A stretch of 64,000 nucleotides of DNA from Skermanella mucosa (GTDB lineage Bacteria; Pseudomonadota; Alphaproteobacteria; Azospirillales; Azospirillaceae): assembly GCF_016765655.2 (NCBI RefSeq), contig NZ_CP086106.1:1362501-1426500 (forward strand). Reading direction: 5' to 3'. Made by a program: the position numbers and the translations under genes. Of this stretch, positions 1 through 64,000 are shown piece after piece (position 1 is the first letter of the stretch; the number at the start of each line of letters is the position of its first letter). Under the pieces are notes generated by a model, which had not been told where the DNA came from, ran no database searches, and worked only from the letters and a program-made list of their open reading frames with translations.

Positions 1-741
1 CAGGCGGGGCAGCGCGTCGGACTGCAGGTGGATCCGCTCGGCGGCGGCGTAGAGCGACAGCCAGCTCCGACCCAGCAGGTCGCGGGTGTCGTCGAAGCCG
101 TGCATGCGGGCATGGCTGTCGTTCAGGTAGGTGAAGGTGCCCGCCTGGTCGAGGATCGCGACGCCGTCGGCCGACGCCTCCAGCGCCGTCAGCCGGTGCC
201 GCAGCAGGTGTTCGGCCTGCTTCTGGGCCGTGATGTCGGTAAAGACGCTGACGGTGTCTCCCCCCGCCGTGCGGCGGCGATCGATCAGGAGCACCCGGCC
301 GTCGCCCAGCGTCTCCTCCCACGGCGCATCGCGGGGGGCGGATGCGGGGGACGGCGCCGGCGCAAGCTCCCCGCGCGCGCCGAGATACTCCGCGTTGCCG
401 AATACCACCGCGCCGGCGGCATCCAGCAGCATGAAGCCTCCCGGAACCGAGTCGATCGCTTCCCGCAGCCGCGTCAGGGAGGCCATGGCTGACGCCTCCG
501 CCCGCCGACCGGCTTGGCCGCGGCGCTCGGCATCCCGTGCCCGTCGCCAGAGGGCGAGAGCCGCCGCCGCGCCGATGCCCAGGCCGATCGCCAGGCCTTC
601 CATCGTCGGCCAGTCGGCGATGCCGGCCAGCGTCAGTCCCGCCATCGCCGATGCCAGGATCGCGCAGGCGACCGGGGCCGACCATGATGCCCGGGGCTGC
701 CCCAGCCCCTCGTCTGGGTGATCCGCGCGCTGGGTCGTCAC
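1..741 (-). CDS. PAS-domain membrane sensor (probable histidine kinase), 3' end outside window
   Basis: The gene is incomplete: only the first 247 codons lie here and the rest runs off the left edge. A GTG start at 739-741 overlaps the TGA of the upstream response regulator gene, so the two are translationally coupled. Residues about 22-42 and 46-65 are two hydrophobic segments separated by a very short loop, so almost nothing is exposed to the periplasm. From about residue 90 a PAS domain is readable (IDSVPGGFMLLDAAG), ending in the typical FTDITAQKQAE linker near residue 170. A second PAS domain follows (SADGVAILDQAGTFTYLND). The kinase core is expected beyond the window; calling it a histidine kinase is inference from this architecture and the adjacent regulator. 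It could instead end in a GGDEF or MCP output domain. Confidence 0.8.
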   Translation of the reverse strand, partial: MTTQRADHPDEGLGQPRASWSAPVACAILASAMAGLTLAGIADWPTMEGLAIGLGIGAAAALALWRRARDAERRGQAGRRAEASAMASLTRLREAIDSVPGGFMLLDAAGAVVFGNAEYLGARGELAPAPSPASAPRDAPWEETLGDGRVLLIDRRRTAGGDTVSVFTDITAQKQAEHLLRHRLTALEASADGVAILDQAGTFTYLNDSHARMHGFDDTRDLLGRSWLSLYAAAERIHLQSDALPRL

Positions 742-1361
742 TGCAGTCGGCGCGCCTCCTGCGCCCGCAGCGCGGCCTGGGTCCGGTTCTTGGCGCCCAG
801 CTTGCGGCAGATGCCGCGGATATGCAGCTTGATGGTGACTTCCTGAAGCTCCAGGGCGCGGGCGATCTCCTTGTTGGACCAGCCTTTCTCGAGGTACTGG
901 AGGACCTCCCGCTCGCGCTGGGTCAGCAGGGCGTGGCCGTCTGCCTCGGCGGCCTCATAGGCCGGGGCGTCCACCGCGCCGAAAGGGACGAACTTCTCCC
1001 CCGCCATGATCAGGCGGATCGCCGAGACCAGCGCCGGGCCGGTAAGCGTCTTCGGCAGGAAGCCCTGCGCGCCCAGGTCGATCGCGGTCCGCACGTCCTC
1101 GTGGCTGGCGCCGCCGGACATGATCACCACGGGAACGTCGGGAAGCCGTTCGCGCATCCTGCGCAGCCCGTCCAGCCCGTCCATCCCGGGCATCCTCAGG
1201 TCGAGGATGACCAGGGCGAAGTCGCCGGCTTCATCGACCGCCTTGTAAGCCGTGGTGAAGCTGTCGACCGACACGATCTCGGCGTCGGGCTCCAAGCGTT
1301 CGATATAGCTTTTCAGCGCATCCCGAACCATGTTGTGGTCGTCGGCGAGCAGAATACGCAT
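738..1361 (-). CDS. LuxR/NarL-family two-component response regulator
   Basis: A 207-residue transcription factor. Residues 1-120 form a receiver domain with the acidic pocket D7/D8, the phosphoacceptor D54 (in VILDLRMPGMDG) and a later K in the FLPKT motif. Residues about 140-200 form a LuxR-type helix-turn-helix (LLTQREREVLQYLEKG, then SNKEIARAL). Length and order are standard for the NarL/FixJ group. The ATG at 1361 was chosen over an in-frame TTG three codons upstream because the receiver fold starts directly at MRILLADD. It is coupled to the downstream PAS sensor by a 4-bp overlap, which is the expected partner. Its target genes cannot be told from the sequence. Confidence 0.93.
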   Translation of the reverse strand: MRILLADDHNMVRDALKSYIERLEPDAEIVSVDSFTTAYKAVDEAGDFALVILDLRMPGMDGLDGLRRMRERLPDVPVVIMSGGASHEDVRTAIDLGAQGFLPKTLTGPALVSAIRLIMAGEKFVPFGAVDAPAYEAAEADGHALLTQREREVLQYLEKGWSNKEIARALELQEVTIKLHIRGICRKLGAKNRTQAALRAQEARRLQ

Positions 1362-1494
1362 GCTAAGCAATCCCGAGGTACGAGTTGCTTCAGCTATATC
1401 ATAAAAAGTTAGTCAAACCTTACTTGAGTCCCCGGAAACCTATACGAAAGTTTGAGGTGGTCCGAGGCCCGGCGGAAGGGCGGAAGCGGTTGCC

Positions 1495-2004
1495 ATGATC
1501 CTTCCGGACGTCCTTGCCCCCGGCCTCGACCTCGTGCTGTGCGGGACCGCGCCCAGCCGCGCCTCCAAGGAGGCGGCGGCCTATTACGCCATGCCGGGAA
1601 ACCGGTTCTGGCCGACGCTGCACCTCGTCGGCCTGACGCCCCGATTGCTGAAGCCCCATGAATACGGGGAGGTTATCCGGTACGGGCTGGGACTGACCGA
1701 CCTGTGCAAGACCGAATGGGGCAGCGACCAGGAGCTGACGAAACACTGTTTCGACGTCTCCGGCTTCGTCGCCAAGATCGACCGCTGCAGGCCGGCCGCG
1801 GTCGCCTTCGACAGCAAGAACGCCGGCAAGACCTTCTTCCGGCGTGCTTCCGTCCGGTACGGCCTCCAGGATGAGACCCTGTTCGGCGCCGCGATCTTCA
1901 TCGTGCCGTCGCCGTCGGGCCGCGCGCGCAGCCACTGGGACACGGCGCCCTGGCAGGAATTGGGCGAGTTCGTGGCCCGGCGCCGCGCCGCCCGCGGTTC
2001 CTGA
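1495..2004 (+). CDS. mug: Mismatch-specific uracil/thymine DNA glycosylase (MUG/TDG-like)
   Basis: A 169-residue protein of the uracil-DNA glycosylase superfamily. The first active-site motif is readable as LCGTAPSRAS near residues 15-24, where classical MUG enzymes have GINPG, followed by the family-typical YYAMPGNRFWPTL. The second motif is VPSPSGRAR near residue 140, where MUG has NPSGL. Such enzymes flip out uracil or thymine mispaired with G and cut the N-glycosidic bond. The GTAPS variant is unlike E. coli Mug, so substrate range is uncertain. A purine-rich GGAAGGGCGGAAG tract precedes the ATG. The gene is monocistronic between a divergent regulator and the che cluster. Confidence 0.85.
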   Translation: MILPDVLAPGLDLVLCGTAPSRASKEAAAYYAMPGNRFWPTLHLVGLTPRLLKPHEYGEVIRYGLGLTDLCKTEWGSDQELTKHCFDVSGFVAKIDRCRPAAVAFDSKNAGKTFFRRASVRYGLQDETLFGAAIFIVPSPSGRARSHWDTAPWQELGEFVARRRAARGS

Positions 2005-2151
2005 CCGCGTGGAAGCGCGGCGGGGCGTCGCTATGTCCTGGGTATTACCTCTTTAGTCGTATTTGACGATGGACCTGTGCCCGCGGTTCTGGTAACAGAC
2101 AGGCAACGGGACAATCCTTCGCACCCGGAATTTTCATTTATTTAGGGCTAA

Positions 2152-2520
2152 ATGCATTGGCCGGTCGGCCTGACCGGGCCGCGGGGTGGATGGAACGTGG
2201 CCGATTTATTGCCCCTGATTCATTCCGAGGACGAGGCCGGCAAGGCAACCCTGAGCTTGCCGGACGATCTCGACCTGCCGGTCGCAGCATCCCTGGTGGA
2301 GAGCCTCCGGGCCGCCTTCAGCGAATATTCGGACATCGTCGTGATCGCCGCGACCGTGGAGCGGGCGAGCACGGCCGCCGTGCAGGCGCTCGTGGCGGCG
2401 ACGCGGCATGCGGAGGGAACCGGACAGCGCTTCGCGATCGCCGCGCCGTCCGATGTCCTGACGGATGTATGCGGGGACCTCGGCTTGGCCGGTTGGCTTA
2501 AGGAGTGGAGCCTGAAATGA
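2152..2520 (+). CDS. STAS-domain protein heading the chemotaxis cluster
   Basis: A 122-residue protein (or 107 residues if the in-frame GTG at 2197 is used, which removes a poorly conserved leader). It folds as a STAS/anti-sigma-antagonist-like domain: beta strand KATLSLPDDL, helix VAASLVESLRAAF, strand DIVVIAATV, then the loop RASTAAVQALVAA. That loop stands where SpoIIAA carries its phosphorylatable DSSG serine; here the S-T pair replaces S-S. Its stop codon overlaps the cheY start (ATGA), so the two are made together. The role is inferred: a phosphorylatable switch or scaffold component of the chemosensory system, perhaps contacted by the kinase encoded at 12623-13345. Confidence 0.75.
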   Translation: MHWPVGLTGPRGGWNVADLLPLIHSEDEAGKATLSLPDDLDLPVAASLVESLRAAFSEYSDIVVIAATVERASTAAVQALVAATRHAEGTGQRFAIAAPSDVLTDVCGDLGLAGWLKEWSLK

Positions 2521-2882
2521 AGAAGAAAGTGCTGACCGTCGATGACTCGCGGACAATGCGCGAGATGGTCTCGTTCACCTTGCGCGGTGCCGGGTTCGAC
2601 GTCGTCGAGGCCATCGACGGACAGCAGGCCCTCGTGGTGCTGGCGAGCCACAAGGTCGACCTCATCCTGGCCGACCTGAACATGCCCAACATGGACGGCA
2701 TAAGCCTGATCCGGAAGGTCAGGGCCAGCGGCGGGCACCGGACCGTGCCGATCCTGATGCTGACGACGGAGTCGGACGACGCCAAGAAGCAGGAGGGGCG
2801 GGCAGCCGGGGCGACGGGATGGATCGTCAAGCCGTTCAATCCCGAGAAGCTGATCCAGGTCGTGCAAAAGGTCATGGGCTGA
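2517..2882 (+). CDS. cheY: CheY-type single-domain response regulator
   Basis: 121 residues, a bare receiver domain. D9/D10 form the Mg-binding pocket, D53 (LILADLNMPNMDG) is the phosphoacceptor, and the conserved T of LMLTTES and K of WIVKPFN complete the active site. The ATG at 2517 overlaps the preceding TGA. It lies 7 bp upstream of cheA, the expected phosphodonor. It would carry the phosphoryl signal either to the flagellar switch or to another output. The che operons of spirochetes and alphaproteobacteria often begin this way. No FliM-specific feature can be judged by eye. Confidence 0.95.
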   Translation: MKKKVLTVDDSRTMREMVSFTLRGAGFDVVEAIDGQQALVVLASHKVDLILADLNMPNMDGISLIRKVRASGGHRTVPILMLTTESDDAKKQEGRAAGATGWIVKPFNPEKLIQVVQKVMG

Positions 2883-2889
2883 AACCGCC

Positions 2890-5043
2890 ATGACCGGCGC
2901 CTATCTAGACGACCTCGACCGATTCAAGGCGACCTATTTCGACGAATGCGCCGAGCTCCTCGCCGTCGCCGAGGCGGGGTTGCTGCGCCTCTCGCCGCAG
3001 AACATCGACCTGGACGAGATCAACGCCGTGTTCCGCGCCGTCCACTCGATCAAGGGCGGCGGCGGCACCTTCGGCTTCTCCCAGCTGGTCACCTTCACCC
3101 ACGAGTTCGAGGCGGTCATGGACCGCCTGCGGGCCCAACAGATCGGCGTCACGACCGAGCTGGTGGACGTGCTGATCCAGGCCAACGACGTCATGGCCCG
3201 GCTGCTGACCTGCGCCCGCGACGGGCTGCCGGTTCCGGCCGGGCTGGCCGACGCATCCGCCTCGGATCTCAAGCGGTTCCTCCAGAAGGACGCCTCCGGT
3301 TCCGCCGCGCCGACAGCGGCGCCCCGTCCGCAGGCCGCGTGCAAGCCGCCGCCGGCCGCCGCCCTGCGCAGCTTCGTCATCTATTTCATGCCCAAGAGCG
3401 ACCTGCTGCTCAGCGGCAACGAGCCCGCCTTCCTGCTCAGGGCGCTCAAGCGGCTCGGCCAGGCCGAGGTGGTCTGCGACATGGGGCGGGTCCCGCCGCT
3501 CTTCGAGCTGGACGGGGAGAGCCTGTACCTGTTCTGGCAGATCGCCCTGACCGGCACCACCGACGAGGCCGCGATCCGCGACGTCTTCGAATTCGTCGTG
3601 GACGACTGCCAGGTGGATATCGTCGAGACCACCGGACCCGCCGATGGCGGGGAGGAGGAGGCGTTCGGCCTGTTCGCGGAGAACCTGCCCTATGTACCGC
3701 CGGGCCAGCTGACCGTCTATGAGGCCGGCGCGGTGGAAGGCGCCCAGGCCTCCCCGGCGCGGCCGGAGGGCGGCGCCGGTTCCGCCGCTGCCGGCGGTGG
3801 CGGTGGCGGTGGCAGTGGCAGCGGTGGGCTGGGCGGGCACACCATCCGCGTCGACCTTGACAAGGTGGACAGGCTGGTCAACCTGGTCGGGGAGATGGTC
3901 ATCACCCAGGCGATGATCAGCGAGCAGCTCCGCGACGTGCCGCCCGGCACGCTCCAGCAATTGGTCGAAGGGCTGGAGGAGCTGAGCCGCCATACCCGCG
4001 AGCTTCAGGAGAGCGTGATGGCGATCCGGGCGCAGCAGGTCCGGTCCGTCTTCTCCCGCATGCCCCGGCTGGTCCGCGAGGTCGCCGCCCAGACCGGCAA
4101 GGAAGTCATGCTCGCCACCTCGGGCGAGACCACCGAGGTCGACAAGACCGTGGTCGAGAACCTGGTCGATCCGCTGACCCACATGATCCGCAACTCGATC
4201 GACCACGGCCTGGAAACGCCGGACGAGCGGGAGACGGTGGGCAAGCCGCGCAGCGGTACCGTCCATCTTTCCGCCCAGCACCGCTCCGGCCGGATCGTGA
4301 TCGAGGTGGCCGACGACGGACGGGGGATCAACCGGAAGCGGGTGCTCCAGAAGGCGATCGAGCAGGGACTCGTCCCCGCCGGTGCCAGCCTGTCGGACGA
4401 GGAGATCGACAACCTCATCTTTCTGCCCGGATTCTCCACCGCGGACGCCGTCTCGGCCATTTCGGGACGCGGAGTCGGCATGGACGTCGTCCGGCGCAAC
4501 ATCGCCAGCCTCGGCGGACGGATCGGCGTCCATTCGACGCCCGGCGTCGGCACGCGCTTCGTGCTGTCGCTTCCGCTCACCCTGGCCGTGCTGGACGGGA
4601 TGGTCATTTCGGTCGGCGAGCAGCGCTTTGTCCTGCCCCTGACCAACATCATCGAAAGCCTGCGGCCCCGCAAAGCCGACCTGCAGAGCGTCGCCAACCA
4701 ATGCGACGTTATCATGGCGCGCGGCGAGTATGTGCGGCTGGTCTATGTCGACCGCCTGTTCCGCATCGACGGCGCGATCGGCGACCCGACGCGGGGGCTG
4801 GTCGTGCTGGTGGAGACGGAGGAAGGCGGGCGCCTCGGCTTGGTGGTGGACGAGGTGCTCGGCCAACAGCAGGTCGTCATCAAGAGCCTGGAAAGCAACT
4901 TTCAGCGGCTGGACGGCGTCTCCGCCGCCACCATCCTGGGCGACGGGCGCGTCGCACTGATCCTTGATGTCGCCGGCCTGCAGAGCATGAGCCGCCACAC
5001 CCCTACCCGTGCGGTTCCCGCCGCCGCACTGCCCGCCGCCTAG
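2890..5043 (+). CDS. cheA: Chemotaxis histidine kinase CheA
   Basis: 717 residues with the canonical order. An Hpt domain (1-110) carries the phosphorylated H52 in AVHSIKGGGGTFGF. A linker region (about 150-275) probably binds CheY/CheB, and a Gly/Ser-rich stretch near residues 295-315 follows. Next come a dimerization domain (about 318-385), a HATPase domain with N box (HMIRNSIDHGLE), G1 (VADDGRGI) and G2 (SGRGVGMDVV), and a CheW-like regulatory domain from about residue 560 to 700. It autophosphorylates in receptor arrays and passes phosphate to CheY and CheB. No extra receiver domain is fused to it. cheW follows after 10 bp. Confidence 0.97.
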   Translation: MTGAYLDDLDRFKATYFDECAELLAVAEAGLLRLSPQNIDLDEINAVFRAVHSIKGGGGTFGFSQLVTFTHEFEAVMDRLRAQQIGVTTELVDVLIQANDVMARLLTCARDGLPVPAGLADASASDLKRFLQKDASGSAAPTAAPRPQAACKPPPAAALRSFVIYFMPKSDLLLSGNEPAFLLRALKRLGQAEVVCDMGRVPPLFELDGESLYLFWQIALTGTTDEAAIRDVFEFVVDDCQVDIVETTGPADGGEEEAFGLFAENLPYVPPGQLTVYEAGAVEGAQASPARPEGGAGSAAAGGGGGGGSGSGGLGGHTIRVDLDKVDRLVNLVGEMVITQAMISEQLRDVPPGTLQQLVEGLEELSRHTRELQESVMAIRAQQVRSVFSRMPRLVREVAAQTGKEVMLATSGETTEVDKTVVENLVDPLTHMIRNSIDHGLETPDERETVGKPRSGTVHLSAQHRSGRIVIEVADDGRGINRKRVLQKAIEQGLVPAGASLSDEEIDNLIFLPGFSTADAVSAISGRGVGMDVVRRNIASLGGRIGVHSTPGVGTRFVLSLPLTLAVLDGMVISVGEQRFVLPLTNIIESLRPRKADLQSVANQCDVIMARGEYVRLVYVDRLFRIDGAIGDPTRGLVVLVETEEGGRLGLVVDEVLGQQQVVIKSLESNFQRLDGVSAATILGDGRVALILDVAGLQSMSRHTPTRAVPAAALPAA

Positions 5044-5053
5044 GATAAGACAG

Positions 5054-5596
5054 ATGGCAACAGTCCCTTCGGCCGCCCTGCCGGCCGTTCCGCGAGGTCA
5101 GGCCGGACCGGTCTCGGCCGAGGAACAGTACGTCACCTTCACCGTCGGGACGGAGGAGTACGGCGTCAACATCCTGTCCGTGCGCGAGATCCGCGGCTGG
5201 ACGCCGGAGACCAAGCTTCCCAACATGCCGGATTACGTGCGCGGCGTGGTCAACCTGCGCGGCATCATCATCCCCATCTTCGATCTGCGCGCCCGCTTCG
5301 GCGGCGGGCAGACGGAAGTGACCAAGCGTCACGTGGTCGTGGTCCTGCAGGTCGGCGAACGCACCCGGGGCATCCTGGTCGATGCGATCTCCGATATCCT
5401 CACCGTCGCCCACGACGCGGTCAAGCCGCCGCCGGACATCGACAGCGGGCTGATCGACCAGCAATACCTCAGCGGTCTGGTCACGGCGGAGAACCGCATG
5501 GTGACCCTGCTGGACGTGACCCGCCTGTTCGCAGGCGACGCCGTCGAGGAACTCTCTTCCCAACATATCCAGATCCCCCATCAGGCGCAGGCCTGA
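5054..5596 (+). CDS. cheW: Chemotaxis coupling protein CheW
   Basis: 180 residues, one CheW domain preceded by about 25 Ala/Pro-rich residues. Diagnostic strings are EQYVTFTVGTEEYGV, VNILSVREIRGW and the receptor-contact region VRGVVNLRGIIIPIFDLR. It bridges MCP signalling tips and the CheA P5 domain. The ATG at 5054 is placed 10 bp after cheA; an upstream in-frame start at 5009 inside cheA is possible but has no support. It is 24 bp ahead of the MCP gene. Confidence 0.96.
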   Translation: MATVPSAALPAVPRGQAGPVSAEEQYVTFTVGTEEYGVNILSVREIRGWTPETKLPNMPDYVRGVVNLRGIIIPIFDLRARFGGGQTEVTKRHVVVVLQVGERTRGILVDAISDILTVAHDAVKPPPDIDSGLIDQQYLSGLVTAENRMVTLLDVTRLFAGDAVEELSSQHIQIPHQAQA

Positions 5597-5620
5597 GCAG
5601 AGCCGCGAAGGGATTTCAAA

Positions 5621-8335
5621 ATGTCCGTCACCCATCAAAGTTCCGCCCTGGCTCGGCTCGGCATCAACAAGCGCCTGTCGATCGCCTTCGGCCTGATGAT
5701 AAGCCTGCTGGTCGCCGGCTTCGGCTATGGCGGCTACAGCCTGCTGACTATGCGGGACAACGTCATCCGTCTTGGCGAAATCGGGGAAGAGGCGAGGCTC
5801 GCCAAGGAACTCGAATCGGAAATGGTGGGCATGCGCATTGCCGTCCGCAACTTCGCGTTCACCGGGGACCAGAAGCTGCCGCCTGTCGTCCGCAACCTCC
5901 ACACGGCCCTGCTGGGTCGCATAGCCGCCACGAAGAAGGCGGTCGAGGATCCGACGCGGCTTCGGCTCGTGACCGACATCGAGGCGCTCGCGGCCGAATA
6001 CCTGGTCAGTTTCGAAAAGCTCGTCGAGCTGCGGACCAGGCAGGATTCCATGGTGCGCGAGCGGATGGACCTCCTGGCGGACAGCGTCTTCCGGCACTTC
6101 ACCGAGATCAAGGAAAAGTCGGCCGCGGCCGGCGCTCTCACCGCGTCCTTCGCCGCCGGGGAAGCGGCGGAACATTGGCTCGTGGCTCGGCTGGTGGTGG
6201 ACCGGTTCCTTGTCAGCGGGGACCCCTCGGCACGGCGGAAGTTCGACGAGAACCTCGGCGAAATGCGAGAGCATCTGGAAGAGCTCGATGCCGTGCTGAC
6301 CGATCCGAAACTAAAGGAGGCGCGGGTTGAGTTGGCGGAGGGGGCCGACCGGTTCGCGGCCGGGTTCGCAGAGATCCTGTCGAGCAATGTGGAAATCCTG
6401 CGTCTGCGCGACGAGGTTCTGCTCAACCTCGGGACGGCGACTTCCGGCAAGGCGGTCGAAATCGTCAGGTCCGCCGAGGCCAGCCAGGCCGGGATCAGGG
6501 CGGCCACGGCGGCCGATGTCGAAAATGCCCTGACCATCACGGCCGTTATCGGCGCGATCTCCATCCTGATCGGCATCATCGCCGCCCACCTGATTTCACG
6601 CAGCATCATCAACCCGGTCAATGCGCTCCGCAAAGTGATGGCCGACCTGACGGACGGCGACCTGGCGGTCACGGTTCCCGGCACCGCCGACCGCGACGAG
6701 CTCGGCGACATGGCCCGTGCGGTGGATGCGTTCAAGACCGTTGCCGTGGCGGCGGTGCGGACCCGCATCGGTCTCGACAACGTCAGCGCCAACATCATGA
6801 TGTCCGACGCGGACGGCAAGATCGTCTATTGCAACCGGGCGATCATGGGCATGTTCAGCGCGTGCGAGGCCGACCTGCGCAAGAGCCTTCCGGCTTTTGA
6901 CTCGAAGACCCTGATCGGGACGAACATCGACCTCTTCCATCGCGATCCGTCGCACCAGCGCCGGCTGCTCGGCGGGCTGACCGGCAGTCACAAGGGCATC
7001 GCCAAGGCCGGAGGTCATACCTTCCAGGTCATCGCCCATCCGGTGTCCGGCCAGCGCGGGGAACGCCTCGGCACCATCATCGAATGGCGCGACCTGACCG
7101 AGGAACTCCAGGTCGAGGAGGAAATCGGCGGCATCGTCGCCGGCGCGGTTCGGGGCGACTTCTCCGCCCGGATCGAGCTGGCGGGCAAGAGCGGGTTCTT
7201 CCTGACGGTCAGCGAGGGCATCAACGATCTGGCCGAGAATGTCTGCGCGGTCGCCGAGGATCTGGCCGCCGTCCTCCAGGCCCTGTCCCACGGCGACCTG
7301 ACCCGCCGGATCGAGAAGGACTACGAAGGCGTCTTCCAGCGCCTCAAGAGCGACTTCAACTCCACCGCCGAGAAACTGTCCGACATCGTCGGCCGGATCA
7401 GCCAGTCCACGGCCGCGATCTCCGAAGCGGCGCGCGAGGTTTCGGCGGGAAGCCTCGACCTGTCCGAGCGGACCGAGCAGCAGGCCTCCAGCCTGGAGGA
7501 GACGGCGGCCAGCATGGAGCAGCTCGCCGCGACGGTGCGCAGCAACGCCGACAATGCCAAGCAGGTCAACGAAGTCGCCTCGACCGCCCGTACCGCCGCC
7601 GATCGCGGCGGCAAGGTCGCGGGCGACGCGGTGGACGCGATGCGCAGGATCGAGAGCTCCAGCCAGAAGATCAGCGACATCATCGGCGTGATCGACGAGA
7701 TCGCCTTCCAGACCAACCTGCTGGCGCTGAACGCTGCGGTCGAGGCCGCCCGCGCCGGCGACGCCGGGCGCGGCTTTGCCGTCGTGGCGCAGGAGGTCCG
7801 GACGCTCGCCCAGCGCTCGGCCCAGGCGTCCAAGGAGATCAAGGCGCTGATCATCGACAGCAACACCCAGGTTCGCGACGGCGTCGATCTGGTCGGCGCG
7901 GCCGGCGGAGCGCTGTCGGACATCGTGGAGGGCGTCAGCCGGGTCGCCGACCTGGTCGCGGAGATCGCCCGCGCGACCGCCGAGCAGGCCAACGGGTTGG
8001 ACGAGATCAATGGCGCCGTCGCCCAGATGGACGAGATGACCCAGAAGAACGCGGCCCTGGTCGAGCAGAGTTCGGCCGCGGCGCGCTCGATGGAGGGGCA
8101 GGCCCATGACCTCGGCTCGCTGATCTCGTTCTTCAGCGTCTCCGGCGCCTTGTCTCCCGCCGCCGAGCTTCCGGCGCGGCCCGCGCCGGTGCCGATGCGC
8201 AAGGTCGCGACCGGCGCGCGGCCCGTTCCGCGCCCAGCCGCCCGACCCGCCGCCGAGGCCAAGAGGGTCGTCCAGCATCCGACCACCCTGCGCCGGGTCG
8301 AGACCAACGACGATCCCGACTGGAAGGAGTTCTGA
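5621..8335 (+). CDS. Methyl-accepting chemotaxis protein with PAS and double HAMP
   Basis: 904 residues. TM1 is about 21-43 and TM2 about 302-325, leaving a helical periplasmic domain of some 260 residues that matches no ligand fold I can name. A HAMP domain follows (about 327-380), then a PAS domain (about 385-490) with the N and C strands [18 protein letters not shown] and [13 protein letters not shown], then a second HAMP-like unit ([18 protein letters not shown], later [16 protein letters not shown]). The signalling domain runs from about 590 to 850, with the tip [20 protein letters not shown]. The C-terminus is an unstructured Pro/Ala tail ending in DWKEF. That resembles the NWETF-type pentapeptide which tethers CheR and CheB, and cheR is the next gene. 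The PAS domain could sense redox or a bound cofactor. Confidence 0.95.
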
Positions 8336-8355
8336 GCAGGCGCCACGGCCCCGGC

Positions 8356-8382
8356 TCATGACGTTTCATGACCTTTCATGAC
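8356..8382. repeat. Three TCATGAC direct repeats with 10-bp period
   Basis: TCATGAC occurs at 8356, 8366 and 8376, spaced by exactly one helical turn, in the 80-bp gap between the MCP stop and the cheR start. TCATGA is itself palindromic. This could be a protein-binding site or chance; nothing else in the cluster repeats it. Confidence 0.3.
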
Positions 8383-8415
8383 ATCTGGCGACATGCCCCG
8401 CGCGGGAGGGATCGA

Positions 8416-9324
8416 ATGACTGAAGCGGCGCACCGGAGCGCACCGGTCGGCCGGGGCCGGGAGGGCAGCCTCTCCCGGACCACCGGCGAGCGCGAGTTCC
8501 ATTTCACCCGCGGGCATTTCGACCAGATCGCGGCGCTGCTCCAGCAGCTCACGGGCATTCATCTCGCTCCCCACAAGGTCGAGATGGTCTATTCCCGCCT
8601 TGCCCGCCGGCTGCGGGACCTGGGCATGGCGGACTTCGACGCCTACTGCGCCTTCCTGTCGTCCGAGTCGGGGGAAAGCGAGATCGGCCTGCTGGTCAAC
8701 GCCCTGACCACCAACCTGACCCGCTTCTATCGGGAGCCCCACCATTTCGAGCACCTGGCCACGGTCGTGCTGCCCCGGATCCAGGAACGGCAGGCCGGCG
8801 CTGCCAAGCCGCGCCTGAGGATCTGGTCGGCGGGTTGCTCCTCGGGGGAGGAACCCTACACGATCGCGATGACCGTGGCCTCGACCGTGCCCGACCTTCA
8901 CCGCTGGGACGTCCGCATCCTGGCGACCGACATCGATACCCACATGGTCGAGACCGCGCGCCGGGGGCTCTACGCCACGGACGCGGCAACGGCCATCCCC
9001 CCGGCGGTCCGCTCGCGCCACACCGCGGAGCAGCAGCAGGGAACCCGCCGGGTTCTCTCCATGGGCGAGGGCCTGCGCCGGCTGATCACCTTCAAGCCGC
9101 TGAACCTGCTTGAAGACTGGCCTATGCGCGGACCCTTCGATGCGATCTTCTGCCGCAACGTGCTTATCTATTTTGACAGGCATGGTAGGACGGAAGTGAT
9201 AGGGAAGTTCCACCAACTCCTGGATGGCGATGGGCATCTCTATCTCGGCCATTCAGAAAGTCTCTACGGCGTTTCCGAACAGTTTCGCCAAGTGGGGCCG
9301 ACCAGCTATCAGGCCATACCATGA
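8416..9324 (+). CDS. cheR: Chemotaxis protein methyltransferase CheR
   Basis: 302 residues. The N-terminal helical domain (about 30-110: FDQIAALLQQLTGIHLAPHKVEMVYSRL) is followed by the SAM-dependent methyltransferase fold with RIWSAGCSSGEEPYTIAM (SAM-binding motif I), ILATDIDTHMVETAR and IFCRNVLIYFD. It methylates glutamates of MCPs. The ATG at 8416 is chosen because GGGAGGG lies 5 bp upstream; an in-frame ATG at 8368 adds 16 residues but has no ribosome binding site. The gene overlaps cheD by 4 bp (ATGA). Confidence 0.95.
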   Translation: MTEAAHRSAPVGRGREGSLSRTTGEREFHFTRGHFDQIAALLQQLTGIHLAPHKVEMVYSRLARRLRDLGMADFDAYCAFLSSESGESEIGLLVNALTTNLTRFYREPHHFEHLATVVLPRIQERQAGAAKPRLRIWSAGCSSGEEPYTIAMTVASTVPDLHRWDVRILATDIDTHMVETARRGLYATDAATAIPPAVRSRHTAEQQQGTRRVLSMGEGLRRLITFKPLNLLEDWPMRGPFDAIFCRNVLIYFDRHGRTEVIGKFHQLLDGDGHLYLGHSESLYGVSEQFRQVGPTSYQAIP

Positions 9325-9965
9325 AGCATGCCGCACGCGCGCTTGACGACCGCAGGGGGAGTGTTCCGAGCCTGGACGAGCCCAATGAAGGCTATTTCCA
9401 TCCGGGCTTCCGCGCCCATGCCGTCAAGGTCCTGCTCGGCGAGCACAAGATCACCCAGCGGCCCGACGAGATGCTGGTCACCACCCTCGGTTCCTGCATC
9501 GCCGCCTGCGTCCGCGATCCGATCCTGGGCCTTGGCGGCATGAACCATTTCCTGCTGCCGGAAGCCCCCGCTGGGAACGACGGCGGGGTCAACGCCGCCG
9601 CGCGGTACGGCGGCGTCGCCATGGAACGCCTGATCAACGAGATCCTGCGGCGGGGCGGCCGGCGCGACCGGCTGGAGGTCAAGGTGTTCGGCGGCGCCAA
9701 GGTGATCGCCAGCAGCAATCCCATCGGGCGCCGCAACGCCGAGTTCGTGCTGGGCTTCATAGCCGCCGAAGGGCTGACGCTGGCCGCGCAGGACCTGGGA
9801 GGCACCCTCGCCCGGCGCGTCCATTATTTCCCGAACACCGGGAAGGTGATGCGTCGCCTGATCCGGCAGGAAGCGGTGGAGGACACCATCCGCAGCGAGA
9901 TGCGGTTCATGTCCGACCTGGGCGCCAAGCCGGTCGAGGGTGATATCGAGTTGTTCGGGGATTGA
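9321..9965 (+). CDS. cheD: Chemoreceptor glutamine deamidase CheD
   Basis: 214 residues. The catalytic C59 sits in TTLGSCIAAC and the catalytic H76 in GGMNHFLLP. The later strings EVKVFGGAKVI and GRRNAEFVLGFIAAEGL are also family-typical. CheD deamidates receptor glutamines and in some bacteria stimulates a CheC phosphatase; no cheC is seen here. It is somewhat longer than the minimal about 160 residues because of N- and C-terminal extensions. It overlaps both cheR and cheB, so the adaptation genes form a coupled block. Confidence 0.95.
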   Translation: MKHAARALDDRRGSVPSLDEPNEGYFHPGFRAHAVKVLLGEHKITQRPDEMLVTTLGSCIAACVRDPILGLGGMNHFLLPEAPAGNDGGVNAAARYGGVAMERLINEILRRGGRRDRLEVKVFGGAKVIASSNPIGRRNAEFVLGFIAAEGLTLAAQDLGGTLARRVHYFPNTGKVMRRLIRQEAVEDTIRSEMRFMSDLGAKPVEGDIELFGD

Positions 9966-11014
9966 TGATGGGCAAGCCGATCCGGGTCGCGATCGTGGAC
10001 GACAGCGCGCTGATGCGCCGGATGCTGACCGAAGCGCTGGCCGCCGAGCCGGGCTTCGAGGTGGTCGGTCATGCCGCCGACCCCTACGAGGCGCGGGAAA
10101 TGATCAAGTCGGCCAACCCGGACGTCCTGACACTGGACGTCGAGATGCCGCGCATGGACGGGCTGACCTTCCTGGAGAAGATCATGACGCTTCGGCCGAT
10201 GCCGGTTGTCATGGTCTCGACCCTGACCCGGGAGGGCGCCGACGCCACGGTCCGGGCCCTGGAACTGGGGGCGATCGACTGCATCGCCAAGCCCAACGGC
10301 GCCGAGGGCGAGCGCTTCGTCGACTTCCGCGACGAACTGGTCGGCAAGCTGAAGGTGGCGGCCCATGTCCGCCTGGGGCCGCCCCGGGCGAAGCCGGCGC
10401 GGGCCAAGGCGGGAGCCCGCGGCGGCGGCGGCCGACTGATCGCGCTGGGCGCCTCGACCGGCGGGGTCGAGCGCATCCGCGATATCCTGGAGGTTCTGCC
10501 GGAAGGATCGCCGCCGATCCTGATCGTCCAGCACATGGGCGCCTTCTACGTGCCGAGCTTCGCCGCCCGGCTGGACCGCCAGTCCGCGATGACCGTCAGG
10601 ATGGCCGAGTCCGGCATGCGCGTGACGGCGGGCGAGGTGCTGATAGCGCCCGGCGACCGTCACATGGCGTTGCGCCGGGACGGATTCGGCTATCTGTGCG
10701 AGATCGTCGACGGACCGCCCGTCAGCGGTCACCGGCCGTCGGTCGATGTCCTGTTCAACTCGGTCGCCGAGGTGGCCGGTGCCAACGCGGTCGGCGTGAT
10801 CCTGTCGGGGATGGGGCGCGACGGCGCATCCGGGATGGCGGCGATGCGTGCTGCCGGGGCCTGGACGATCGGGGAGAGCGAGCAGAGCTGCGTCGTCTAC
10901 GGCATGCCGCGCATGGCCAAGCTGGGCGGCGGCGTCGCCGTCGAGATGCCGCTCGGACAGATCCCGGCCGAGATGCTCCGCGCCGCGGCGGCCCCCGCAG
11001 CACGGTCGAGCTGA
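9965..11014 (+). CDS. cheB: Protein-glutamate methylesterase CheB
   Basis: 349 residues. The receiver domain (1-125) has D12/D13 and the phosphoacceptor D58 (LTLDVEMPRMDG). A short linker is followed by the methylesterase domain from about 160, with the catalytic triad in LGASTGGVE (Ser), IVQHMGAFYV (His) and SGMGRDGASGM (Asp). It removes methyl groups added by CheR and is activated by CheA. The ATG at 9965 shares one base with the cheD stop; a second ATG follows immediately at 9968 and is equally possible. Confidence 0.96.
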   Translation: MMGKPIRVAIVDDSALMRRMLTEALAAEPGFEVVGHAADPYEAREMIKSANPDVLTLDVEMPRMDGLTFLEKIMTLRPMPVVMVSTLTREGADATVRALELGAIDCIAKPNGAEGERFVDFRDELVGKLKVAAHVRLGPPRAKPARAKAGARGGGGRLIALGASTGGVERIRDILEVLPEGSPPILIVQHMGAFYVPSFAARLDRQSAMTVRMAESGMRVTAGEVLIAPGDRHMALRRDGFGYLCEIVDGPPVSGHRPSVDVLFNSVAEVAGANAVGVILSGMGRDGASGMAAMRAAGAWTIGESEQSCVVYGMPRMAKLGGGVAVEMPLGQIPAEMLRAAAAPAARSS

Positions 11015-11037
11015 TGACGGACGGGGGAGACTGACCG

Positions 11038-12231
11038 ATGTCGTTCGGATTGTTGAAGAGCATCGCCGGCAGCCGTTCCGACGCGCTGCCCGCGGCGGTC
11101 CGCCCGGTTCCGGCCCCGACACCGGCGGCGGAGCCGCCGGCCGATGCCGGGTACGACGAGTTGCTGGGCCGCTGGCTCGGCTTTTCCGAGCTTCAGAACC
11201 ATTGCCTGGACGCCCTGGCGACCGAGGTGAGGCGGACCAGCGACCTGGTCGAGTCCAGCACGCTGGAGATCAGCTCGCGGTTCCGCGATCTCGCCACCTC
11301 GGCGCGGGAGCAGACCAAGCGGGTCGAGGACATCATCGCGGTCGCCAACTCCGTCACGATCGATGGCGAAGCCATTCCGCTCGACCGCGTCGTCGCGACG
11401 ATGCAGCAGATTTTGGTTGAGATGGTGAACAACATCGTCAACCTGTCGAAGCAGGCCATGACGATGGTCTATGTGCTGGACGATGTCGTCCGGGATGTCG
11501 GCGAGGTCGAGAAGAGCATCGCCGACATCGACACCATCAACCGCCAGACCAATTTCCTGGCGCTCAACGCGACCATCGAGGCCAGCCGCGCGGGCGAGGC
11601 GGGCAGGACCTTTGCCGTGGTCGCCAACGAGGTGCGGCACCTATCCAAGGCGACCGGGGACCTTGCCGGCCGCATGCGCGACAAGGTCGGCGCGGTCGTC
11701 GTCGGCGTCCGGCGCGGCCACGAGATTCTGCGGGACATCGCCAATACCGACCTGTCGCCGCAGATGCTGGCGAAGGACCGCATCGACATGACGATGATGA
11801 GCTTGGTCGCGCAGAGCCAGCATTTCCAGAGCGTGCTCCAGGACGCCGCGCGGGTCTCGACCGAGATTTCCGCCCATATCAGCCAGGTCATCACCCGGAT
11901 GCAGTTCCAGGACTTGGCCAAGCAGCGCCTGGACCACGTGATCGACGGCATGACCGTCATGTCGAACGGCCTTGGCGAACTGGGCGCGAGGACGCGCCTG
12001 GCGTTGCCGGCCGGCGCCCAGGCGGACTTCCCGCAGGAATGGGTGGACCAGCTGCTGTCCGGCATGACCCTGAGCGAGCTTCGCCAGCGCTTCGTCCGCC
12101 GCATGCTGCTGGCGGGCTCGGCGCTGGATGCCCACGGGGCGCTGGACCACGAGACGGGCATCCCGGAGGCCGACGGCGTGGATCCGGGCCTGTCGGACGG
12201 CACGGACGACGACAATGTCGAACTGTTCTGA
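11038..12231 (+). CDS. Soluble MCP-like protein with CheZ-like motif
   Basis: 397 residues with no membrane segment and no sensory domain that I recognise. Residues about 60-150 are helical. The signalling-hairpin tip is clear near 165-195 ([17 protein letters not shown]), so it should pack with CheA/CheW arrays. Further on, residues about 283-305 read [19 protein letters not shown]. The Q-F-Q-D-L-x-x-Q core resembles the CheZ catalytic helix (QDFQDLTGQ), whose second-half glutamine attacks phospho-CheY. The C-terminus is acidic and ends in DDDNVELF. Nothing else in the cluster codes for a CheY phosphatase, so this protein may supply that function. That is an inference from one motif; the motif also occurs in other soluble MCP-like proteins. 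Confidence 0.8.
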
Positions 12232-12293
12232 TCGAGCGTGAGATTGCCCGGCGGCGGCAGCGCATTCTGCCATTCATGGAGCGGTGTATAGAG

Positions 12294-12599
12294 ATGGATT
12301 ACCGTATCGAGCTGGACGACCTGGAGGCGCGCATTTTCGTCACGGGCCGCCTGACCTTCAACGACCATGGCAAGGTCCGCAGCATGATCCAGGAGATGGT
12401 GCAGAGCCCTCCGAAGCGTCAGGTCATGATGATCGGCGGGCTGGAGTTCGTGGACAGCTCCGGCCTGGGCATGATCCTGGTCGCGCGCGAGGAGGTCGCC
12501 CAGGTCGACAAGAAGCTGTTCCTCCGCGGGGCGCAGGGGCAGGTCAAGCGGGTCCTTTCGGTCGCCCAGCTGGACAAGATCGTGGACATCCAGGACTGA
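12294..12599 (+). CDS. STAS-domain anti-sigma factor antagonist
   Basis: 101 residues, a single STAS domain with the SpoIIAA-type loop EFVDSSGLGMILVA; the phosphorylatable serine is S55/S56. Such proteins bind a HATPase partner when unphosphorylated and are released by phosphorylation. The kinase (12623) and two PP2C phosphatases (13342, 14581) follow directly, a complete partner-switching set. The ATG at 12294 was preferred; an in-frame ATG at 12276 would add six residues but lacks a Shine-Dalgarno sequence. Confidence 0.92.
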   Translation: MDYRIELDDLEARIFVTGRLTFNDHGKVRSMIQEMVQSPPKRQVMMIGGLEFVDSSGLGMILVAREEVAQVDKKLFLRGAQGQVKRVLSVAQLDKIVDIQD

Positions 12600-12622
12600 A
12601 GCCGATTTCGGACGAGCCGGTC

Positions 12623-13345
12623 ATGCGGGCGAGCACGCTCTACGGTGTCGGACTGACAGCCGAGCACCTCCAGGAGATCGCGACGCTGGTCGGCCGCGGC
12701 GGCTGCCCCATCGTCTGCGGGCTTCCGGGGGACGCCTGCGTCCGGATCGACGGTGCGGCCGTGCTCGCGGCCGGCCTTGACCAGGCCTGCCTGAACGAGG
12801 TCCTGGACCGGGGAGCGGGGGCCTGCATCGAGGTCGGTTCGCTCGACGCCCCGGCGGCGGCGGAATGCGTGCGGCGTGCGGCGGGCTGGACGCTGTTCCT
12901 GTCCCTGACCACGGCCAGCGCCTATCGGCTGCCCGTGGCCCACGCCGTGGTGGCCGCGATCGACGGGATCATGTCGCTCGGGCAGGAGAGGTGCTACGAC
13001 ATCGAACTGGCGCTCCAGGAGGCCGTCAGCAATGCGGTGATCCACGGCAACCTGGCCGTGTCGAGCCTGCGCGGCCCGACGCTGGCTGCGCTGGACGCCT
13101 TCTCCTGCGACATCAGCGAACGGCTGGCCGATCCGGCGCTGGCGAACCTGCGGGTCGGGATCGCCGTTTCGATCGGCGACGCGGAGTTCACCATCGAGGT
13201 GATCGACGAAGGTCCCGGTTTCGTGCCGAAGCCCCGGGCGCCGACGACGGCGAGCGGGCGGGGCATCGGCCTGATCGAGTCCTTGGCGGCCGGTTGGGAA
13301 CTGCTGGACGACGGCCGTCGGGTCCGCATGAGGTTCGCCCGATGA
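12623..13345 (+). CDS. Anti-sigma-type serine kinase (HATPase_c_2), RsbW/SpoIIAB-like
   Basis: 240 residues. The first about 95 residues are an uncharacterised domain with several cysteines (CPIVCGLPGDACV). The rest is a GHKL ATPase of the RsbW type: N box LALQEAVSNAVIHGN, G1 EVIDEGPGF, G2 SGRGIGLIESL, final strand RRVRMRFAR. It is expected to phosphorylate the STAS protein encoded 23 bp upstream and to sequester either a sigma factor or another partner. No sigma factor gene is in the window, so the output is open. The stop overlaps the next start (ATGA). Confidence 0.85.
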   Translation: MRASTLYGVGLTAEHLQEIATLVGRGGCPIVCGLPGDACVRIDGAAVLAAGLDQACLNEVLDRGAGACIEVGSLDAPAAAECVRRAAGWTLFLSLTTASAYRLPVAHAVVAAIDGIMSLGQERCYDIELALQEAVSNAVIHGNLAVSSLRGPTLAALDAFSCDISERLADPALANLRVGIAVSIGDAEFTIEVIDEGPGFVPKPRAPTTASGRGIGLIESLAAGWELLDDGRRVRMRFAR

Positions 13346-14580
13346 ACGGCGGGATGGAGATGGCCTCCGCGGCGGCGCTGACCGAGCTCCGGCAGGTCGG
13401 GATCCTCGACTGCCTGATCCTGGTGGTGGACGATACCGACTTCAACCGCACCTTGATCACGGCGATGCTGCGGCAGGCGGGGTTCCGCCGGATCGAGCAT
13501 GCGGTGGACGGCATCGACGCGCTGCGCAAGATCGACCATGAAATGCCCGATCTGGTCATCCTGGACATCGTGATGCCCGGCCTGGACGGGTTCGAGGTGT
13601 GCCGACGCCTGCGCGCCGAGGACCGCTTTGCAGACTTGCCCGTCCTTGTACAAACCGCCCTGTCCAACACCGAGGACCGCAACAAGGCCTTCCAGCTCGG
13701 CACCACCGACCTGATCACCAAGCCGATCGACCGCAACGAGTTGCTGGCCCGGGTCCGCATCCATCTGGAGAACCGGATGCTGATCCAGGACCTCCAGCTT
13801 TACCGCACCCGGCTGGAGAACGAGCTGGCCATGGCGCGGGAGATGTACGGCCACCTGCTGCCGACCGCGGCGATCTTCGACCAGATCAGCCGCGACAGCG
13901 GCGTGCGGATCCGTCATCACCGGGCGGTCTCATCCGAACTGGGCGGCGACATCTGGGGCGTCATCCCGCTGCCGGAGGGACGCTTTGGACTCTATCTGCT
14001 GGACATGACCGGGACCGGCGTGTCGGCGGCCTTGAACGCGTTCCGCATGCATACCGTGCTCCATGAACTTGCGCCGTTGGCATCATATCCCTCCCGCTTC
14101 CTGACCGAGGCCAATGCGCGGGCCGTCGGGCTTTTCGAATCGGACGAGCGGGCGGCGATGATCTATGGCGTGGTCGACCCGATCGCCGGGACCTTTTCCT
14201 ACACCACCGCGTCGGCCCGGCGGCCGATCCTGGTCCGGCGCGGCTCCGACATGGCGACCCTGGGCGAGGCCGACGGCGCGCCGGTCGGCCATGCCGCCGG
14301 GAGCGTCTACCGCACCCGCACCCTGGCGTTCGGTCCGGGCGCCATGCTGCTGCTCTACAACAATGCCGTGCTGACGGCCCTGCCGGGCGACGGCGGCCGG
14401 GCGGCGGAACGGGCGCTCGCCGACCTCGCGGTTCCGGCCCTCCAAGCGCCCGGCCTGGACGAGGCCCATGACCGCATGGTCGCAGCACTCGCCCAAGCGG
14501 TCGGCGACCGGCCGGGGCAGGACATGACCCTGGTCTTCCTGGCCAAGGACGCTTGTACGCCTCCCTGGGCGGAGCGGTAG
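13342..14580 (+). CDS. Response regulator with degenerate SpoIIE-type PP2C domain
   Basis: 412 residues: a receiver domain (about 25-145, phosphoacceptor D75 in VILDIVMPGLDG), a coiled linker (LENRMLIQDLQLYRTRLENE), then a SpoIIE/PP2C fold (about 180-405). D221 of the first metal motif is kept, but its GHG is G224-T225-G226. The usual YSDG metal motif is Y339-N340-N341-A342, so at least one Asp ligand is gone. The tandem paralog at 14581 has intact motifs. The phosphatase is therefore probably weak or inactive, perhaps a regulatory or binding subunit. Start ATG overlaps the kinase stop. Confidence 0.88.
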   Translation: MNGGMEMASAAALTELRQVGILDCLILVVDDTDFNRTLITAMLRQAGFRRIEHAVDGIDALRKIDHEMPDLVILDIVMPGLDGFEVCRRLRAEDRFADLPVLVQTALSNTEDRNKAFQLGTTDLITKPIDRNELLARVRIHLENRMLIQDLQLYRTRLENELAMAREMYGHLLPTAAIFDQISRDSGVRIRHHRAVSSELGGDIWGVIPLPEGRFGLYLLDMTGTGVSAALNAFRMHTVLHELAPLASYPSRFLTEANARAVGLFESDERAAMIYGVVDPIAGTFSYTTASARRPILVRRGSDMATLGEADGAPVGHAAGSVYRTRTLAFGPGAMLLLYNNAVLTALPGDGGRAAERALADLAVPALQAPGLDEAHDRMVAALAQAVGDRPGQDMTLVFLAKDACTPPWAER

Positions 14581-15759
14581 ATGAGCAGGTCAGCCTCCGC
14601 GTCGGTCAATATCCGGAACGCCCGGATCCTGGTGGTCGACGACAACCGGGTGAACCGCCACCTGCTGGTCGCCGTGCTCCAGCGCGGCGGCTTTCCCAAT
14701 GTCGAGATGGCAGAGGACGGGATCGACGCCCTGGCCAAGATCGAAACGAATGCGCCCGACCTGATCCTGCTCGACCTGATGATGCCGAAGCTGGACGGCT
14801 TCGAGGTGTGCCGCAGGCTGCGAACCGATCCCAACCGCCGCGACCTGCCGATCCTGGTCCAGAGCAGCCTGTCGGGCTCCGAGGATCGGACCCGCGCCTT
14901 CTCGGTCGGAGCGACCGATTTCGTCAGCAAGCCGATCAACGCGACCGAACTGCTGTCCCGCGTCCGCATCCACCTGGAGAACCAGGCGCTGCTGCGCGAC
15001 CTGCAAGGCTATCGCCGCCGCCGCCAGGGCGAGCTGGCGCTGGCGCGGAGCATGCAGGAACGGCTGCTGCCGGCCCCCTCGCGGCTGCGGGAGACCGAGG
15101 CCGACCTGGGCCTGAGCCTGTCGGCCCATTTCGAGCCGTCCTCGGAACTGGGCGGCGACTTCTGGGACCTGCGGCGCGACGGGCGCGGCAGGCTGATCGT
15201 CTGGCTGGTCGATTTCTCCGGCCACGGCGTCGGCGCGGCGCTCAACACTTTCAGATTGCACGCGATCCTGCGGCAGATGGACCTGAACGATTTCGACCCC
15301 GCCGACCATCTGCGCGAGGTCAATGAACGGGTCTGTCCGCTCCTGCGCAGCGGCCAGTTCGCGACCATGCTGGTCGGCGTGATCGATGCCGAGAACAACA
15401 CGTTCCACTATGCCTCTGCCGGGGCGCCGGCGCCGATGGTCTGGCAGGCGGGCGACGCCGTGCCGGAGTTCGGCGACAGCAGCGGCTTGCCGGTCGGCAT
15501 CCTGGCCTCGGCCCGTTACCAGAACCGCGACCTGGCCCTGCCGGTCGGCGGAAGGCTGTTCCTTTACAGCGACGGCGCCAGCGAGCTGTGGACCGCCGAG
15601 GATACCGTGCTGGGCGAGGAGGGTCTGCTCGACCTCGTCCGCGGGCACATGCACCAGGAGGAGGATGCCGGCTTCCTGGCCGGCCTGCTCGGCTCCCTCA
15701 CCGCGCTGGGAAGCTTCGACGACGACGTGACCGCGCTGGTGCTGACCCGCCGGGCATGA
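14581..15759 (+). CDS. Response regulator with SpoIIE-type PP2C phosphatase domain
   Basis: 392 residues, tandem paralog of the preceding gene and starting on the base after its stop. The receiver has the phosphoacceptor D65 (LLDLMMPKLDG). The linker LENQALLRDLQGYRRRRQGE is a coiled coil. The PP2C domain keeps all hallmark motifs: SELGGDFWDL, VDFSGHGVGAALN, FLYSDGASEL and FDDDVTALVLT. Known RsbU/RssB-like proteins of this build dephosphorylate a STAS antagonist when their receiver is phosphorylated; the likely substrate is the STAS protein at 12294, and CheA is a candidate phosphodonor. It ends 12 bp before the convergent DUF455 gene. Confidence 0.92.
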   Translation: MSRSASASVNIRNARILVVDDNRVNRHLLVAVLQRGGFPNVEMAEDGIDALAKIETNAPDLILLDLMMPKLDGFEVCRRLRTDPNRRDLPILVQSSLSGSEDRTRAFSVGATDFVSKPINATELLSRVRIHLENQALLRDLQGYRRRRQGELALARSMQERLLPAPSRLRETEADLGLSLSAHFEPSSELGGDFWDLRRDGRGRLIVWLVDFSGHGVGAALNTFRLHAILRQMDLNDFDPADHLREVNERVCPLLRSGQFATMLVGVIDAENNTFHYASAGAPAPMVWQAGDAVPEFGDSSGLPVGILASARYQNRDLALPVGGRLFLYSDGASELWTAEDTVLGEEGLLDLVRGHMHQEEDAGFLAGLLGSLTALGSFDDDVTALVLTRRA

Positions 15760-15771
15760 CGCGATCGATCG

Positions 15772-16572
15772 TCAGTCGTCGGCGATCGGGTCGTAGAAGG
15801 CGGCGGAGAAACCCGCCTTGTCCCGGCTTTCCTCGTTGAAGGGACGCTTCAATCCGCCCTTGAAATGGGTGCGGACGAGGTTCTGCCAAGTGGGAATCGG
15901 CGGGACGTCCAGTTTGTCGCAGACATGCTCGAACCAGCGCCGGCCGGCGGCCACGTGGGTGATCTCGTCGTCGTGGATGATCTGGAGCGCGTCGGCGCCG
16001 GCGTCGTCGCCGACGGTGCGGAGGTTCCGGATCATGGCGGGCGTCACGTCCAGCCCGCGCGCCTCCAGCACCAGCGGCACGATGGCGAGGCGGGCGGCGA
16101 GGTCGTGGGCGGTGTCCCGGCTGGCCTGCCACAGCCCGTCATGGGCGGGCAGGGCGCCGTAATGGCTGCCCAGGTCGGCCAAGCGGCCGCATAGCATGTC
16201 GAAATGCCGCGCCTCGTCGTCGGCGACCTGGACCCAGTCGTCGGTGAAACCCTTGGGCATTTCCGCGCCGAAGCGGGCGACGATGTCCCAGGACAGGTCG
16301 ATGGCGTTCAGCTCGATATGGGCGAGCGCGTGGATCAGCGCGGTCCGCCCGGCGACGCTGCCGGCCTTGCGGCGCGGCGGCATGTCGCGCGGCTGGCGAA
16401 GCTCCGGATAGTCCGGACGCGCCGGCCGGTCGGGCGGGACCGGCGGGCCGGGCGGCTCGATCCCGGCCAGCGCGCCGGTCCGCCACTCCTCGGCGAAGCG
16501 GCGGGAGAGGCGGACCTTCTCGGCAGGATCGGCGGTGGTCAGGACGGTGACGGCGGCAGACCGGATGCTCAT
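15772..16572 (-). CDS. DUF455 ferritin-like protein
   Basis: 266 residues. The helical core carries the paired ExxH-type motifs of ferritin-like di-iron folds: LAHIELNAIDLSWD, VADDEARHF and later IIHDDEITHVAAG. This matches the DUF455 family, whose function is not established; some members are annotated as tRNA hydroxylase-like by fold only. The Pro-rich stretch near residues 40-60 is a linker. It is transcribed away from cysQ, which lies 10 bp upstream on the same strand, so the two probably share a promoter. Confidence 0.88.
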   Translation of the reverse strand: MSIRSAAVTVLTTADPAEKVRLSRRFAEEWRTGALAGIEPPGPPVPPDRPARPDYPELRQPRDMPPRRKAGSVAGRTALIHALAHIELNAIDLSWDIVARFGAEMPKGFTDDWVQVADDEARHFDMLCGRLADLGSHYGALPAHDGLWQASRDTAHDLAARLAIVPLVLEARGLDVTPAMIRNLRTVGDDAGADALQIIHDDEITHVAAGRRWFEHVCDKLDVPPIPTWQNLVRTHFKGGLKRPFNEESRDKAGFSAAFYDPIADD

Positions 16573-16582
16573 TGTATGATGT

Positions 16583-17383
16583 TCAGCGGCGCCCGTAGGC
16601 GATGAACTCCCCGTTCAGGAAGTCCGGCTTGCCGTAGCCCAGCGGCTTGCCGTCGGGGGTCTCGATGGAGCCGCCGGCCGCCAGCAGGATGGCGTGGCCG
16701 GCCGCCGTGTCCCACTCGCAGGTCGGGCCGAAGCGGGGATAGATATCGACCTCGCCCCGGGCGATCAGGCAGAACTTGAGCGCGCTGCTGGAGTGGCGGT
16801 GCTCCTTCACCAGCTTGCCTTCCAGGAACTTGTCGAGCCGTTCGCGGTCGCCGTGGCGGCGGCTGGACAGGACCACCAGCCCGTCCGGCGGAACCATGCG
16901 GGCGGAGATCGGCACGTCGCCGCGGCCCTGGACGCAGTGGACGGCGGTGCCGGGACCGGCCGCCGCATAGAGGTCGCCGTCCACCGGCAGGTACATGACG
17001 CCCAGGACCGGGACGCCGTCCTTCACCAGCCCGATATTCACGGTGAACTCGCCGGTGTGCTCGACGAAGCTGCGCGTGCCGTCCAGCGGATCGACCAGCC
17101 AATAGGTGCCGTGGTCGCCCGGCGGGGACTTGCCGGCGGCGTGCTGCTCCTCCGAGATGGCGGGAATGTCCGGAGTCAGGTGGTGCAGGGCCGGCAGGAT
17201 GACGGCTTCGGCGGCGTGGTCGGCGGCGGTCACCGGACTGCCGTCGGACTTGACGTGGGCGGTCACCGTGTCCGTGTAATACCGGAGTATGACCTGACCG
17301 GCCTCCCGCGCGATGGTGCGCACGGCCGGAAGCAACTTGGCAAAGCCGTGATCCAGGCTCTGATCCGCCCTACGATCTGACAT
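16583..17383 (-). CDS. cysQ: 3'(2'),5'-bisphosphate nucleotidase CysQ
   Basis: 266 residues of the inositol monophosphatase superfamily. Motif 1 reads VDPLDGTRSFVEHTGEF (metal-binding D-x-L-D-G-T), preceded by AISEEQ; motif 2 is CEWDTAAGHAILLAAGG. CysQ removes the 3'-phosphate of PAP/PAPS, recycling nucleotide from sulfate assimilation. The ATG at 17381-17383 has a GGGGGA Shine-Dalgarno sequence; an in-frame GTG six codons upstream is less likely. It is the first gene of a probable two-gene unit with the DUF455 gene. Confidence 0.93.
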   Translation of the reverse strand: MSDRRADQSLDHGFAKLLPAVRTIAREAGQVILRYYTDTVTAHVKSDGSPVTAADHAAEAVILPALHHLTPDIPAISEEQHAAGKSPPGDHGTYWLVDPLDGTRSFVEHTGEFTVNIGLVKDGVPVLGVMYLPVDGDLYAAAGPGTAVHCVQGRGDVPISARMVPPDGLVVLSSRRHGDRERLDKFLEGKLVKEHRHSSSALKFCLIARGEVDIYPRFGPTCEWDTAAGHAILLAAGGSIETPDGKPLGYGKPDFLNGEFIAYGRR

Positions 17384-17452
17384 GAGTCCCCCAAAGGTCA
17401 CAAGATAGGGAGCATACGCCCCCGCGCGACCCTTGGGGAACCCCCGCCGACG

Positions 17453-19777
17453 TTATTCGGCGGCGATCGCGGGGCGATGCTCCTGGATCAGGCGCCAAAT
17501 CTTCTGCGGTGTTGCAGGCATGTCCACATGCCGCACCCCGTAGACCGACAGCGCGTCCACCACGGCGTTGATCACCGCGGGCGGCGCCCCGATCGCCCCG
17601 GCCTCCCCGGCGCCCTTCATGCCGAGCGCGTTGGTCGTGCTGGGCACCTCGTTCAGCTTGAACTGGACGAACGGGATGTTGTTGGCCCGCGGCATGCAAT
17701 AGTCCATGAAGGAGCCGGTCAGCAGCTGGCCCGAGTCGGGGTCGTAGACGCATTCCTCGTACACGGCCTGCCCGATGCCCTGTCCGACGCCGCCATGGAC
17801 CTGGCCGGCCAGCATCATCGGGTTGAGCACCTTGCCGAAATCATCGACCACGGTGTAGCGGACGAACTCGATCCCGCCGGTGTCCTCGTCGATCTCCAGC
17901 TCGCAGACGTGGCAGCCGTTGGGGAAGGTGGCGGCCGGCGGCGTCCAGCGGGCCTCCTCGTCGAAGGCGAAGCCGCCGTCGGCCGGCGCGCTGGCCTTGG
18001 CGACATCCTGGATCGTCACCTTGCGGTCGGTGCCGACGATGGTGAAGGTCCCGTCCTCGAACCCGATATCCACGGCCGCTGCCTCCAGCAGCTCCGCCGC
18101 CTTGGCCCGGGCCTTCTCGATCACCCGTTCCGCCGTGTCGGACAGGGCGGCGCCGCCGACCGGGATGGAGCGGGAGCCGCCCGTGCCCGAGCCGAAGCTG
18201 ATCCGCGCGCTGTCGCCCTGGACGATCTCGATGTCCTCCGCCGGGATGCCCAGCCGGTCGGAGACGATCTGGGTATAGGCCGTCTCGTGCCCCTGGCCGT
18301 TGGACTGGGAGCCGATCAGCACCGTCACCTTGCCGGCGCCGGACATCTGGATCGTCGCCTGCTCCGGCCCGCCGCCCGAGCAGGCCTCGATATAGGTGGC
18401 GAGGCCGATGCCGCGCAGCTTGCGGCGCGACCGCGCCTCCGCCCGGCGCTGCTCGAAGCTGGTCCAGCCCGACAGTTCCAGCGCGTCGTCCATGTTGCGG
18501 GCGAACTCGCCGGTGTCGTAGGTGAGGCCCAGGGCGGTGTTGAAGGGCATCGCCTCCGGCGGGATGAAGTTGCGCCGGCGCAGCTCGCCCGGATGCATCC
18601 CCAGCTCCCGTGCCGCCGCGTCCACCAGCCGCTCCAGCAGGTAGGCCGCTTCCGGCCGGCCGGCTCCCCGGTAGGCGTCCACCGGGTTGGTGTTGGTGAA
18701 GACGCCCTTGACCAGCACGTGGATCGCCGGGGTGGTGTAGACCCCGGCCAGCATGGCCGTGCCGGCGTCGGTCGGGATGTAGGGGCCGAAGTTCGACAGG
18801 TAGGCGCCCAGGTTGGCGACGGTGGAGACCCGCAGCGCCAGGAACCTGCCGTCGGCGTCCAGCGCCAGGTCGGCGTGGGAGACGTTGTCGCGCCCGTGGT
18901 CGTCGCTGAGGAAGGCCTCGCCCCGCTCCGACGTCCACTTGACCGGACGGTTCAGCTTGCGCGCGGCGAACAGCGACAGGACATATTCCGGATACATGAA
19001 GATCTTCATGCCGAAGCCGCCGCCCACGTCGGTGGTCAGCACGTGGAACTTCTCTTCCGGCTCGTTGAAGATCTGGGTCGCGAGCTGGGTGCGCAGCCCG
19101 TGGACGCCCTGGCTGGAGACGTAGAGGACATAGCGGTCGGTGTCGTCGATCGAGGCGAGGCAGGCCCGGCCCTCCATCGAGTTCGGCACGATCCGGTTGT
19201 TCACCAGGTCGATGCTGACCACCTTGGCGGCCTTGGCGAACCCGGCCTCGGTCGCGGCATGGTCGCCCTTTTCCCATTCGAAGCTGAGGTTGCCGGGCGC
19301 CTGCTCCCACACCTGGGGCGCGTTGGACGCCAGGGCGCCCACGGTGTCGGCGATGGCCGGCAGCTCCGAATAGTCGATCATGACCAGCTCGGAGGCGTCG
19401 CGCGCCGCGTCCAGCGTCTCCGCGACGATGAAGACGACGGGGTCGCCCACGTGGCGGACGCGGCCCTTGGCGAGGGCCGGGCGCGGCGGCATCACCAGCG
19501 GCTGGCCGTTGCGCTGGACCAGCGGGACGTTGCAGGGCAGGGGGGCGATGTTGGCCGCCTCCAGGTCCTCCACCGTGTAGATGCCGAGCACGCCGGGGGC
19601 GTTGCGGGCGTCTTCCAGGTCGATGGAGACGATCTCCGCATGGGCGTGGGGCGAGCGCAGGACATACCCGTAGGTCTGCCCCGGCAGGGAAATGTCGTCG
19701 GTATAGCGCCCGCGCCCGGTCAGCAGGCGGGCGTCCTCGGTGCGCGGCACCGCTTGTCCGATTCCAAACTTGGCCAT
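17453..19777 (-). CDS. Form II CoxL-like molybdenum hydroxylase large subunit
   Basis: 774 residues of the xanthine dehydrogenase/aerobic CO dehydrogenase large-subunit family. The N-terminal half starts [17 protein letters not shown]. The molybdenum-cofactor half follows with [13 protein letters not shown], the active-site loop AYRGAGR and the catalytic glutamate in [17 protein letters not shown] marks form II, not true form I CO dehydrogenases, which carry AYxCSFR; the substrate is therefore unknown. The usual FAD (CoxM) and iron-sulfur (CoxS) subunits are absent on both sides, so this is an orphan catalytic subunit that must borrow partners or has lost them. The ATG begins at 19777. Confidence 0.9.
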
Positions 19778-19997
19778 GTGATCTGAACCCCCCTGAAGGA
19801 ATGCGCCGGCAGATTGTGCTGCCTGGTTGTGCCGTTGTCTCCGTAAGCCAGAGAGTTTATGCGTGTCCAGCCGGATGACAAACCCCGGAAGTGGTCTTAC
19901 CTGACATGTCCCGAAAAGATGCTCGGCGGGCAGCGCAGGGTCCTTATGTTCCTGGATGTTTCACCGATCAGCTGAGCTTGGAAAGCACCGGAAAGCC

Positions 19998-20741
19998 ATG
20001 TGCGGACGCTACACCCTCGCGACTCCGGTCGCCGAAATGAGCCGGATGTTCGGCTTTCCCGACCTGCCGAACCTGCCGGCCCGCTTCAACATCGCGCCGA
20101 CCCAGGACGTCGCGGTGGTGCGCTGGCTGGACGACGAGAAGCGGCGCGCGCTGTCCCTGGTGCGCTGGGGGTTGGTGCCCCACTGGGCCGACGATCCGTC
20201 GATCGGCAGCCGGATGATCAACGCGCGGTCCGAATCGGTGGCCGACAAGCCGTCCTTCCGCAGCGCCTTCGCCCGCCGCCGCTGCCTGGTCCCGGCCGAC
20301 GGGTTCTATGAATGGCAGCAGCATGTGCCCAAGGGGGCGAAGAAGCAGCCCTTCCGCATCCGCCGCCGCGACAGGCAACCCTTCGCCTTCGCCGGATTGT
20401 GGGAGACCTGGAAGGGACCGAAGGGCGGCCCTGACCTGGACCACCCGCTGGAGACGGTCACAATCGTGACGACCACGGCCAACGGCGTGCTGAAGCCGCT
20501 GCACGAGCGGATGCCGGTGATCCTGGCCGAGGACGACTATGCCGCGTGGCTGGACCCGGAGACTTCCGTGGAAGCCGCCGGGGCGCTGCTTCGGCCCTGC
20601 CCGGAGGATTGGCTGGAGGCCTATCCGGTCAGCACGCGGGTGAACAGCGTGCGGAACGACGACCCGTCCTGTGTCGATCCGGTCGAGGGGGCCGGGGGGA
20701 CGGCGGGGACGCCGGAGCCGAGGCAGCCGAAACTGCTGTGA
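19998..20741 (+). CDS. SOS response-associated peptidase family protein (YedK/HMCES)
   Basis: 247 residues. Residue 2 is the catalytic cysteine (MCGRYTLAT), exposed after removal of the initiator methionine. N in MINARSES and E in GFYEWQ are the other active-site residues of the family, and RFNIAPTQ is conserved. Family members form a thiazolidine link with abasic sites in single-stranded DNA to protect them. The start at 19998 is fixed by the need for Cys2; the frame is open further upstream. The C-terminal about 20 residues are low complexity. Confidence 0.94.
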   Translation: MCGRYTLATPVAEMSRMFGFPDLPNLPARFNIAPTQDVAVVRWLDDEKRRALSLVRWGLVPHWADDPSIGSRMINARSESVADKPSFRSAFARRRCLVPADGFYEWQQHVPKGAKKQPFRIRRRDRQPFAFAGLWETWKGPKGGPDLDHPLETVTIVTTTANGVLKPLHERMPVILAEDDYAAWLDPETSVEAAGALLRPCPEDWLEAYPVSTRVNSVRNDDPSCVDPVEGAGGTAGTPEPRQPKLL

Positions 20742-21075
20742 CGGGGGGATGACGCCCCCCGGGGTGTGGCCGCGGATGTCATCAAACGTGATCATGGCGG
20801 CGGGCGCTCCTGTCCCGGAGGTGCCGAGGGGGCCACAGATTACGGCGATGTCCACAGATGGGGGCGATATGTAGGCTTTTGTCATGATCGGACGGTGGCG
20901 TTCCTGCCATTTGTCTCCTTATGGTCTCCTTTCATCTCGTATCATCTTACGCGGGCTTGACTCGCGCATCCACGTGCGAACCATCACGGCGAAGGATGCT
21001 GACATCATCCCCCCGGATCATGTCAGCAAACGTGATCATCCGTGCGCAGGGGGCGGGTTGGTGCCGTGGTCCTGC

Positions 21076-22396
21076 GGGACTGTCGGGAATTCCGTGCTTG
21101 GCGGGGCGGGTTCAGTATCAGGCGGTCATCGCCTTTGCGAACCGGTCGCCGAAGATGACAGCCATCTGGGCTTTGGCGGCCGTCCATTCCCGGGGCGGCA
21201 TCTTCCAGTCTTTCTCCGCGCGGTTCAAGACGAGAAACAGGAGCTTCAGCGCGGCCTCGTCATTGGGGAAATGCCCCCTGGCCCGGACCGCCCGGCGCAG
21301 CTTTGAGTTCAACGCTTCAATGGCATTGGTCGTGTAAAGGATGCGCCGGACCTCGCGCGGGAAGGCAAAGAAGGGGATGACCTCCGGCCACGCCCGCCGC
21401 CAAGCCTTGCCGATGGCCGCGTATTTTTCGCCCCAAGGCCCGGTCTCAAAGGCGCTCAGAGCCATCTCGGCGGCCTTGTCGTCGACAGCGTCGTAGACCG
21501 TCTTCAGGGCGGCGGCGATGGCCTTGCGGTCCTTCCAGGACGCGAACTCCATGCTGTGGCGCAGCAGATGAACGACGCAAGTCTGAACAATCGTCTCCGG
21601 ATAGGCAGCCGCGATCGCCTCGGGAAAGCCTTTCAGCCCATCGACGACGGCCAGCAGGATGTCCTCCACACCCCGGTTCTTCAACTCGTTCAGGACGCGC
21701 AGCCAGAACTTGGCGCCCTCGTTCTGTTCGATCCACAGGCCCAGCACCTCCTTGGCGCCGTCGGCCCGCACGCCGATGGCGACATGGATGGCCTTGTTGC
21801 GGACCAGACCTTCGTCGCGGATCTTGACCCGGATGGCATCCAGGAACACCAGGGGGTAGATCGCCTCCAGCGGCCGGTTCTGCCAGGCCGTCACCTCCTC
21901 GATCACGGCGTCCGTCACCGTGGAGATCAGGTCGGCCGACACCTCGATGCCATAGAGCTCCCGCAGGTGTCCCGTGATCTCCCGGGTTGACATGCCGCGT
22001 GCGTACATTGAGATGATCTTCTCGTCGAAGCCGGGGAAGCGCCGCTGGTATTTGCCGATCAGCGCCGGATCGAACGTCCCCGACCGATCGCGGGGAATGG
22101 ACAGACCCATCGAGCCGCCATCGGTCAGCACCGTCTTGTGGCCGTAACCGTTGCGACGGTTGCCGCTCTCATCTCCAGCCAGATGATGATCCAGCTCCGC
22201 CTTCAGCGCCCGCTCCGTCAGCGCCTTCTTCAGCTGGTCGAGCAGGCCGTTCTGGTCGAATGCCGTCTTCGCATCGGCTCCAGCCAGCAGCTGGTCAAGG
22301 ATCGCGTCAGGGATAACAGGATCTTTGCGTCGGGCCATTCAGGGTCTCCTTCTGTTTCAGGATAACCCCGCCAAGCACGAAATTCCCGATAGTCCC
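21076..22396 (-). mobile_element. Complete IS256-family insertion sequence (1321 bp)
   Basis: The termini are 31-bp inverted repeats at 21076-21106 and 22366-22396, both reading GGGACTRTCGGGAATTYCGT inward from their outer end and matching at 29 of 31 positions. Directly outside each end is the same 8-bp sequence GGTCCTGC (21068-21075 and 22397-22404), an exact target duplication of the length expected for IS256 elements. The single transposase gene fills the interior. Intact ends, intact gene and perfect duplication point to recent insertion. Confidence 0.95.
21118..22338 (-). CDS. IS256-family (mutator-type) transposase
   Basis: 406 residues, full length for the family. The DDE-type catalytic region includes YPLVFLDAIRVKIRDEG (first Asp), LLAVVDGLKGFPEAI (second Asp) and the family signature region CVVHLLRHSMEF, with the Glu in NAIEALNSKLRRAV. 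The N-terminal part (AELDHHLAGDESGNRRNGYG) is the DNA-binding and zinc-like segment. No frameshift or internal stop is seen, so it should be active. It starts 28 bp inside the right inverted repeat. Confidence 0.96.
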   Translation of the reverse strand: MARRKDPVIPDAILDQLLAGADAKTAFDQNGLLDQLKKALTERALKAELDHHLAGDESGNRRNGYGHKTVLTDGGSMGLSIPRDRSGTFDPALIGKYQRRFPGFDEKIISMYARGMSTREITGHLRELYGIEVSADLISTVTDAVIEEVTAWQNRPLEAIYPLVFLDAIRVKIRDEGLVRNKAIHVAIGVRADGAKEVLGLWIEQNEGAKFWLRVLNELKNRGVEDILLAVVDGLKGFPEAIAAAYPETIVQTCVVHLLRHSMEFASWKDRKAIAAALKTVYDAVDDKAAEMALSAFETGPWGEKYAAIGKAWRRAWPEVIPFFAFPREVRRILYTTNAIEALNSKLRRAVRARGHFPNDEAALKLLFLVLNRAEKDWKMPPREWTAAKAQMAVIFGDRFAKAMTA

Positions 22397-23058
22397 GGTC
22401 CTGCATCACTCCATCTCGTCATGCGCGGGCTTGACCCGCGCATCCACGTGCGAACCTTCGCGACGGCAATTGCTGACATCACCGTCCCGGATCACGTCAG
22501 CAAACGTGATCATCCATGCGCAGGGGCAGGCTGGTGTCGTGGACCCTGCATTACTCCTTCCCGTCATACGTGGGCCCGACCCGTGCATCCACGTGCGAAC
22601 CTTCGCGACAGCGATTGCTGACATCATCCCCCCGGATCACGTCAGCAAACGTAGTCATCCGCGCGTAGGGGCAGGCCAGTGTCATGGCTCCTGCATTACT
22701 CCCTCCCGTCATGCGCGGGCTTGACCCGCGCATCTCCGTGCGAACCTTCGCGACGGCTATTGCTGACATCATCCCCCCGGATCACGTCAGCAAACGTATT
22801 CATCCGCGCGCAGGGGCAGGCCAGTGTCATGGTTCCTGCATTACTCCCTCCCGTCATGCGCAGGCTTGACCCGCGCATCCCCGTGCGAACCTTCGCGACG
22901 GCGATTGCTGACATCACTCCCTCGGATCACGTCAGCAAACGTATTCATCCGCGCGCGGGAGAAGGCGGGTGCCGTGGGTCCTGATATTCACGCTGCAAAG
23001 ATCCGGCACCGAGATGCGGCGACAAGCCTAGCGCGAATTGGTGAAGGAATACCTTCCT

Positions 23059-23079
23059 GACAGCACGAAAGATGCTGTC
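23059..23079. other. Short perfect inverted repeat upstream of the secreted protein gene
   Basis: GACAGCA (23059-23065) and TGCTGTC (23073-23079) flank a 7-base loop, in an AT-rich stretch 134 bp before the TTG start at 23213. It may be an operator or a weak hairpin. The rest of 22984-23212 shows nothing that I can name. Confidence 0.3.
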
Positions 23080-23212
23080 GCGCGAACGTTTCAATTATTT
23101 TTATACAAATAGGAGATAAAGAAGGCGCCAAGATGTCCGCAAGGTAGTGCGGGCACCGAGGCGCCGGCCCGATTCCGTGCCGGCAGGTCCATAGGCAATC
23201 GGGGGCACGGAC

Positions 23213-24007
23213 TTGGACAAAGGCAGGGATCTGGTCGCCGCGCTGGCGGGGACATTCATGGTGGCCTGGGCCGGCGGCGGGGCGGGTGTCGCCGTCGCGG
23301 CATCCTCCGACGGGGCGGACCCGCTGAAGCGCTATATCGAGGCGATCTCCGACGCGGCCGTTCCGACCCCGGCCAAGATCGACGATCGCCTGGTGCCCAT
23401 CCGTCGCGATAACGCGGCCCTGCGCCGGGAGACCGAGGCCGCCGACTCCCGGGTCAAGGTCGTGTCCTGGATGTCGGAAAGCGCGTTCCAGCGTTTCTAT
23501 TCCCAGCCGGAGGAACTGCCGGCGGACAAGTCGGCCCCGCCCAACTGGGGCACGGTGATGTGGGTGACGGCCGTTCCGCAGGTGCAGGACTTCTGCCGCT
23601 CGTTGGGCACCCGCGACACGGTCGCGATCACCAATCGCCTCCTTCAGCTTTTCGGGCTGCCGCCGACCGGTCAGAACGCGCGCTTCGTGGAGATGTGGGT
23701 GTCGCCCAAGGACATGCTGCGCCCCTGTCCCGACCGCGAAGTGGACGACAGCCGCTGCGAGGTCGATACGGCGAGCGACGTGGACGATTATCGGACCTGG
23801 TTCACCGGCAACTATGCGAAATCCTACAACGCCTCCGGTTTTCCGTGGACCCGGCTGGGATACACCTATGACTGGGCGCCCGCCGACGACAGGGCGAACC
23901 CGAACAAGCCCAAGGGCGCCAGCGAGTTCATCCTGAGGCCGGGAACGCCCTATACGATCACGGGGCGGTACACGACCGCGGAGTATTGCCAGCGGCCGGC
24001 GCGGTGA
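23213..24007 (+). CDS. Hypothetical secreted protein
   Basis: 264 residues; I do not recognise the family. A TTG start at 23213, 8 bp after a GGGGG tract, gives a signal-peptide-like N-terminus: basic residues, a hydrophobic Ala/Gly segment to about residue 28 and the cleavage-like site AVAAS. The mature part is rich in Trp and Tyr (PNWGTVMWVT, RTWFTGNYAKSYN, YTYDWAP) and has four cysteines (C at QDFCRSL, RPCPD, SRCEV, EYCQR) that could form two disulfides in the periplasm. That pattern suggests a secreted enzyme or binding protein. Nothing in its neighbours (repeat array upstream, tRNA downstream) hints at a role. Confidence 0.75.
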   Translation: MDKGRDLVAALAGTFMVAWAGGGAGVAVAASSDGADPLKRYIEAISDAAVPTPAKIDDRLVPIRRDNAALRRETEAADSRVKVVSWMSESAFQRFYSQPEELPADKSAPPNWGTVMWVTAVPQVQDFCRSLGTRDTVAITNRLLQLFGLPPTGQNARFVEMWVSPKDMLRPCPDREVDDSRCEVDTASDVDDYRTWFTGNYAKSYNASGFPWTRLGYTYDWAPADDRANPNKPKGASEFILRPGTPYTITGRYTTAEYCQRPAR

Positions 24008-24088
24008 AGGCGGGGCCGTGATGCAGGGCGGTGAATTTGATTGACCCCGGGGTGCCGGCGAGTATGATCCCGGCACTTTCCCCAGGGA

Positions 24089-24175
24089 GCCCCTGTGGCG
24101 GAATCGGTAGACGCGGCGGACTCAAAATCCGTTGCCAGTGATGGCGTGCCAGTTCGAGTCTGGCCGGGGGCACCA
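24089..24175 (+). tRNA. tRNA-Leu(CAA)
   Basis: An 87-base class II tRNA with encoded CCA. The 7-bp acceptor stem pairs GCCCCTG with CGGGGGC (one G-U). The anticodon loop CTCAAAA gives the anticodon CAA at 24123-24125, reading UUG. A long variable arm (GTTGCCAGTGATGGCGTGCC) and the T arm GTTCGAGTC confirm leucine identity. A lower-GC accessory segment begins directly after it, so it may be an integration site, but I found no second copy of its 3' end in the window. Confidence 0.97.
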
Positions 24176-24522
24176 ATCAAACCAAAGCTTCGTGCGCATG
24201 AGGGCCTGTTGCGGGCTTCACTCAATGACTGTATTGCAGTCTCGCCCGGGTAGCAGGAGATACGTAATCAGGCGTGAGCCAGGTAAGTTCCGAGGTATGT
24301 TGCCCGGCGGCTGGCCATGTCAAATTGCGGCGCTGTCTTGATAAAGATGCGCCTCACTCATATTGAAGCTTAGTGCGTTGTTTTTCCGAGAGAGAAGTGA
24401 TTCCTGCATTGTACTCGGCGAATGAAACCGCTTTCTTTTCAAAACGAACCAGGCATTGAAAGTCATCTTTGTTTCACTGTCATTAGGGAGCTGAACATCA
24501 CTCGTCCTGTACACGGCCTACC
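24176..24522. other. 347-bp gap without a supported gene
   Basis: AT-richer than the rest of the window. A minus-strand frame of 64 codons (24320-24514) has no recognisable domain and no convincing ribosome binding site. I see no hairpin terminator or repeat here. Confidence 0.5.
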
Positions 24523-24822
24523 CTATACGCTTTTCCACTCCCGCACAGGCGGCCATTGTTGGGCGGCGTGAAGCACGCGAAGGATCGTCACCGCGCGAGT
24601 GTCTTCGGTATAGACAACTACGTAATTTGTTCGAACCACCATTTCGCGTGTGCCGGCGACTCGGCCGGTCCGGTAGAGCTTCGGATGTTCAGGCAGCTTT
24701 GCAGTCTTGGCCTCAATGTCGTTCTTTAGACGCTGAGCGGCGTCCAAATTGTCATCTGATATGTAATCAAGTATTGCCAGGAGATCGGCGCGGGCCGTTT
24801 CCCGCCACTCAAGCACCGCCAC
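24523..24822 (-). CDS. RelE/ParE-family toxin
   Basis: 99 residues with the compact RelE/ParE fold order: helices VLEWRETARADLLAILDYISDDN and AAQRLKNDIEAKTAKL, then the beta-sheet core YRTGRVAGTREMVV, NYVVVYTEDTRAVTILRVLHAAQQWP. The ILRVLHA(A)xxWP ending is a hallmark of the family. It overlaps the antitoxin gene by 14 bp and is transcribed second. RelE members cut mRNA on ribosomes, ParE members poison gyrase; the conserved RVLHA strand does not separate these. Lower GC than the flanking genes suggests acquisition. Confidence 0.92.
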   Translation of the reverse strand: MAVLEWRETARADLLAILDYISDDNLDAAQRLKNDIEAKTAKLPEHPKLYRTGRVAGTREMVVRTNYVVVYTEDTRAVTILRVLHAAQQWPPVREWKSV

Positions 24823-25108
24823 GACGTTTCCTGTCGATCAAGGCTTGAGCTTCGTCCATGACATGTTGATGAGATGCCGCTGGGCTTGTGTCGGCCAGCG
24901 CCTCGTGAACCTTGGCCCGAAACCATTCGTCATAAGCTTCAGGTGTCACAGTCAATCCGATCGGCAGCGCGCCTTCTTTGGCAATGCGCGTAAGCAAGAT
25001 ACGTACGGCATCCGAGACAGTGAGGCCGACATTGGCGAGCTTTTCCGTTGCATCAGCCTTGAGTTTGTCATCCACGCGGATGTGCAGCATTGATGTCTGG
25101 GCAGCCAT
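24809..25108 (-). CDS. RelB/DinJ-family antitoxin
   Basis: 99 residues. The N-terminal ribbon-helix-helix reads MLHIRVDDKLKADATEKLANVG, then LTVSDAVRILLTRIAKEGALP, as in DinJ/RelB proteins. The C-terminal half (EAYDEWFRAKVHEALAD) would wrap the toxin. It is the first gene of the pair and lies 31 bp downstream of an 18-bp palindrome, the likely site of autoregulation by the antitoxin dimer. Confidence 0.92.
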   Translation of the reverse strand: MAAQTSMLHIRVDDKLKADATEKLANVGLTVSDAVRILLTRIAKEGALPIGLTVTPEAYDEWFRAKVHEALADTSPAASHQHVMDEAQALIDRKRRGGA

Positions 25109-25139
25109 CGCCGGTTCTCCTGTTGCAGGCTCCTATCAT

Positions 25140-25157
25140 GTATCTCAATTGAGATAC
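25140..25157. promoter_or_regulatory. Palindromic operator of the toxin-antitoxin pair
   Basis: GTATCTCAATTGAGATAC is a perfect 18-bp palindrome that ends 31 bp upstream of the antitoxin start. Ribbon-helix-helix antitoxins such as RelB and DinJ bind such sites at their own promoter. The position and symmetry fit; binding is inferred. Confidence 0.75.
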
Positions 25158-25307
25158 GATCAAGGGCGTAATGTCCCCGAGGTTGGCATGTGGCCATTGC
25201 GTGATCTACGGTATGTTTACTTGGATGTCGAAACTCGTTCTTCATCCTGACCGGGCTTGTCCTGCGGGGCTCAATCAGCGAAGGCTTGATGAAACATCCT
25301 CATCCCG

Positions 25308-25730
25308 CTACCCCTTGGAGGTAGCCCCTAGTGAATCTGCCAGAAATACAGCTTCTTTGTCAGTAATCATGGTTCCGCTAGCGCGGACAGCGGTTGTCAT
25401 ATTACCCCGCATTAATGACCAGCCAATTAAGAATTGGCTTAGAGGATCAACTAAAGAGGTCAGACGCACAAGCGCCATCGGACATGCTTTCCCGTTGCTA
25501 GCTTCCCCCATTGCGCGTGGCCCAATAAATTCGCCGATACCAAAAACTCCTCGTGGATCTTTGCCCTGCTTCATGAGCCAAACACGATCCCCGAATCGAG
25601 CTTTTGTAGACTGAAACCGCCAGGGTTCGTCAGCATAGCCGTTGTTGGTACAAAGATTTAGCAATCCTATGATCTTACTATGTGGAAATCCTTGGTTTTC
25701 TTCTACCCAACTTATTATGAAGTCCGCCAC
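25308..25730 (-). CDS. EVE-like domain protein
   Basis: 140 residues. The stretch KARFGDRVWLMKQGKDPRG followed by VFGIGEFIGP, and the later VRLTSLVDPL, match the EVE-like domain often fused to HNH or McrB-type nucleases (pattern GDRVFLLKQG..RGIFGSG). EVE-type folds bind modified bases. Here it stands alone, with no nuclease domain or neighbour restriction gene in sight, so it is either a stand-alone reader or a remnant. Low GC and the position between a toxin-antitoxin pair and the core transporter gene suggest an accessory island. The assignment is by motif only. Confidence 0.6.
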   Translation of the reverse strand: MADFIISWVEENQGFPHSKIIGLLNLCTNNGYADEPWRFQSTKARFGDRVWLMKQGKDPRGVFGIGEFIGPRAMGEASNGKACPMALVRLTSLVDPLSQFLIGWSLMRGNMTTAVRASGTMITDKEAVFLADSLGATSKG

Positions 25731-25870
25731 CTATGCTCCACTCCTCTTAGTTTTTTCCGTTTCACAGCTTGATGCCCGTTTAATGATTCGACTAAACAGC
25801 AATAGCTGGCGGAAAATTATCCCCTAGATCTAATACATTTTACTTCGTCGATCATTTATCAAACCGGCTT

Positions 25871-27187
25871 TCACCCCCAAAGCAGCCCCGCCGAAATCAC
25901 CACCCCCGTCACCACCAGCACGATCAGGCAGAACCCCATCACGTCCTTCGCCTTCAGCCCCGCGATCGCCAGCGCCGGCAGGGCCCAGAAGGGTTGGATC
26001 AGGTTGGTCCAGGCGTCGCCCCAGGCGACGGCCATGGCGACCTTGGGGAGGTCGGCCTTCAGCTCCATTGCGGCGGGAAGCATCACCTGGGACTGCACCG
26101 CCCACTGGCCGCCGCCCGAGGGGATCAGGATGTTCAGCAGGCCGGCGCTCCAGAAGGTGAAGAGGGGCAGGGTGTCGGCGGTGGAGAAGGAGACGAACCA
26201 TTCGGACAGGCTCCGGGCCAGGCCGGATTCCACCATCATCCCCATGATGCCGGCGTAGAAGGGGAATTGGATGACGATGCCGGCGGCACCCTTCACGGCT
26301 TCCTGGAGGCTGTGGAGGAAGCGGTAGGGCGTGCCGTGCAGCAGGATGCCGAGGAACAGGAACGTGAAGTTGACGATGTTCAGGTTCAGCGCCAGGCCCT
26401 TGTCGATCACATAGAGCGCGATGAACAGCAGGCCGAGGCCGCCGACGATCCAGGAGATCGCGCGGCTCTGCTCCAGCCAGTCGGCCGGGCGGTCGATTCG
26501 GCCGGCGTCCTCCGGGTCGATGTCCACCAGCTTGGCCGGGTCCACGTGGACGGGCTGGCCGCCATGGCCCAGCATCAGGCGGTTGGTCAACGGGATCAGG
26601 ACGAACAGGGCGGCGACGATGATCAGGTTGTAGCTGCTGAAAAGCGTCTGGCTGGTCGGGACGATGCCGATCAGACTTTCGCTGAAATGGCCGGGAGTGG
26701 CGATGGTCAGGGGGACCGAGCCGGAGAGGCCGCCGTGCCAGATCACGAAGCCGGAATAGGCGCTGGCGATCAGCAGGCGGTAGTCCACCGTCGGGACGGC
26801 GCGGGCGAGCTGGCGGGCGAACAGGGCGCCGATGACGAGGCCGAAGCCCCAGTTGATCCAACTTGCCGCCAGGGACACCAGCGTGACCATGACGATGGCC
26901 TGTCCCGGCGTCTTCGCCAGCCGGGCGATGGCGGAGAGTATGCGCCTGAAGAAGGGCGTGCTGGCCAGAACGAAGCCGGTCACCAGCACCAGCACCATCT
27001 GCATGCTGAATTCCAGCAGCTGCCAGAACCCGCCGCCCCAGTAGCGGGCCATGGCGAGCGGCGAGGCGCCTTCGAACAGGATGCCGGCGGCATAGACGAG
27101 CAGGGTCAGCAGCAGCACGAGAACGTAAGGGTCGGGCAGGTAACGCTCGACCAGGTTCGTGGACCAGTTGGTTGCTGCGCCCAGCAT
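25871..27187 (-). CDS. atoE: Short-chain fatty acid transporter (AtoE/TIGR00366 family)
   Basis: 438 residues, about ten to twelve membrane segments, no signal peptide. Family strings are readable: SWINWGFGLVIGALFAR, YSGFVIWHGGLSGSVPL, IQFPFYAGIMGMM, and PSGGGQWAVQSQVM near the C-terminus. The family imports short-chain fatty acids such as acetoacetate or butyrate. The ATG at 27187 has GGGGGAG 8 bases upstream; the frame is open 21 codons further up but has no ribosome site. It stands alone, with palindromic repeats upstream. Confidence 0.9.
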   Translation of the reverse strand: MLGAATNWSTNLVERYLPDPYVLVLLLTLLVYAAGILFEGASPLAMARYWGGGFWQLLEFSMQMVLVLVTGFVLASTPFFRRILSAIARLAKTPGQAIVMVTLVSLAASWINWGFGLVIGALFARQLARAVPTVDYRLLIASAYSGFVIWHGGLSGSVPLTIATPGHFSESLIGIVPTSQTLFSSYNLIIVAALFVLIPLTNRLMLGHGGQPVHVDPAKLVDIDPEDAGRIDRPADWLEQSRAISWIVGGLGLLFIALYVIDKGLALNLNIVNFTFLFLGILLHGTPYRFLHSLQEAVKGAAGIVIQFPFYAGIMGMMVESGLARSLSEWFVSFSTADTLPLFTFWSAGLLNILIPSGGGQWAVQSQVMLPAAMELKADLPKVAMAVAWGDAWTNLIQPFWALPALAIAGLKAKDVMGFCLIVLVVTGVVISAGLLWG

Positions 27188-27334
27188 TGGCGTCTCCCCC
27201 TTGTTGATTCCGTGCCGGCGTGCGGTGCCGGGTCGGGTGTTTGCGGGCAATCAACCCGCAGGGGAGCCGGAAGTTCAGGGGTTGTGGAAGAATGCCGGGG
27301 GCTGTCGCGAATCGGGAGCTGGCTCCCCTTCGTC

Positions 27335-27358
27335 ATGCGCGGGTTTGACCCCGCGCAT
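27335..27358. repeat. Dispersed REP-like palindrome, same family as the 145-bp array
   Basis: ATGCGCGGG (27335-27343) and CCCGCGCAT (27350-27358) form a perfect 9-bp stem. The sequence repeats the core of the units at 20932-22983. It lies upstream of the fatty acid transporter gene and may affect mRNA ends. Confidence 0.8.
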
Positions 27359-27394
27359 CCGCGCGCGCGTTGGCATGATCAAGGTTGCGCGTGG

Positions 27395-27417
27395 ATGGCC
27401 GGATCAAGTCCGGCCAT
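27395..27417. repeat. Second palindrome, ATGGCCGGA/TCCGGCCAT
   Basis: A perfect 9-bp inverted repeat around a TCAAG loop, 37 bp after the REP-like palindrome. It reads like the abundant GGCCGGATCAAGTCCGGCC elements of alphaproteobacteria. The rest of the gap 27188-27469 has nothing else that I can name. Confidence 0.75.
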
Positions 27418-27469
27418 GATGAAAAGGAAGCGTTTCAGTCTCTTGGCATGGCCTGTGCGGCGATGGCCG

Positions 27470-27646
27470 TCAGTCCAGGATCGTGCCTAGCAGGCCGCCG
27501 CCGGCGCCGCCGATCACGGCTCCGCGCTTGCCGTCCACGGCATAGCCGCCGGCGGCGCCGACTCCCGTGCCGACCATCTGTTCCGTCGAGCATGCTCCCA
27601 GCGCCAGCAGGGCGAATACAACACCGATAAGCTGCTTCTTGCTCAT
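27470..27646 (-). CDS. Small glycine-zipper lipoprotein
   Basis: 58 residues. MSKKQLIGVVFALLALGAC is a lipoprotein signal with lipobox ALGAC. The mature part carries glycine-zipper repeats (VGTGVGAAGGYAVDG, GAVIGGAGGGLLG) as in SlyB/OsmB-type outer-membrane proteins. The ATG at 27646 has GGAGAT just upstream. It is 82 bp from the 2-hydroxyacid dehydrogenase gene upstream. Function is unknown; such proteins often rise under envelope stress. Confidence 0.85.
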   Translation of the reverse strand: MSKKQLIGVVFALLALGACSTEQMVGTGVGAAGGYAVDGKRGAVIGGAGGGLLGTILD

Positions 27647-27727
27647 GATTTGATCTCCTTCTGAGCATTTAACAGACAAGCCGGTGTTTCATTCCCTGGG
27701 GCGAGGGGGTGCGGCGGCGGTACTGCT

Positions 27728-28708
27728 TCAGGCCTTGCCGGACTTCTTCGCGGCTACTTCGCGCGTCTCGGCCACGGGGCTCAGCGCGCCGCGGCCGTCG
27801 AACCAGGAGACGAGGTTGTCCACCACGAGCTGGCCCATGGCGTTGCGGGTGTGGACCGTGCCGGAAGCCACGTGGGGCAGCAGCACGGTGTTCTCCATCG
27901 CGATCAGCTCGGCCGGGACGTTGGGCTCGTCGGCATAGACGTCCAGGCCGGCGGCCAGGATCGCCCGGGAGCGGAGCGCCTCGATCAGGGCGGCCTCGTC
28001 CACCACGGTGCCGCGGCCGACATTGACGAAGATGCCGTCGGGTCCGAGGGCATCGAAGATTTCGCGGCCGACCATCCGCTCGGTCGAGGCGCCGCCGGGA
28101 ATGACCGAGATCAGCACGTCCACCTGGCGGGCCAGATCGACCGCGTCGGCGACATAGGCGTAGTCGACGCCGTCCTGCCGGGTGCGGCCATGGTAGGAGA
28201 TCGGCAGGCCGAAGGCTTCGAGTCGCTTGGCGATTGCCTTGCCGATCCGGCCCAGGCCGAGGATGCCGACCTTGCGCCCGCGCAGCGACGCGGTGAGCGG
28301 GAAGGCTCCCGAGGGCCACTTTCCGTCGCGCAGGTGGCGCTCGGCTTCCGGGATGCGGCGCACCGTCGAGATCAGCAGGCCGATCGTGAGGTCCGCGACC
28401 TCGTCGGTCAGCACGTCGGGGGTGTTGGTCACGACGATGCCGTTGCCGCCGGCCCACTTGGCGTCGATCTGGTCATAGCCGACGCCGAAGGCGGAGACGA
28501 TCTCCAGCGCGGGGAGCCTGCCCATCAGCTGCTCGTTCAGCGGGGCGTGCCCGCCGGCGGCGATGCCGCGGATCCGGGGGCCGTGCTCGGCCAGGAAAGC
28601 GTCCCGGTCGGCGACCTCCCACAGCCGGTGAACGGTGAACAGGCGGTCGATCTGGTCGGCGACCACGGGCATCATCGGGGCGATCTGAAGGATTTCCGGG
28701 CGGGCCAT
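27728..28708 (-). CDS. 2-hydroxyacid dehydrogenase (glyoxylate/hydroxypyruvate reductase-like)
   Basis: 326 residues of the D-isomer-specific 2-hydroxyacid dehydrogenase family. The NAD(P) motif is GILGLGRIGKAIAKRL. Catalytic residues appear as R in FVNVGRGTVVDE, E in DVYADEPNVP and H in LLPHVASGTVHTR. The substrate-side N-terminus contains SAFGVGYDQID. It reduces or oxidises small 2-keto/2-hydroxy acids, and it is divergent from the sugar-acid cluster that starts at 28898, so a role in the same pathway is plausible. The ATG at 28708 fits the family length; a GTG five codons upstream is possible. Confidence 0.9.
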   Translation of the reverse strand: MARPEILQIAPMMPVVADQIDRLFTVHRLWEVADRDAFLAEHGPRIRGIAAGGHAPLNEQLMGRLPALEIVSAFGVGYDQIDAKWAGGNGIVVTNTPDVLTDEVADLTIGLLISTVRRIPEAERHLRDGKWPSGAFPLTASLRGRKVGILGLGRIGKAIAKRLEAFGLPISYHGRTRQDGVDYAYVADAVDLARQVDVLISVIPGGASTERMVGREIFDALGPDGIFVNVGRGTVVDEAALIEALRSRAILAAGLDVYADEPNVPAELIAMENTVLLPHVASGTVHTRNAMGQLVVDNLVSWFDGRGALSPVAETREVAAKKSGKA

Positions 28709-28897
28709 GGCTTGTATCAGCACCTTTGTTGTCTGTTCCCTCCGCCTTGTGTCCGGCGGCTACACACCATGGCGCGTCTGTCAACTCCAGGCAAGTTTCG
28801 TTCCAAAAGAAAACAAGCTTTGTCGTGGCATAAAGCCGCGTTACAGTTCTCGAAAGCCTCCGGACCAGAGAGGCGCAATCAGGGGGGAGATGAGCCC

Positions 28898-29627
28898 GTG
28901 GCGACTGGCACGGACATTCTCGATACCATACGCACGCGGCTTTTCACGGCCGTGCTGGGCGACGTCATGGACACGCGCGGGCTGACCCGCCAGTTCCTGC
29001 CGCCGGCGATCCGCCCGATCGATCCCGACACCGCTCCCGCCAGGGTGATGGCCGGCCGGGCCATGCCCGTGCTGGAGGCCGACTGCTGTGGCGACGTGGA
29101 GTGGCGGGGGGGCCGGGTCCGGGGGTGGTCCCGGGAGCGGGCAGGGGGGAGGAAATCCCTTTCCGTTCGGGTTGATGCTCCGCGCGCTCGACGAGCTGCA
29201 GCGGGACGAGGTCTATGTCTGCACCGGCGGCTCGCCGCGCTATGCGCTGTGGGGCGAGCTGATGAGCACGCGCGCCCGTGCGCTGGGAGCGGCGGGGGCG
29301 GTGGTGGACGGGTTCCACCGCGACACGCTGGGGATCAGGAAGCTCGGTTTCCCGGTGTATTCCCACGGCTCCTATGCCCAGGACCAGCGGATGCGCGGGC
29401 GGGTCATCGACTTCCGCTGCCCGATCGAGTTCGGCAACGGCGTCCGGATCAATCCCGGCGACGTGGTCGTCGCCGACATCGACGGCGTGGTGGTCGTTCC
29501 GGCCGACCATGCCGCCGACATCGTGGCACTGGCGCTGGAGAAGGTCGAAGGCGAGGAGAGCGTCCGGCAGATGATCGAGCGGGGCGAGCGCACCGAGGAC
29601 ATCTTCGGGAGGACCGGCATCATGTAG
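28898..29627 (+). pseudogene. RraA-family aldolase with a +1 frameshift
   Basis: The gene starts at GTG 28898 after an AGGGGGGAGA ribosome site and reads ATGTDILDTIRTRLFTAVLG, on to GRAMPVLEADC near 29090. The family then continues in the next frame, from NPFPFGLMLRALDELQ through YALWGELMSTRA, GSYAQDQRMRGRVIDF and VVADIDGVVVVPADHA to the stop at 29627. One extra base, most simply within the G7 run 29106-29112, explains it. RraA-like proteins are metal-dependent lyases for 4-hydroxy-2-oxoacids (HMG aldolase type). The join lies in a Gly-rich linker unusual for the family. A sequencing error in this G-rich stretch is quite possible, and the enzyme may be intact in the organism. Confidence 0.75.
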
Positions 29628-29701
29628 CGGAACCCGAGAGCGCGCCGGTCCCGATGTTTCTTTATCTAACAATCAAAAAACGAGAACGGGGAGAAGAAGC
29701 G

Positions 29702-31069
29702 ATGAAGTCGTTGTTGGGTGCGGTTCTGGCCGTCTGCATGGCCGCGACGGCGGGCCAGGCGATGGCCCAGGAAAAGCTGAACGTCTATTGGGTCAAGGGC
29801 TTCTACAAGTCCGAGGACGACGCGCTGTTCGAGGCGATCAGGAAGTTCGAGCAGAAGACCGGAGTCAAGGTCGAGCTGTCCCAGTACCCCGTGCAGGACA
29901 TGATCCCCAAGACGGTCGCGGCGCTGGATTCCGGCACGCCGCCGGATGTCGCCTATGCCGACGTCTATGATTTCCAGGTCACCGGCAAATGGGCCTTCGA
30001 GGGCCGGCTGGAGGACATCACCGACGTCCTGGAGCCGATGAAGGACCGGTTCGCGCCGAACACCGTGGAGACGGCGTACCTGCTGAACGAGAGCACGGGC
30101 AAGCGCGCCTATTACGCCTTCCCGATCAAGCAGCAGACCATGCATATCCAGTACTGGATCGACATGCTGAACGAGGCGGGTTTCCAGGAGTCGGACATCC
30201 CCAAGACCTGGAAGGAATACTGGGCCTTCTGGTGCGGCAAGGTGCAGCCGGCCTACCGCAAGGCTTCTGGCCAGCGGGCCTATGGCATCGGGCAGCCGCT
30301 GGGCGTGGACAGCAGCGACTCCTTCTATTCGTTCCTGACCTTCGCCGACGCCTACAACGTCAAGATGGTCAACGACGACGGCAAGCTGCTGGTCGACGAT
30401 CCCAAGGTCCGGGAAGGCTTGGTCGGCGCGCTGACCGATTATACCGACCCCTATGGCAAGGGCTGCGCGCCGCCGTCGGCCACGAGCTGGAAGGACCCGG
30501 ACAACAATGTCTCCTTCCACAACAAGACCACCGCCCTGACCCACAACGCGACCATCTCGATCGCGGCCAAGTGGCTGGACGACATGAACAACGCGACCCT
30601 GACCCAGGAGCAGCGGGACCAGGCCAAGAAGAACTATGACCAGCTGATCCGCACGGCGGGTTTCCCGCAGAAGCCCGACGGCAGCAAGATGGTCTACCGC
30701 GCGGCGGTCAAGACCGGCGTGATCTTCTCCAACGCCCGCAACAAGGAGCGCGGCAAGGAATTCGTGAGGTTCCTGCTCGAGGAGGAGAACCTGACCCCCT
30801 ATGTGGAGGGCTCGCTCGGCCGCTGGTTCCCGGTCACCAAGGAGGGGCAGGAGCGTCCGTTCTGGAAGGCCGATCCGCACCGGCTGTCGGTCTACAACCA
30901 GTTCAAGGACGGCACCGTGACCTTCGAGTTCACCAAGAACTACAAGTTCACGATCCTGAACAACGAGAATGTCTGGGCCAAGGCGGCCAACCGGGTCATC
31001 AACGAGAAGGTGCCGGTGGACAAGGCGGTCGATGAGATGATCACCCGCATCAAGGCGGTCGCGGGCTGA
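29702..31069 (+). CDS. ABC sugar-type solute-binding protein
   Basis: 455 residues. The signal peptide runs to about residue 22 (MKSLLGAVLAVCMAATAG, site AMA-Q). The mature part is a family-1 type extracellular binding protein (KFEQKTGVKVELSQYP, PPDVAYADVYD, YAFPIKQQTMHIQYW). It would bind a carbohydrate or sugar acid in the periplasm and deliver it to the permeases at 31153 and 32039. GGGGAGAAG precedes the ATG. A hairpin follows the stop. The ligand is unknown; nearby aldolase and enolase-superfamily genes argue for a sugar acid. Confidence 0.92.
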   Translation: MKSLLGAVLAVCMAATAGQAMAQEKLNVYWVKGFYKSEDDALFEAIRKFEQKTGVKVELSQYPVQDMIPKTVAALDSGTPPDVAYADVYDFQVTGKWAFEGRLEDITDVLEPMKDRFAPNTVETAYLLNESTGKRAYYAFPIKQQTMHIQYWIDMLNEAGFQESDIPKTWKEYWAFWCGKVQPAYRKASGQRAYGIGQPLGVDSSDSFYSFLTFADAYNVKMVNDDGKLLVDDPKVREGLVGALTDYTDPYGKGCAPPSATSWKDPDNNVSFHNKTTALTHNATISIAAKWLDDMNNATLTQEQRDQAKKNYDQLIRTAGFPQKPDGSKMVYRAAVKTGVIFSNARNKERGKEFVRFLLEEENLTPYVEGSLGRWFPVTKEGQERPFWKADPHRLSVYNQFKDGTVTFEFTKNYKFTILNNENVWAKAANRVINEKVPVDKAVDEMITRIKAVAG

Positions 31070-31084
31070 TCCCGGCACGATGAG

Positions 31085-31115
31085 GCGGAGGGGCGGCGGG
31101 ACGCCGGCCCTCCGC
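31085..31115. other. Intercistronic hairpin after the binding-protein gene
   Basis: GCGGAGGG (31085-31092) pairs with CCCTCCGC (31108-31115), and inside it CGGCG pairs with CGCCG around a GGA loop. It lies in the 83-bp gap between the binding-protein gene and the first permease. In many ABC operons such stem-loops protect the binding-protein mRNA and keep its level above that of the permeases. No T-tract follows, so it is not a full terminator. Confidence 0.7.
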
Positions 31116-31152
31116 GGTGCCCGCTTTCCATCCCACCATCACGGCGGACGCG

Positions 31153-32025
31153 ATGAACACGATTGCGGTTTCCGAAACGGATGCCGAGGCCCCGCCGAAG
31201 CGGCGGGGCTGGTCGCCCACACGGGTCTGGGGCACCATCCTGCTGGTGCCCTATGTCCTGGTCTTCCTGTTCTTCGTGGTCTATCCCGTATGCTACGGGT
31301 TCTGGCTGGCGCGGGACCCGCAGAGCTATGTCCAGCTGTTCGAAGATCCGATCTTCGTCCGGTCGATCTTCAACACGCTGGTCTTCCTGCTGATCGGCGT
31401 GAACCTGAAGATGATGGTGGCGCTGCTGCTGTCGGGGTTCTTCCTGCACGACCGGATCTGGATCCGCTGGCTGTCGCTGATCTTCATCCTGCCCTGGGCG
31501 GTGCCGTCGATCCCGACGATCCTGTCCGTGCGCTTCATGCTGAACCCGGAATGGGGCGTGATCAACCAGCTGATCTTCCGGTTCACGGCCGAGGACGGGC
31601 CGAACTGGCTGAACGACCCGACGCTGGGCCTGACCTTCTCCATCCTGGTCCATATCTGGAAGAGCCTGCCGTTCTGGACGCTGATCCTGCTGTCCGGGCG
31701 GCTCGCGATCTCCAAGGACCTGTACGAGGCGGCGTCGGTGGACGGGGCGAGCTCGGTCCAGCAGTTCCGGTTCGTCACCTGGCCGTCGATGAAGACGCTG
31801 TACGTGACCTGCACGGTGCTGTCGATGATCTGGACGCTGGGCGACTTCAACAGCGTCTACCTGCTGACCGGCGGCGGGCCGGCCGACCTGACCCACGTGC
31901 TGGCGACGCTGGGCATCCGGTACCTGCGGCTGGACCAGGTGAACCTGTCCATGGCGGCGATCGTCACGGCGCTGCCGCTGGTGCTTCCGCTGGTCTATTT
32001 CATGATGAAGCGGCTTTCGAAATGA
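31153..32025 (+). CDS. ABC sugar permease, MalF type
   Basis: 290 residues with about six membrane segments, the first at about 22-42 after a short basic N-terminus. The coupling loop, the EAA motif, reads LYEAASVDGASSVQQF, and is the contact for the ATPase. The ATG at 31153 begins MNTIAVSETDAEAPPKRRGW. Part of the import operon; 13 bp ahead of the second permease gene. Partner of the ATPase at 32918. Confidence 0.93.
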   Translation: MNTIAVSETDAEAPPKRRGWSPTRVWGTILLVPYVLVFLFFVVYPVCYGFWLARDPQSYVQLFEDPIFVRSIFNTLVFLLIGVNLKMMVALLLSGFFLHDRIWIRWLSLIFILPWAVPSIPTILSVRFMLNPEWGVINQLIFRFTAEDGPNWLNDPTLGLTFSILVHIWKSLPFWTLILLSGRLAISKDLYEAASVDGASSVQQFRFVTWPSMKTLYVTCTVLSMIWTLGDFNSVYLLTGGGPADLTHVLATLGIRYLRLDQVNLSMAAIVTALPLVLPLVYFMMKRLSK

Positions 32026-32038
32026 CGGGGTTGCCGGA

Positions 32039-32890
32039 ATGAAGAGGTTTTCCCTGGCGGGGATCGCGGGCGAGGCGAAGCTTCTGCTGATCGGCATCCC
32101 GGTCCTGATCTGGACCATGCTGCCCATCTACCACCTGTTCCTGTTCGCGATCTCGCCCCGGGACGCCGCCTTCTCCGGCAATGTCTGGCCGGAGGAGCCG
32201 ACGCTGCGGAACTTCGAGATCGTGCTGAACCAGGACCATTATTTCCTGATCCACTTCTGGCAGCAGCTGGCCAATTCGCTGATCGTGGCGATCGCGACCG
32301 GAGTGCTGACCCTGCTGGTGGCGACCTTCGCCGCCTTCGCGATCAGCAGGCTGAAGGTGGAGGGCGGGCGCACGGTGATGAACCTGGCGCTGTTCACCTA
32401 TTTCATCCCCGCGGCCTTCCTGGCGGTGCCGATGTACCGGACCATGGGGCTGTACGGGCTGCTGAACAGCAAGTGGGCGCTGATCCTGGCAATGGTCACG
32501 GTGGCCTCGCCCTATGCGATCTGGGTGCTGAAGCAGGCCTCGGACAAGCTCCCCTACGAGCTGGACGAGGCGGCGGTGGTGGACGGCGCGTCGCCGATGC
32601 AGCTGTTCTGGATGGTCTATCTGCCGCTGATGAAGCCGTCGCTGGTGGCGGTCGGGACCTATGCGCTGCTGCTGGCGTGGAACGAGTATCTCTACGCCTT
32701 CCTGCTGCTGTCCCGCGACACCGACATCACCCTGCCGGTGGCGCTTGGCAATTTCCTGGCGGCGGACGACTCGCCGTGGGAGCTGCTGATGACCACCGGG
32801 CTGATCTACGCGCTGCCGCCGGCGGCGATCTACTACGCCTTCAAGCGCTACATGGTCTCCGGCCTGACCGCGGGCGCCGTCAAGAGCTGA
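32039..32890 (+). CDS. ABC sugar permease, MalG type
   Basis: 283 residues, six membrane segments. The EAA motif is ELDEAAVVDGASPMQLF. The C-terminal end TAGAVKS is typical of the MalG branch. Forms the heterodimeric channel with the product of 31153-32025. The ATP-binding gene follows after 27 bp. Confidence 0.94.
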   Translation: MKRFSLAGIAGEAKLLLIGIPVLIWTMLPIYHLFLFAISPRDAAFSGNVWPEEPTLRNFEIVLNQDHYFLIHFWQQLANSLIVAIATGVLTLLVATFAAFAISRLKVEGGRTVMNLALFTYFIPAAFLAVPMYRTMGLYGLLNSKWALILAMVTVASPYAIWVLKQASDKLPYELDEAAVVDGASPMQLFWMVYLPLMKPSLVAVGTYALLLAWNEYLYAFLLLSRDTDITLPVALGNFLAADDSPWELLMTTGLIYALPPAAIYYAFKRYMVSGLTAGAVKS

Positions 32891-32917
32891 GCGTGACCGA
32901 CATTTGGGGAATCAATC

Positions 32918-33982
<1,065 letters not shown>

Positions 33983-33988
33983 GGACCA

Positions 33989-35077
33989 ATGGCGAAACTT
34001 GCTTCGATCGAACCAGGGTTCTACCGCATCCCGCTGCCGGTGGTGCTGACCGACAGCACCCATGGCGAGATGAAGGCCTTCGAGCTGAACACCGTCCGGC
34101 TGCGCGATGCCGACGGGGCGGAGGGCGTCGGCTATACCTTCACCGTGGGCCGGAACGGCGGCGCCGTCGATTCCGTGCTGACCCGCGAGATCCCCGAGTT
34201 GATGCAGGGGGAGGAGGCCGACGCGATCGAGTGGCTGTGGCAGAAGGCCTGGTGGGCGCTCCACTATGGCGGGCGGGGCGGCCCGACGGTGCTGGCGCTG
34301 TCGGCCTTCGACATGGCCCTGTGGGACCTGAAGGCTCGGCGGGCCGGGCTGCCGCTGTGGCGGCTGCTGGGCGGCTACGATGCCAAAGTGCCGTGCTATG
34401 CCGGGGGCATCGACCTGGAGCTGCCGTTGGACGCGCTGCTCCGCCAGACCGACGACAACCTCGCCAAGGGGTTCCGGGCGATCAAGATGAAGGTCGGGCG
34501 GCGGGACCTGTTCGAGGATGTCGAGCGGGTCGCGGCGATGCGGGAGCATCTGGGCCGGGGCTTCCCGCTGATGGTGGACGCCAACATGAAGTGGGGGGTG
34601 GACGAGGCGATCCGCGCCGCCCGGGCGCTCCAGCCGTTCGACCTGACCTGGCTGGAGGAGCCGACCATTCCGGACGACCCGGCGGGCCATGCCCGCATCG
34701 TCCGCGAGGGCGGGCTGCCGATCGCGGCCGGCGAGAACCTGCGGACCCTGTGGGAGTTCAAGCTCTACATCGCGGGCGGCGGCGTGACCTATCCGGAGCC
34801 GGACGTCACGAACTGCGGCGGCATCACGCCCTTCATGAAGATCGCTCACCTGGCGGAAGCCTTCAACCTGCCGGTGACCAGCCACGGCGCCCATGACGTG
34901 ACGGTGCATCTGCTGGCCGCCTGCCCGAACCGGTCGTTCCTGGAGGCCCACGGCTTCGGGCTGGACCGCTACATCGCGGAGCCGCTGCGGATCGAGGAGG
35001 GAGTCGCGATCGCACCGGAGCGGCCGGGGCACGGGATGGAGTTCGACTGGAAGGGGTTGGAGAAGATCCGGGGCTGA
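33989..35077 (+). CDS. Mandelate racemase/muconate-lactonizing enzyme family dehydratase
   Basis: 362 residues of the enolase superfamily. K166 and K168 (AIKMKVGRRD) give the KxK catalytic motif. The metal ligands are D in VDANMKW, E in LEEPTIPDD and E in AAGENLRT. The His/Asp end of the barrel appears in TSHGAHDVTVHL. Typical products are sugar-acid dehydratases or racemases. Its place at the end of an ABC import operon and near an RraA-type aldolase and a hydroxyacid dehydrogenase supports a sugar-acid dehydratase role; the exact substrate cannot be read from the sequence. Confidence 0.88.
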   Translation: MAKLASIEPGFYRIPLPVVLTDSTHGEMKAFELNTVRLRDADGAEGVGYTFTVGRNGGAVDSVLTREIPELMQGEEADAIEWLWQKAWWALHYGGRGGPTVLALSAFDMALWDLKARRAGLPLWRLLGGYDAKVPCYAGGIDLELPLDALLRQTDDNLAKGFRAIKMKVGRRDLFEDVERVAAMREHLGRGFPLMVDANMKWGVDEAIRAARALQPFDLTWLEEPTIPDDPAGHARIVREGGLPIAAGENLRTLWEFKLYIAGGGVTYPEPDVTNCGGITPFMKIAHLAEAFNLPVTSHGAHDVTVHLLAACPNRSFLEAHGFGLDRYIAEPLRIEEGVAIAPERPGHGMEFDWKGLEKIRG

Positions 35078-35136
35078 TCCCTTGACCGGAGGCCCGCTCG
35101 CACTAGAACATTATGTGAACGAGTGCGGGCGGGAAA

Positions 35137-36360
35137 ATGGAACTGCGAGAGAAGCTGGAAATCCTGGCGGATGCTGCCAAGTACGACGCGTCCTGCGCGT
35201 CGAGCGGATCGGACCGCAAGACTTCCGCCGGGACCAAGGACGGGATCGGCTCGACCGAGGGCATGGGCATCTGCCATGCCTATGCGCCGGACGGGCGCTG
35301 CATCTCGCTGCTGAAGATCCTGCTGACCAATTTCTGCGTCTATGACTGCCTGTACTGCGTCAACCGGCGGTCCAGCAATGTCCGCCGCGCCCGCTTCACG
35401 CCGGAGGAGGTGGTCAGGCTGACCCTGGGCTTCTACCGGCGCAACTATATCGAGGGACTCTTCCTCAGCTCCGGCATTATCCAAAGCCCCGACTACACGA
35501 TGGAACAGCTGGTCCGGGTGGCGAAGATGCTGCGGGAGGACCATGGCTTCCGCGGCTACATCCACCTGAAGACGATCCCCGACGCCTCGCCCGAGTTGCT
35601 GGCCGAAGCGGGGCTGTATGCCGACCGGCTCAGCATCAATATCGAGCTTCCGTCGGAGCCCTCGCTGGACCGGCTGGCGCCGGAGAAGGACGCGGGGGCG
35701 ATCCGGCGCTCTATGGGGCGGCTGCGGCTGCGGATCGAGGAGGCGAAGTCGAGCCCGCGCGAGCCGCGCTTCGCGCCGGGCGGCCAGAGCACCCAGATGA
35801 TCGTCGGGGCCGACGGGACCGACGACCGGGGCATCCTGGCGACCAGCGACCGGCTCTATACCGGGTACCGGCTGCGCCGGGTCTATTATTCCGCCTTCAG
35901 CCCGATCCCGGACGGCAGCTCCAGCCTGCCGCCGGGAGCGCCGCCGCTGGTCAGGGAGCACCGGCTGTACCAGGCCGACTGGCTGATGCGGTTCTACGGC
36001 TTCGACGCGGGGGAGATCGTGCCGGACGGCGGGCTGCTGGACCTGGAGATCGACCCGAAGCTGGCCTGGGCGCTGGTCAACCGCCACCGCTTCCCGGTGG
36101 ATGTCAACAAGGCGGACCGGGAAAGCCTGCTGCGGGTGCCCGGCATGGGCGTACGTACGGTGGACCGGCTGCTGTCGATCAGGAAGCACAAGGCCGTACG
36201 CCTGGAAGACCTGGGGCGGCTGAGGGTACAGGTCGCCAAGGTGGCGCCCTTCGTCACCACGGCGGACCCGCAGGTGGGCCGCTCGCTGCTGGACCGGATC
36301 GACCTGCGGCAGAGGCTGGCGCCCCGGCCGGCGCAGCTGGCGCTGCCGCTGTTCGCCTGA
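35137..36360 (+). CDS. Radical SAM protein of the putative DNA modification/repair family
   Basis: 407 residues. The cluster ligands are C67, C71 and C74 (TNFCVYDCLYCVNR), a C-x3-C-x2-C spacing. The radical SAM barrel continues through LFLSSGIIQSPDYTMEQ and LSINIELPS. The C-terminal part carries a helix-hairpin-helix DNA-binding motif (NKADRESLLRVPGMGVRTVDRLLSIR). This matches the family known as putative DNA modification/repair radical SAM protein, always found next to a UdgX-type gene, which follows after 7 bp. The reaction is not known. It starts at ATG 35137, after 59 bp of gap. Confidence 0.92.
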   Translation: MELREKLEILADAAKYDASCASSGSDRKTSAGTKDGIGSTEGMGICHAYAPDGRCISLLKILLTNFCVYDCLYCVNRRSSNVRRARFTPEEVVRLTLGFYRRNYIEGLFLSSGIIQSPDYTMEQLVRVAKMLREDHGFRGYIHLKTIPDASPELLAEAGLYADRLSINIELPSEPSLDRLAPEKDAGAIRRSMGRLRLRIEEAKSSPREPRFAPGGQSTQMIVGADGTDDRGILATSDRLYTGYRLRRVYYSAFSPIPDGSSSLPPGAPPLVREHRLYQADWLMRFYGFDAGEIVPDGGLLDLEIDPKLAWALVNRHRFPVDVNKADRESLLRVPGMGVRTVDRLLSIRKHKAVRLEDLGRLRVQVAKVAPFVTTADPQVGRSLLDRIDLRQRLAPRPAQLALPLFA

Positions 36361-36367
36361 GGCCGGT

Positions 36368-37777
36368 ATGCACGCGGTCGAGCTGGCCCATCCCGTCGAT
36401 TTCGAAGGCTGGCGCGCGGCGGCGCGGCGGATGGTGCTGGCCGACGCCCGGCCGGAGGCGGTGGACTGGCGGGTAGGCGCCCAGGCGGGACTGTTCGGCG
36501 ATGCGGCGGCACCGATCGTTCCGGAAGCGGTACGGAACCGCGCCTTCACCGTGCCGAAGGACTTCCTGGAACTGGCGGAGACCGTCGTCTGCCACCGCGA
36601 CCCGGCGCGCTTCGCGCTGCTCTACGGATTGCTCTGGCGGCTGACTCATGGGGAGCCGAAGCTGCTGGAGATCGTGTCGGACCGGGAGGTCCACCGGGCC
36701 GAGGCCATGGCGCGGGCGATCCGGCGCGACATCCACAAGATGCACGCTTTCGTCCGGTTCCGCGAGCGGGAAGGGCATTATCTCGCCTGGTTCGAGCCGG
36801 ACCACTTCATCGTGGAGCGGGCGGCGCCGTTCTTCGCCCGCCGGTTCACCAACATGGACTGGTCGATCCTGACGCCGGACCGCAGCGTCCATTGGGACGG
36901 CGGGACGCTGCATTTCACCCCCGGAGCCAGCCGGGCCGAGGTGCCCGACGAGGACGCGCTGGAGGATTACTGGCGCAGCTATTACGCCAGCATCTTCAAC
37001 CCGGCCCGGCTGAAGGTCGCGGCCATGCAGTCGGAGATGCCGCGGAAATACTGGCACAACCTGCCCGAGGCACGGCTGATCGCCCCGCTGATCCGCGACG
37101 CCGGCCGCAGGGCCGCCGCCATGGTCGAGAGCGGGGTGACGCTGCCGGCGCCCAAGTCCGGGCGTTGGGCCGAGGCCGTGCCGGATGTCCGGGCGCCGGA
37201 GCCCGAGGGCGGTCTCCAGGCCTGCCGGCGCTGTACCCTGTGGCGGAACGCGACCCAGGCGGTCCCGGGCGAGGGGCCGACAGGAGCGCGACTAATGCTG
37301 GTGGGCGAGCAGCCGGGCGACCAGGAAGACCTGGCAGGCCGAGCATTCGTCGGGCCGGCGGGGCAGTTGCTGGACCGGGCGCTGGTCGAGGCCGGCATCG
37401 TGCGGTCGGACTGCTACGTCACCAACGCGGTCAAGCATTTCAAGTTCACGCCGCGCGGCAAGCGCCGCATCCACCAGAAGCCCGATGCCGGCGAGGTCGA
37501 GCATTGCCGCTGGTGGCTGGAGGAGGAGGTCGCGGCGGTCCGCCCGCGCCTGATCGTGGCCTTGGGCGCCACGGCCGGCCGGGCGCTGCTGCGCCGCGAG
37601 GTCACGGTCCAGCGCGAGCGCGGCGCCGTCCTGCGGCTGGAGGAGGGGCGGTCGATGCTGCTGACCGTGCACCCGTCGTACCTGCTCCGGCTGCCCGATC
37701 CGACCGCGAAGGCGGCGGAGTACGATCGTTTCGTCACCGATCTGAAGCTTGCTACCTCTTTTGCGACGGCGCCGTGA
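36368..37777 (+). CDS. DUF4130 - UdgX fusion (uracil-DNA binding protein)
   Basis: 469 residues in two parts. Residues about 1-260 are the DUF4130/SAM-linked repair domain (FLELAETVVCHRDPARFALLY, RDIHKMHAFVRFREREGHY, WHNLPEARLIAPLI). Residues about 265-469 are a UdgX family 4-like uracil-DNA glycosylase: CxxC at QACRRCTLW, motif VGEQPGDQEDLAGRAFVGPAG, the UdgX-specific loop KRRIHQKP whose His forms a covalent bond to DNA at excised uracil in characterised UdgX, and the ending HPSYLLRLPD. Two Cys pairs may hold an iron-sulfur cluster. Coupled with the radical SAM gene, it suggests handling of a modified or damaged base. Confidence 0.93.
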   Translation: MHAVELAHPVDFEGWRAAARRMVLADARPEAVDWRVGAQAGLFGDAAAPIVPEAVRNRAFTVPKDFLELAETVVCHRDPARFALLYGLLWRLTHGEPKLLEIVSDREVHRAEAMARAIRRDIHKMHAFVRFREREGHYLAWFEPDHFIVERAAPFFARRFTNMDWSILTPDRSVHWDGGTLHFTPGASRAEVPDEDALEDYWRSYYASIFNPARLKVAAMQSEMPRKYWHNLPEARLIAPLIRDAGRRAAAMVESGVTLPAPKSGRWAEAVPDVRAPEPEGGLQACRRCTLWRNATQAVPGEGPTGARLMLVGEQPGDQEDLAGRAFVGPAGQLLDRALVEAGIVRSDCYVTNAVKHFKFTPRGKRRIHQKPDAGEVEHCRWWLEEEVAAVRPRLIVALGATAGRALLRREVTVQRERGAVLRLEEGRSMLLTVHPSYLLRLPDPTAKAAEYDRFVTDLKLATSFATAP

Positions 37778-37820
37778 ACGGCGGCCGGTGGCATTCTCCG
37801 GTTATCGATGGGGAGTGACC

Positions 37821-38051
37821 ATGCAACCACGATTTGGCCATGCCGTACTGACAGAGGACGACCGGAGGCGCCTGCGCGACCGCCTGGAGCGGCTGGGCGA
37901 GCAGAAGGTCAGGCTGATGTCGGGGGTCGACTGCGTACGCTATTTCGGCAACTGGCAGGCCGCGGAGTTGGTCGACGAGTGGCTGGAGGTCAAGGACGCC
38001 GAACGCCAGGAACAGTCGGGACTGCTGAGGCGCCTGTTCGGAAGGAAGTGA
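37821..38051 (+). CDS. Small hypothetical protein
   Basis: 76 residues, highly charged, no signal peptide or membrane segment (LTEDDRRRLRDRLERLGEQK, RYFGNWQAAELVDEWLEVK). I do not recognise it. The ATG at 37821 follows GGGAGTG by 5 bases. It may be a cytoplasmic helical protein. It lies 43 bp after the UdgX gene and could be cotranscribed with it. Confidence 0.65.
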   Translation: MQPRFGHAVLTEDDRRRLRDRLERLGEQKVRLMSGVDCVRYFGNWQAAELVDEWLEVKDAERQEQSGLLRRLFGRK

Positions 38052-38386
38052 CCTCTCCCCCATTCCGGCGATTGAGTTTCGCCGCCCGGGCGGCTAGGCG
38101 TACGCTGCCCGCCGCGCCGCCGGAGCAATTCGCCCGGGCAGAAGGGCAGGGACCGGATCATCCCTTCACTATGCCGCTCCGTGACGTTACTATGGCGAAT
38201 TCGGTTTACGGCATTGCGATTGAACATTCAGCCGCCGCCGTATGTTCCAGAAGGAACTTGTCGCTGTCCCTGAAAGGCCATGCGCCCACGACCCTGGCCC
38301 ATGAACCCGATGCGGCCCCGAAGAGACCAGGCTGAAGAAGTAGCATGCGCTCGGCGTGAGGCCGGTGCGGAGATTTGCAGGTGGAA
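38052..38386. other. 335-bp gap without a supported gene
   Basis: No domain-bearing frame, hairpin with T-tract or repeat is seen. It must contain the promoter of the phosphatidylcholine synthase gene; no clear -35/-10 pair stands out. Confidence 0.5.
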
Positions 38387-39124
38387 ATGACTTCCAGGAT
38401 GACCGAAGTGACCGAGCCTTATTCCCACGTCCAAAAGGCCGCCGCCTGGGTGGTCCACGCCGTCACGGCGAGCGGGGTGGTGCTCGGGCTGATGGCCCTG
38501 CTGGCGCTGGTGGACAACAACGCCGAAGGCTGCCTGCTCTGGCTCGGCGCGGCGCTCCTGGTGGACGGGGTGGACGGGACGCTGGCCCGCAAGTTCTCGG
38601 TCAAGCGGGTGCTGCCGAATTTTGACGGCGCGACCCTGGACCTGGTGATCGACTATCTGACGTACGTGTTCATCCCCGCGATCTTCATCTACAAGTTTAT
38701 CCCGCTTCCGGGACCGCTCGAACTGGTGGCGGTGGCCTTCATCCTGCTGTCGGCGCTCTATTGCTTCTGCAACGTCAACATGAAGAGCAACGACAACTAC
38801 TTCGTGGGATTCCCGGCGGTCTGGAACGTGGTCGCCTTGTACCTCTTCATCCTGGACCTGGACCCGGCGGTCACCTTCGCCCTGATCACCTTCTTCGCCC
38901 TGATGACCTTCACCACGGCCAAGTTCGTGCATCCCTTCCGGGTGCCGCACCTGATGCCGGTCAACATCGCGATGACCGCGGTCTGGATGATCAGCAGCCT
39001 GCTGCTCGTCCTGAACCAGCCGGACGACCCGATGGTGCTGATGGTTCCGTGGATCGTCGCCTCCGCCTGGTTCACCGGCATCTGCGCCTGGCGGACCGTG
39101 CTGGGATACGCGCGCGGCGCCTGA
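38387..39124 (+). CDS. pcs: Phosphatidylcholine synthase
   Basis: 245 residues, about eight membrane helices. The CDP-alcohol phosphotransferase motif reads LLVDGVDGTLARKFSV, with DGATLDLVIDYLTYVF for the second half (D-G-x2-A-R-x8-G-x3-D-x3-D variant of Pcs). Pcs condenses CDP-diacylglycerol with choline to give phosphatidylcholine in the inner membrane. Such a gene is typical of alphaproteobacteria living with plants or in soil. The start is uncertain: ATG 38387 is used; a TTG at 38375 and an ATG at 38399 are also in frame. Confidence 0.93.
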   Translation: MTSRMTEVTEPYSHVQKAAAWVVHAVTASGVVLGLMALLALVDNNAEGCLLWLGAALLVDGVDGTLARKFSVKRVLPNFDGATLDLVIDYLTYVFIPAIFIYKFIPLPGPLELVAVAFILLSALYCFCNVNMKSNDNYFVGFPAVWNVVALYLFILDLDPAVTFALITFFALMTFTTAKFVHPFRVPHLMPVNIAMTAVWMISSLLLVLNQPDDPMVLMVPWIVASAWFTGICAWRTVLGYARGA

Positions 39125-39240
39125 CCGGCCGGCGCGGGCCTCTCTTTCTGCCAAGTCCGTTTGACCAATGGACAACCCGGCCCGGAGTCGTGTGACTCTG
39201 GATGCCGGTCGGTAGAGTCCTGGTAGGAGGAAGCATCCCG

Positions 39241-40425
39241 ATGCGAAATTATGCCATCCTGCGAAATCTATCTCCCCTTGCGACCGCGGAGCCGTTCGAG
39301 CGCCGCGCCCGGAGCCTGGGCCGGGGAACCGTCATCGTGCCGCCGCCCGAGCCGATGATCGACGTGGCGCGGCTGACCTCGCGCCAGGTTCGGGAAGTGG
39401 CGCGCGATCCGGGCGTCCGCGGCATCGCTCCGGTCATGCCCATCGCGCTGATCCGGCCGTTCGAGATTCCCGAGGCGGAGGCCGCCACCCAGGCCTGGGG
39501 GATCGGCGCTGTCCGGGCCGACGTCTCGGCCTTCACGGGGGCCGGGGTCACGGTGGCGGTGCTGGATACCGGCATCGACGCCGACCATCCCGCCTTCGAG
39601 GGCGTGGAGCTGGTCCAGGAGGATTTCTCCGGGTCGGGCAACGGCGACAGGCAGGGGCACGGCACCCACTGCGCCGGCACGATCTTCGGACGCGACGTTG
39701 ACGGCACGCGGATCGGCGTCGCCCGCGGCGTCGGCCGGGCCCTGATCGGCAAGGTGCTCGGCGACGACGGCAGCGGCGACAGCGACATGATCTTCCGGGG
39801 CATCCAGTGGGCGGTCCAGGAGGGCGCCCAGGTGATCTCCATGTCCCTGGGGTTCGATTTCCCCGGGCTGGTCGCCCGGCTGGTGGCGGACGACTGGCCG
39901 CCGGAACTGGCGACCTCGGTCGCGCTGGAAGGCTATCGCGGCAATCTCCGGATGTTCGACGCCCTGATGGAGATGGTCGAGGCGCGGGCCGCCTTCTCGA
40001 CGGGCACCGTGCTGGTGGCCGCCGCGGGCAACGAGAGCCGGCGCGACCGGAACAAGGACTTCGAGGTCGCCGTGTCGATCCCGGCGGCGGCCCAGGGCAT
40101 CATCTCGGTCGGCGCGCTGGGCCAGACCGGGACGTCCCTGGGCGTGGCGCCCTTCTCCAACACCTTCCCGCAGGTCAGCGCCCCGGGCGTCAACGTGCTG
40201 TCGGCCCGGGCCGGCGGCGGTCTGGTCGCCCTGAACGGCACCAGCATGGCGACCCCCCATGTCGCCGGCGTCGCGGCGCTGTGGTGGGAGGCCATGGGCG
40301 GCGCGCCGGCCCGGATCGCCGCGTCGGCCGTCGCCGCGAAGATCCTGGGGCAGGCGCGGACCGACGTCTTCCTGTCGGATGCGGACCCGGCGGACCACGG
40401 GCTGGGGCTCGTCACGGCGCCGTGA
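39241..40425 (+). CDS. Subtilisin-like serine protease (S8), probably cytoplasmic
   Basis: 394 residues. The catalytic triad is D109 (VLDTGIDADHP), H140 (GHGTHCAG) and S335 (LNGTSMATPHVAG); the oxyanion Asn sits in AAAGNES. Residues 1-80 look like a small propeptide-like or inhibitor-like domain (MRNYAILRNLSP, REVARDPGVRGIAPVMPI). There is no signal peptide or membrane segment, so it may work in the cytoplasm or need a special export route. AGGAGG lies 10 bases before the ATG. A lipoprotein gene follows by 72 bp. Confidence 0.92.
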   Translation: MRNYAILRNLSPLATAEPFERRARSLGRGTVIVPPPEPMIDVARLTSRQVREVARDPGVRGIAPVMPIALIRPFEIPEAEAATQAWGIGAVRADVSAFTGAGVTVAVLDTGIDADHPAFEGVELVQEDFSGSGNGDRQGHGTHCAGTIFGRDVDGTRIGVARGVGRALIGKVLGDDGSGDSDMIFRGIQWAVQEGAQVISMSLGFDFPGLVARLVADDWPPELATSVALEGYRGNLRMFDALMEMVEARAAFSTGTVLVAAAGNESRRDRNKDFEVAVSIPAAAQGIISVGALGQTGTSLGVAPFSNTFPQVSAPGVNVLSARAGGGLVALNGTSMATPHVAGVAALWWEAMGGAPARIAASAVAAKILGQARTDVFLSDADPADHGLGLVTAP

Positions 40426-40497
40426 GCCGGCGCCCGGGGTGAAACCACCGGGCCGGGCGGCGTGTTGTCGAGGAGGTTCCCGTCCCATGAGGTCTCC

Positions 40498-41025
40498 TTG
40501 AAACGCGTCGTCCCCGGCCTGCTGCTGGTCGCCTTGCTGGCGGGCTGCCAAGCGCCTGTCCGCATGTCCAACATGATCGTTCCCGGCACCGATCGGATAG
40601 CAGGACAGACCGACCGCGCGCTGGCGGTCCAGGTCGGCAGCGTGAGCGGGGGAAGCTCCCTGAACGTCCTGAACCAGATCCGGGTTTCCGACCTGGACCT
40701 GCGGGAAGCGCTGATCAACTCGCTCGCGGTGCGCGGCGCCCTGGCGGCGAGCCAGCCGCGCTACCGGGTCGATGCCGAACTGCTCCGCACGACCCGGGGC
40801 TTGCAGGAGATCCTGCTGGGGCTCAACGTGACGGCGGAGGTGGAGATCCGCTATCTGGTCACCGACACCGCGACCGGGGCGGTCGTCCTGTCCCGGCCGA
40901 TCGTCTCGACCGGGACCGCGTCCTCGTCGGATTATTTCAGCCCGACCGAGCGGACGCGCGTCGCGACCGAGCGGGCGATCCAGGACAACATGCGGAAGCT
41001 GCTGGCGGAGCTTTACGGTTTGTGA
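40498..41025 (+). CDS. Lipoprotein of unknown function
   Basis: 175 residues. A TTG start at 40498 gives a lipoprotein signal, KRVVPGLLLVALLAGC, with lipobox LLAGC. The mature part is a compact beta-rich domain (YRVDAELLRTTRG, TAEVEIRYLVTD). Only 7 bases separate the GAGG ribosome site from the TTG; a nearby ATG at 40486 runs into a stop after four codons. I do not recognise the family. It may pair with the subtilase gene upstream. Confidence 0.75.
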   Translation: MKRVVPGLLLVALLAGCQAPVRMSNMIVPGTDRIAGQTDRALAVQVGSVSGGSSLNVLNQIRVSDLDLREALINSLAVRGALAASQPRYRVDAELLRTTRGLQEILLGLNVTAEVEIRYLVTDTATGAVVLSRPIVSTGTASSSDYFSPTERTRVATERAIQDNMRKLLAELYGL

Positions 41026-41058
41026 CCCGCCCCGGTCGCCCCCTTTGCCCCTGGATCA

Positions 41059-44000
41059 TCACTCCGCCGGCTGGCGGTTTCGCAGGTCCTGGAGCTGGCG
41101 GTTCAGGTCCTCCGCGACGGAGTTGGCGGGGCGGGTGAAGCGGGCGAGCAGGTCGTAGAGCACCGGCGTGACGAAAAGGGTCAGCAGGGACGCGACCGTC
41201 AGCCCGCCGATGATCACGGCGCCGATCGCGACCCGGCTCTCGGCGCCGGCCCCGGTGGCGAGCAGCAGGGGAACCGCGCCCAGCACGGTGGACAGCACCG
41301 TCATCAGGATCGGCCGGAAGCGGAGCGCCGATCCTTCCGTGATCGCCTGCCGGACGTCCATCCCCTCGGCGCGGAGCTGGTTGGCGAACTCGACGATCAG
41401 GATGCCGTTCTTCGCCATCAGGCCGATCAGCAGCACCATGCCGACCTGGCTGTAGATGTTCAGCGACAACCCGCCCAGCGCCAGCGCGGCGAGAGCGCCG
41501 GCGAGGCCGAGCGGCACCGTCAGCATGATGATCAGCGGATGGATGAAGCTTTCGAACTGGGCGGCCAGCACCAGGAAGACGATCAGCAGCGCAATCCCGA
41601 AGGTGATGGCGATGCCGCCGGAGGTTTCCAGGAACTGCTGGCTCTGCCCGGTGTAGCTGATCCGGCCCTCGGGTGGCAGCTCCTCCGCCGCGATCTCGTT
41701 CATGAAATCGATGGCGGAGCCCAGGTCGTACCCGTCGGCCAGCGACGCCGAGACGGTGATCGACGGCAGCCGGTCGAACCGCTTCAACTCGGGCGCCGCC
41801 GCCAGCTCCTCCAGGGTGACCAGCGCATTGAGCGGGACCAGCGATCCGTCGTCGCCGGCCCGGACGAAGATGTTCTTCAGGTCGGCCGGCGTCTGGCGGT
41901 CGCTGTCGCGCGCCTGGATGATCACGGGATAGACCCGGCCCCGGTTGATGTAGTCGGTGACCTCGCGGGACGCCAGCATGGTCTGGAGCGTGCTGCCGAT
42001 CTGCTCGATCCCGATTTCCAGGTCGTCGGCCTTGCGTCGGTCGATCAGCACGTTGAACTGGGGCCGCGTCGCCTCGAAATCGGTCTCGACGTTCTGAAGG
42101 CCCGGGTTCTCCAGGGCGCGGGCGACGATGCGGTCCGACCATTCCTGGATCGTGGCGTAGTCCTGGCCGCCGATCACCACCTGGAGCGGCGCGCTGCTGC
42201 CGCGCTGGCCCAGGCCCGCCGGGTTGACCGGGAAGGCGCGGACGCCGGGTATGCCGCTGACGCCGGGAACGATCGAGTTCACGATCTCGCGCTGGCTCCG
42301 CTCGCGCTCGGACCAGTCGGCCAGGCCCGCCACCACGAAGCCCCGGCCCGGCTGGTCTCGGAAGCCCACGATGGCGAAGATGCGGTCGGCTTCCCCCGAT
42401 TCCCGCAAGGGGGCCAGGACTTCCTCGATCCGGCGCACGTTGGCATCGGTGTAGCCGACCGTGGCCCCCTCGGGGGCGGTCACCGGGATGAAGAAGACGC
42501 CGCGGTCCTCCGTCGGGGTCAGCTCGCGCGGGAGGATGTCGTAGAGCAGGACGGTCCCGGCGGAGACGGCACCGGCCACCGCGAGCACCAGGACGGGCAT
42601 GCCGAGCGCGCGCTTGAGCAGGCGCCGGTAGGCTTCCGCCATGCCGTTGAAGGCGTGCTCCAGCCCCCGGCCGATCCGCCCGGGCTTGTCCTCGGCGCGC
42701 AGCAGCTTGGAGCACAGCATGGCGCACAGGGACAGCGCCACGAAGGTCGAGATCGCGACCGCCGCGGCCATGACGACGCCGAACTCGGCGAACAGGCGGC
42801 CGACCTGTCCCTCCAGCGTCGAGATCGGCAGGAAGACGGCGACCAGGGTCAGCGAGGTCGCGATCACCGCGAAGGTGACCTGCCGGGTACCGAGGAAGGC
42901 GGCGGCCAGCGGATGCTCGCCCCCTTCGACCCGCCGCTGGATGTTCTCCAGCACGACGATCGCATCGTCCACCACCAAGCCGATGGCGAGCAGGAGCGCC
43001 AGCAGGGTGAGGACGTTGATCGAGAAGCCGAAGGCATAGATGAAGGCCAGCGTGCCGATCACGGCGACCGGAATGGTGACGGCCGGCACGATCGTTGCGC
43101 GGGCGGAATGAAGAAACAGGAAGATCACCGCGATGACCAGCAGCACCGACATGCCGAGCGCTATCACCACCTCCTCGATCGACTGGGAGATGAAGATGGC
43201 ATCGTCGGAGCTGACCATCACCGACATGCCCTCGGGCAGGGTGGGGCGCAACGCCTCCAGCTCGGCGCGAACCTGGTTGCTGACCTCGATCGTGTTGGCC
43301 TGGGACTGCCGCAGCACGCCCAGCCCGACGGCGGCCTGGCCGTTGGACCGGACGACCGAATCGTCGTCCTCGACACCCAGATCCACCTGGGCCAGATCGC
43401 CGAGCCGGACAGGGAAATTGCCGACCTGCGCCACGACGATCTCGCGGAACTCCTCCACCGTGCGCAGCCGGGTGTCGGTGCGGATGGTGAACTGGCGGGA
43501 GACCGATTCCAGCTCTCCCGCCGGCAGTTCCACATTGTTCCGCCGCAGGGCCGATTCCACGTCGGCGACGGTCAGGTTGCGGGCGGCCAGCGCCTCGCGG
43601 TCCAGCCAGATGCGGATGGCGTAGCGCCGCTCCCCGAAGATCTCGACCTGCGCCACCCCGTTCAGAACCGACAGCCGGTCCACGATGAAGCGGCTGGCAT
43701 AGTCGTTGATGTCGGCCGGAGTCATGCGGTCGCTGGTGATGGCGATCCGCATGATCGGCTGGGCGTCGCTGTCGGTCTTGACAATCTCCGGCGGGTCCGC
43801 CTCCTCGGGCAGGTCGATGGAGACGCGACCGACCGCGTCGCGCACGTCGTTGGCCGCCTGGTCGATGTCGCGGGAGGTGACGAACTCGACCACGACGCGA
43901 CCGCGACCCAGGCGACTGGACGAGCGGATGCTACGGATGCCGTCCACGCTGCTGATGCCGCCCTCGATCACCTCGATGATCTCGGTGTCGATGATCTCCG

Positions 44001-44163
44001 GCGCTGCGCCGGGATAGGTCATCGTGATCGTGACGACGGCGGTGTCCACGTCGGGCAGCTCGCGCACCGGCAGCCGCAGCAGGGCGGCGATGCCGATGAC
44101 CACGATCAGCGCGCTGAGGACGATCGAGAGGACCGGACGCTTGATGCTGAGATCGGAAATCAT
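41059..44163 (-). CDS. RND efflux pump inner-membrane transporter (AcrB/MexB-like)
   Basis: 1034 residues of the HAE1 family. The N-terminus is ISDLSIKRPVLSIVLSALIV, two large periplasmic halves follow TM1 and TM7, and the proton-relay helix reads LAIGLVVDDAIVVLENIQR with the paired Asp. The start overlaps the adaptor stop by 4 bp (ATGA), which shows translational coupling. It would expel hydrophobic drugs or metabolites with the adaptor at 44160; no outer-membrane TolC-type gene is in the window. No repressor gene is seen next to it. Confidence 0.96.
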   Translation of the reverse strand: MISDLSIKRPVLSIVLSALIVVIGIAALLRLPVRELPDVDTAVVTITMTYPGAAPEIIDTEIIEVIEGGISSVDGIRSIRSSSRLGRGRVVVEFVTSRDIDQAANDVRDAVGRVSIDLPEEADPPEIVKTDSDAQPIMRIAITSDRMTPADINDYASRFIVDRLSVLNGVAQVEIFGERRYAIRIWLDREALAARNLTVADVESALRRNNVELPAGELESVSRQFTIRTDTRLRTVEEFREIVVAQVGNFPVRLGDLAQVDLGVEDDDSVVRSNGQAAVGLGVLRQSQANTIEVSNQVRAELEALRPTLPEGMSVMVSSDDAIFISQSIEEVVIALGMSVLLVIAVIFLFLHSARATIVPAVTIPVAVIGTLAFIYAFGFSINVLTLLALLLAIGLVVDDAIVVLENIQRRVEGGEHPLAAAFLGTRQVTFAVIATSLTLVAVFLPISTLEGQVGRLFAEFGVVMAAAVAISTFVALSLCAMLCSKLLRAEDKPGRIGRGLEHAFNGMAEAYRRLLKRALGMPVLVLAVAGAVSAGTVLLYDILPRELTPTEDRGVFFIPVTAPEGATVGYTDANVRRIEEVLAPLRESGEADRIFAIVGFRDQPGRGFVVAGLADWSERERSQREIVNSIVPGVSGIPGVRAFPVNPAGLGQRGSSAPLQVVIGGQDYATIQEWSDRIVARALENPGLQNVETDFEATRPQFNVLIDRRKADDLEIGIEQIGSTLQTMLASREVTDYINRGRVYPVIIQARDSDRQTPADLKNIFVRAGDDGSLVPLNALVTLEELAAAPELKRFDRLPSITVSASLADGYDLGSAIDFMNEIAAEELPPEGRISYTGQSQQFLETSGGIAITFGIALLIVFLVLAAQFESFIHPLIIMLTVPLGLAGALAALALGGLSLNIYSQVGMVLLIGLMAKNGILIVEFANQLRAEGMDVRQAITEGSALRFRPILMTVLSTVLGAVPLLLATGAGAESRVAIGAVIIGGLTVASLLTLFVTPVLYDLLARFTRPANSVAEDLNRQLQDLRNRQPAE

Positions 44164-45281
44164 CCCCTGCGCTCCGCCACCTTGTCGGCGCGGTCCTCGG
44201 AAGTGGGGGCCGGTACGGTGGGCAGCCGGACGGCCGAGCCGGGGCGCAGCCGCTGGAGGCCCGCGGTCACGACGCGGTCACCGATCCCGATGCCCTCGAC
44301 CACCTCGACCTCGCCGACCCGGCGCTGGCCCAGGCGGATCTCGACCCGCTCCGCCCGGGGCTCGGCCGGCGTTCCGACGATGCGGTAGACGAAGTTGGAG
44401 CGTCCTTCGGCCAGCACGGCCTCCTCCGGGACCAGGATGGCGTCGGGGCGGGTGGACAGGGTGACCCGGGCCAGCATGAACAGGCCGCCGGGCAGGCGTC
44501 CCTCGGGGTTGGGAAATTCGGCACGGACCCGGAATGAACGCGATACCGCGTCGATCCGGGTATCGATGGCGGCGACCGCGCCGGTGAAGTCGGTGTCCGG
44601 GAAGGCCGTGCTGGTGGCGCTCACGGGCTGGCCCTGGCGGATCGCGCCGAAGAAGCGCTCCGGCACCGCGAATTCGAGCTCGATGACGGACAGGTCGTCC
44701 AGCCGGGTCAGCACGGTGCTGTCGGTGACGCGGGCGCCCACGTCGACCTCCCGCAATCCGACGATGCCGGCGAAGGGGGCGTTGACCGTCCGGTCGCGCA
44801 GCCGCTGACGCTCCGCCGCGACGCGCGCCTCGGCCGTGAGGAAGGCCGCGCGAAGCTCGTCCACCCGCGCTTCGGAGACGGCGCTGTTGGAGACGAGCCG
44901 TCGGGCGCGCTCCAGCTGCGCCCGGGCATCGACCAGGACGGCTTCGGCCTCGGCGAGGTTCGCTTCCTGGATGCCGCGGTCCAGCCGGACCAGGGGCTGG
45001 CCCTGTTCGACGCGCTGCCCGGTCTCGAACAGGATCTCGTCCACCCGGCCGCTGTCGTCGGCGATCACTTCGATCGACTGGCGCGGCCGGGTGGTGCCCA
45101 CCGCCTCGATCACCTCGGAAACCTCGCCCCGGCGGGCTTCGGCGACTTCGACGGGAACGGCGGGAGGGCCTTCCCCGGCTTGCTGGGCGGCGTCGCTTCC
45201 CGGCGTCTCCAGGTACCACCAGGCACCTGCGGAAAGGGCGATCAGGACCAGGACGATGACGATCTGGCGGACCATGGTCAT
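44160..45281 (-). CDS. RND efflux periplasmic adaptor (MexA-like)
   Basis: 373 residues. An N-terminal membrane segment (VRQIVIVLVLIALSAGAWWYL) anchors it, with no lipobox. The lipoyl/barrel domains show QSIEVIADDSGRVDEILFETGQRVEQGQPLVRLD, a coiled-coil hairpin (NLAEAEAVLVDARAQLERARRL), and a C-terminal membrane-proximal domain. It links the RND transporter to an outer-membrane channel. ATG at 45281 with a second in-frame ATG two codons later. First gene of the pump operon. Confidence 0.94.
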   Translation of the reverse strand: MTMVRQIVIVLVLIALSAGAWWYLETPGSDAAQQAGEGPPAVPVEVAEARRGEVSEVIEAVGTTRPRQSIEVIADDSGRVDEILFETGQRVEQGQPLVRLDRGIQEANLAEAEAVLVDARAQLERARRLVSNSAVSEARVDELRAAFLTAEARVAAERQRLRDRTVNAPFAGIVGLREVDVGARVTDSTVLTRLDDLSVIELEFAVPERFFGAIRQGQPVSATSTAFPDTDFTGAVAAIDTRIDAVSRSFRVRAEFPNPEGRLPGGLFMLARVTLSTRPDAILVPEEAVLAEGRSNFVYRIVGTPAEPRAERVEIRLGQRRVGEVEVVEGIGIGDRVVTAGLQRLRPGSAVRLPTVPAPTSEDRADKVAERRG

Positions 45282-45456
45282 CGAGCGGCTCTTTGCATGT
45301 AGGGTTCCCCGGCGGCGGTTCGATCCCCTATAAGCTTGCGGCGGAACGGCTCAGGACAAGGGTAAATCGGAACCGAAGCACCGGGAATCCCGCAGTTCGG
45401 CCGGACATAGGGCCAATACCGCTCACTTTGGGCATCTCTGATGTTGATACGGCATC

Positions 45457-45810
45457 ATGTTATTGATGCCGGCGGCTGGGCCGATGTCGCTAAAGACAGC
45501 GTGCTTGCTGCTGGGCAGCCGCACTGGTGATCACGTCACCCTTGGAGCTTTGACGCCCACAGTGCCGGAAGACGTGATCGATCAGGTGCTGACATGCCGG
45601 CGGCGATTGATGGACGGGTCTTACCTGAGCCACATCCGGTCCAGTCTGACCAGGAAACCGCGACGATCGTGGTTCAGGTTGTCGAGTGGCGCTTGGAAGG
45701 CATGCCCGACTCAGAGCTTCCCATTCGCCTGATCATCGGTCTGCTGTAGAACCCCGCCGGCCCCAATTCCGCATCAACATATTGCGGGCAAGCAAAATTT
45801 AATTAGTAAA
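45457..45810 (+). pseudogene. Decayed IS4-family transposase fragment
   Basis: Frames read a family N-terminus, GDHVTLGALTPTVPEDVIDQVL, joined directly to a mid-gene segment RRLMDGSYLSHIRSS. In another frame follows the C-terminal piece TIVVQVVEWRLEGMPDSELP, ending in IRLIIGLL* and then the residues NPAGP. IS4-type transposases carry these pieces in this order but hundreds of residues apart. So an internal deletion, a frameshift and a stop have accumulated. No inverted repeats remain. It lies between the RND operon and the type I secretion locus. Confidence 0.65.
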
Positions 45811-46005
45811 CGAAATTTAAAAGACCGCAGGGAAAATGTCCAGAAATGTGACTATTTTTCCAGTTTACGGGAAATCGGATGTTCAGTGATGGCGCAACAT
45901 CTTAAAGCTGTGCGACATCTTGGCAGATTTCGCGTCGAGGCGGTTTCTTGTGGGATTAATCCAAAAGTGGTAGCTTCCGGCCGTGTCTGAAGCAGGAAGC
46001 CACTG

Positions 46006-49000
46006 ATGCCCAACGATGATTACGCAGGCGGAACTATAACCGTCGGATACGTGCCGGTTGGCGGATCAACAACGGGGACCATTGAAGCTTACGGCGACAC
46101 CGATTGGTTTGCTGTCCTGCTTCAGTCAGCTGTTGTCTATAATGTTGACTTGGAAGGGATGGCGACCTCTGCCGGGACGTTGAGCGACCCGGTTCTTCGT
46201 CTGCGCGATAGCGGAGGCATACTGTTGGCGAGCGATGATGACAGCGGTATCGGCTTAAATTCCAGTATTACGTACCGAGCTGGAGCACCAGGGACTTATT
46301 ATCTCGATGTTCGTTCATTCTCAACCTACTCAACTGGAACTTATACTTTAAGCGCCAGGGCCATAGCGGATGACTATGGTAGCAACAGCGGCACCGCCGG
46401 GCGGGTGAGTGTCGGCGGCTCCACGACGGGTGCGATCGAGACCAGTTCCGACGACGATTGGTTCGCAGTCACCCTCACCGCGGGCGAGCGCTACGGCATC
46501 GGCATCACCGGCACCACGCTGAGCGATCCGTGGCTGCGGCTCTACGACGCCAGCGGCAGCGAACTGGCATCCGACCGCTATAACTGGGGAAGCGCCGCAA
46601 GCCTCGCCTATACCGCGGCAGCCACAGGCACCTACTACATCTCGGCCGCGCACAGCTACCAGTCGACCTGGTCCAATTACACAGGCGGCTATACGGTGTC
46701 GGTCCTGGGCGACGATTTCCGCGCCGACAGTTCCACCACCGGCCAGGTGAGTGTCAGCGGCTCGACGACCGGCACGATCGAGACCAATGCCGACGACGAC
46801 TGGTTCGCGGTCACCCTCACCGCGGGATATGCCTACGACTTCAGCCTTGGCGGCGGAACCCTGTCCGATCCCGCCCTGCGCCTCTACGATGCCGCCGGCA
46901 CCCTCCTGGCCTCGGATCTTTACAACTGGGGCGGCTCGGCCAGCCTGACCTATACCGCGGCCCAGAGCGGGACCTTTTACGTCTCTGCTGCCCACACCTA
47001 TTCATCCGCGTGGTCGAACTACACCGGGACCTACACGCTCTCGGTCGCCGGCGGTGCGGCTGCCGACGACTATGCCGCGACCGGCCAGACCACCGGACGG
47101 GTGAATGTCGGCGGCTCGACGACCGGCATTATCGAGCGCAACGGCGATGCCGATTGGTTCGCAGTCACCCTCACCGCGGGCGAGCGCTACGGCATCGGCA
47201 TCACCGGCACCACGCTGAGCGATCCGTGGCTGCGGCTCTACGACGCCAACGGCAGCGAACTGGCATCCGACCGCTATAACTGGGGAAGCGCCGCAAGCCT
47301 CGCCTATACCGCGGCAGCCACAGGCACCTACTACATCTCGGCCGCGCACAGCTACCAGTCGACCTGGTCCAATTACACAGGCGGCTATACGGTGTCGGTC
47401 CTGGGCGACGATTTCCGCGCCGACAGTTCCACCACCGGCCTGATCGCGGTCGGCCAGTCACTCAATGGCGCCATCGAGACGGCTGGCGATGAGGACTGGC
47501 TCGCTCTGGATGCTGTCGCGGGCACTGAATACTCGTTGTCACTGGCCGGGACGACGCTCTCCGATCCTTGGATGCGCGTTTTTGACAGTTCCGGAACCCT
47601 TCTGCTATCCGACCGATACAACTGGGGCTCCGATGCGACGCTCTCCTTCACGGCATCCAGCACGGACCGCTACTATGTTTCGGCCGCGTCAAGTTCCAAC
47701 TACTACGGGAGCCACGGGACTGGTGCGTACCAACTGCTGTTGAGCAGCCAAGTCGACGATTACGCCGGTGACTCTTCTACCACGGGCCGGATTTCGGCAG
47801 GGGAAAGCATAGCCGGGAACATCTCTTTTGCTAATGACACCGACTGGTTCCGGATTTCACTGATCGCCGGAACCCGATATGTCATGTCCCTGAATGGCTC
47901 CATCACGAGCGATGGCACTCTTTCCGATCCTTGGTTGGAACTGCGGGATGGGGACGGCACGCTCATCGCTTCGGACGATGACAGCGGCATCGGCCTCAAT
48001 GCCCAGATCAACCATGTTGCCGTCCAGTCGGGTACCTATTTCTTGTCGGCCGAGGCATTTTCGAGTTCTCAGACCGGCACCTATACCCTGGTGGTTGCGG
48101 ATTCCTCGGCTGAGGACGATTATGCTGCCAACACCAGCACGACAGGGCAGGTCGCAGTAGGTGGGTCGGTGACCGGCTCGGTGCAATTTTCTGGTGACAG
48201 CGATTGGTTCGCCTTATCGTTGCAGGCAGATACGGTTTACCAATTCGATCTCGAGGGATCGGCGACACAACGCGGTACTCTCAGCGACCCCTTGCTCCGG
48301 CTGCGCGATGCGGGCGGCGCGGTGCTGGCGAGCGATGACGATGGTGGCACCGGGCAGAACGCACAGATCGTCTTTACCGCCACGACGGCGGGAACCTACT
48401 ACCTTGCCGCCGAGGCCTTCGCTGGTACAGGCAGCTATACGGTGCTGGCATCCACGATTGCAGATGACTTCGCGGGTGATCCAGGGACCACCGGGCAAAT
48501 CACCGTCGGCGGAAGCATTTCCGGAACTGTCGATTTCAATGGTGACGAAGACTGGTTCGCCGCGACACTAACGTCCGGCAACACATACGTCATCCCGATG
48601 CGGGGAAGCAGCGGACAGGACGACACCCTGCGGGATGTCCGTGTGTCCGTCTTTGACGCCACATCCACGCTGATCGCCTGGGCGCAGGACACTACCGGCA
48701 ATGGCGCTCAGATCACTTTGCAACCAACTTCGACCGGGACCTACTACATCGCGGCAGCCGGTGTATCGCACGACACCGGCGATTACACGATCGATCTAAT
48801 CGAACAGGCAACGGTCACCGATGATTATGCCGCTTCGACTGCGACCACCGGTGCAGTCTCCATCGGCGGGTCCACAGCCGGCACGCTGGAGTACGGCGGG
48901 GATGCCGATTGGTTCAGGGTATCGTTGACAGCCGGGACTTCTTACAGCTTGGGGGTCGGTGGCCAAGTATCCGGGCTCGGCACCCTGACCGATCCTTACC

Positions 49001-52000
49001 TGCACCTGTACGATGCGGCCGGCATCCTCCTGTATCAGGTGGATAACAGCACCACCGATAGCCGCTTCAGCCCGGATCCCACCCTCCAGTTCACCCCCGG
49101 AACATCGGGAGATTACTTCCTATCGGCGTCGGGCGCGCGGTCCAGCCTGTCCGGCACTTACCAGGTGTCGGTTGCGGAACTCGGGACCAATGGGGGCGAC
49201 GACCACCCGAATACGCATGACAACCCGAACTGGACGCCGCAAACCGTAGATATTGGGGGGAACCGGTCCGGAGAGGTGGAGACGACCTCCGATGTGGATG
49301 TATTCGTCGTCACGTTAGAGTTAGGATCAACTTACAGTTTTTCCGCCGATGGAGATCCCGTTAACAACCGTCCGCTTGCCGATCCGTTTTTGAGATTGCT
49401 GGACTCTTCGGGGAGCATCGTGACCAGCGATGACGATGGCGGTCCGGGCCTCAATGCCGCGATCACTTACACCCCGATAACCAGCGGGCAGTTTTATTTA
49501 GCGGTCAACAGCATTGCGGCGACCTCTCAGCGCACTGGTGATTATCGTGTCTCGGCCGCCACAGTTCAGAACGACGGCACGCCGACGGACGATTTCGCCG
49601 CGGACAGCTCCACATCCGGGCGGGTGGCTATTGGCGGAACCGCTGCCGGCACGATCAACCGGAACGGCGACAAGGACTGGTTTGCTGTCACGCTGCAGGC
49701 CGGTATGTCCTATGTGCTTGAGGTTCGTGGGGCCGATACCGGCAACGGCACACTGGCCGACCCGGGGCTTAAATTGTTCAACCCCCAAGGGTTGCTGGTC
49801 GGCGAGGATGGCAACGGTGGAACCAGCAGCGATGCCCGCCTGACTTTCATCGCGGCAGTGGGGGGAACCTATTATCTGTCGGCGGAATCCCAGTTGGAAA
49901 CTGGAACCGGCACTTATCAGGTTCGTGCTCGGCTTCTGGACGCAACAACATCCGATCCGTTGCTGGCCAATCAATGGCATCTCAACAACACTGGGCAGAG
50001 CGGCGGGACGGCCGGGATCGATGTTCGGGCTTTTACGGCTTGGCAGGATTACTCCGGTCATGGCGTCCGGGTCGGCATCATTGACGATGGTGTTCAATCG
50101 ACCCATCCCGATCTTGACGGCAACACCGATACGCGGACCGATTACGACGCCCGCGATAACGATGACGATGCCGATGCCGGCGCTTACGACGATCGCCACG
50201 GCGTCGCCGTTGCCGGTCTAGTCGGGGCGGAACGCTTCAACGGGATCGGCGTGGTCGGCGTCGCCTATGATGCAACCATCGTCGGCTTCCGCATGGGCTT
50301 TGGATCGAACGGAACACTGGGGCAGATCACGTCCAACTTCGTCCGTCAATCGCAAGTCGACGTCTCAAACAACAGTTGGGGCTTCGGGGGCTATTTCTTC
50401 GACGATCTCGACGGCAGCACCTTCACCGCGACCAACACGGCGATCCGCGGCGCCATAGAAAACGGGCGCGGCGGGCTAGGCACGATTATTCTGTTCGCTG
50501 CGGGCAACAGCCGCTTGGAAGGCCAGAACACCAACTACCACGGTTTCCAGAACGCACGAGAGATCATCACCGTCGCGGCCATCGAGGACGACGGCACTTA
50601 CAGTTTCTACAGCACACCGGGGGCCTCCATCCTGGTGGCATCCCCCGGATCAGGCGTTCCCGGCAGCATCGTGACGACCGATCGTATCGGCAGCTACGGT
50701 TACGATGTCACCGATTACACATCGCGCTTCAACGGAACTTCGGCGGCAACCCCGATCGTCAGCGGTGTCGTTGCCCTGATGCTGGAAGCAAACCCGAACC
50801 TGGGCTACCGTGATGTCCAGGAAATCCTGGCACTTTCCGCCCGACCGATCGATGCCGCATCGCCGGACTGGACGACCAACGGGGCAAACACCTGGAACGG
50901 CGGCGGTTTCCGGGTCAGTCATGACTACGGATTCGGTCTGGTCGACGCGACTGCGGCAGTCCGTCTGGCTGAGACCTGGACGCTTCAAGGCACGGCCGCC
51001 AATGAGATTGAGGTCACCGCTCGTACGGAACCGAACTCAACGATCCCCGACAACAACAGGACTGGCATCACGAGCGAGCTGACCATCATCGATCCGATCG
51101 AGTTGGATTGGGTGGAAGTGGTGGCCGACATTCGGCACGGCAACATCGGCGATCTGACCGTCACCCTGATCTCGCCCGACGGGACAAGGTCGATTCTCGT
51201 TGATCGGCCCGGCGTGACATCGACTACGCCATCGGGCAGCAGCAATGACGATATCCGCTTCACCTTGTCGTCCAGCCATCACCGGGGCGAGACCAGCATC
51301 GGAACTTGGCGTCTGAATGTGGTCGACCATTCGGCCGGCACCACCGGCAGGCTGGTTGAATGGAGCCTGCGGCTGTACGGAGACGCCGCTACCAATGACA
51401 ACAACTATGTCTATACCAACGCGTATGCCACACTCGCGGAATCGGAACGCCGGACGCTGGTTGATCGAGGCGGTACCGATACGATCAATGCCGCGGCCGT
51501 CAGCGGCAATTCGACGATCAACCTGACTGCGGGCACCAACAGCATTCTGGCAGGTACTGCCCTGACGATCGCCGCCAGAACAGAGATCGAGAACGCCTAT
51601 GGAGGTGATGGCAACGACACGCTGATCGGCAATTCTGGTGCCAACCTTCTGAGCGGCGGCCATGGCAGCGATATGCTGACGGGCGGGGACGGTGACGATA
51701 CGCTTTATGGCGGCGCTGGCCGGGATGTTGCAATTTTTGCTGGCGCTTTCGGCGACTATACGATCACGGCTGGGAACGGCTTTGCCACCGTGCGCGACAA
51801 CCGCGCCGGCGGCGGTGATGGCACAGATACGCTTTATCAGATCGAAACGCTTCGGTTCGCCGATGTTTCATACGAGTTCGACAACCTCAATCAAACCCCG
51901 ACCGTCAACACAACGCTGCCCGACCATGTGTTCTTGGCGGAGCAGGCAATTTCCTTCGGCGTACAGCAATCTGCCTTCCAAGACGCCGACGTTGGCGACC

Positions 52001-52758
52001 GCCTGGAGATTGATGCGAGGCTGAGCGATGGCAACGCTCTTCCTTCCTGGCTGACTTTCGACGCCAACTCCCGTTTGTTCTTCGGGTCTCCAGATGCGGC
52101 CGAACTGGGTGTCTACGATATCAGGGTCACGGCGACGGACAGCCATGGTTCGGCAACGACTTCGACGTTTTTCATCGTTGTCACGCCATCAGGCTTCAGC
52201 AGTATCGAGTACCTTGCCAGCTACGGCGATCTGGCGGCTGCATTCGGCACTGATGAGGTGGCTGCTGCCCGCCACTATGTTGCTTCGGGCCGTTTCGAGG
52301 GACGTGCTCAGGACGCTTTCAGCGGGCTAGACTATCTGGCCACCTACGGGGATCTGGCCGCGGCGTTCGGCACCGACGAACGGGCGGCGGCCCTGCATTA
52401 CATCGGGAGCGGACGGTCCGAAGGGCGCACCGCCGATGGCTTTGACGGGCTCGACTACCTGGCCACCTACGGGGATCTGGCCGCGGCGTTCGGCACCGAT
52501 GAACGGGCGGCGGCCCTGCACTACATCACGAGCGGCCGGGCCGAAGGGCGCACCGCCGATGGCTTCGACGGGCTCGCCTATCTGGCCGCCTACGGGGATC
52601 TGGCCGCGGCGTTCGGCACCGACGAACGGGCGGCGGCCCTGCACTACATCACGAGCGGCCGGGCCGAAGGGCGCCTGCCAGGCGGATCGGCAACCAATAC
52701 CCTGTTTGCATTCGATGCCCTGTCGCAGCAGCATAATTCGGATACCTGGCTGAGTTGA
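46006..52758 (+). CDS. Giant type I-secreted subtilase with PPC, P, RTX and cadherin-like domains
   Basis: 2250 residues. Residues 1-1320 hold 11 bacterial pre-peptidase C-terminal-type beta domains, each opening DDYA/DDF..TTG.V.VGGS.TG.IE..GD.DWFAV and ending GTY.LS. The catalytic domain follows, about 1330-1665, with D1360 (VGIIDDGV), H1398 (DRHGVA) and S1579 (NGTSAATP). A proprotein-convertase P domain (about 1680-1805), RTX nonapeptides (GGDGNDTLIGNSGANLLSGG and GGDGDDTLYGGAGRD, about 1865-1910), a cadherin-like domain and four 41-residue repeats (about 2065-2225) complete it. No signal peptide. The end DALSQQHNSDTWLS fits a type I secretion signal, and the ABC exporter and adaptor genes follow, so it is secreted as one chain. 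Repeats within it have lower GC than the genome average. Confidence 0.93.
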   Translation: MPNDDYAGGTITVGYVPVGGSTTGTIEAYGDTDWFAVLLQSAVVYNVDLEGMATSAGTLSDPVLRLRDSGGILLASDDDSGIGLNSSITYRAGAPGTYYLDVRSFSTYSTGTYTLSARAIADDYGSNSGTAGRVSVGGSTTGAIETSSDDDWFAVTLTAGERYGIGITGTTLSDPWLRLYDASGSELASDRYNWGSAASLAYTAAATGTYYISAAHSYQSTWSNYTGGYTVSVLGDDFRADSSTTGQVSVSGSTTGTIETNADDDWFAVTLTAGYAYDFSLGGGTLSDPALRLYDAAGTLLASDLYNWGGSASLTYTAAQSGTFYVSAAHTYSSAWSNYTGTYTLSVAGGAAADDYAATGQTTGRVNVGGSTTGIIERNGDADWFAVTLTAGERYGIGITGTTLSDPWLRLYDANGSELASDRYNWGSAASLAYTAAATGTYYISAAHSYQSTWSNYTGGYTVSVLGDDFRADSSTTGLIAVGQSLNGAIETAGDEDWLALDAVAGTEYSLSLAGTTLSDPWMRVFDSSGTLLLSDRYNWGSDATLSFTASSTDRYYVSAASSSNYYGSHGTGAYQLLLSSQVDDYAGDSSTTGRISAGESIAGNISFANDTDWFRISLIAGTRYVMSLNGSITSDGTLSDPWLELRDGDGTLIASDDDSGIGLNAQINHVAVQSGTYFLSAEAFSSSQTGTYTLVVADSSAEDDYAANTSTTGQVAVGGSVTGSVQFSGDSDWFALSLQADTVYQFDLEGSATQRGTLSDPLLRLRDAGGAVLASDDDGGTGQNAQIVFTATTAGTYYLAAEAFAGTGSYTVLASTIADDFAGDPGTTGQITVGGSISGTVDFNGDEDWFAATLTSGNTYVIPMRGSSGQDDTLRDVRVSVFDATSTLIAWAQDTTGNGAQITLQPTSTGTYYIAAAGVSHDTGDYTIDLIEQATVTDDYAASTATTGAVSIGGSTAGTLEYGGDADWFRVSLTAGTSYSLGVGGQVSGLGTLTDPYLHLYDAAGILLYQVDNSTTDSRFSPDPTLQFTPGTSGDYFLSASGARSSLSGTYQVSVAELGTNGGDDHPNTHDNPNWTPQTVDIGGNRSGEVETTSDVDVFVVTLELGSTYSFSADGDPVNNRPLADPFLRLLDSSGSIVTSDDDGGPGLNAAITYTPITSGQFYLAVNSIAATSQRTGDYRVSAATVQNDGTPTDDFAADSSTSGRVAIGGTAAGTINRNGDKDWFAVTLQAGMSYVLEVRGADTGNGTLADPGLKLFNPQGLLVGEDGNGGTSSDARLTFIAAVGGTYYLSAESQLETGTGTYQVRARLLDATTSDPLLANQWHLNNTGQSGGTAGIDVRAFTAWQDYSGHGVRVGIIDDGVQSTHPDLDGNTDTRTDYDARDNDDDADAGAYDDRHGVAVAGLVGAERFNGIGVVGVAYDATIVGFRMGFGSNGTLGQITSNFVRQSQVDVSNNSWGFGGYFFDDLDGSTFTATNTAIRGAIENGRGGLGTIILFAAGNSRLEGQNTNYHGFQNAREIITVAAIEDDGTYSFYSTPGASILVASPGSGVPGSIVTTDRIGSYGYDVTDYTSRFNGTSAATPIVSGVVALMLEANPNLGYRDVQEILALSARPIDAASPDWTTNGANTWNGGGFRVSHDYGFGLVDATAAVRLAETWTLQGTAANEIEVTARTEPNSTIPDNNRTGITSELTIIDPIELDWVEVVADIRHGNIGDLTVTLISPDGTRSILVDRPGVTSTTPSGSSNDDIRFTLSSSHHRGETSIGTWRLNVVDHSAGTTGRLVEWSLRLYGDAATNDNNYVYTNAYATLAESERRTLVDRGGTDTINAAAVSGNSTINLTAGTNSILAGTALTIAARTEIENAYGGDGNDTLIGNSGANLLSGGHGSDMLTGGDGDDTLYGGAGRDVAIFAGAFGDYTITAGNGFATVRDNRAGGGDGTDTLYQIETLRFADVSYEFDNLNQTPTVNTTLPDHVFLAEQAISFGVQQSAFQDADVGDRLEIDARLSDGNALPSWLTFDANSRLFFGSPDAAELGVYDIRVTATDSHGSATTSTFFIVVTPSGFSSIEYLASYGDLAAAFGTDEVAAARHYVASGRFEGRAQDAFSGLDYLATYGDLAAAFGTDERAAALHYIGSGRSEGRTADGFDGLDYLATYGDLAAAFGTDERAAALHYITSGRAEGRTADGFDGLAYLAAYGDLAAAFGTDERAAALHYITSGRAEGRLPGGSATNTLFAFDALSQQHNSDTWLS
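46456..46744 (+). repeat. Near-identical 289-bp direct repeat, copy 1
   Basis: This segment and 47152-47440 are 696 bp apart (232 codons, in frame). They differ at one base in my reading, a G/A in an AGC/AAC codon. Other PPC units of the same gene are much more diverged. Recent duplication or gene conversion of a domain and a half is implied. Confidence 0.9.
47152..47440 (+). repeat. Near-identical 289-bp direct repeat, copy 2
   Basis: Partner of 46456-46744. See that entry for the comparison; recombination between the two would delete or add 232 codons. Confidence 0.9.
52200..52680 (+). repeat. Four tandem 41-residue repeats at the C-terminus of the giant protease
   Basis: The consensus YLATYGDLAAAFGTDERAAA, then LHYIxSGRxEGR, recurs with a 123-bp period, anchored at about 52324, 52447 and 52570, with a more diverged first copy at about 52200. 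Copies 2-4 are nearly identical at DNA level. Such repeats occur in secreted proteins of alphaproteobacteria and cyanobacteria. Their function is not known to me. Confidence 0.9.
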
Positions 52759-52786
52759 TGACCGATGAGCAACAGGTGGTGAGGCT

Positions 52787-54550
52787 TTGAAGCAATTCAT
52801 GAAGGCCACCGAACTTGGCCGGGCACTCAAGGCATGTCGTCTCCATTTCGCCCTGGCGGCCCTGTTCAGTGCCGGCATCAATCTGCTTTATCTGGCTCCG
52901 CCGCTGTTCATGATGCAGGTCTATGATCGCGTTCTGAACAGCGGCAGCGAAGCGACACTGTTTTATCTGATCCTGGCCTTGTTCATCGCGCTAGCCACGC
53001 TCGCAGTGCTGGACGACGTGCGGGCACAGGCACTGACGCGCGCCGGCGTCCGGCTCGACCAGCGCCTCGCGGCTCGGGTGCTGTCATCCCTGATCGATCT
53101 TGGCTTGTCCCGCCGGACCCCCCCAAGAGCCCAAGCATTGCGAGATCTGGAAACGCTCCGGCAATTCGTGTCCAGTCAAGGAACCCATGCGCTGTTCGAC
53201 GCACCATGGATGCCGATCTACCTGCTGGTTCTGACCTTGATCCATTCCTGGATGGGGCTATTCGCGCTGGCAGGGACGGTCGTGATCGTCTGTCTCGCCG
53301 CAGCCAACGAATATGCCACGCGCGTCGCGCTGCTGCTCGGAAACGAGCAGTCGATCCGCAACCATGCTGCGGCCGAGGCTACGCTCCGCAATGGGGAAGT
53401 CATCCAGGCGATGGGTATGCAGCGTGGGCTGATGCGACGCTGGCGGCAGAACCGCGCCATGGCTCTCGGCTTGCAGATTGTCGCCTATGATCGCAATTCT
53501 TTTTATTCCAGCCTGATCAAACTGCTTCGGCTATTCCTCCAATCCCTGATGCTGGGCTTGGGAGCTTGGCTTGCCATCGAGCGGCAGATTTCGCCGGGTG
53601 CCATGTTTGCCGCCAGCATTCTATTTGGCCGGGCAATGGCTCCGGTCGAGCAGATGATCGGTGCGTGGCGTCAATTTGTCGGGGTGCGGGAGGCTTATGG
53701 CCGGCTCGGCGATCTCCTTCGTGCAGTTCCCCCCAATCCGGAGCGTATGCAGCTTCCCGACCCGGAAGGTGCCCTGTCGCTCACCCGTCTGATCTTTGCC
53801 CCGCAGAGTGCTGATCGGGCGGTCATCAAGGGTATCGATCTCTCCATTGGACGGGGTGAGGCAGTTGGCATAATCGGTCCCAGCGCCGCCGGCAAATCTA
53901 CGCTGGCCCGGCTCATGGTCGGTGTGTGGCGTCCCAGTGCCGGTGTCGTCCGGTTGGACGATGCCGATGTGTCCCAATGGGATCGCGAACAACTCGGGCG
54001 GCATATCGGCTACCTGCCCCAGGATGTGGAACTGTTCTCAGGGACAGTGTCGGACAACATCGCCCGATTCCAGGAGACACGGGCCGACGCCGTGGTTCAA
54101 GCCGCCAACAGGGCTGGCATCCACGATCTGATCCTTCGCTTGCCCGACGGGTACGATACCGAAATTGGGGAAGGCGGTGCAATCCTGTCGGCGGGCCAGC
54201 GCCAGCGCATCGGCCTTGCCCGTGCACTGTTCGGCAATCCCCGGCTGGTCGTATTGGATGAGCCCAATTCCAATCTGGATATCGAGGGGGAGCAGGCGCT
54301 GACTCGTGCCGTTAGCCAGTTGAAGGCCGATGCGGCCACAGTGATTGTCATCACCCATCGGCCCAGCATCCTGGTTGCGGTCGATCGAATCATCGGTTTG
54401 CGCGATGGCACGGTCGAGATGGACGGGCCTCGCGGCGAGATCCTGGCACGAATCTTCCCGCCACCGGGCCGCCCGGCCCAAGCTCAATCACCGACTATTG
54501 TCGAGCCGTCGAAATGGTCCGAGACCCGCCGGCCCGTGGAACAGGCATGA
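52787..54550 (+). CDS. Type I secretion ABC transporter (PrtD/HlyB-like, no C39 domain)
   Basis: 587 residues. An N-terminal membrane domain with about six helices (NLLYLAPPLFMMQVYDRVL) is fused to an ATPase domain with Walker A IIGPSAAGKSTLARL, signature LSAGQRQRIGLARAL and Walker B LVVLDEPNSNLD. There is no peptidase domain, as expected for PrtD-type exporters of RTX proteases. A TTG start at 52787 follows AGGTGG; an ATG at 52799 is an alternative. It would drive export of the giant subtilase encoded upstream, 28 bp away. Confidence 0.94.
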   Translation: MKQFMKATELGRALKACRLHFALAALFSAGINLLYLAPPLFMMQVYDRVLNSGSEATLFYLILALFIALATLAVLDDVRAQALTRAGVRLDQRLAARVLSSLIDLGLSRRTPPRAQALRDLETLRQFVSSQGTHALFDAPWMPIYLLVLTLIHSWMGLFALAGTVVIVCLAAANEYATRVALLLGNEQSIRNHAAAEATLRNGEVIQAMGMQRGLMRRWRQNRAMALGLQIVAYDRNSFYSSLIKLLRLFLQSLMLGLGAWLAIERQISPGAMFAASILFGRAMAPVEQMIGAWRQFVGVREAYGRLGDLLRAVPPNPERMQLPDPEGALSLTRLIFAPQSADRAVIKGIDLSIGRGEAVGIIGPSAAGKSTLARLMVGVWRPSAGVVRLDDADVSQWDREQLGRHIGYLPQDVELFSGTVSDNIARFQETRADAVVQAANRAGIHDLILRLPDGYDTEIGEGGAILSAGQRQRIGLARALFGNPRLVVLDEPNSNLDIEGEQALTRAVSQLKADAATVIVITHRPSILVAVDRIIGLRDGTVEMDGPRGEILARIFPPPGRPAQAQSPTIVEPSKWSETRRPVEQA

Positions 54551-54562
54551 GAGGAACAGTCC

Positions 54563-55900
54563 ATGACCGAAACGGCCATGTCCGGCACGGCGACCGGTCC
54601 CTGTTCAGCCCGCGTCGACGACGGCATCGGTCGGCCGATGATCATAGGACTCTTCTCCATTCTGCTCTTCTTCGGCGGTCTGGGTGGCTGGGTGTCAATG
54701 CTCCAGATCGACGGGGCGGTGATCGCCCAAGGTTTGATCAAGGTCCAGGACAACCGGCTAACCTTGCAACATCGTGAAGGTGGAACGGTCAAGTCCCTGG
54801 AAGTCAAGGAGGGCGACAGGGTCGAAGCGGATCAGGTCCTGATCAGGTTGGACGACACCGAGTTGAAGGCCAATGTCGAAATCCTGACACGCCAATACAA
54901 TACCCTGAGTGCCCTGGAAGGTCGTCTGATCGCCGAGCGGGACGATTTTGCGGAAATCCGGTTTGATCCGATCCTGACCGCCAAACGTGCAACCGACCCG
55001 GTGATTGACGCGCTGCTGCGGGGGCAGGAAAGCTTGCATCGAAGCCGGCGCGAAGCGTTTCTCAACGAGATCAGCATTCTCCGGCAGCGCATCGCCCAAC
55101 TGGGTGAGCAGATCCGCGGCCATGAGGGGCAGGCCCGGTCGCGCAACGATCAATTGCGCCTGATAAGGGAGGAATTGGCCGGTACACAGGAACTATACTC
55201 CAAGGGACTGGCGCCGAAGACAAAAGTCCGGGCGCTCGAACGGGCTGCGGCCAGTCTGGAAGGAGAGCGGTCGGAGCATTCATCGAACATCGCGCGTGTG
55301 CAGGAAGCGATCACTGAGGCGGAATTGCAGATCGTGCAATTGAAGCGTGATCGGATGGCGGAGGTGTTCAATTTGATGCGCGACAACTCCGATACCCTGT
55401 TCGTTTTGGAGCCGCGCCTGATGGCAGCGCAAGCGGCCCTGGCCCGGGCCGCGCTTAAGGCGCCCACCGCCGGCGATGTCGTCGGATTGCGGATCTTTAC
55501 TGAAGGGGGCGTGATCCGGCCGGGCGAGCCGATCCTGGACATCGTGCCCGAACGCCGCGAACTGGTTGTCGAAGCCCATATCGATCCACGAGATATCGAC
55601 GATATCCGATTGGACCAACAGGTTCAGGTCCGCCTAGTCGGCTTCAGACAGCGTAATATTCCGGCCATTCGAGGCACGATTAGACAGGTCTCCGCCGATC
55701 GGTTGATCGAAGAGCGATCGGGAACGCCGTACTATACGGTGATCGTCGAAGTCAACGAACTGGACACCGCCAGCACCCCGGAAATCAGGCTGGTAACCGG
55801 TATGCCGGTCGAGCTTGTCGTCCCGCTGAAGGCGAGGACCGCGTTGGACTATCTGCTCGAACCCCTGTACGAAAGCTTCCATCATGCATTTCGGGAGTGA
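54563..55900 (+). CDS. HlyD/PrtE-type membrane fusion protein
   Basis: 445 residues. A cytoplasmic N-terminus of about 30 residues, a single membrane helix (LFSILLFFGGLGGWVSML), then the barrel and a long coiled coil (about 120-270: LDDTELKANVEIL, SLHRSRREAFLNEISI, LEGERSEHSSNIARVQEAI). It ends with beta-barrel strands (VEAHIDPRDIDDIRLDQQ). The adaptor links the ABC exporter at 52787 to an outer-membrane TolC, which is not in the window. Third gene of the secretion operon. Confidence 0.94.
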   Translation: MTETAMSGTATGPCSARVDDGIGRPMIIGLFSILLFFGGLGGWVSMLQIDGAVIAQGLIKVQDNRLTLQHREGGTVKSLEVKEGDRVEADQVLIRLDDTELKANVEILTRQYNTLSALEGRLIAERDDFAEIRFDPILTAKRATDPVIDALLRGQESLHRSRREAFLNEISILRQRIAQLGEQIRGHEGQARSRNDQLRLIREELAGTQELYSKGLAPKTKVRALERAAASLEGERSEHSSNIARVQEAITEAELQIVQLKRDRMAEVFNLMRDNSDTLFVLEPRLMAAQAALARAALKAPTAGDVVGLRIFTEGGVIRPGEPILDIVPERRELVVEAHIDPRDIDDIRLDQQVQVRLVGFRQRNIPAIRGTIRQVSADRLIEERSGTPYYTVIVEVNELDTASTPEIRLVTGMPVELVVPLKARTALDYLLEPLYESFHHAFRE

Positions 55901-56096
55901 GTGCGTTGGACCACATGCGTTGACGCTGTGAGATAGCCTCTGCCAACTCATGCGCGAGGCTGCGGACGACGAATCAGGAATGCCAAGCAGCGACAGGCTG
56001 CCAAGGCCAGAAATGGAGCCTTTCGAAAATTTTCGATCCTGGCGTGCCTCGAACCTCTCCCGAACAGACTGCGGAAGCCGACCTGCGGCAGTTTAC

Positions 56097-56133
56097 AAAA
56101 AGGGAAGCGCCGGCGGTCTCCCGCCAGCGCTTC
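56097..56133 (-). terminator. Intrinsic terminator of the IlvD/Edd gene
   Basis: On the minus strand GAAGCGC and GCGCTTC (56127-56133 and 56104-56110) pair, extended by GGCGG/CCGCC around a 4-base loop, and TTTTT follows at 56101-56097. It lies 28 bp downstream of the minus-strand gene that ends at 56161, and the opposite strand serves as a hairpin for the type I secretion operon that ends at 55900. The remaining gap 55901-56096 shows nothing else. Confidence 0.85.
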
Positions 56134-56160
56134 TGCTGCTTCCGTGTGCTCGGCTGACCC

Positions 56161-57960
56161 TCAGTGCGAGTGGCGCGGCATGCCGCTGGTGTGGACGACA
56201 TCCTGGTACTTGACCGCCATCTCCAGGCATCCGCCGTCCGAGAGCTGGCCGACCAAGCCGCGGTAGAGTTCCTGCCACGGTGTCTGGTGCTTCAGCTCCG
56301 GCAGCTTCAGCGCGGCGCGGCGGGCCGCGATCTCCTCGTCGGAGGCGAGCAGGTCGACGCGGCGCTTGCGCAGGTCCACCCGCACCTTGTCGCCGGTCTT
56401 CAGCAGGGCCAGGCCGCCGCCGACCGCCGCCTCGGGCGAGGCGTTCAGGATCGACGGGCTGGCCGAGGTGCCGCTCTGGCGTCCGTCGCCGATCGTCGGC
56501 AGGGAGACGATGCCCCGCTTGATCAGGTGGTCGGGCGGCTGCATGTTCACCACCTCGGCGGAGCCGGGATAGCCGACGGTGCCGCAGCCGCGGATGAACA
56601 GGATGCAGTTCTCGTCGATGTCGAGCGACGGGTCGTTGATCCGCGAGTGGTATTCCTCCGGCCCGTCGAACACGATCGCCCGGCCCACGAAGGCGTCGGG
56701 ATCGTCGGGGTTGGACAGGTACTGCTTGCGGAACTCGGGGCTGATGACGCTGGTCTTCATCACCGCCGAGTCGAACAGGTTGCCGCCCATGACGAGCATG
56801 CCGGCCTCTTCCATCAGCGGCTTGTCGTAGGGGCGGATCACGTCGTCGTCCGGATCGGGCGCCCGCTCGACGTTCTCGCCCATCGACTTGCCGGTGACGG
56901 TCGGCGCGCCGGTGTGGATGCGGCCGGCCTTGATCAGTTCCTTCATGACCGCCGGGACGCCGCCGGCCCGGTGGAACGCCTCGCCCAGGTAGAAGCCGGC
57001 CGGCTGGCAGTTGACCAGCAACGGGACATCGTGCCCGAACTTCTGCCAGTCTTCCAGCGTCAGGTCCACGCCGACATGGCGGGCGATCGAGATCAGGTGC
57101 GGCGGGGTGTTGGTCGAGGCGCCGATCGCCGAGGCGACCACGATGGCGTTCTCGAACGCCTCGCGGGTCATCACCTTGCGCGGGGTCAGGTCCTCGCGGA
57201 CCATGTCCACGATGCGCTTGCCGGTCAGGTAGGCGATCTGGCCGCGCTCGCGGTAGGGGCCGGGGATGGCGGCGCAGCCGGGCAGGGACATGCCCAGGGC
57301 CTCGGCGATGGAGTTCATCGACAGGGCGGTGCCCATGGTGTTGCAGTGGCCGACGCTGGGCGCCGACGAGCTGACCATGTCCATGAACTCGTCATAGCCG
57401 ATCTTGTCGGCGGCGAGCATGCGGCGCGCCTCCCACACGATGGTGCCGGAGCCGGCGAGCTTGCCCTTGTAGTGGCCGTCCAGCATCGGGCCGCCCGACA
57501 GGACGATGGCCGGGATGTTGACGGTCGCGGCACCCGCCAGCATGGCGGGCGTGGTCTTGTCGCAGCCGGTGGTCAGCACGACGCCGTCGAGCGGATAGCC
57601 GTACAGCACCTCGACCAAGCCGAGATAGGACAGGGTCCGGTCGAGCGCCGCGGTCGGCCGCTTGCCGGTTTCCTGGATCGGGTGGACCGGAAATTCCAGC
57701 GGGATGCCGCCGGCTTCGCGGATGCCGTCCTTGACGCGGGACGCCAGCTCGAGGTGGTGGCGGTTGCAGGGCGCCAGGTCGCTGCCGGTCTGGGCGATGC
57801 CGATGATCGGGCGGCCGGACTGGATCTCCTGCCGGGTAAGCCCGTAATTCAGGTAGCGCTCGATGTAGAGGGCGGTCATGTCGGGGTTCGACGGGTCGTC
57901 GAACCAGGCTTGGCTGCGCAGTCTGCCCGAGGCGTTCTTCGCGGATGTCTCTGAGGTCAT
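56161..57960 (-). CDS. IlvD/Edd-family sugar-acid dehydratase
   Basis: 599 residues. Fe-S cluster cysteines lie in the strings GCDKTTPA and VGHCNTMGT, and the C-terminal half has [10 protein letters not shown]. Family members such as L-arabinonate and D-xylonate dehydratases carry [13 protein letters not shown] where dihydroxyacid dehydratase has GCDKNMPG. The N-terminal part ([20 protein letters not shown]) matches that branch. It converts an aldonic acid to the 2-keto-3-deoxy acid in the cytoplasm; which sugar acid is not decidable. A single gene with its own terminator. ATG at 57960 precedes [13 protein letters not shown]. Confidence 0.9.
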
Positions 57961-58237
57961 GGTTCTCCCCTCGCTCCGTTCTTGTGGCCCGTTCTTGTGG
58001 CCCGCTTTCGTGACCGCCAGTTTGGCTGGTATGGCAGTCAGGAACAATAGGGCGGAGGCAATAAATCCGCAGTCGCGGGGTGGCGGCGCGGGGAAGCGGG
58101 TTCATTTCGCCACTTGGGAATTGGCTTAAATTAACGATTTGTTGCTTCTCCGGATGATAACGTCTTGCCGTGCGGTGGCGGATCGGTACGGGAAGACAGA
58201 TGAGCGCGCTCAACGGTTCAGCCGGAGTGATGTGGCC

Positions 58238-59533
58238 ATGATGAATCGCCCGAGGCAGGATCGCCCGCCTCGCGACTGGGTGCGCGTCAAGCCGGGGGAG
58301 AAGGCTGCGGCGGTTCCGGAGAAGCCGCAATACGACGACGAACGCCTGCTCAAGCTGCTGCAGTCCGCGAAGCGCGAACTGCAGGGTCTTCGCCTGATCC
58401 ATCTCCATCTGTCGATCCTTCAGGACAAGAATTACGGCGACATCCACGAGATCAAGCGGGCGGTCCAGGCGATCGCCGACAACTCGGCTTATCTGCAGCT
58501 GTTCACCCTGTCCAACGACGATGTGCTGATCCTGTACAAGGGCATCAAGTTCTCGACGATCACGGAGGCCTGCCAGAAGATCGAAAAGCTGATGCTGTCC
58601 CGGACGAAGATGACGGGGCCGAACGCCTACCGCGAGAATTCGCTCTACTCGATCATGGAGCTGTCGCTCAACTTCGTGAACGTCATCCGGTTCATCGAGG
58701 GTCTGGACAAGGACGGCGGCGGCGGGGACGCCGCCAAGGCCGCCACCAAGGAGCCGATCAGCCTGGAGGAACTGGCCAAGATCGAGCGCCAGATCGGAAA
58801 CTTCGACCTGTCGCCCTTCATGCTCAACCAGCCGATCGTCGATATCCAGGCAGAGGAGGATAATCGGCGCGAGTATTTCGAGATCTATATCGCCGTGAAG
58901 TCCCTGGAGGATCGCCTCAGCCCGGAGTTCGACCTGACGGCCAACCGGTGGCTGTTCAATTACTTCACGTCCAGCCTGGACCATGCGGTCCTGAAGTCGC
59001 TCAACCATGGCGTCGACTTCATCCGAGGCCACAAGATCGGGCTGAACCTCAATCTCAGCACGATCATGTCGTCGGCGTTCGTGAAGTTCGATGAACGGCT
59101 GACCATGGAGTTGCGCGGGAACATCGTGCTGGAGATCAACAAGGCCGATCTGGTCGAGAATATCGAGACCTACAAGGAGGTCGTCGAGTTCGCGAACAAC
59201 CGCGGCTATTCGATCTGCATCGACGGCATCACCCCGATGTGGGTCGAGCACATGGACCTGGAATACATGGCCTGCGACTATGCCAAGATGTTCTGGAACA
59301 ACGATCTTCTGGACATGAGCGAGGCCGCGCTGGAAAGATTCGGCGCGAAGATCCGCAGCCAGGAGAACTGCCGCTTCATCCTGGGCCGGTGCAGCAGCGT
59401 GACCGGCCTGCTGTTCGCCCAGAAACACGGCATCCATCTGGTCCAGGGGCGCATGGTCGATACCATCCTGCGCAAGGGCGTCAGGATCACCGACGCCCTG
59501 AAAACGGCCAACATCATGGAGACGGACGACTGA
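58238..59533 (+). CDS. Degenerate EAL-domain protein
   Basis: 431 residues, no membrane segment. The N-terminal about 200 residues are helical (RLLKLLQSAKRELQGLRLIH). The C-terminal part aligns with EAL domains by the order of strands: LGLNLNLSTIM (the INLS region), IVLEINKADL (for EIxE), ICIDGITPMW (for DDFG), DYAKMFW and LVQGRMV. But the E-A-L motif itself is missing, DDFG is replaced, and the EGVE motif reads GRCSSVTG. So it should not hydrolyse c-di-GMP and may instead bind it or a partner. Start ATG 58238 follows GGAG by 11 bases. Confidence 0.7.
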   Translation: MMNRPRQDRPPRDWVRVKPGEKAAAVPEKPQYDDERLLKLLQSAKRELQGLRLIHLHLSILQDKNYGDIHEIKRAVQAIADNSAYLQLFTLSNDDVLILYKGIKFSTITEACQKIEKLMLSRTKMTGPNAYRENSLYSIMELSLNFVNVIRFIEGLDKDGGGGDAAKAATKEPISLEELAKIERQIGNFDLSPFMLNQPIVDIQAEEDNRREYFEIYIAVKSLEDRLSPEFDLTANRWLFNYFTSSLDHAVLKSLNHGVDFIRGHKIGLNLNLSTIMSSAFVKFDERLTMELRGNIVLEINKADLVENIETYKEVVEFANNRGYSICIDGITPMWVEHMDLEYMACDYAKMFWNNDLLDMSEAALERFGAKIRSQENCRFILGRCSSVTGLLFAQKHGIHLVQGRMVDTILRKGVRITDALKTANIMETDD

Positions 59534-59563
59534 GGAGGCCGAATTCAGCCTGTCGCGGGGCGA

Positions 59564-60055
59564 TCAGCGTTTCAGGAACAGCAGGACGCCGTCGAACCAG
59601 TTCATCGCGATGAGATCGGGCGACAGGCGGGAGATCCAGGAGCCCCGGTCGTAGGAGGGGCCGATGTCGCCGCTTCCGCAGGTGATGAAGTGGGTCGGGT
59701 GCGGAACGTCGGGGGACGCGACGCCCATGGCGTCGGGCGAGGCGTCGTAGGTTTCCTCGATCAGGGTCCGCAGTGGCAGGGTCTCGGTGGTGATCCGCGG
59801 CGACTCGCAGGTGTGGCCATCCATGGCGAGGCTGTCGCCGGTGACGTGGAGGCGCAGGGCCAGCAGGGCGGGATCGTCCGGCAGATAAGCGGTCACCCCC
59901 GCCGTATTGACCTTGGCCGACGATGCCGACCAGGTGCCGGCGAGAGCCGGCGGTACCTGGCCGGAGCCCGAGGGGGCGGCGTCGGCCGCGCAACCCGCCA
60001 GCAGGAACGCGGCGGCCATGGCCGTCCACGCTCTTGCCGCGTTCCCGATGATCAT
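59564..60055 (-). CDS. Putative lipoprotein, downstream of the muramidase gene
   Basis: 163 residues. NAARAWTAMAAAFLLAGCAAD is a lipoprotein signal; the lipobox is LLAGC. The mature part is a beta-rich domain with two further cysteines (HTCESPR, ITCGSGD) that could form a disulfide and a Trp-rich C-terminus. I do not recognise the family. It starts 42 bp after the stop of the muramidase gene on the same strand, so an immunity-type role toward it is conceivable but not shown. Confidence 0.75.
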   Translation of the reverse strand: MIIGNAARAWTAMAAAFLLAGCAADAAPSGSGQVPPALAGTWSASSAKVNTAGVTAYLPDDPALLALRLHVTGDSLAMDGHTCESPRITTETLPLRTLIEETYDASPDAMGVASPDVPHPTHFITCGSGDIGPSYDRGSWISRLSPDLIAMNWFDGVLLFLKR

Positions 60056-60097
60056 CGCCGAAGGCTCCCGTCACGCATCCATGCAGTGACCGGGACC

Positions 60098-60697
60098 TTA
60101 CACGGGCGTGTTGAACAGTTCCACTTCGAGGTTGCGCCGGTTGACGAGGCCCTGGACCACCTGTCCGCCCGACTTGTTCCAGAGCTTGAAGCTCTCGGCG
60201 GCGGCGGCGAAGTCGCCCTTGTTGATGTTGGCGACGACCGAGCTGTTCTTGAAGTTGCCGCCGCCGATATTGTAGTCGAGCGACACCATCGCGTCGAACT
60301 GGTTCTGGTTCACCGCGACCTTGACGTAGGTCTTCACGTCCTTCTCGTAGGGCGGAAGGGCGATGTTGAGCAGCGCCTCCTCCTGCGCCTGGGTCAGGGT
60401 CACGGCGCCGGAATTGGCCTGGACGAAGGCCTTGGCGCTATCGCCGGTCTTGCCCGCCGCCAGGGACAGGGTCTGCGCCGCGTCGGCGGAGACGCCGATG
60501 TTCGTCAGGTCCGCGATGATCTGCGCCGCGGTCCGGTGACCCAGGTCATAGCCCGGCCCGAGCGTGACGCCGCTGCTGCCGCCCGGCCAATGGGGCTTGT
60601 TGCTGACACCCTTCTGCGCTTCCCGATTGTAGAGGAAGGTCAGGCCGTTGGGGGAGACCCTCTTATCGGCGTTCGGTCCGCCGGCGGTTCCAGTCAT
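60098..60697 (-). CDS. Lysozyme-like muramidase (GH24/pesticin type)
   Basis: 199 residues. The region LTFLYNREAQKGVSNKPHWP and GVTLGPGYDLGHRTAAQI matches the pesticin/T4-lysozyme-like catalytic start (E in the NREAQKG helix, T in GVTLGPG and D in GYDLG). The remaining helices (EEALLNIALPPYEKDV, QFDAMVSLDYNIGGGNF) fit. It has no signal peptide, so it needs a holin, a type VI apparatus or lysis to reach the cell wall. The ATG at 60697 is used; the frame is open further up. Confidence 0.85.
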   Translation of the reverse strand: MTGTAGGPNADKRVSPNGLTFLYNREAQKGVSNKPHWPGGSSGVTLGPGYDLGHRTAAQIIADLTNIGVSADAAQTLSLAAGKTGDSAKAFVQANSGAVTLTQAQEEALLNIALPPYEKDVKTYVKVAVNQNQFDAMVSLDYNIGGGNFKNSSVVANINKGDFAAAAESFKLWNKSGGQVVQGLVNRRNLEVELFNTPV

Positions 60698-60725
60698 CGC
60701 ACACCATAGTATCGAGTTGCACAAA

Positions 60726-60766
60726 CCTAACCAAATAGGGTAATAGCATACTCCTATTTGGTTAGG
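60726..60766. terminator. Perfect 14-bp inverted repeat between the membrane-anchored protein and the muramidase genes
   Basis: CCTAACCAAATAGG (60726-60739) and CCTATTTGGTTAGG (60753-60766) are perfect inverted repeats around 13 bases. On the minus strand the stem is followed by TTTG, a weak T-tract, so it may end transcripts of the gene at 60824-61513. Its AT-rich sequence stands out, and it could also be an operator for the muramidase gene. Confidence 0.6.
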
Positions 60767-60823
60767 TAAAATGCAATATCCCTTTGGCGTGCCATGGGTG
60801 GAGCTCTGGCAACGTAAAAGTGG

Positions 60824-61513
60824 TCAGATCCTCATGAGAACGACTGCCGCGCCCAGCGCGAGGGTGCAGGCGGCCAGCAGGCCCAGGGCGATCCATACCC
60901 CTTTGTTCGGGGATGAGGCGGGGCGCTGCTTCAGGCTGTTGTTGAGTTCGTGCAGGCTTTCGTCGATTCGCAGCAGGAATACCTCGATCCCGCCGACCTG
61001 CTGCTGAAGCGCCTCCTGCGCCGCCGCCAGCGCGTCGAGGCGCTGGTCCGCCCCGGGGGCGGCCTGCCCCTGCTTGAGCAGTTCGCGAAGGCCGCGCAGG
61101 ACCGTCTGCTGGTTGCGCTGCGTCGCGTCCATCAGGGCGGACATGCGGAGCAGGGTGGGGCCGAGGACGCTTTCGGTCACCGATTCCACGTCGGACGGCA
61201 GGCGCAGCGGGACGGTCTCGCCGGTGACGGGGGAGCGGGCAAGCGCGGTCGGCATCTCGCCTTCGGCAAGGTCGAGCACCGTTTCGAAGGCGTGGCAGCC
61301 GTCCCCGACGCCGTTGGCCTTAAGGTCGTCGCGCGGCTGGTTGGCGAACACCTTGGCGACCAGATGGTCGCCGACCCGGATCTCCACCTCCAGGTGGTCG
61401 GCCGGCCGGGCGCGGTCCCAGGCCCAGCCATAGAGCCGGCCGCCCTTGATCGCGTCGATCCGGCCGTCGATGTCGGCCGGCTGCGGGGCAAGTGTTTGTA
61501 GCACTGCGGACAT
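60824..61513 (-). CDS. Membrane-anchored protein with carbohydrate-region GxxGWAWD domain
   Basis: 229 residues. Residues about 15-90 form a compact domain (GRLYGWAWDRARP, EIRVGDHLVAKVFANQPRDD, GVGDGCHAFETVL) that is common next to or fused with glycosyltransferases in alphaproteobacteria. A helical, probably coiled-coil segment follows (TQRNQQTVLRGLRELLKQ to ESLHELNNSLKQ). The C-terminus is a membrane helix (GVWIALGLLAACTLALGAAV). It lies in the surface polysaccharide region. ATG 61513. Confidence 0.7.
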   Translation of the reverse strand: MSAVLQTLAPQPADIDGRIDAIKGGRLYGWAWDRARPADHLEVEIRVGDHLVAKVFANQPRDDLKANGVGDGCHAFETVLDLAEGEMPTALARSPVTGETVPLRLPSDVESVTESVLGPTLLRMSALMDATQRNQQTVLRGLRELLKQGQAAPGADQRLDALAAAQEALQQQVGGIEVFLLRIDESLHELNNSLKQRPASSPNKGVWIALGLLAACTLALGAAVVLMRI

Positions 61514-61563
61514 TCGGAATTCCCGTACTGCGAACCGGTGCCTCGTGGCACCGTTTGAAGCCT

Positions 61564-61641
61564 GTAGGTCGGGTAGAGCGAAGCGGCACCCGACAAGCAG
61601 ACGCCCGGGTGTCGGCCGCCGCTTCGCTCTAGCCGACCTAC
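61564..61641. repeat. Long inverted repeat, GTAGGTCGG type
   Basis: A 24-base arm at 61564-61587 (GTAGGTCGGGTAGAGCGAAG then CGGC) pairs with 61618-61641 with one mismatch, around a 30-base loop. It looks like another dispersed intergenic element of this genome. It lies upstream of the gene starting at 61513. Confidence 0.8.
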
Positions 61642-61655
61642 GTAGCGCCCTTTCT

Positions 61656-61690
61656 TCGTCATGCGCGGGCTTGATCCGGTCATGACGATG
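61656..61690. repeat. Partial REP-like element, array family
   Basis: TCGTCATGCGCGGGCTTGAT repeats the left half of the 145-bp units, then diverges (CCGGTCATGACGATGCG). It is a truncated or recombined copy. Confidence 0.6.
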
Positions 61691-61759
61691 CGAAGGGGGC
61701 GCTGCCGGGGGAAGCCTCCCCTGTCGATCGGCAATCATCGGCCCGGACAGCCATGCGGT

Positions 61760-62941
61760 TTACGCCACCTGGAGCCGGCGGGGGCGGGCGACGCCGTGGT
61801 GCATCTTGTGGTCGATGAAGTTCTCGTCGAGGAAGGCTCGCATGTCGCGGAAGCGCTGGTAGTAGGTGCGGTTGAAGCGTTCGAACCGGGCCTGGTCCCA
61901 GTAGTCCTCCAGCACGAAGGGTTTCTGCGAGAACACGTCGTAGCAGGGGATCGCGAAGGTCTCGGCGAACTCCACGGTGCGGCTGTCATAGCTGAAATAG
62001 ATCGACGGCGTGCGGTTGGCGAGCGCCATCAGGTTGCCGTGCAGGCGGTAGCCCAGCACGAGGTCCTTCGACCGCACCAGGTCCTCGTAGTCGGAGACGA
62101 CGTCCGAGTACCAGAGCTTGGTCTTGTAGAGCTCCTCCATCTCCGCGTCGAGGAACCACTTGCCGATCCAGCCATTGTTCTTCAGCTCGGCCAGGGCGTG
62201 GGCCTTCTGCTCGTCGGTGCCCCAGAGCAGCTTCTTCTCCTCGACCTCGCCCTGCATCATCATGACGATGTCGAACCGGCGCGCCATCTCCTTGACCACG
62301 TCGCGGTGGCGGGTCAGGTAGGTCTCGATGTTCTGGGCGTAGGCGGCCGAGACCTCGCGGCGCATGGTGAACCCGACCTTCTTCACCTGGTCGAGCGGCG
62401 GCAGGTCGATGCGCAGGTCGGGATCGTTGTTGCGGAAGGCGGTCGGGCAGCCGACGATCCGGACGTTCTTGATGCCCAGGTCCCACAGCACCTCGGCGGT
62501 GTAGGTGCCGCGCACGCCGAGCGACGCCGACTTGTCGGCGATGATGCTCCAGATCCGCTTGCTCTGGTCGGACAGCTGGAGCTTGCCTTCCACCGGGGCC
62601 TGCGCGCCGACGCCGAAGGCAAGGATCGGAATCTTCAGCTTGGGCAGGACCTGCTCGGCGTTCTCCCAGTCCATGTGGCTGTGGATGTAGTTCGAGCCGC
62701 GCAGGAAGACATAGTCGTATTCGGCGTTGTAGCGCTCGACGTCGCCCGGCTTGACGTTGCGGATCGTCAGGACGTCGAGCTTGTCGTAGTTCAGCAGCTT
62801 CAGCGAGGAGTCGAAGACGAACGCGTCGCCGATATTGTGATAGTGGTCGATGTGCTTCTGGACCTGCTGGTATTCATACCAGCGGACGCAGTCGTGATCA
62901 TAGACTTCGCCCGACGGGATCATGACGAGGATCTTGGCCAA
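61760..62941 (-). CDS. Polysaccharide pyruvyl transferase family protein
   Basis: 393 residues. Start TTG (62941) after AGGAG, 8 bases apart. Family strings are DYVFLRGSNYIHSH, PILAFGVGAQAP, LGVRGTYTAEVLWDLGI, VRIVGCPTAFRN, and late VLGYRLHGNLMALANRTPSIYFSYDSR. Such enzymes add pyruvate ketal to polysaccharide sugars, or belong to the GT-like relatives. Located with a GT4 glycosyltransferase; it may decorate an exopolysaccharide or capsule. Confidence 0.88.
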   Translation of the reverse strand: MAKILVMIPSGEVYDHDCVRWYEYQQVQKHIDHYHNIGDAFVFDSSLKLLNYDKLDVLTIRNVKPGDVERYNAEYDYVFLRGSNYIHSHMDWENAEQVLPKLKIPILAFGVGAQAPVEGKLQLSDQSKRIWSIIADKSASLGVRGTYTAEVLWDLGIKNVRIVGCPTAFRNNDPDLRIDLPPLDQVKKVGFTMRREVSAAYAQNIETYLTRHRDVVKEMARRFDIVMMMQGEVEEKKLLWGTDEQKAHALAELKNNGWIGKWFLDAEMEELYKTKLWYSDVVSDYEDLVRSKDLVLGYRLHGNLMALANRTPSIYFSYDSRTVEFAETFAIPCYDVFSQKPFVLEDYWDQARFERFNRTYYQRFRDMRAFLDENFIDHKMHHGVARPRRLQVA

Positions 62942-63007
62942 GGGATTTCTCCTGGTGACTTTTTGACAGGTTGGGAGCGGCGGGTCGAAAACGGCGGTTT
63001 GTAAGAT

Positions 63008-64000
63008 CTAGAGGGGCTGGGCCACGGCGCGGTCCAGCACCTGGGTGCCCTGAGCCGCGGCGGGTTTCGCCGGGATGTCCTGCGCGGCGGAGGCGCCGAG
63101 CAGGGCGTTGAAGATCTCGGTGTGCCGGCGGGCGCATTCCTGCCGGTCGATCGGCCGCTTGATCCGGGCGCGCAGCCGGTCCCACAGGTCCGGGGTGCGG
63201 AGCACGTCGGTCAGGCGGTCGACCAGGTCCTCCACGCTGGCGTTGCGGAAATGCAGGCCGTCCACGTTGGCGGTGACCTTCTCGGCCATGCCGCCGATGT
63301 TGCTGGCGATGACCGGGCGGCCGTGCAGGAAGGCTTCCTGGATCACGACCGGCGAGTTCTCCCACCAGATCGACGGGATGATCAGCCAGTCCACGTCCTT
63401 CATCAGGCTGGGCAGTTCCGCCGAGCGGTAGCTGCCGTAGAAGCGGACGCGGTTGCCGGCCTTCTCCGTCAATTCGTTGAACTTCTTCTGGAAGGCCTCG
63501 GGCTGGCGTTCCAGGTTGCCGCCGAAGATCATCAGCGCGCTGTCGTCGCCCCAGTCCTTGTCGGAAACACGCGACACCGCCTCGACCAGCACGTGCAGGC
63601 CCTTGAACTCGGTCACCTGGCCGAAGAAGCCGAAGCGGTTGCGGCGGCCGCCCTTTGGCAGGGGACGCGGCGGCACGATGTCCTCGACCGTCAGGCCGTT
63701 CTCGATCATGCGGAACTTCTCGCGCGGCAGGCCCCAGTCGACGTAGCGGTCGATCAGGAACTCGCTCGGGCTGACGTAGAAGTCCGCCATCTCCAGGAAG
63801 GTCTTGAGGAAGGCCTCGCGCTTGAAGAACTGGCTTTCCGGGATGTGGGGGAAGCAGTTGGTGCATTCCGCGGGCGAGGAGCGGTAGCACAGGGTATTGC
63901 GGCTGGTCTTCACCATCTGGCCATGGTGGTGGCAGATCGACAGATATTCGTGGAAGGTCACCACGACGGGGACCCGCGGCAGCGCCTGCTTGATCGCGAA
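63008..64000 (-). CDS. GT4-family glycosyltransferase, 5' end outside window
   Basis: The gene runs on past the right edge; 330 codons are seen, ending at 63008. The segment FAIKQALPRVPVVVTFHEYL is the end of the N-terminal Rossmann lobe, with four Cys in CYRSSPAECTNCFP that resemble a metal-binding insertion. The C-terminal lobe has RFGFFGQVTEFKGLHVLVEA and the donor-site E-x7-E type region PSIWWENSPVVIQEAFLHGRPVIAS. This is the retaining GT-B fold of GT4. It probably builds a surface polysaccharide. Confidence 0.92.
   Translation of the reverse strand, partial: FAIKQALPRVPVVVTFHEYLSICHHHGQMVKTSRNTLCYRSSPAECTNCFPHIPESQFFKREAFLKTFLEMADFYVSPSEFLIDRYVDWGLPREKFRMIENGLTVEDIVPPRPLPKGGRRNRFGFFGQVTEFKGLHVLVEAVSRVSDKDWGDDSALMIFGGNLERQPEAFQKKFNELTEKAGNRVRFYGSYRSAELPSLMKDVDWLIIPSIWWENSPVVIQEAFLHGRPVIASNIGGMAEKVTANVDGLHFRNASVEDLVDRLTDVLRTPDLWDRLRARIKRPIDRQECARRHTEIFNALLGASAAQDIPAKPAAAQGTQVLDRAVAQPL

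Follow-up and report, generated by a model that had tools for sequence, protein, structure and literature searches.

Thirteen genes on the + strand of the window (the whole 64,000-nucleotide stretch of Skermanella mucosa DNA analysed here), spanning positions 2152–15759, form what we read, with a probability of roughly 0.6, as a chemosensory operon of the F7 (Che4/Aer2) type that includes an output branch built on partner switching, in which CheA would feed the receivers of REC-PP2C proteins. What was observed directly comprises the genes and their order, the conservation of active-site residues, the depth of the linkage and a correlated divergence of CheA and PP2C; phosphotransfer from CheA to these receivers is a viable hypothesis because both receivers keep the phosphorylation residues. 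The earlier note on this DNA had treated the two halves as one unit, and our survey bears this out as a conserved arrangement; its further ideas, that the two STAS proteins form one switch, that the output may act instead of the flagella and that both PP2C proteins are phosphatases, fared worse.

Each of the thirteen gene calls was supported by Pfam (Table 1), in the order STAS_2, CheY, CheA, CheW, MCP, CheR, CheD, CheB, soluble MCPsignal, STAS, HATPase_c_2, REC-SpoIIE and REC-SpoIIE. At the listed starts, cheR/cheD, cheD/cheB and the kinase and first PP2C genes overlap by 4 bp, and the two PP2C genes abut. CheY probably starts at ATG 2517 rather than GTG 2505, and CheW probably at ATG 5054 rather than GTG 5009. 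A terminator scan of positions 1900–16200 returned two weak sites, one per strand and both within the PP2C genes (below the shuffle mean of 5.1), and the promoter and terminator scan of the operon gave no lead. As had been claimed, the window (C1:1362501-1426500) holds no sigma-factor or flagellar gene: none of the 25 Sigma70_r2 matches of the genome and no FliG or FlhA match falls within it, and FliG and FlhA matches are present elsewhere in the genome. The flanks (UDG, DUF455, an inositol phosphatase, a molybdopterin enzyme, plus unmatched ORFs) offered no hint of the output of the switch.

Table 1 Genes of the thirteen-gene operon, in window coordinates
Feature	Position	Strand	Evidence
CheS-like STAS_2 protein	2152..2520	+	Pfam STAS_2 E=3.6e-10; position 5' of cheY/cheA
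CheY response regulator	2517..2882	+	Response_reg E=1.6e-28
CheA histidine kinase	2890..5043	+	Pfam Hpt, H-kinase_dim, HATPase_c, CheW
CheW coupling protein	5054..5596	+	Pfam CheW E=1.9e-38
Membrane receptor, Tlp4a/Aer2-like	5621..8335	+	Pfam HAMP, PAS-like, HAMP_2, MCPsignal
CheR methyltransferase	8368..9324	+	Pfam
CheD deamidase	9321..9965	+	Pfam
CheB methylesterase	9962..11014	+	Pfam
Soluble receptor, Tlp4b position	11038..12231	+	MCPsignal E=1e-22
STAS switch protein	12294..12599	+	Pfam STAS E=2.4e-11
SpoIIAB/RsbW-like Ser kinase	12623..13345	+	HATPase_c_2 E=7.3e-14
REC-PP2C, degenerate phosphatase (very probably a pseudophosphatase)	13342..14580	+	Pfam REC, SpoIIE
REC-PP2C, intact PP2C metal site	14581..15759	+	Pfam REC, SpoIIE

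In content, genes 1–9 correspond to the F7 "che4" operon known from Azospirillum brasilense, and the order cheS-cheY-cheA-cheW-mcp-cheR-cheD-cheB-soluble receptor recurred in the Che4-type and named loci, those of A. brasilense among the latter. The available parts of the A. brasilense che4 accounts predict nine proteins and describe CheS, Tlp4a (a PAS domain flanked by HAMP domains) and Tlp4b (PMC8561660, PMC6759762); these parts leave the four switch genes unmentioned, yet the same named loci carry all four. CheY shares 64–77% identity with Che4-type loci outside the genus, and CheD carries a DIELF peptide near its C-terminus. The membrane receptor has the PAS-between-HAMPs layout (HAMP 324–371, PAS-like 385–499, HAMP_2 525–583), with the PAS-like match, like a CHASE3 match, below the Pfam cut-off; Pfam detected two HAMP domains and no third, whereas Tlp4a has three in the literature available to us. 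Its best NCBIfam match was the Vibrio Aer2 transducer (491 bits, below the cut-off of 1200). Since A. brasilense Che4 controls flagellar (swimming) reversals, according to the part of the report available (PMC8100600), an output that replaces the flagella is unlikely.

The first STAS protein keeps Ser in 30/31 sequences and has Val, Ala, Ile or Leu at the Asp position in 31/31; with the Asp of the D-S motif lost, a role as a canonical anti-sigma antagonist was rejected. Its gene lies directly 5' of cheY/cheA, as expected for CheS, and we regard it, on position and the lost Asp, as a putative CheS-like protein. Rhizobial CheS, likewise of the STAS family, binds CheA, as reported for S. meliloti in the accessible part of that work (PMC12654446). 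Thus the two STAS proteins that bracket the Che genes are unlikely to make up one switch, and the first would belong with CheA and CheY.

The second STAS protein has PDB relatives in TM1442 and SpoIIAA and carries a D54-S55 motif, of which Ser55 is the predicted phosphorylatable site. Asp-Ser was conserved in 32/32 sequences, these counts being taken over the Che4-type loci and one further genome (G058), above score thresholds and with partial rows dropped, and in 25/25 distant STAS proteins. The kinase shows the GHKL fold and the N, G1 and G2 boxes expected of a SpoIIAB/RsbW protein; the box residues are present in 32/32 sequences and, among the distant kinases listed, in 23/23 (N), 22/23 (G1) and 21/23 (G2). 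Its AlphaFold model (pLDDT 92) matched in Foldseek the Leptospira response regulator LvrC best, followed by RsbW/SpoIIAB, and in this model the N-terminus appears to be a degenerate receiver.

Both products described previously as REC-PP2C phosphatases do contain REC and SpoIIE domains, and the second has the complete set of metal-binding Asp residues (D193, D211, D331, D381 and D382 in 32/32) together with D65 and K117 of its receiver (32/32). In the first, the DG-motif Asp is absent in 31/32 and an Asp at position 221 is retained in 20/32; relative to SpoIIE/RsbU its metal-binding Asp set is incomplete, and judging from these residues it is very probably an inactive pseudophosphatase. The idea of two active phosphatases was therefore rejected. 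Motif pattern checks in distant loci missed many PP2C motifs, and no PP2C count was drawn from them. For both receivers the top-scoring models were PleD and RssB rather than CheY.

A Che4-type CheA (best match >640 bits) was found in 57 of 82 family genomes, and in 53 of these 57 the kinase shares contig and strand with CheA, 4.9–8.2 kb 3' of it. Three of the remaining four have kinase and CheA on separate contigs of fragmented assemblies. Homologues with the two halves unlinked, chosen beforehand as one observation that would speak against a unit, were thus mostly lacking within the family. The distances derive from the positions of 57 CheA and 59 kinase matches, transcribed by hand, using the best kinase match except in G028, where the second match beside CheA (64 bits, vs 70 elsewhere) was taken; in G019, G028, G036 and G038 the kinase match is split and scores only 64–77 bits, a level that paralogues also reach in some Che4-free genomes. 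The kinase alone was checked in all 57 genomes, and the other switch genes in a subset including the named loci, some of which come from genomes already counted. In 39/44 named loci the soluble receptor is followed by all four switch genes in conserved order.

The linkage also reaches other families and extends beyond the class. A soluble receptor was matched in 21 distant genomes of alphaproteobacteria, and the survey covered all of them but G322. Of these 20, 15 have STAS and 13 have REC-PP2C beside the soluble receptor or CheB; STAS and REC-PP2C were found together 3' of the che genes in 13, and STAS/PP2C were not seen within a stretch of up to 20 kb in five. At two loci (L127, L131), kinase, REC and PP2C are fused in one protein 3' of STAS. 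STAS and a fused REC-PP2C-kinase like Shewanella CrsR lay 3' of the che genes, at permissive thresholds, in 7/27 non-alphaproteobacterial genomes (L183–L186, L188–L190), which were picked by score and family spread from 96 with a CheA match. STAS/PP2C were not seen, in stretches of up to 20 kb, in 18/27 of these loci or in 12/13 further alphaproteobacterial loci (a sample of 13 from 40); the stretch of L149 ends just 3' of CheB. Tree distances correlated at r=0.84 for CheA-PP2C (L111 being absent from the PP2C set), r=0.77 for CheA-CheB and r=0.55 for CheB-PP2C. Genes 10–13 are a conserved tail of this type of chemotaxis operon, and the attachment of a switch to it in many families suggests that chemical sensing controls something besides swimming.

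In the reading we prefer, receptor arrays of Tlp4a and soluble Tlp4b would set CheA activity, and phosphorylated CheA would pass phosphate on to CheY for a flagellar reversal branch, to CheB for adaptation and to the REC-PP2C receivers. Phosphorylation of these receivers would then set the activity of the intact PP2C, which would oppose the SpoIIAB-like kinase at Ser55 of STAS, and the STAS phosphorylation state would set a second, slower output; the other REC-PP2C, very probably dead, would be a regulatory partner or a sink for phosphate. One candidate final target, by analogy with CrsR-RpoS, is a sigma or anti-sigma factor. RpoS is not known from alphaproteobacteria, so the Shewanella output cannot be carried over. 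A diguanylate cyclase as the universal output was rejected: one genome (G213, 99% completeness) has STAS and REC-PP2C and no GGDEF match. Counted against the preferred reading are the PleD/RssB-like receiver scores, switch sets remote from che genes, loci without STAS/PP2C and the weaker CheB-PP2C correlation. G058 keeps the four switch genes without a match to Che4-type CheA, Tlp4b, FliG or FlhA, and has other CheA genes; the switch can therefore exist without this CheA, which speaks against a strictly CheA4-dependent switch.

The output might instead be the chemotaxis machinery or the motor itself, with STAS or the kinase acting on CheA, CheS, Tlp4b or the motor in a slow adaptation loop that involves no sigma factor. 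STAS is the switch gene that most often adjoins the soluble receptor or CheB, FlhA was found in 23/24 genomes tested, the unit persists in small genomes (that of G213, at 2.0 Mb, has three Sigma70_r2 matches besides its lack of GGDEF), and CheS exemplifies, in the parts of the reports available, CheA binding by a STAS protein (PMC12654446, PMC8429497). However, G058 keeps the four genes despite lacking flagellar matches, and the relatives of known function, CrsA and HsbA, have RpoS, FlgM or a diguanylate cyclase as targets in the available portion of the source (PMC6482189); we consider such a loop unlikely, though worth keeping in view. We give slightly less credence to co-transcription of the switch with che while another histidine kinase phosphorylates the receivers, the operon only coordinating the expression of motility and stress or lifestyle-switch functions. 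Such an arrangement would suit the PleD/RssB-like receivers, the G058 module, the second, divergent STAS-kinase-REC/PP2C set beside the operon in A. brasilense-type loci, and the sets away from any che operon in G053, G054, G041 and, as a second copy, G058; it accords poorly with linkage kept across families and beyond the class, and with a CheA-PP2C co-divergence at least as strong as that of CheA-CheB. Neutral hitch-hiking of downstream genes without a functional tie to chemotaxis would fit the many same-class clusters that lack switch genes, but is highly improbable given the order kept in the named loci, the presence of switch genes in other families and beyond the class, and the invariant Asp-Ser of distant STAS proteins.

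The soluble receptor contains a CheZ-like DxxxQ segment (D292, Q296) and ends in VELF, an (I/V)ELF tail. The Asp and Gln were conserved in 30/30 untruncated family sequences, in 25/25 of a second set (>55 bits) and in 8/9 sequences caught in the survey that yielded the fused REC-PP2C-kinase loci. A profile match to CheZ had E=3.1e-5, with controls at 0.058 or worse. Against Pfam CheZ it scored 12.8 bits (cut-off 30.7), the CheZ fold was absent among the 50 fold matches listed, and the AlphaFold model was weak (pTM 0.37); Tlp4b as a CheZ was thus rejected. It is a tentative and rather doubtful proposal that Tlp4b-type receptors are receptor-embedded phosphatases whose DxxxQ helix dephosphorylates CheY and/or the REC-PP2C receivers while (I/V)ELF docks a partner. 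If so, one array-associated protein would time both the motor and the partner-switch branch in unit-bearing F7 clusters, from alphaproteobacteria to other Pseudomonadota, and Tlp4b, described as a promiscuous soluble receptor, would gain a specific, testable activity. Rhizobial CheT, whose gene belongs to the same operon type as that of CheS, bears a DxxxQ phosphatase motif (PMC12654446); the available part of that report does not describe it as a receptor, whereas the segment here lies within a protein with an MCP signalling hairpin.

The proposed phosphotransfer matches, by analogy, the published arrangement of Shewanella oneidensis che1, a precedent in which, from the available part of the report, an Aer2 receptor, CheD, STAS (CrsA) and CrsR occur together in a che locus (PMC9855816). 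As there, a STAS protein with an Asp-Ser motif adjoins che genes; unlike CrsR, a single fused REC-PP2C-HATPase protein that holds RpoS, kinase and phosphatase here are separate genes, there are two REC-PP2C copies, one of them probably dead, and the kinase has an apparent degenerate receiver of its own. If the preferred reading holds, chemosensory operons of this class would possess, besides the motor, an old second output in the form of a serine-phosphorylation switch. A. brasilense, with the same genes in the same order, offers a tractable model: attachment, swarming and nitrogen metabolism, to which Che4 is linked in the accessible parts of the papers (PMC8100600, PMC8561660), could be reached directly via STAS rather than via swimming, which is testable there. 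In a search by title and start of abstract, with most subscription literature beyond its reach, none of the papers listed dealt with the four genes 3' of che4. In Pseudomonas, HsbR/HsbA (HptB pathway) and SiaABCD likewise combine a receiver- or sensor-controlled PP2C, a kinase and STAS; HsbR receives its input from HptB, not from a linked CheA, and the Sia system has a diguanylate cyclase as its output. Two further loci (L191, L192) showed a weak PP2C match 3' of cheB, which we presume may be SiaA beside Che2.

Pfam backed each gene assignment of the earlier note in the 13-gene operon, and comparison of family genomes revealed that the order cheS-cheY-cheA-cheW-mcp-cheR-cheD-cheB-soluble receptor-STAS-kinase-REC/PP2C-REC/PP2C is recurrent across the Azospirillaceae. 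The four switch genes were located downstream of the soluble receptor at 39 of 44 named loci, including those of named Azospirillum brasilense strains; the five exceptions comprise two loci truncated by the end of the contig, a solitary paralogue of the soluble receptor, and the loci of Hwanghaeella and Kiloniella, whose layout is related: STAS follows the soluble receptor, and the kinase gene is convergent. The che4 operon of A. brasilense is described as F7 and as encoding CheS, Tlp4b and a Tlp4a in which the first and second HAMP domains flank a PAS domain (PMC6759762, PMC8561660); equated by gene content, the first nine genes of the operon would be its counterpart. Since A. brasilense CheA4 and CheY4 are reported to control swimming reversals (PMC8100600), output "instead of the flagella", one of the two options in the earlier note, is unlikely for these nine genes. 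The 7.84-Mb genome (G000, with the window at C1:1362501-1426500) contained FliG and FlhA matches near 5.31 Mb, and CheA is also encoded in two other clusters, one at 2.94 Mb and one at 5.32 Mb. CheA in the operon has a low-complexity linker rich in glycine, serine and alanine, N-terminal to the dimerisation domain. At the A. brasilense-type loci (L085, L088, L092, L093, L095, L096, L098), a second STAS-kinase-REC/PP2C set, about 30–42% identical, lies immediately downstream on the opposite strand.

Coordinates of the operon, its features and two loci elsewhere
Feature	Position	Strand
Operon, 13 genes	2152-15759	+
CheS-like STAS	from 2152	+
CheA	2890-5043	+
Membrane receptor (Tlp4a/Aer2-like)	5621-8335	+
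CheD	9321-9965	+
Soluble receptor (Tlp4b position)	11038-12231	+
STAS	12294-12599	+
SpoIIAB-like kinase	12623-13345	+
First REC-PP2C	13342-14580	+
Second REC-PP2C	14581-15759	+
Second Tlp4b-like soluble receptor (L132, G000:C1:2125000-2144900)	ORF 9595-10761	
Locus L048, containing the switch genes of G058	G058:C30:1-18000	

A neighbourhood survey within the family confirmed that the che and switch halves are linked. Che4-type CheA, defined as a best CheA match above 640 bits, was present in 57 of 82 family genomes, and 53 of these 57 had a kinase match 4.9–8.2 kb after CheA on the same contig and strand; the linked match was the best of its genome, except in G028. Three of the remaining four, all fragmented assemblies, carried kinase and CheA on separate contigs, and in the fourth (G036; L044, L133) the operon was split inside the mcp gene, its halves lying on two replicons and the switch genes being kept with the rear half. 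The kinase match was absent from 11 of the 25 family genomes without Che4-type CheA, weaker (≤77 bits) in 12 and stronger in two, G053 and G058. The G053 kinase belongs to a different arrangement without che genes. G058 retained all four switch genes, and a search of this genome revealed no FliG, FlhA, Tlp4b or Che4-type CheA match, which speaks for an independent function of the switch; G058 does possess other CheA genes.

Among 385 genomes of the class, 24 had a match to the soluble-receptor tail, and 21 of the 24 belong to families other than the Azospirillaceae. Twenty of these 21 were fetched: STAS adjoined CheB or the soluble receptor in 15 (the stretch of G190 being without che genes), REC-PP2C was present as well in 13, and the fetched stretch of five had neither. 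At L127 and L131, kinase, REC and PP2C are fused in a single protein directly after STAS. When 398 genomes of the phylum were searched for CheA, 137 had a match, and 96 of the 137 lie outside the class. Of these 96, 27 were fetched. In seven, STAS precedes a REC-PP2C-kinase fusion, the pair lying behind CheB or a soluble receptor and the kinase and PP2C domains being detected at permissive thresholds, and two more have a weak PP2C match after CheB; the fetched stretches of the other 18 contained neither the unit nor a PP2C match. Of 13 further alphaproteobacterial genomes, one (G735) had the unit, which was absent from the fetched stretch of 12. The Asp-Ser pair was retained in all 25 distant STAS proteins listed. 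Tree distances, compared as plain correlations without a null model, gave r = 0.84 for CheA-PP2C (351 pairs), 0.77 for CheA-CheB (378 pairs), 0.81 for CheA-STAS, 0.63 for CheA-kinase, 0.73 for PP2C-STAS and 0.55 for CheB-PP2C. The non-alphaproteobacterial split was recovered in the trees of CheA, PP2C, STAS (with weak support) and kinase, and not in that of CheB.

Active sites were compared across 31–32 family sequences, the window's own included. D54 and S55 of the switch STAS, the N, G1 and G2 box residues of the kinase, and every PP2C Asp together with receiver D65 and K117 of the second REC-PP2C were conserved in 32/32. The first REC-PP2C kept receiver D75 and K127 in 32/32; it is very probably a pseudophosphatase, because the DG-motif Asp was present in only 1/32 and D221 in 20/32. 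The CheS-like STAS had the Ser in 30/31 and lacked the preceding Asp in 31/31. The kinase model (pLDDT 92, pTM 0.90) showed an alternating alpha/beta N-terminal domain, which we read as a degenerate receiver: Foldseek placed LvrC, a response regulator of Leptospira, first (E = 5e-9, though TM 0.47 and rmsd 17), ahead of RsbW and SpoIIAB. The Kiloniella homologue gave a Pfam receiver match below threshold (E = 0.0034); the Hwanghaeella homologue, and the N-terminal part of the window's kinase searched alone, gave none.

A tie between a Che kinase and a partner switch is already known, since the ten-gene che1 locus of Shewanella oneidensis includes CrsR and CrsA, its Che1 "could be involved" in regulating RpoS (PMC9855816), and Borrelia CheA1 is reported to affect RpoS stability (PMC10703414). 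The features that seem new are the split, duplicated alphaproteobacterial switch behind flagellar che4 genes, how deeply it is conserved, and the presence of a CheZ-like segment within the soluble receptor; a title- and abstract-level literature search, incomplete for subscription journals, yielded no publication about the four genes that follow che4. Parts, order, active sites and co-inheritance are established at the level of sequence. In the mechanism that we infer, phosphorylated CheA would pass phosphate to the receivers of the REC-PP2C proteins, the intact PP2C would compete with the kinase at STAS Ser55, and the state of STAS would set a downstream output. Genome G213 kept STAS and REC-PP2C, with three Sigma70_r2 matches and no GGDEF match in the genome; G213 and G058, which is without flagellar markers, do not by themselves single out one output.

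The soluble receptor contained DxxxQ, mostly as FQDxxxQ, in 30/30 untruncated family proteins and in 25/25 of a second list (4 from the same family), where the tandem second copy of one protein was without it; both sets ended in (I/V)(E/D)(L/M)F (30/30 and 25/25). A pattern search of distant loci revealed nine soluble receptors with the ELF end, eight with DxxxQ and one (L163) with Asp instead of Gln. Profile-profile comparison of the tail with CheZ (16 sequences of the same family, aligned on the DxxxQ motif) gave E = 3.1e-5 at 73% probability, against 0.19 for the tail of the ordinary receptor, 0.16 for its mid part and 0.058 for the best of 30 column shuffles. Identification of the protein as CheZ itself is opposed by a Pfam score of 12.8 bits, below the 30.7 needed, and by the absence of CheZ from the 50 fold matches shown for a poor model, receptors among them. 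A separate CheZ gene is present in the genome (L066). Rhizobial CheT, which has a DxxxQ motif, offers a functional parallel (PMC12654446). Deletion of A. brasilense Tlp4b disturbs receptor clusters, and Tlp4b has a part in chemotaxis and root colonisation (both as told in PMC13401364). Skermanella has a second Tlp4b-like soluble receptor (L132, L107), with the same DxxxQ segment and an IELF tail, remote from any che operon; at L107 only an MCP lies beside it. CheD, like the soluble receptor, has an (I/V)ELF peptide at or close to its C-terminal end, and the membrane receptor ends in DPDWKEF; such peptides possibly dock a shared partner.
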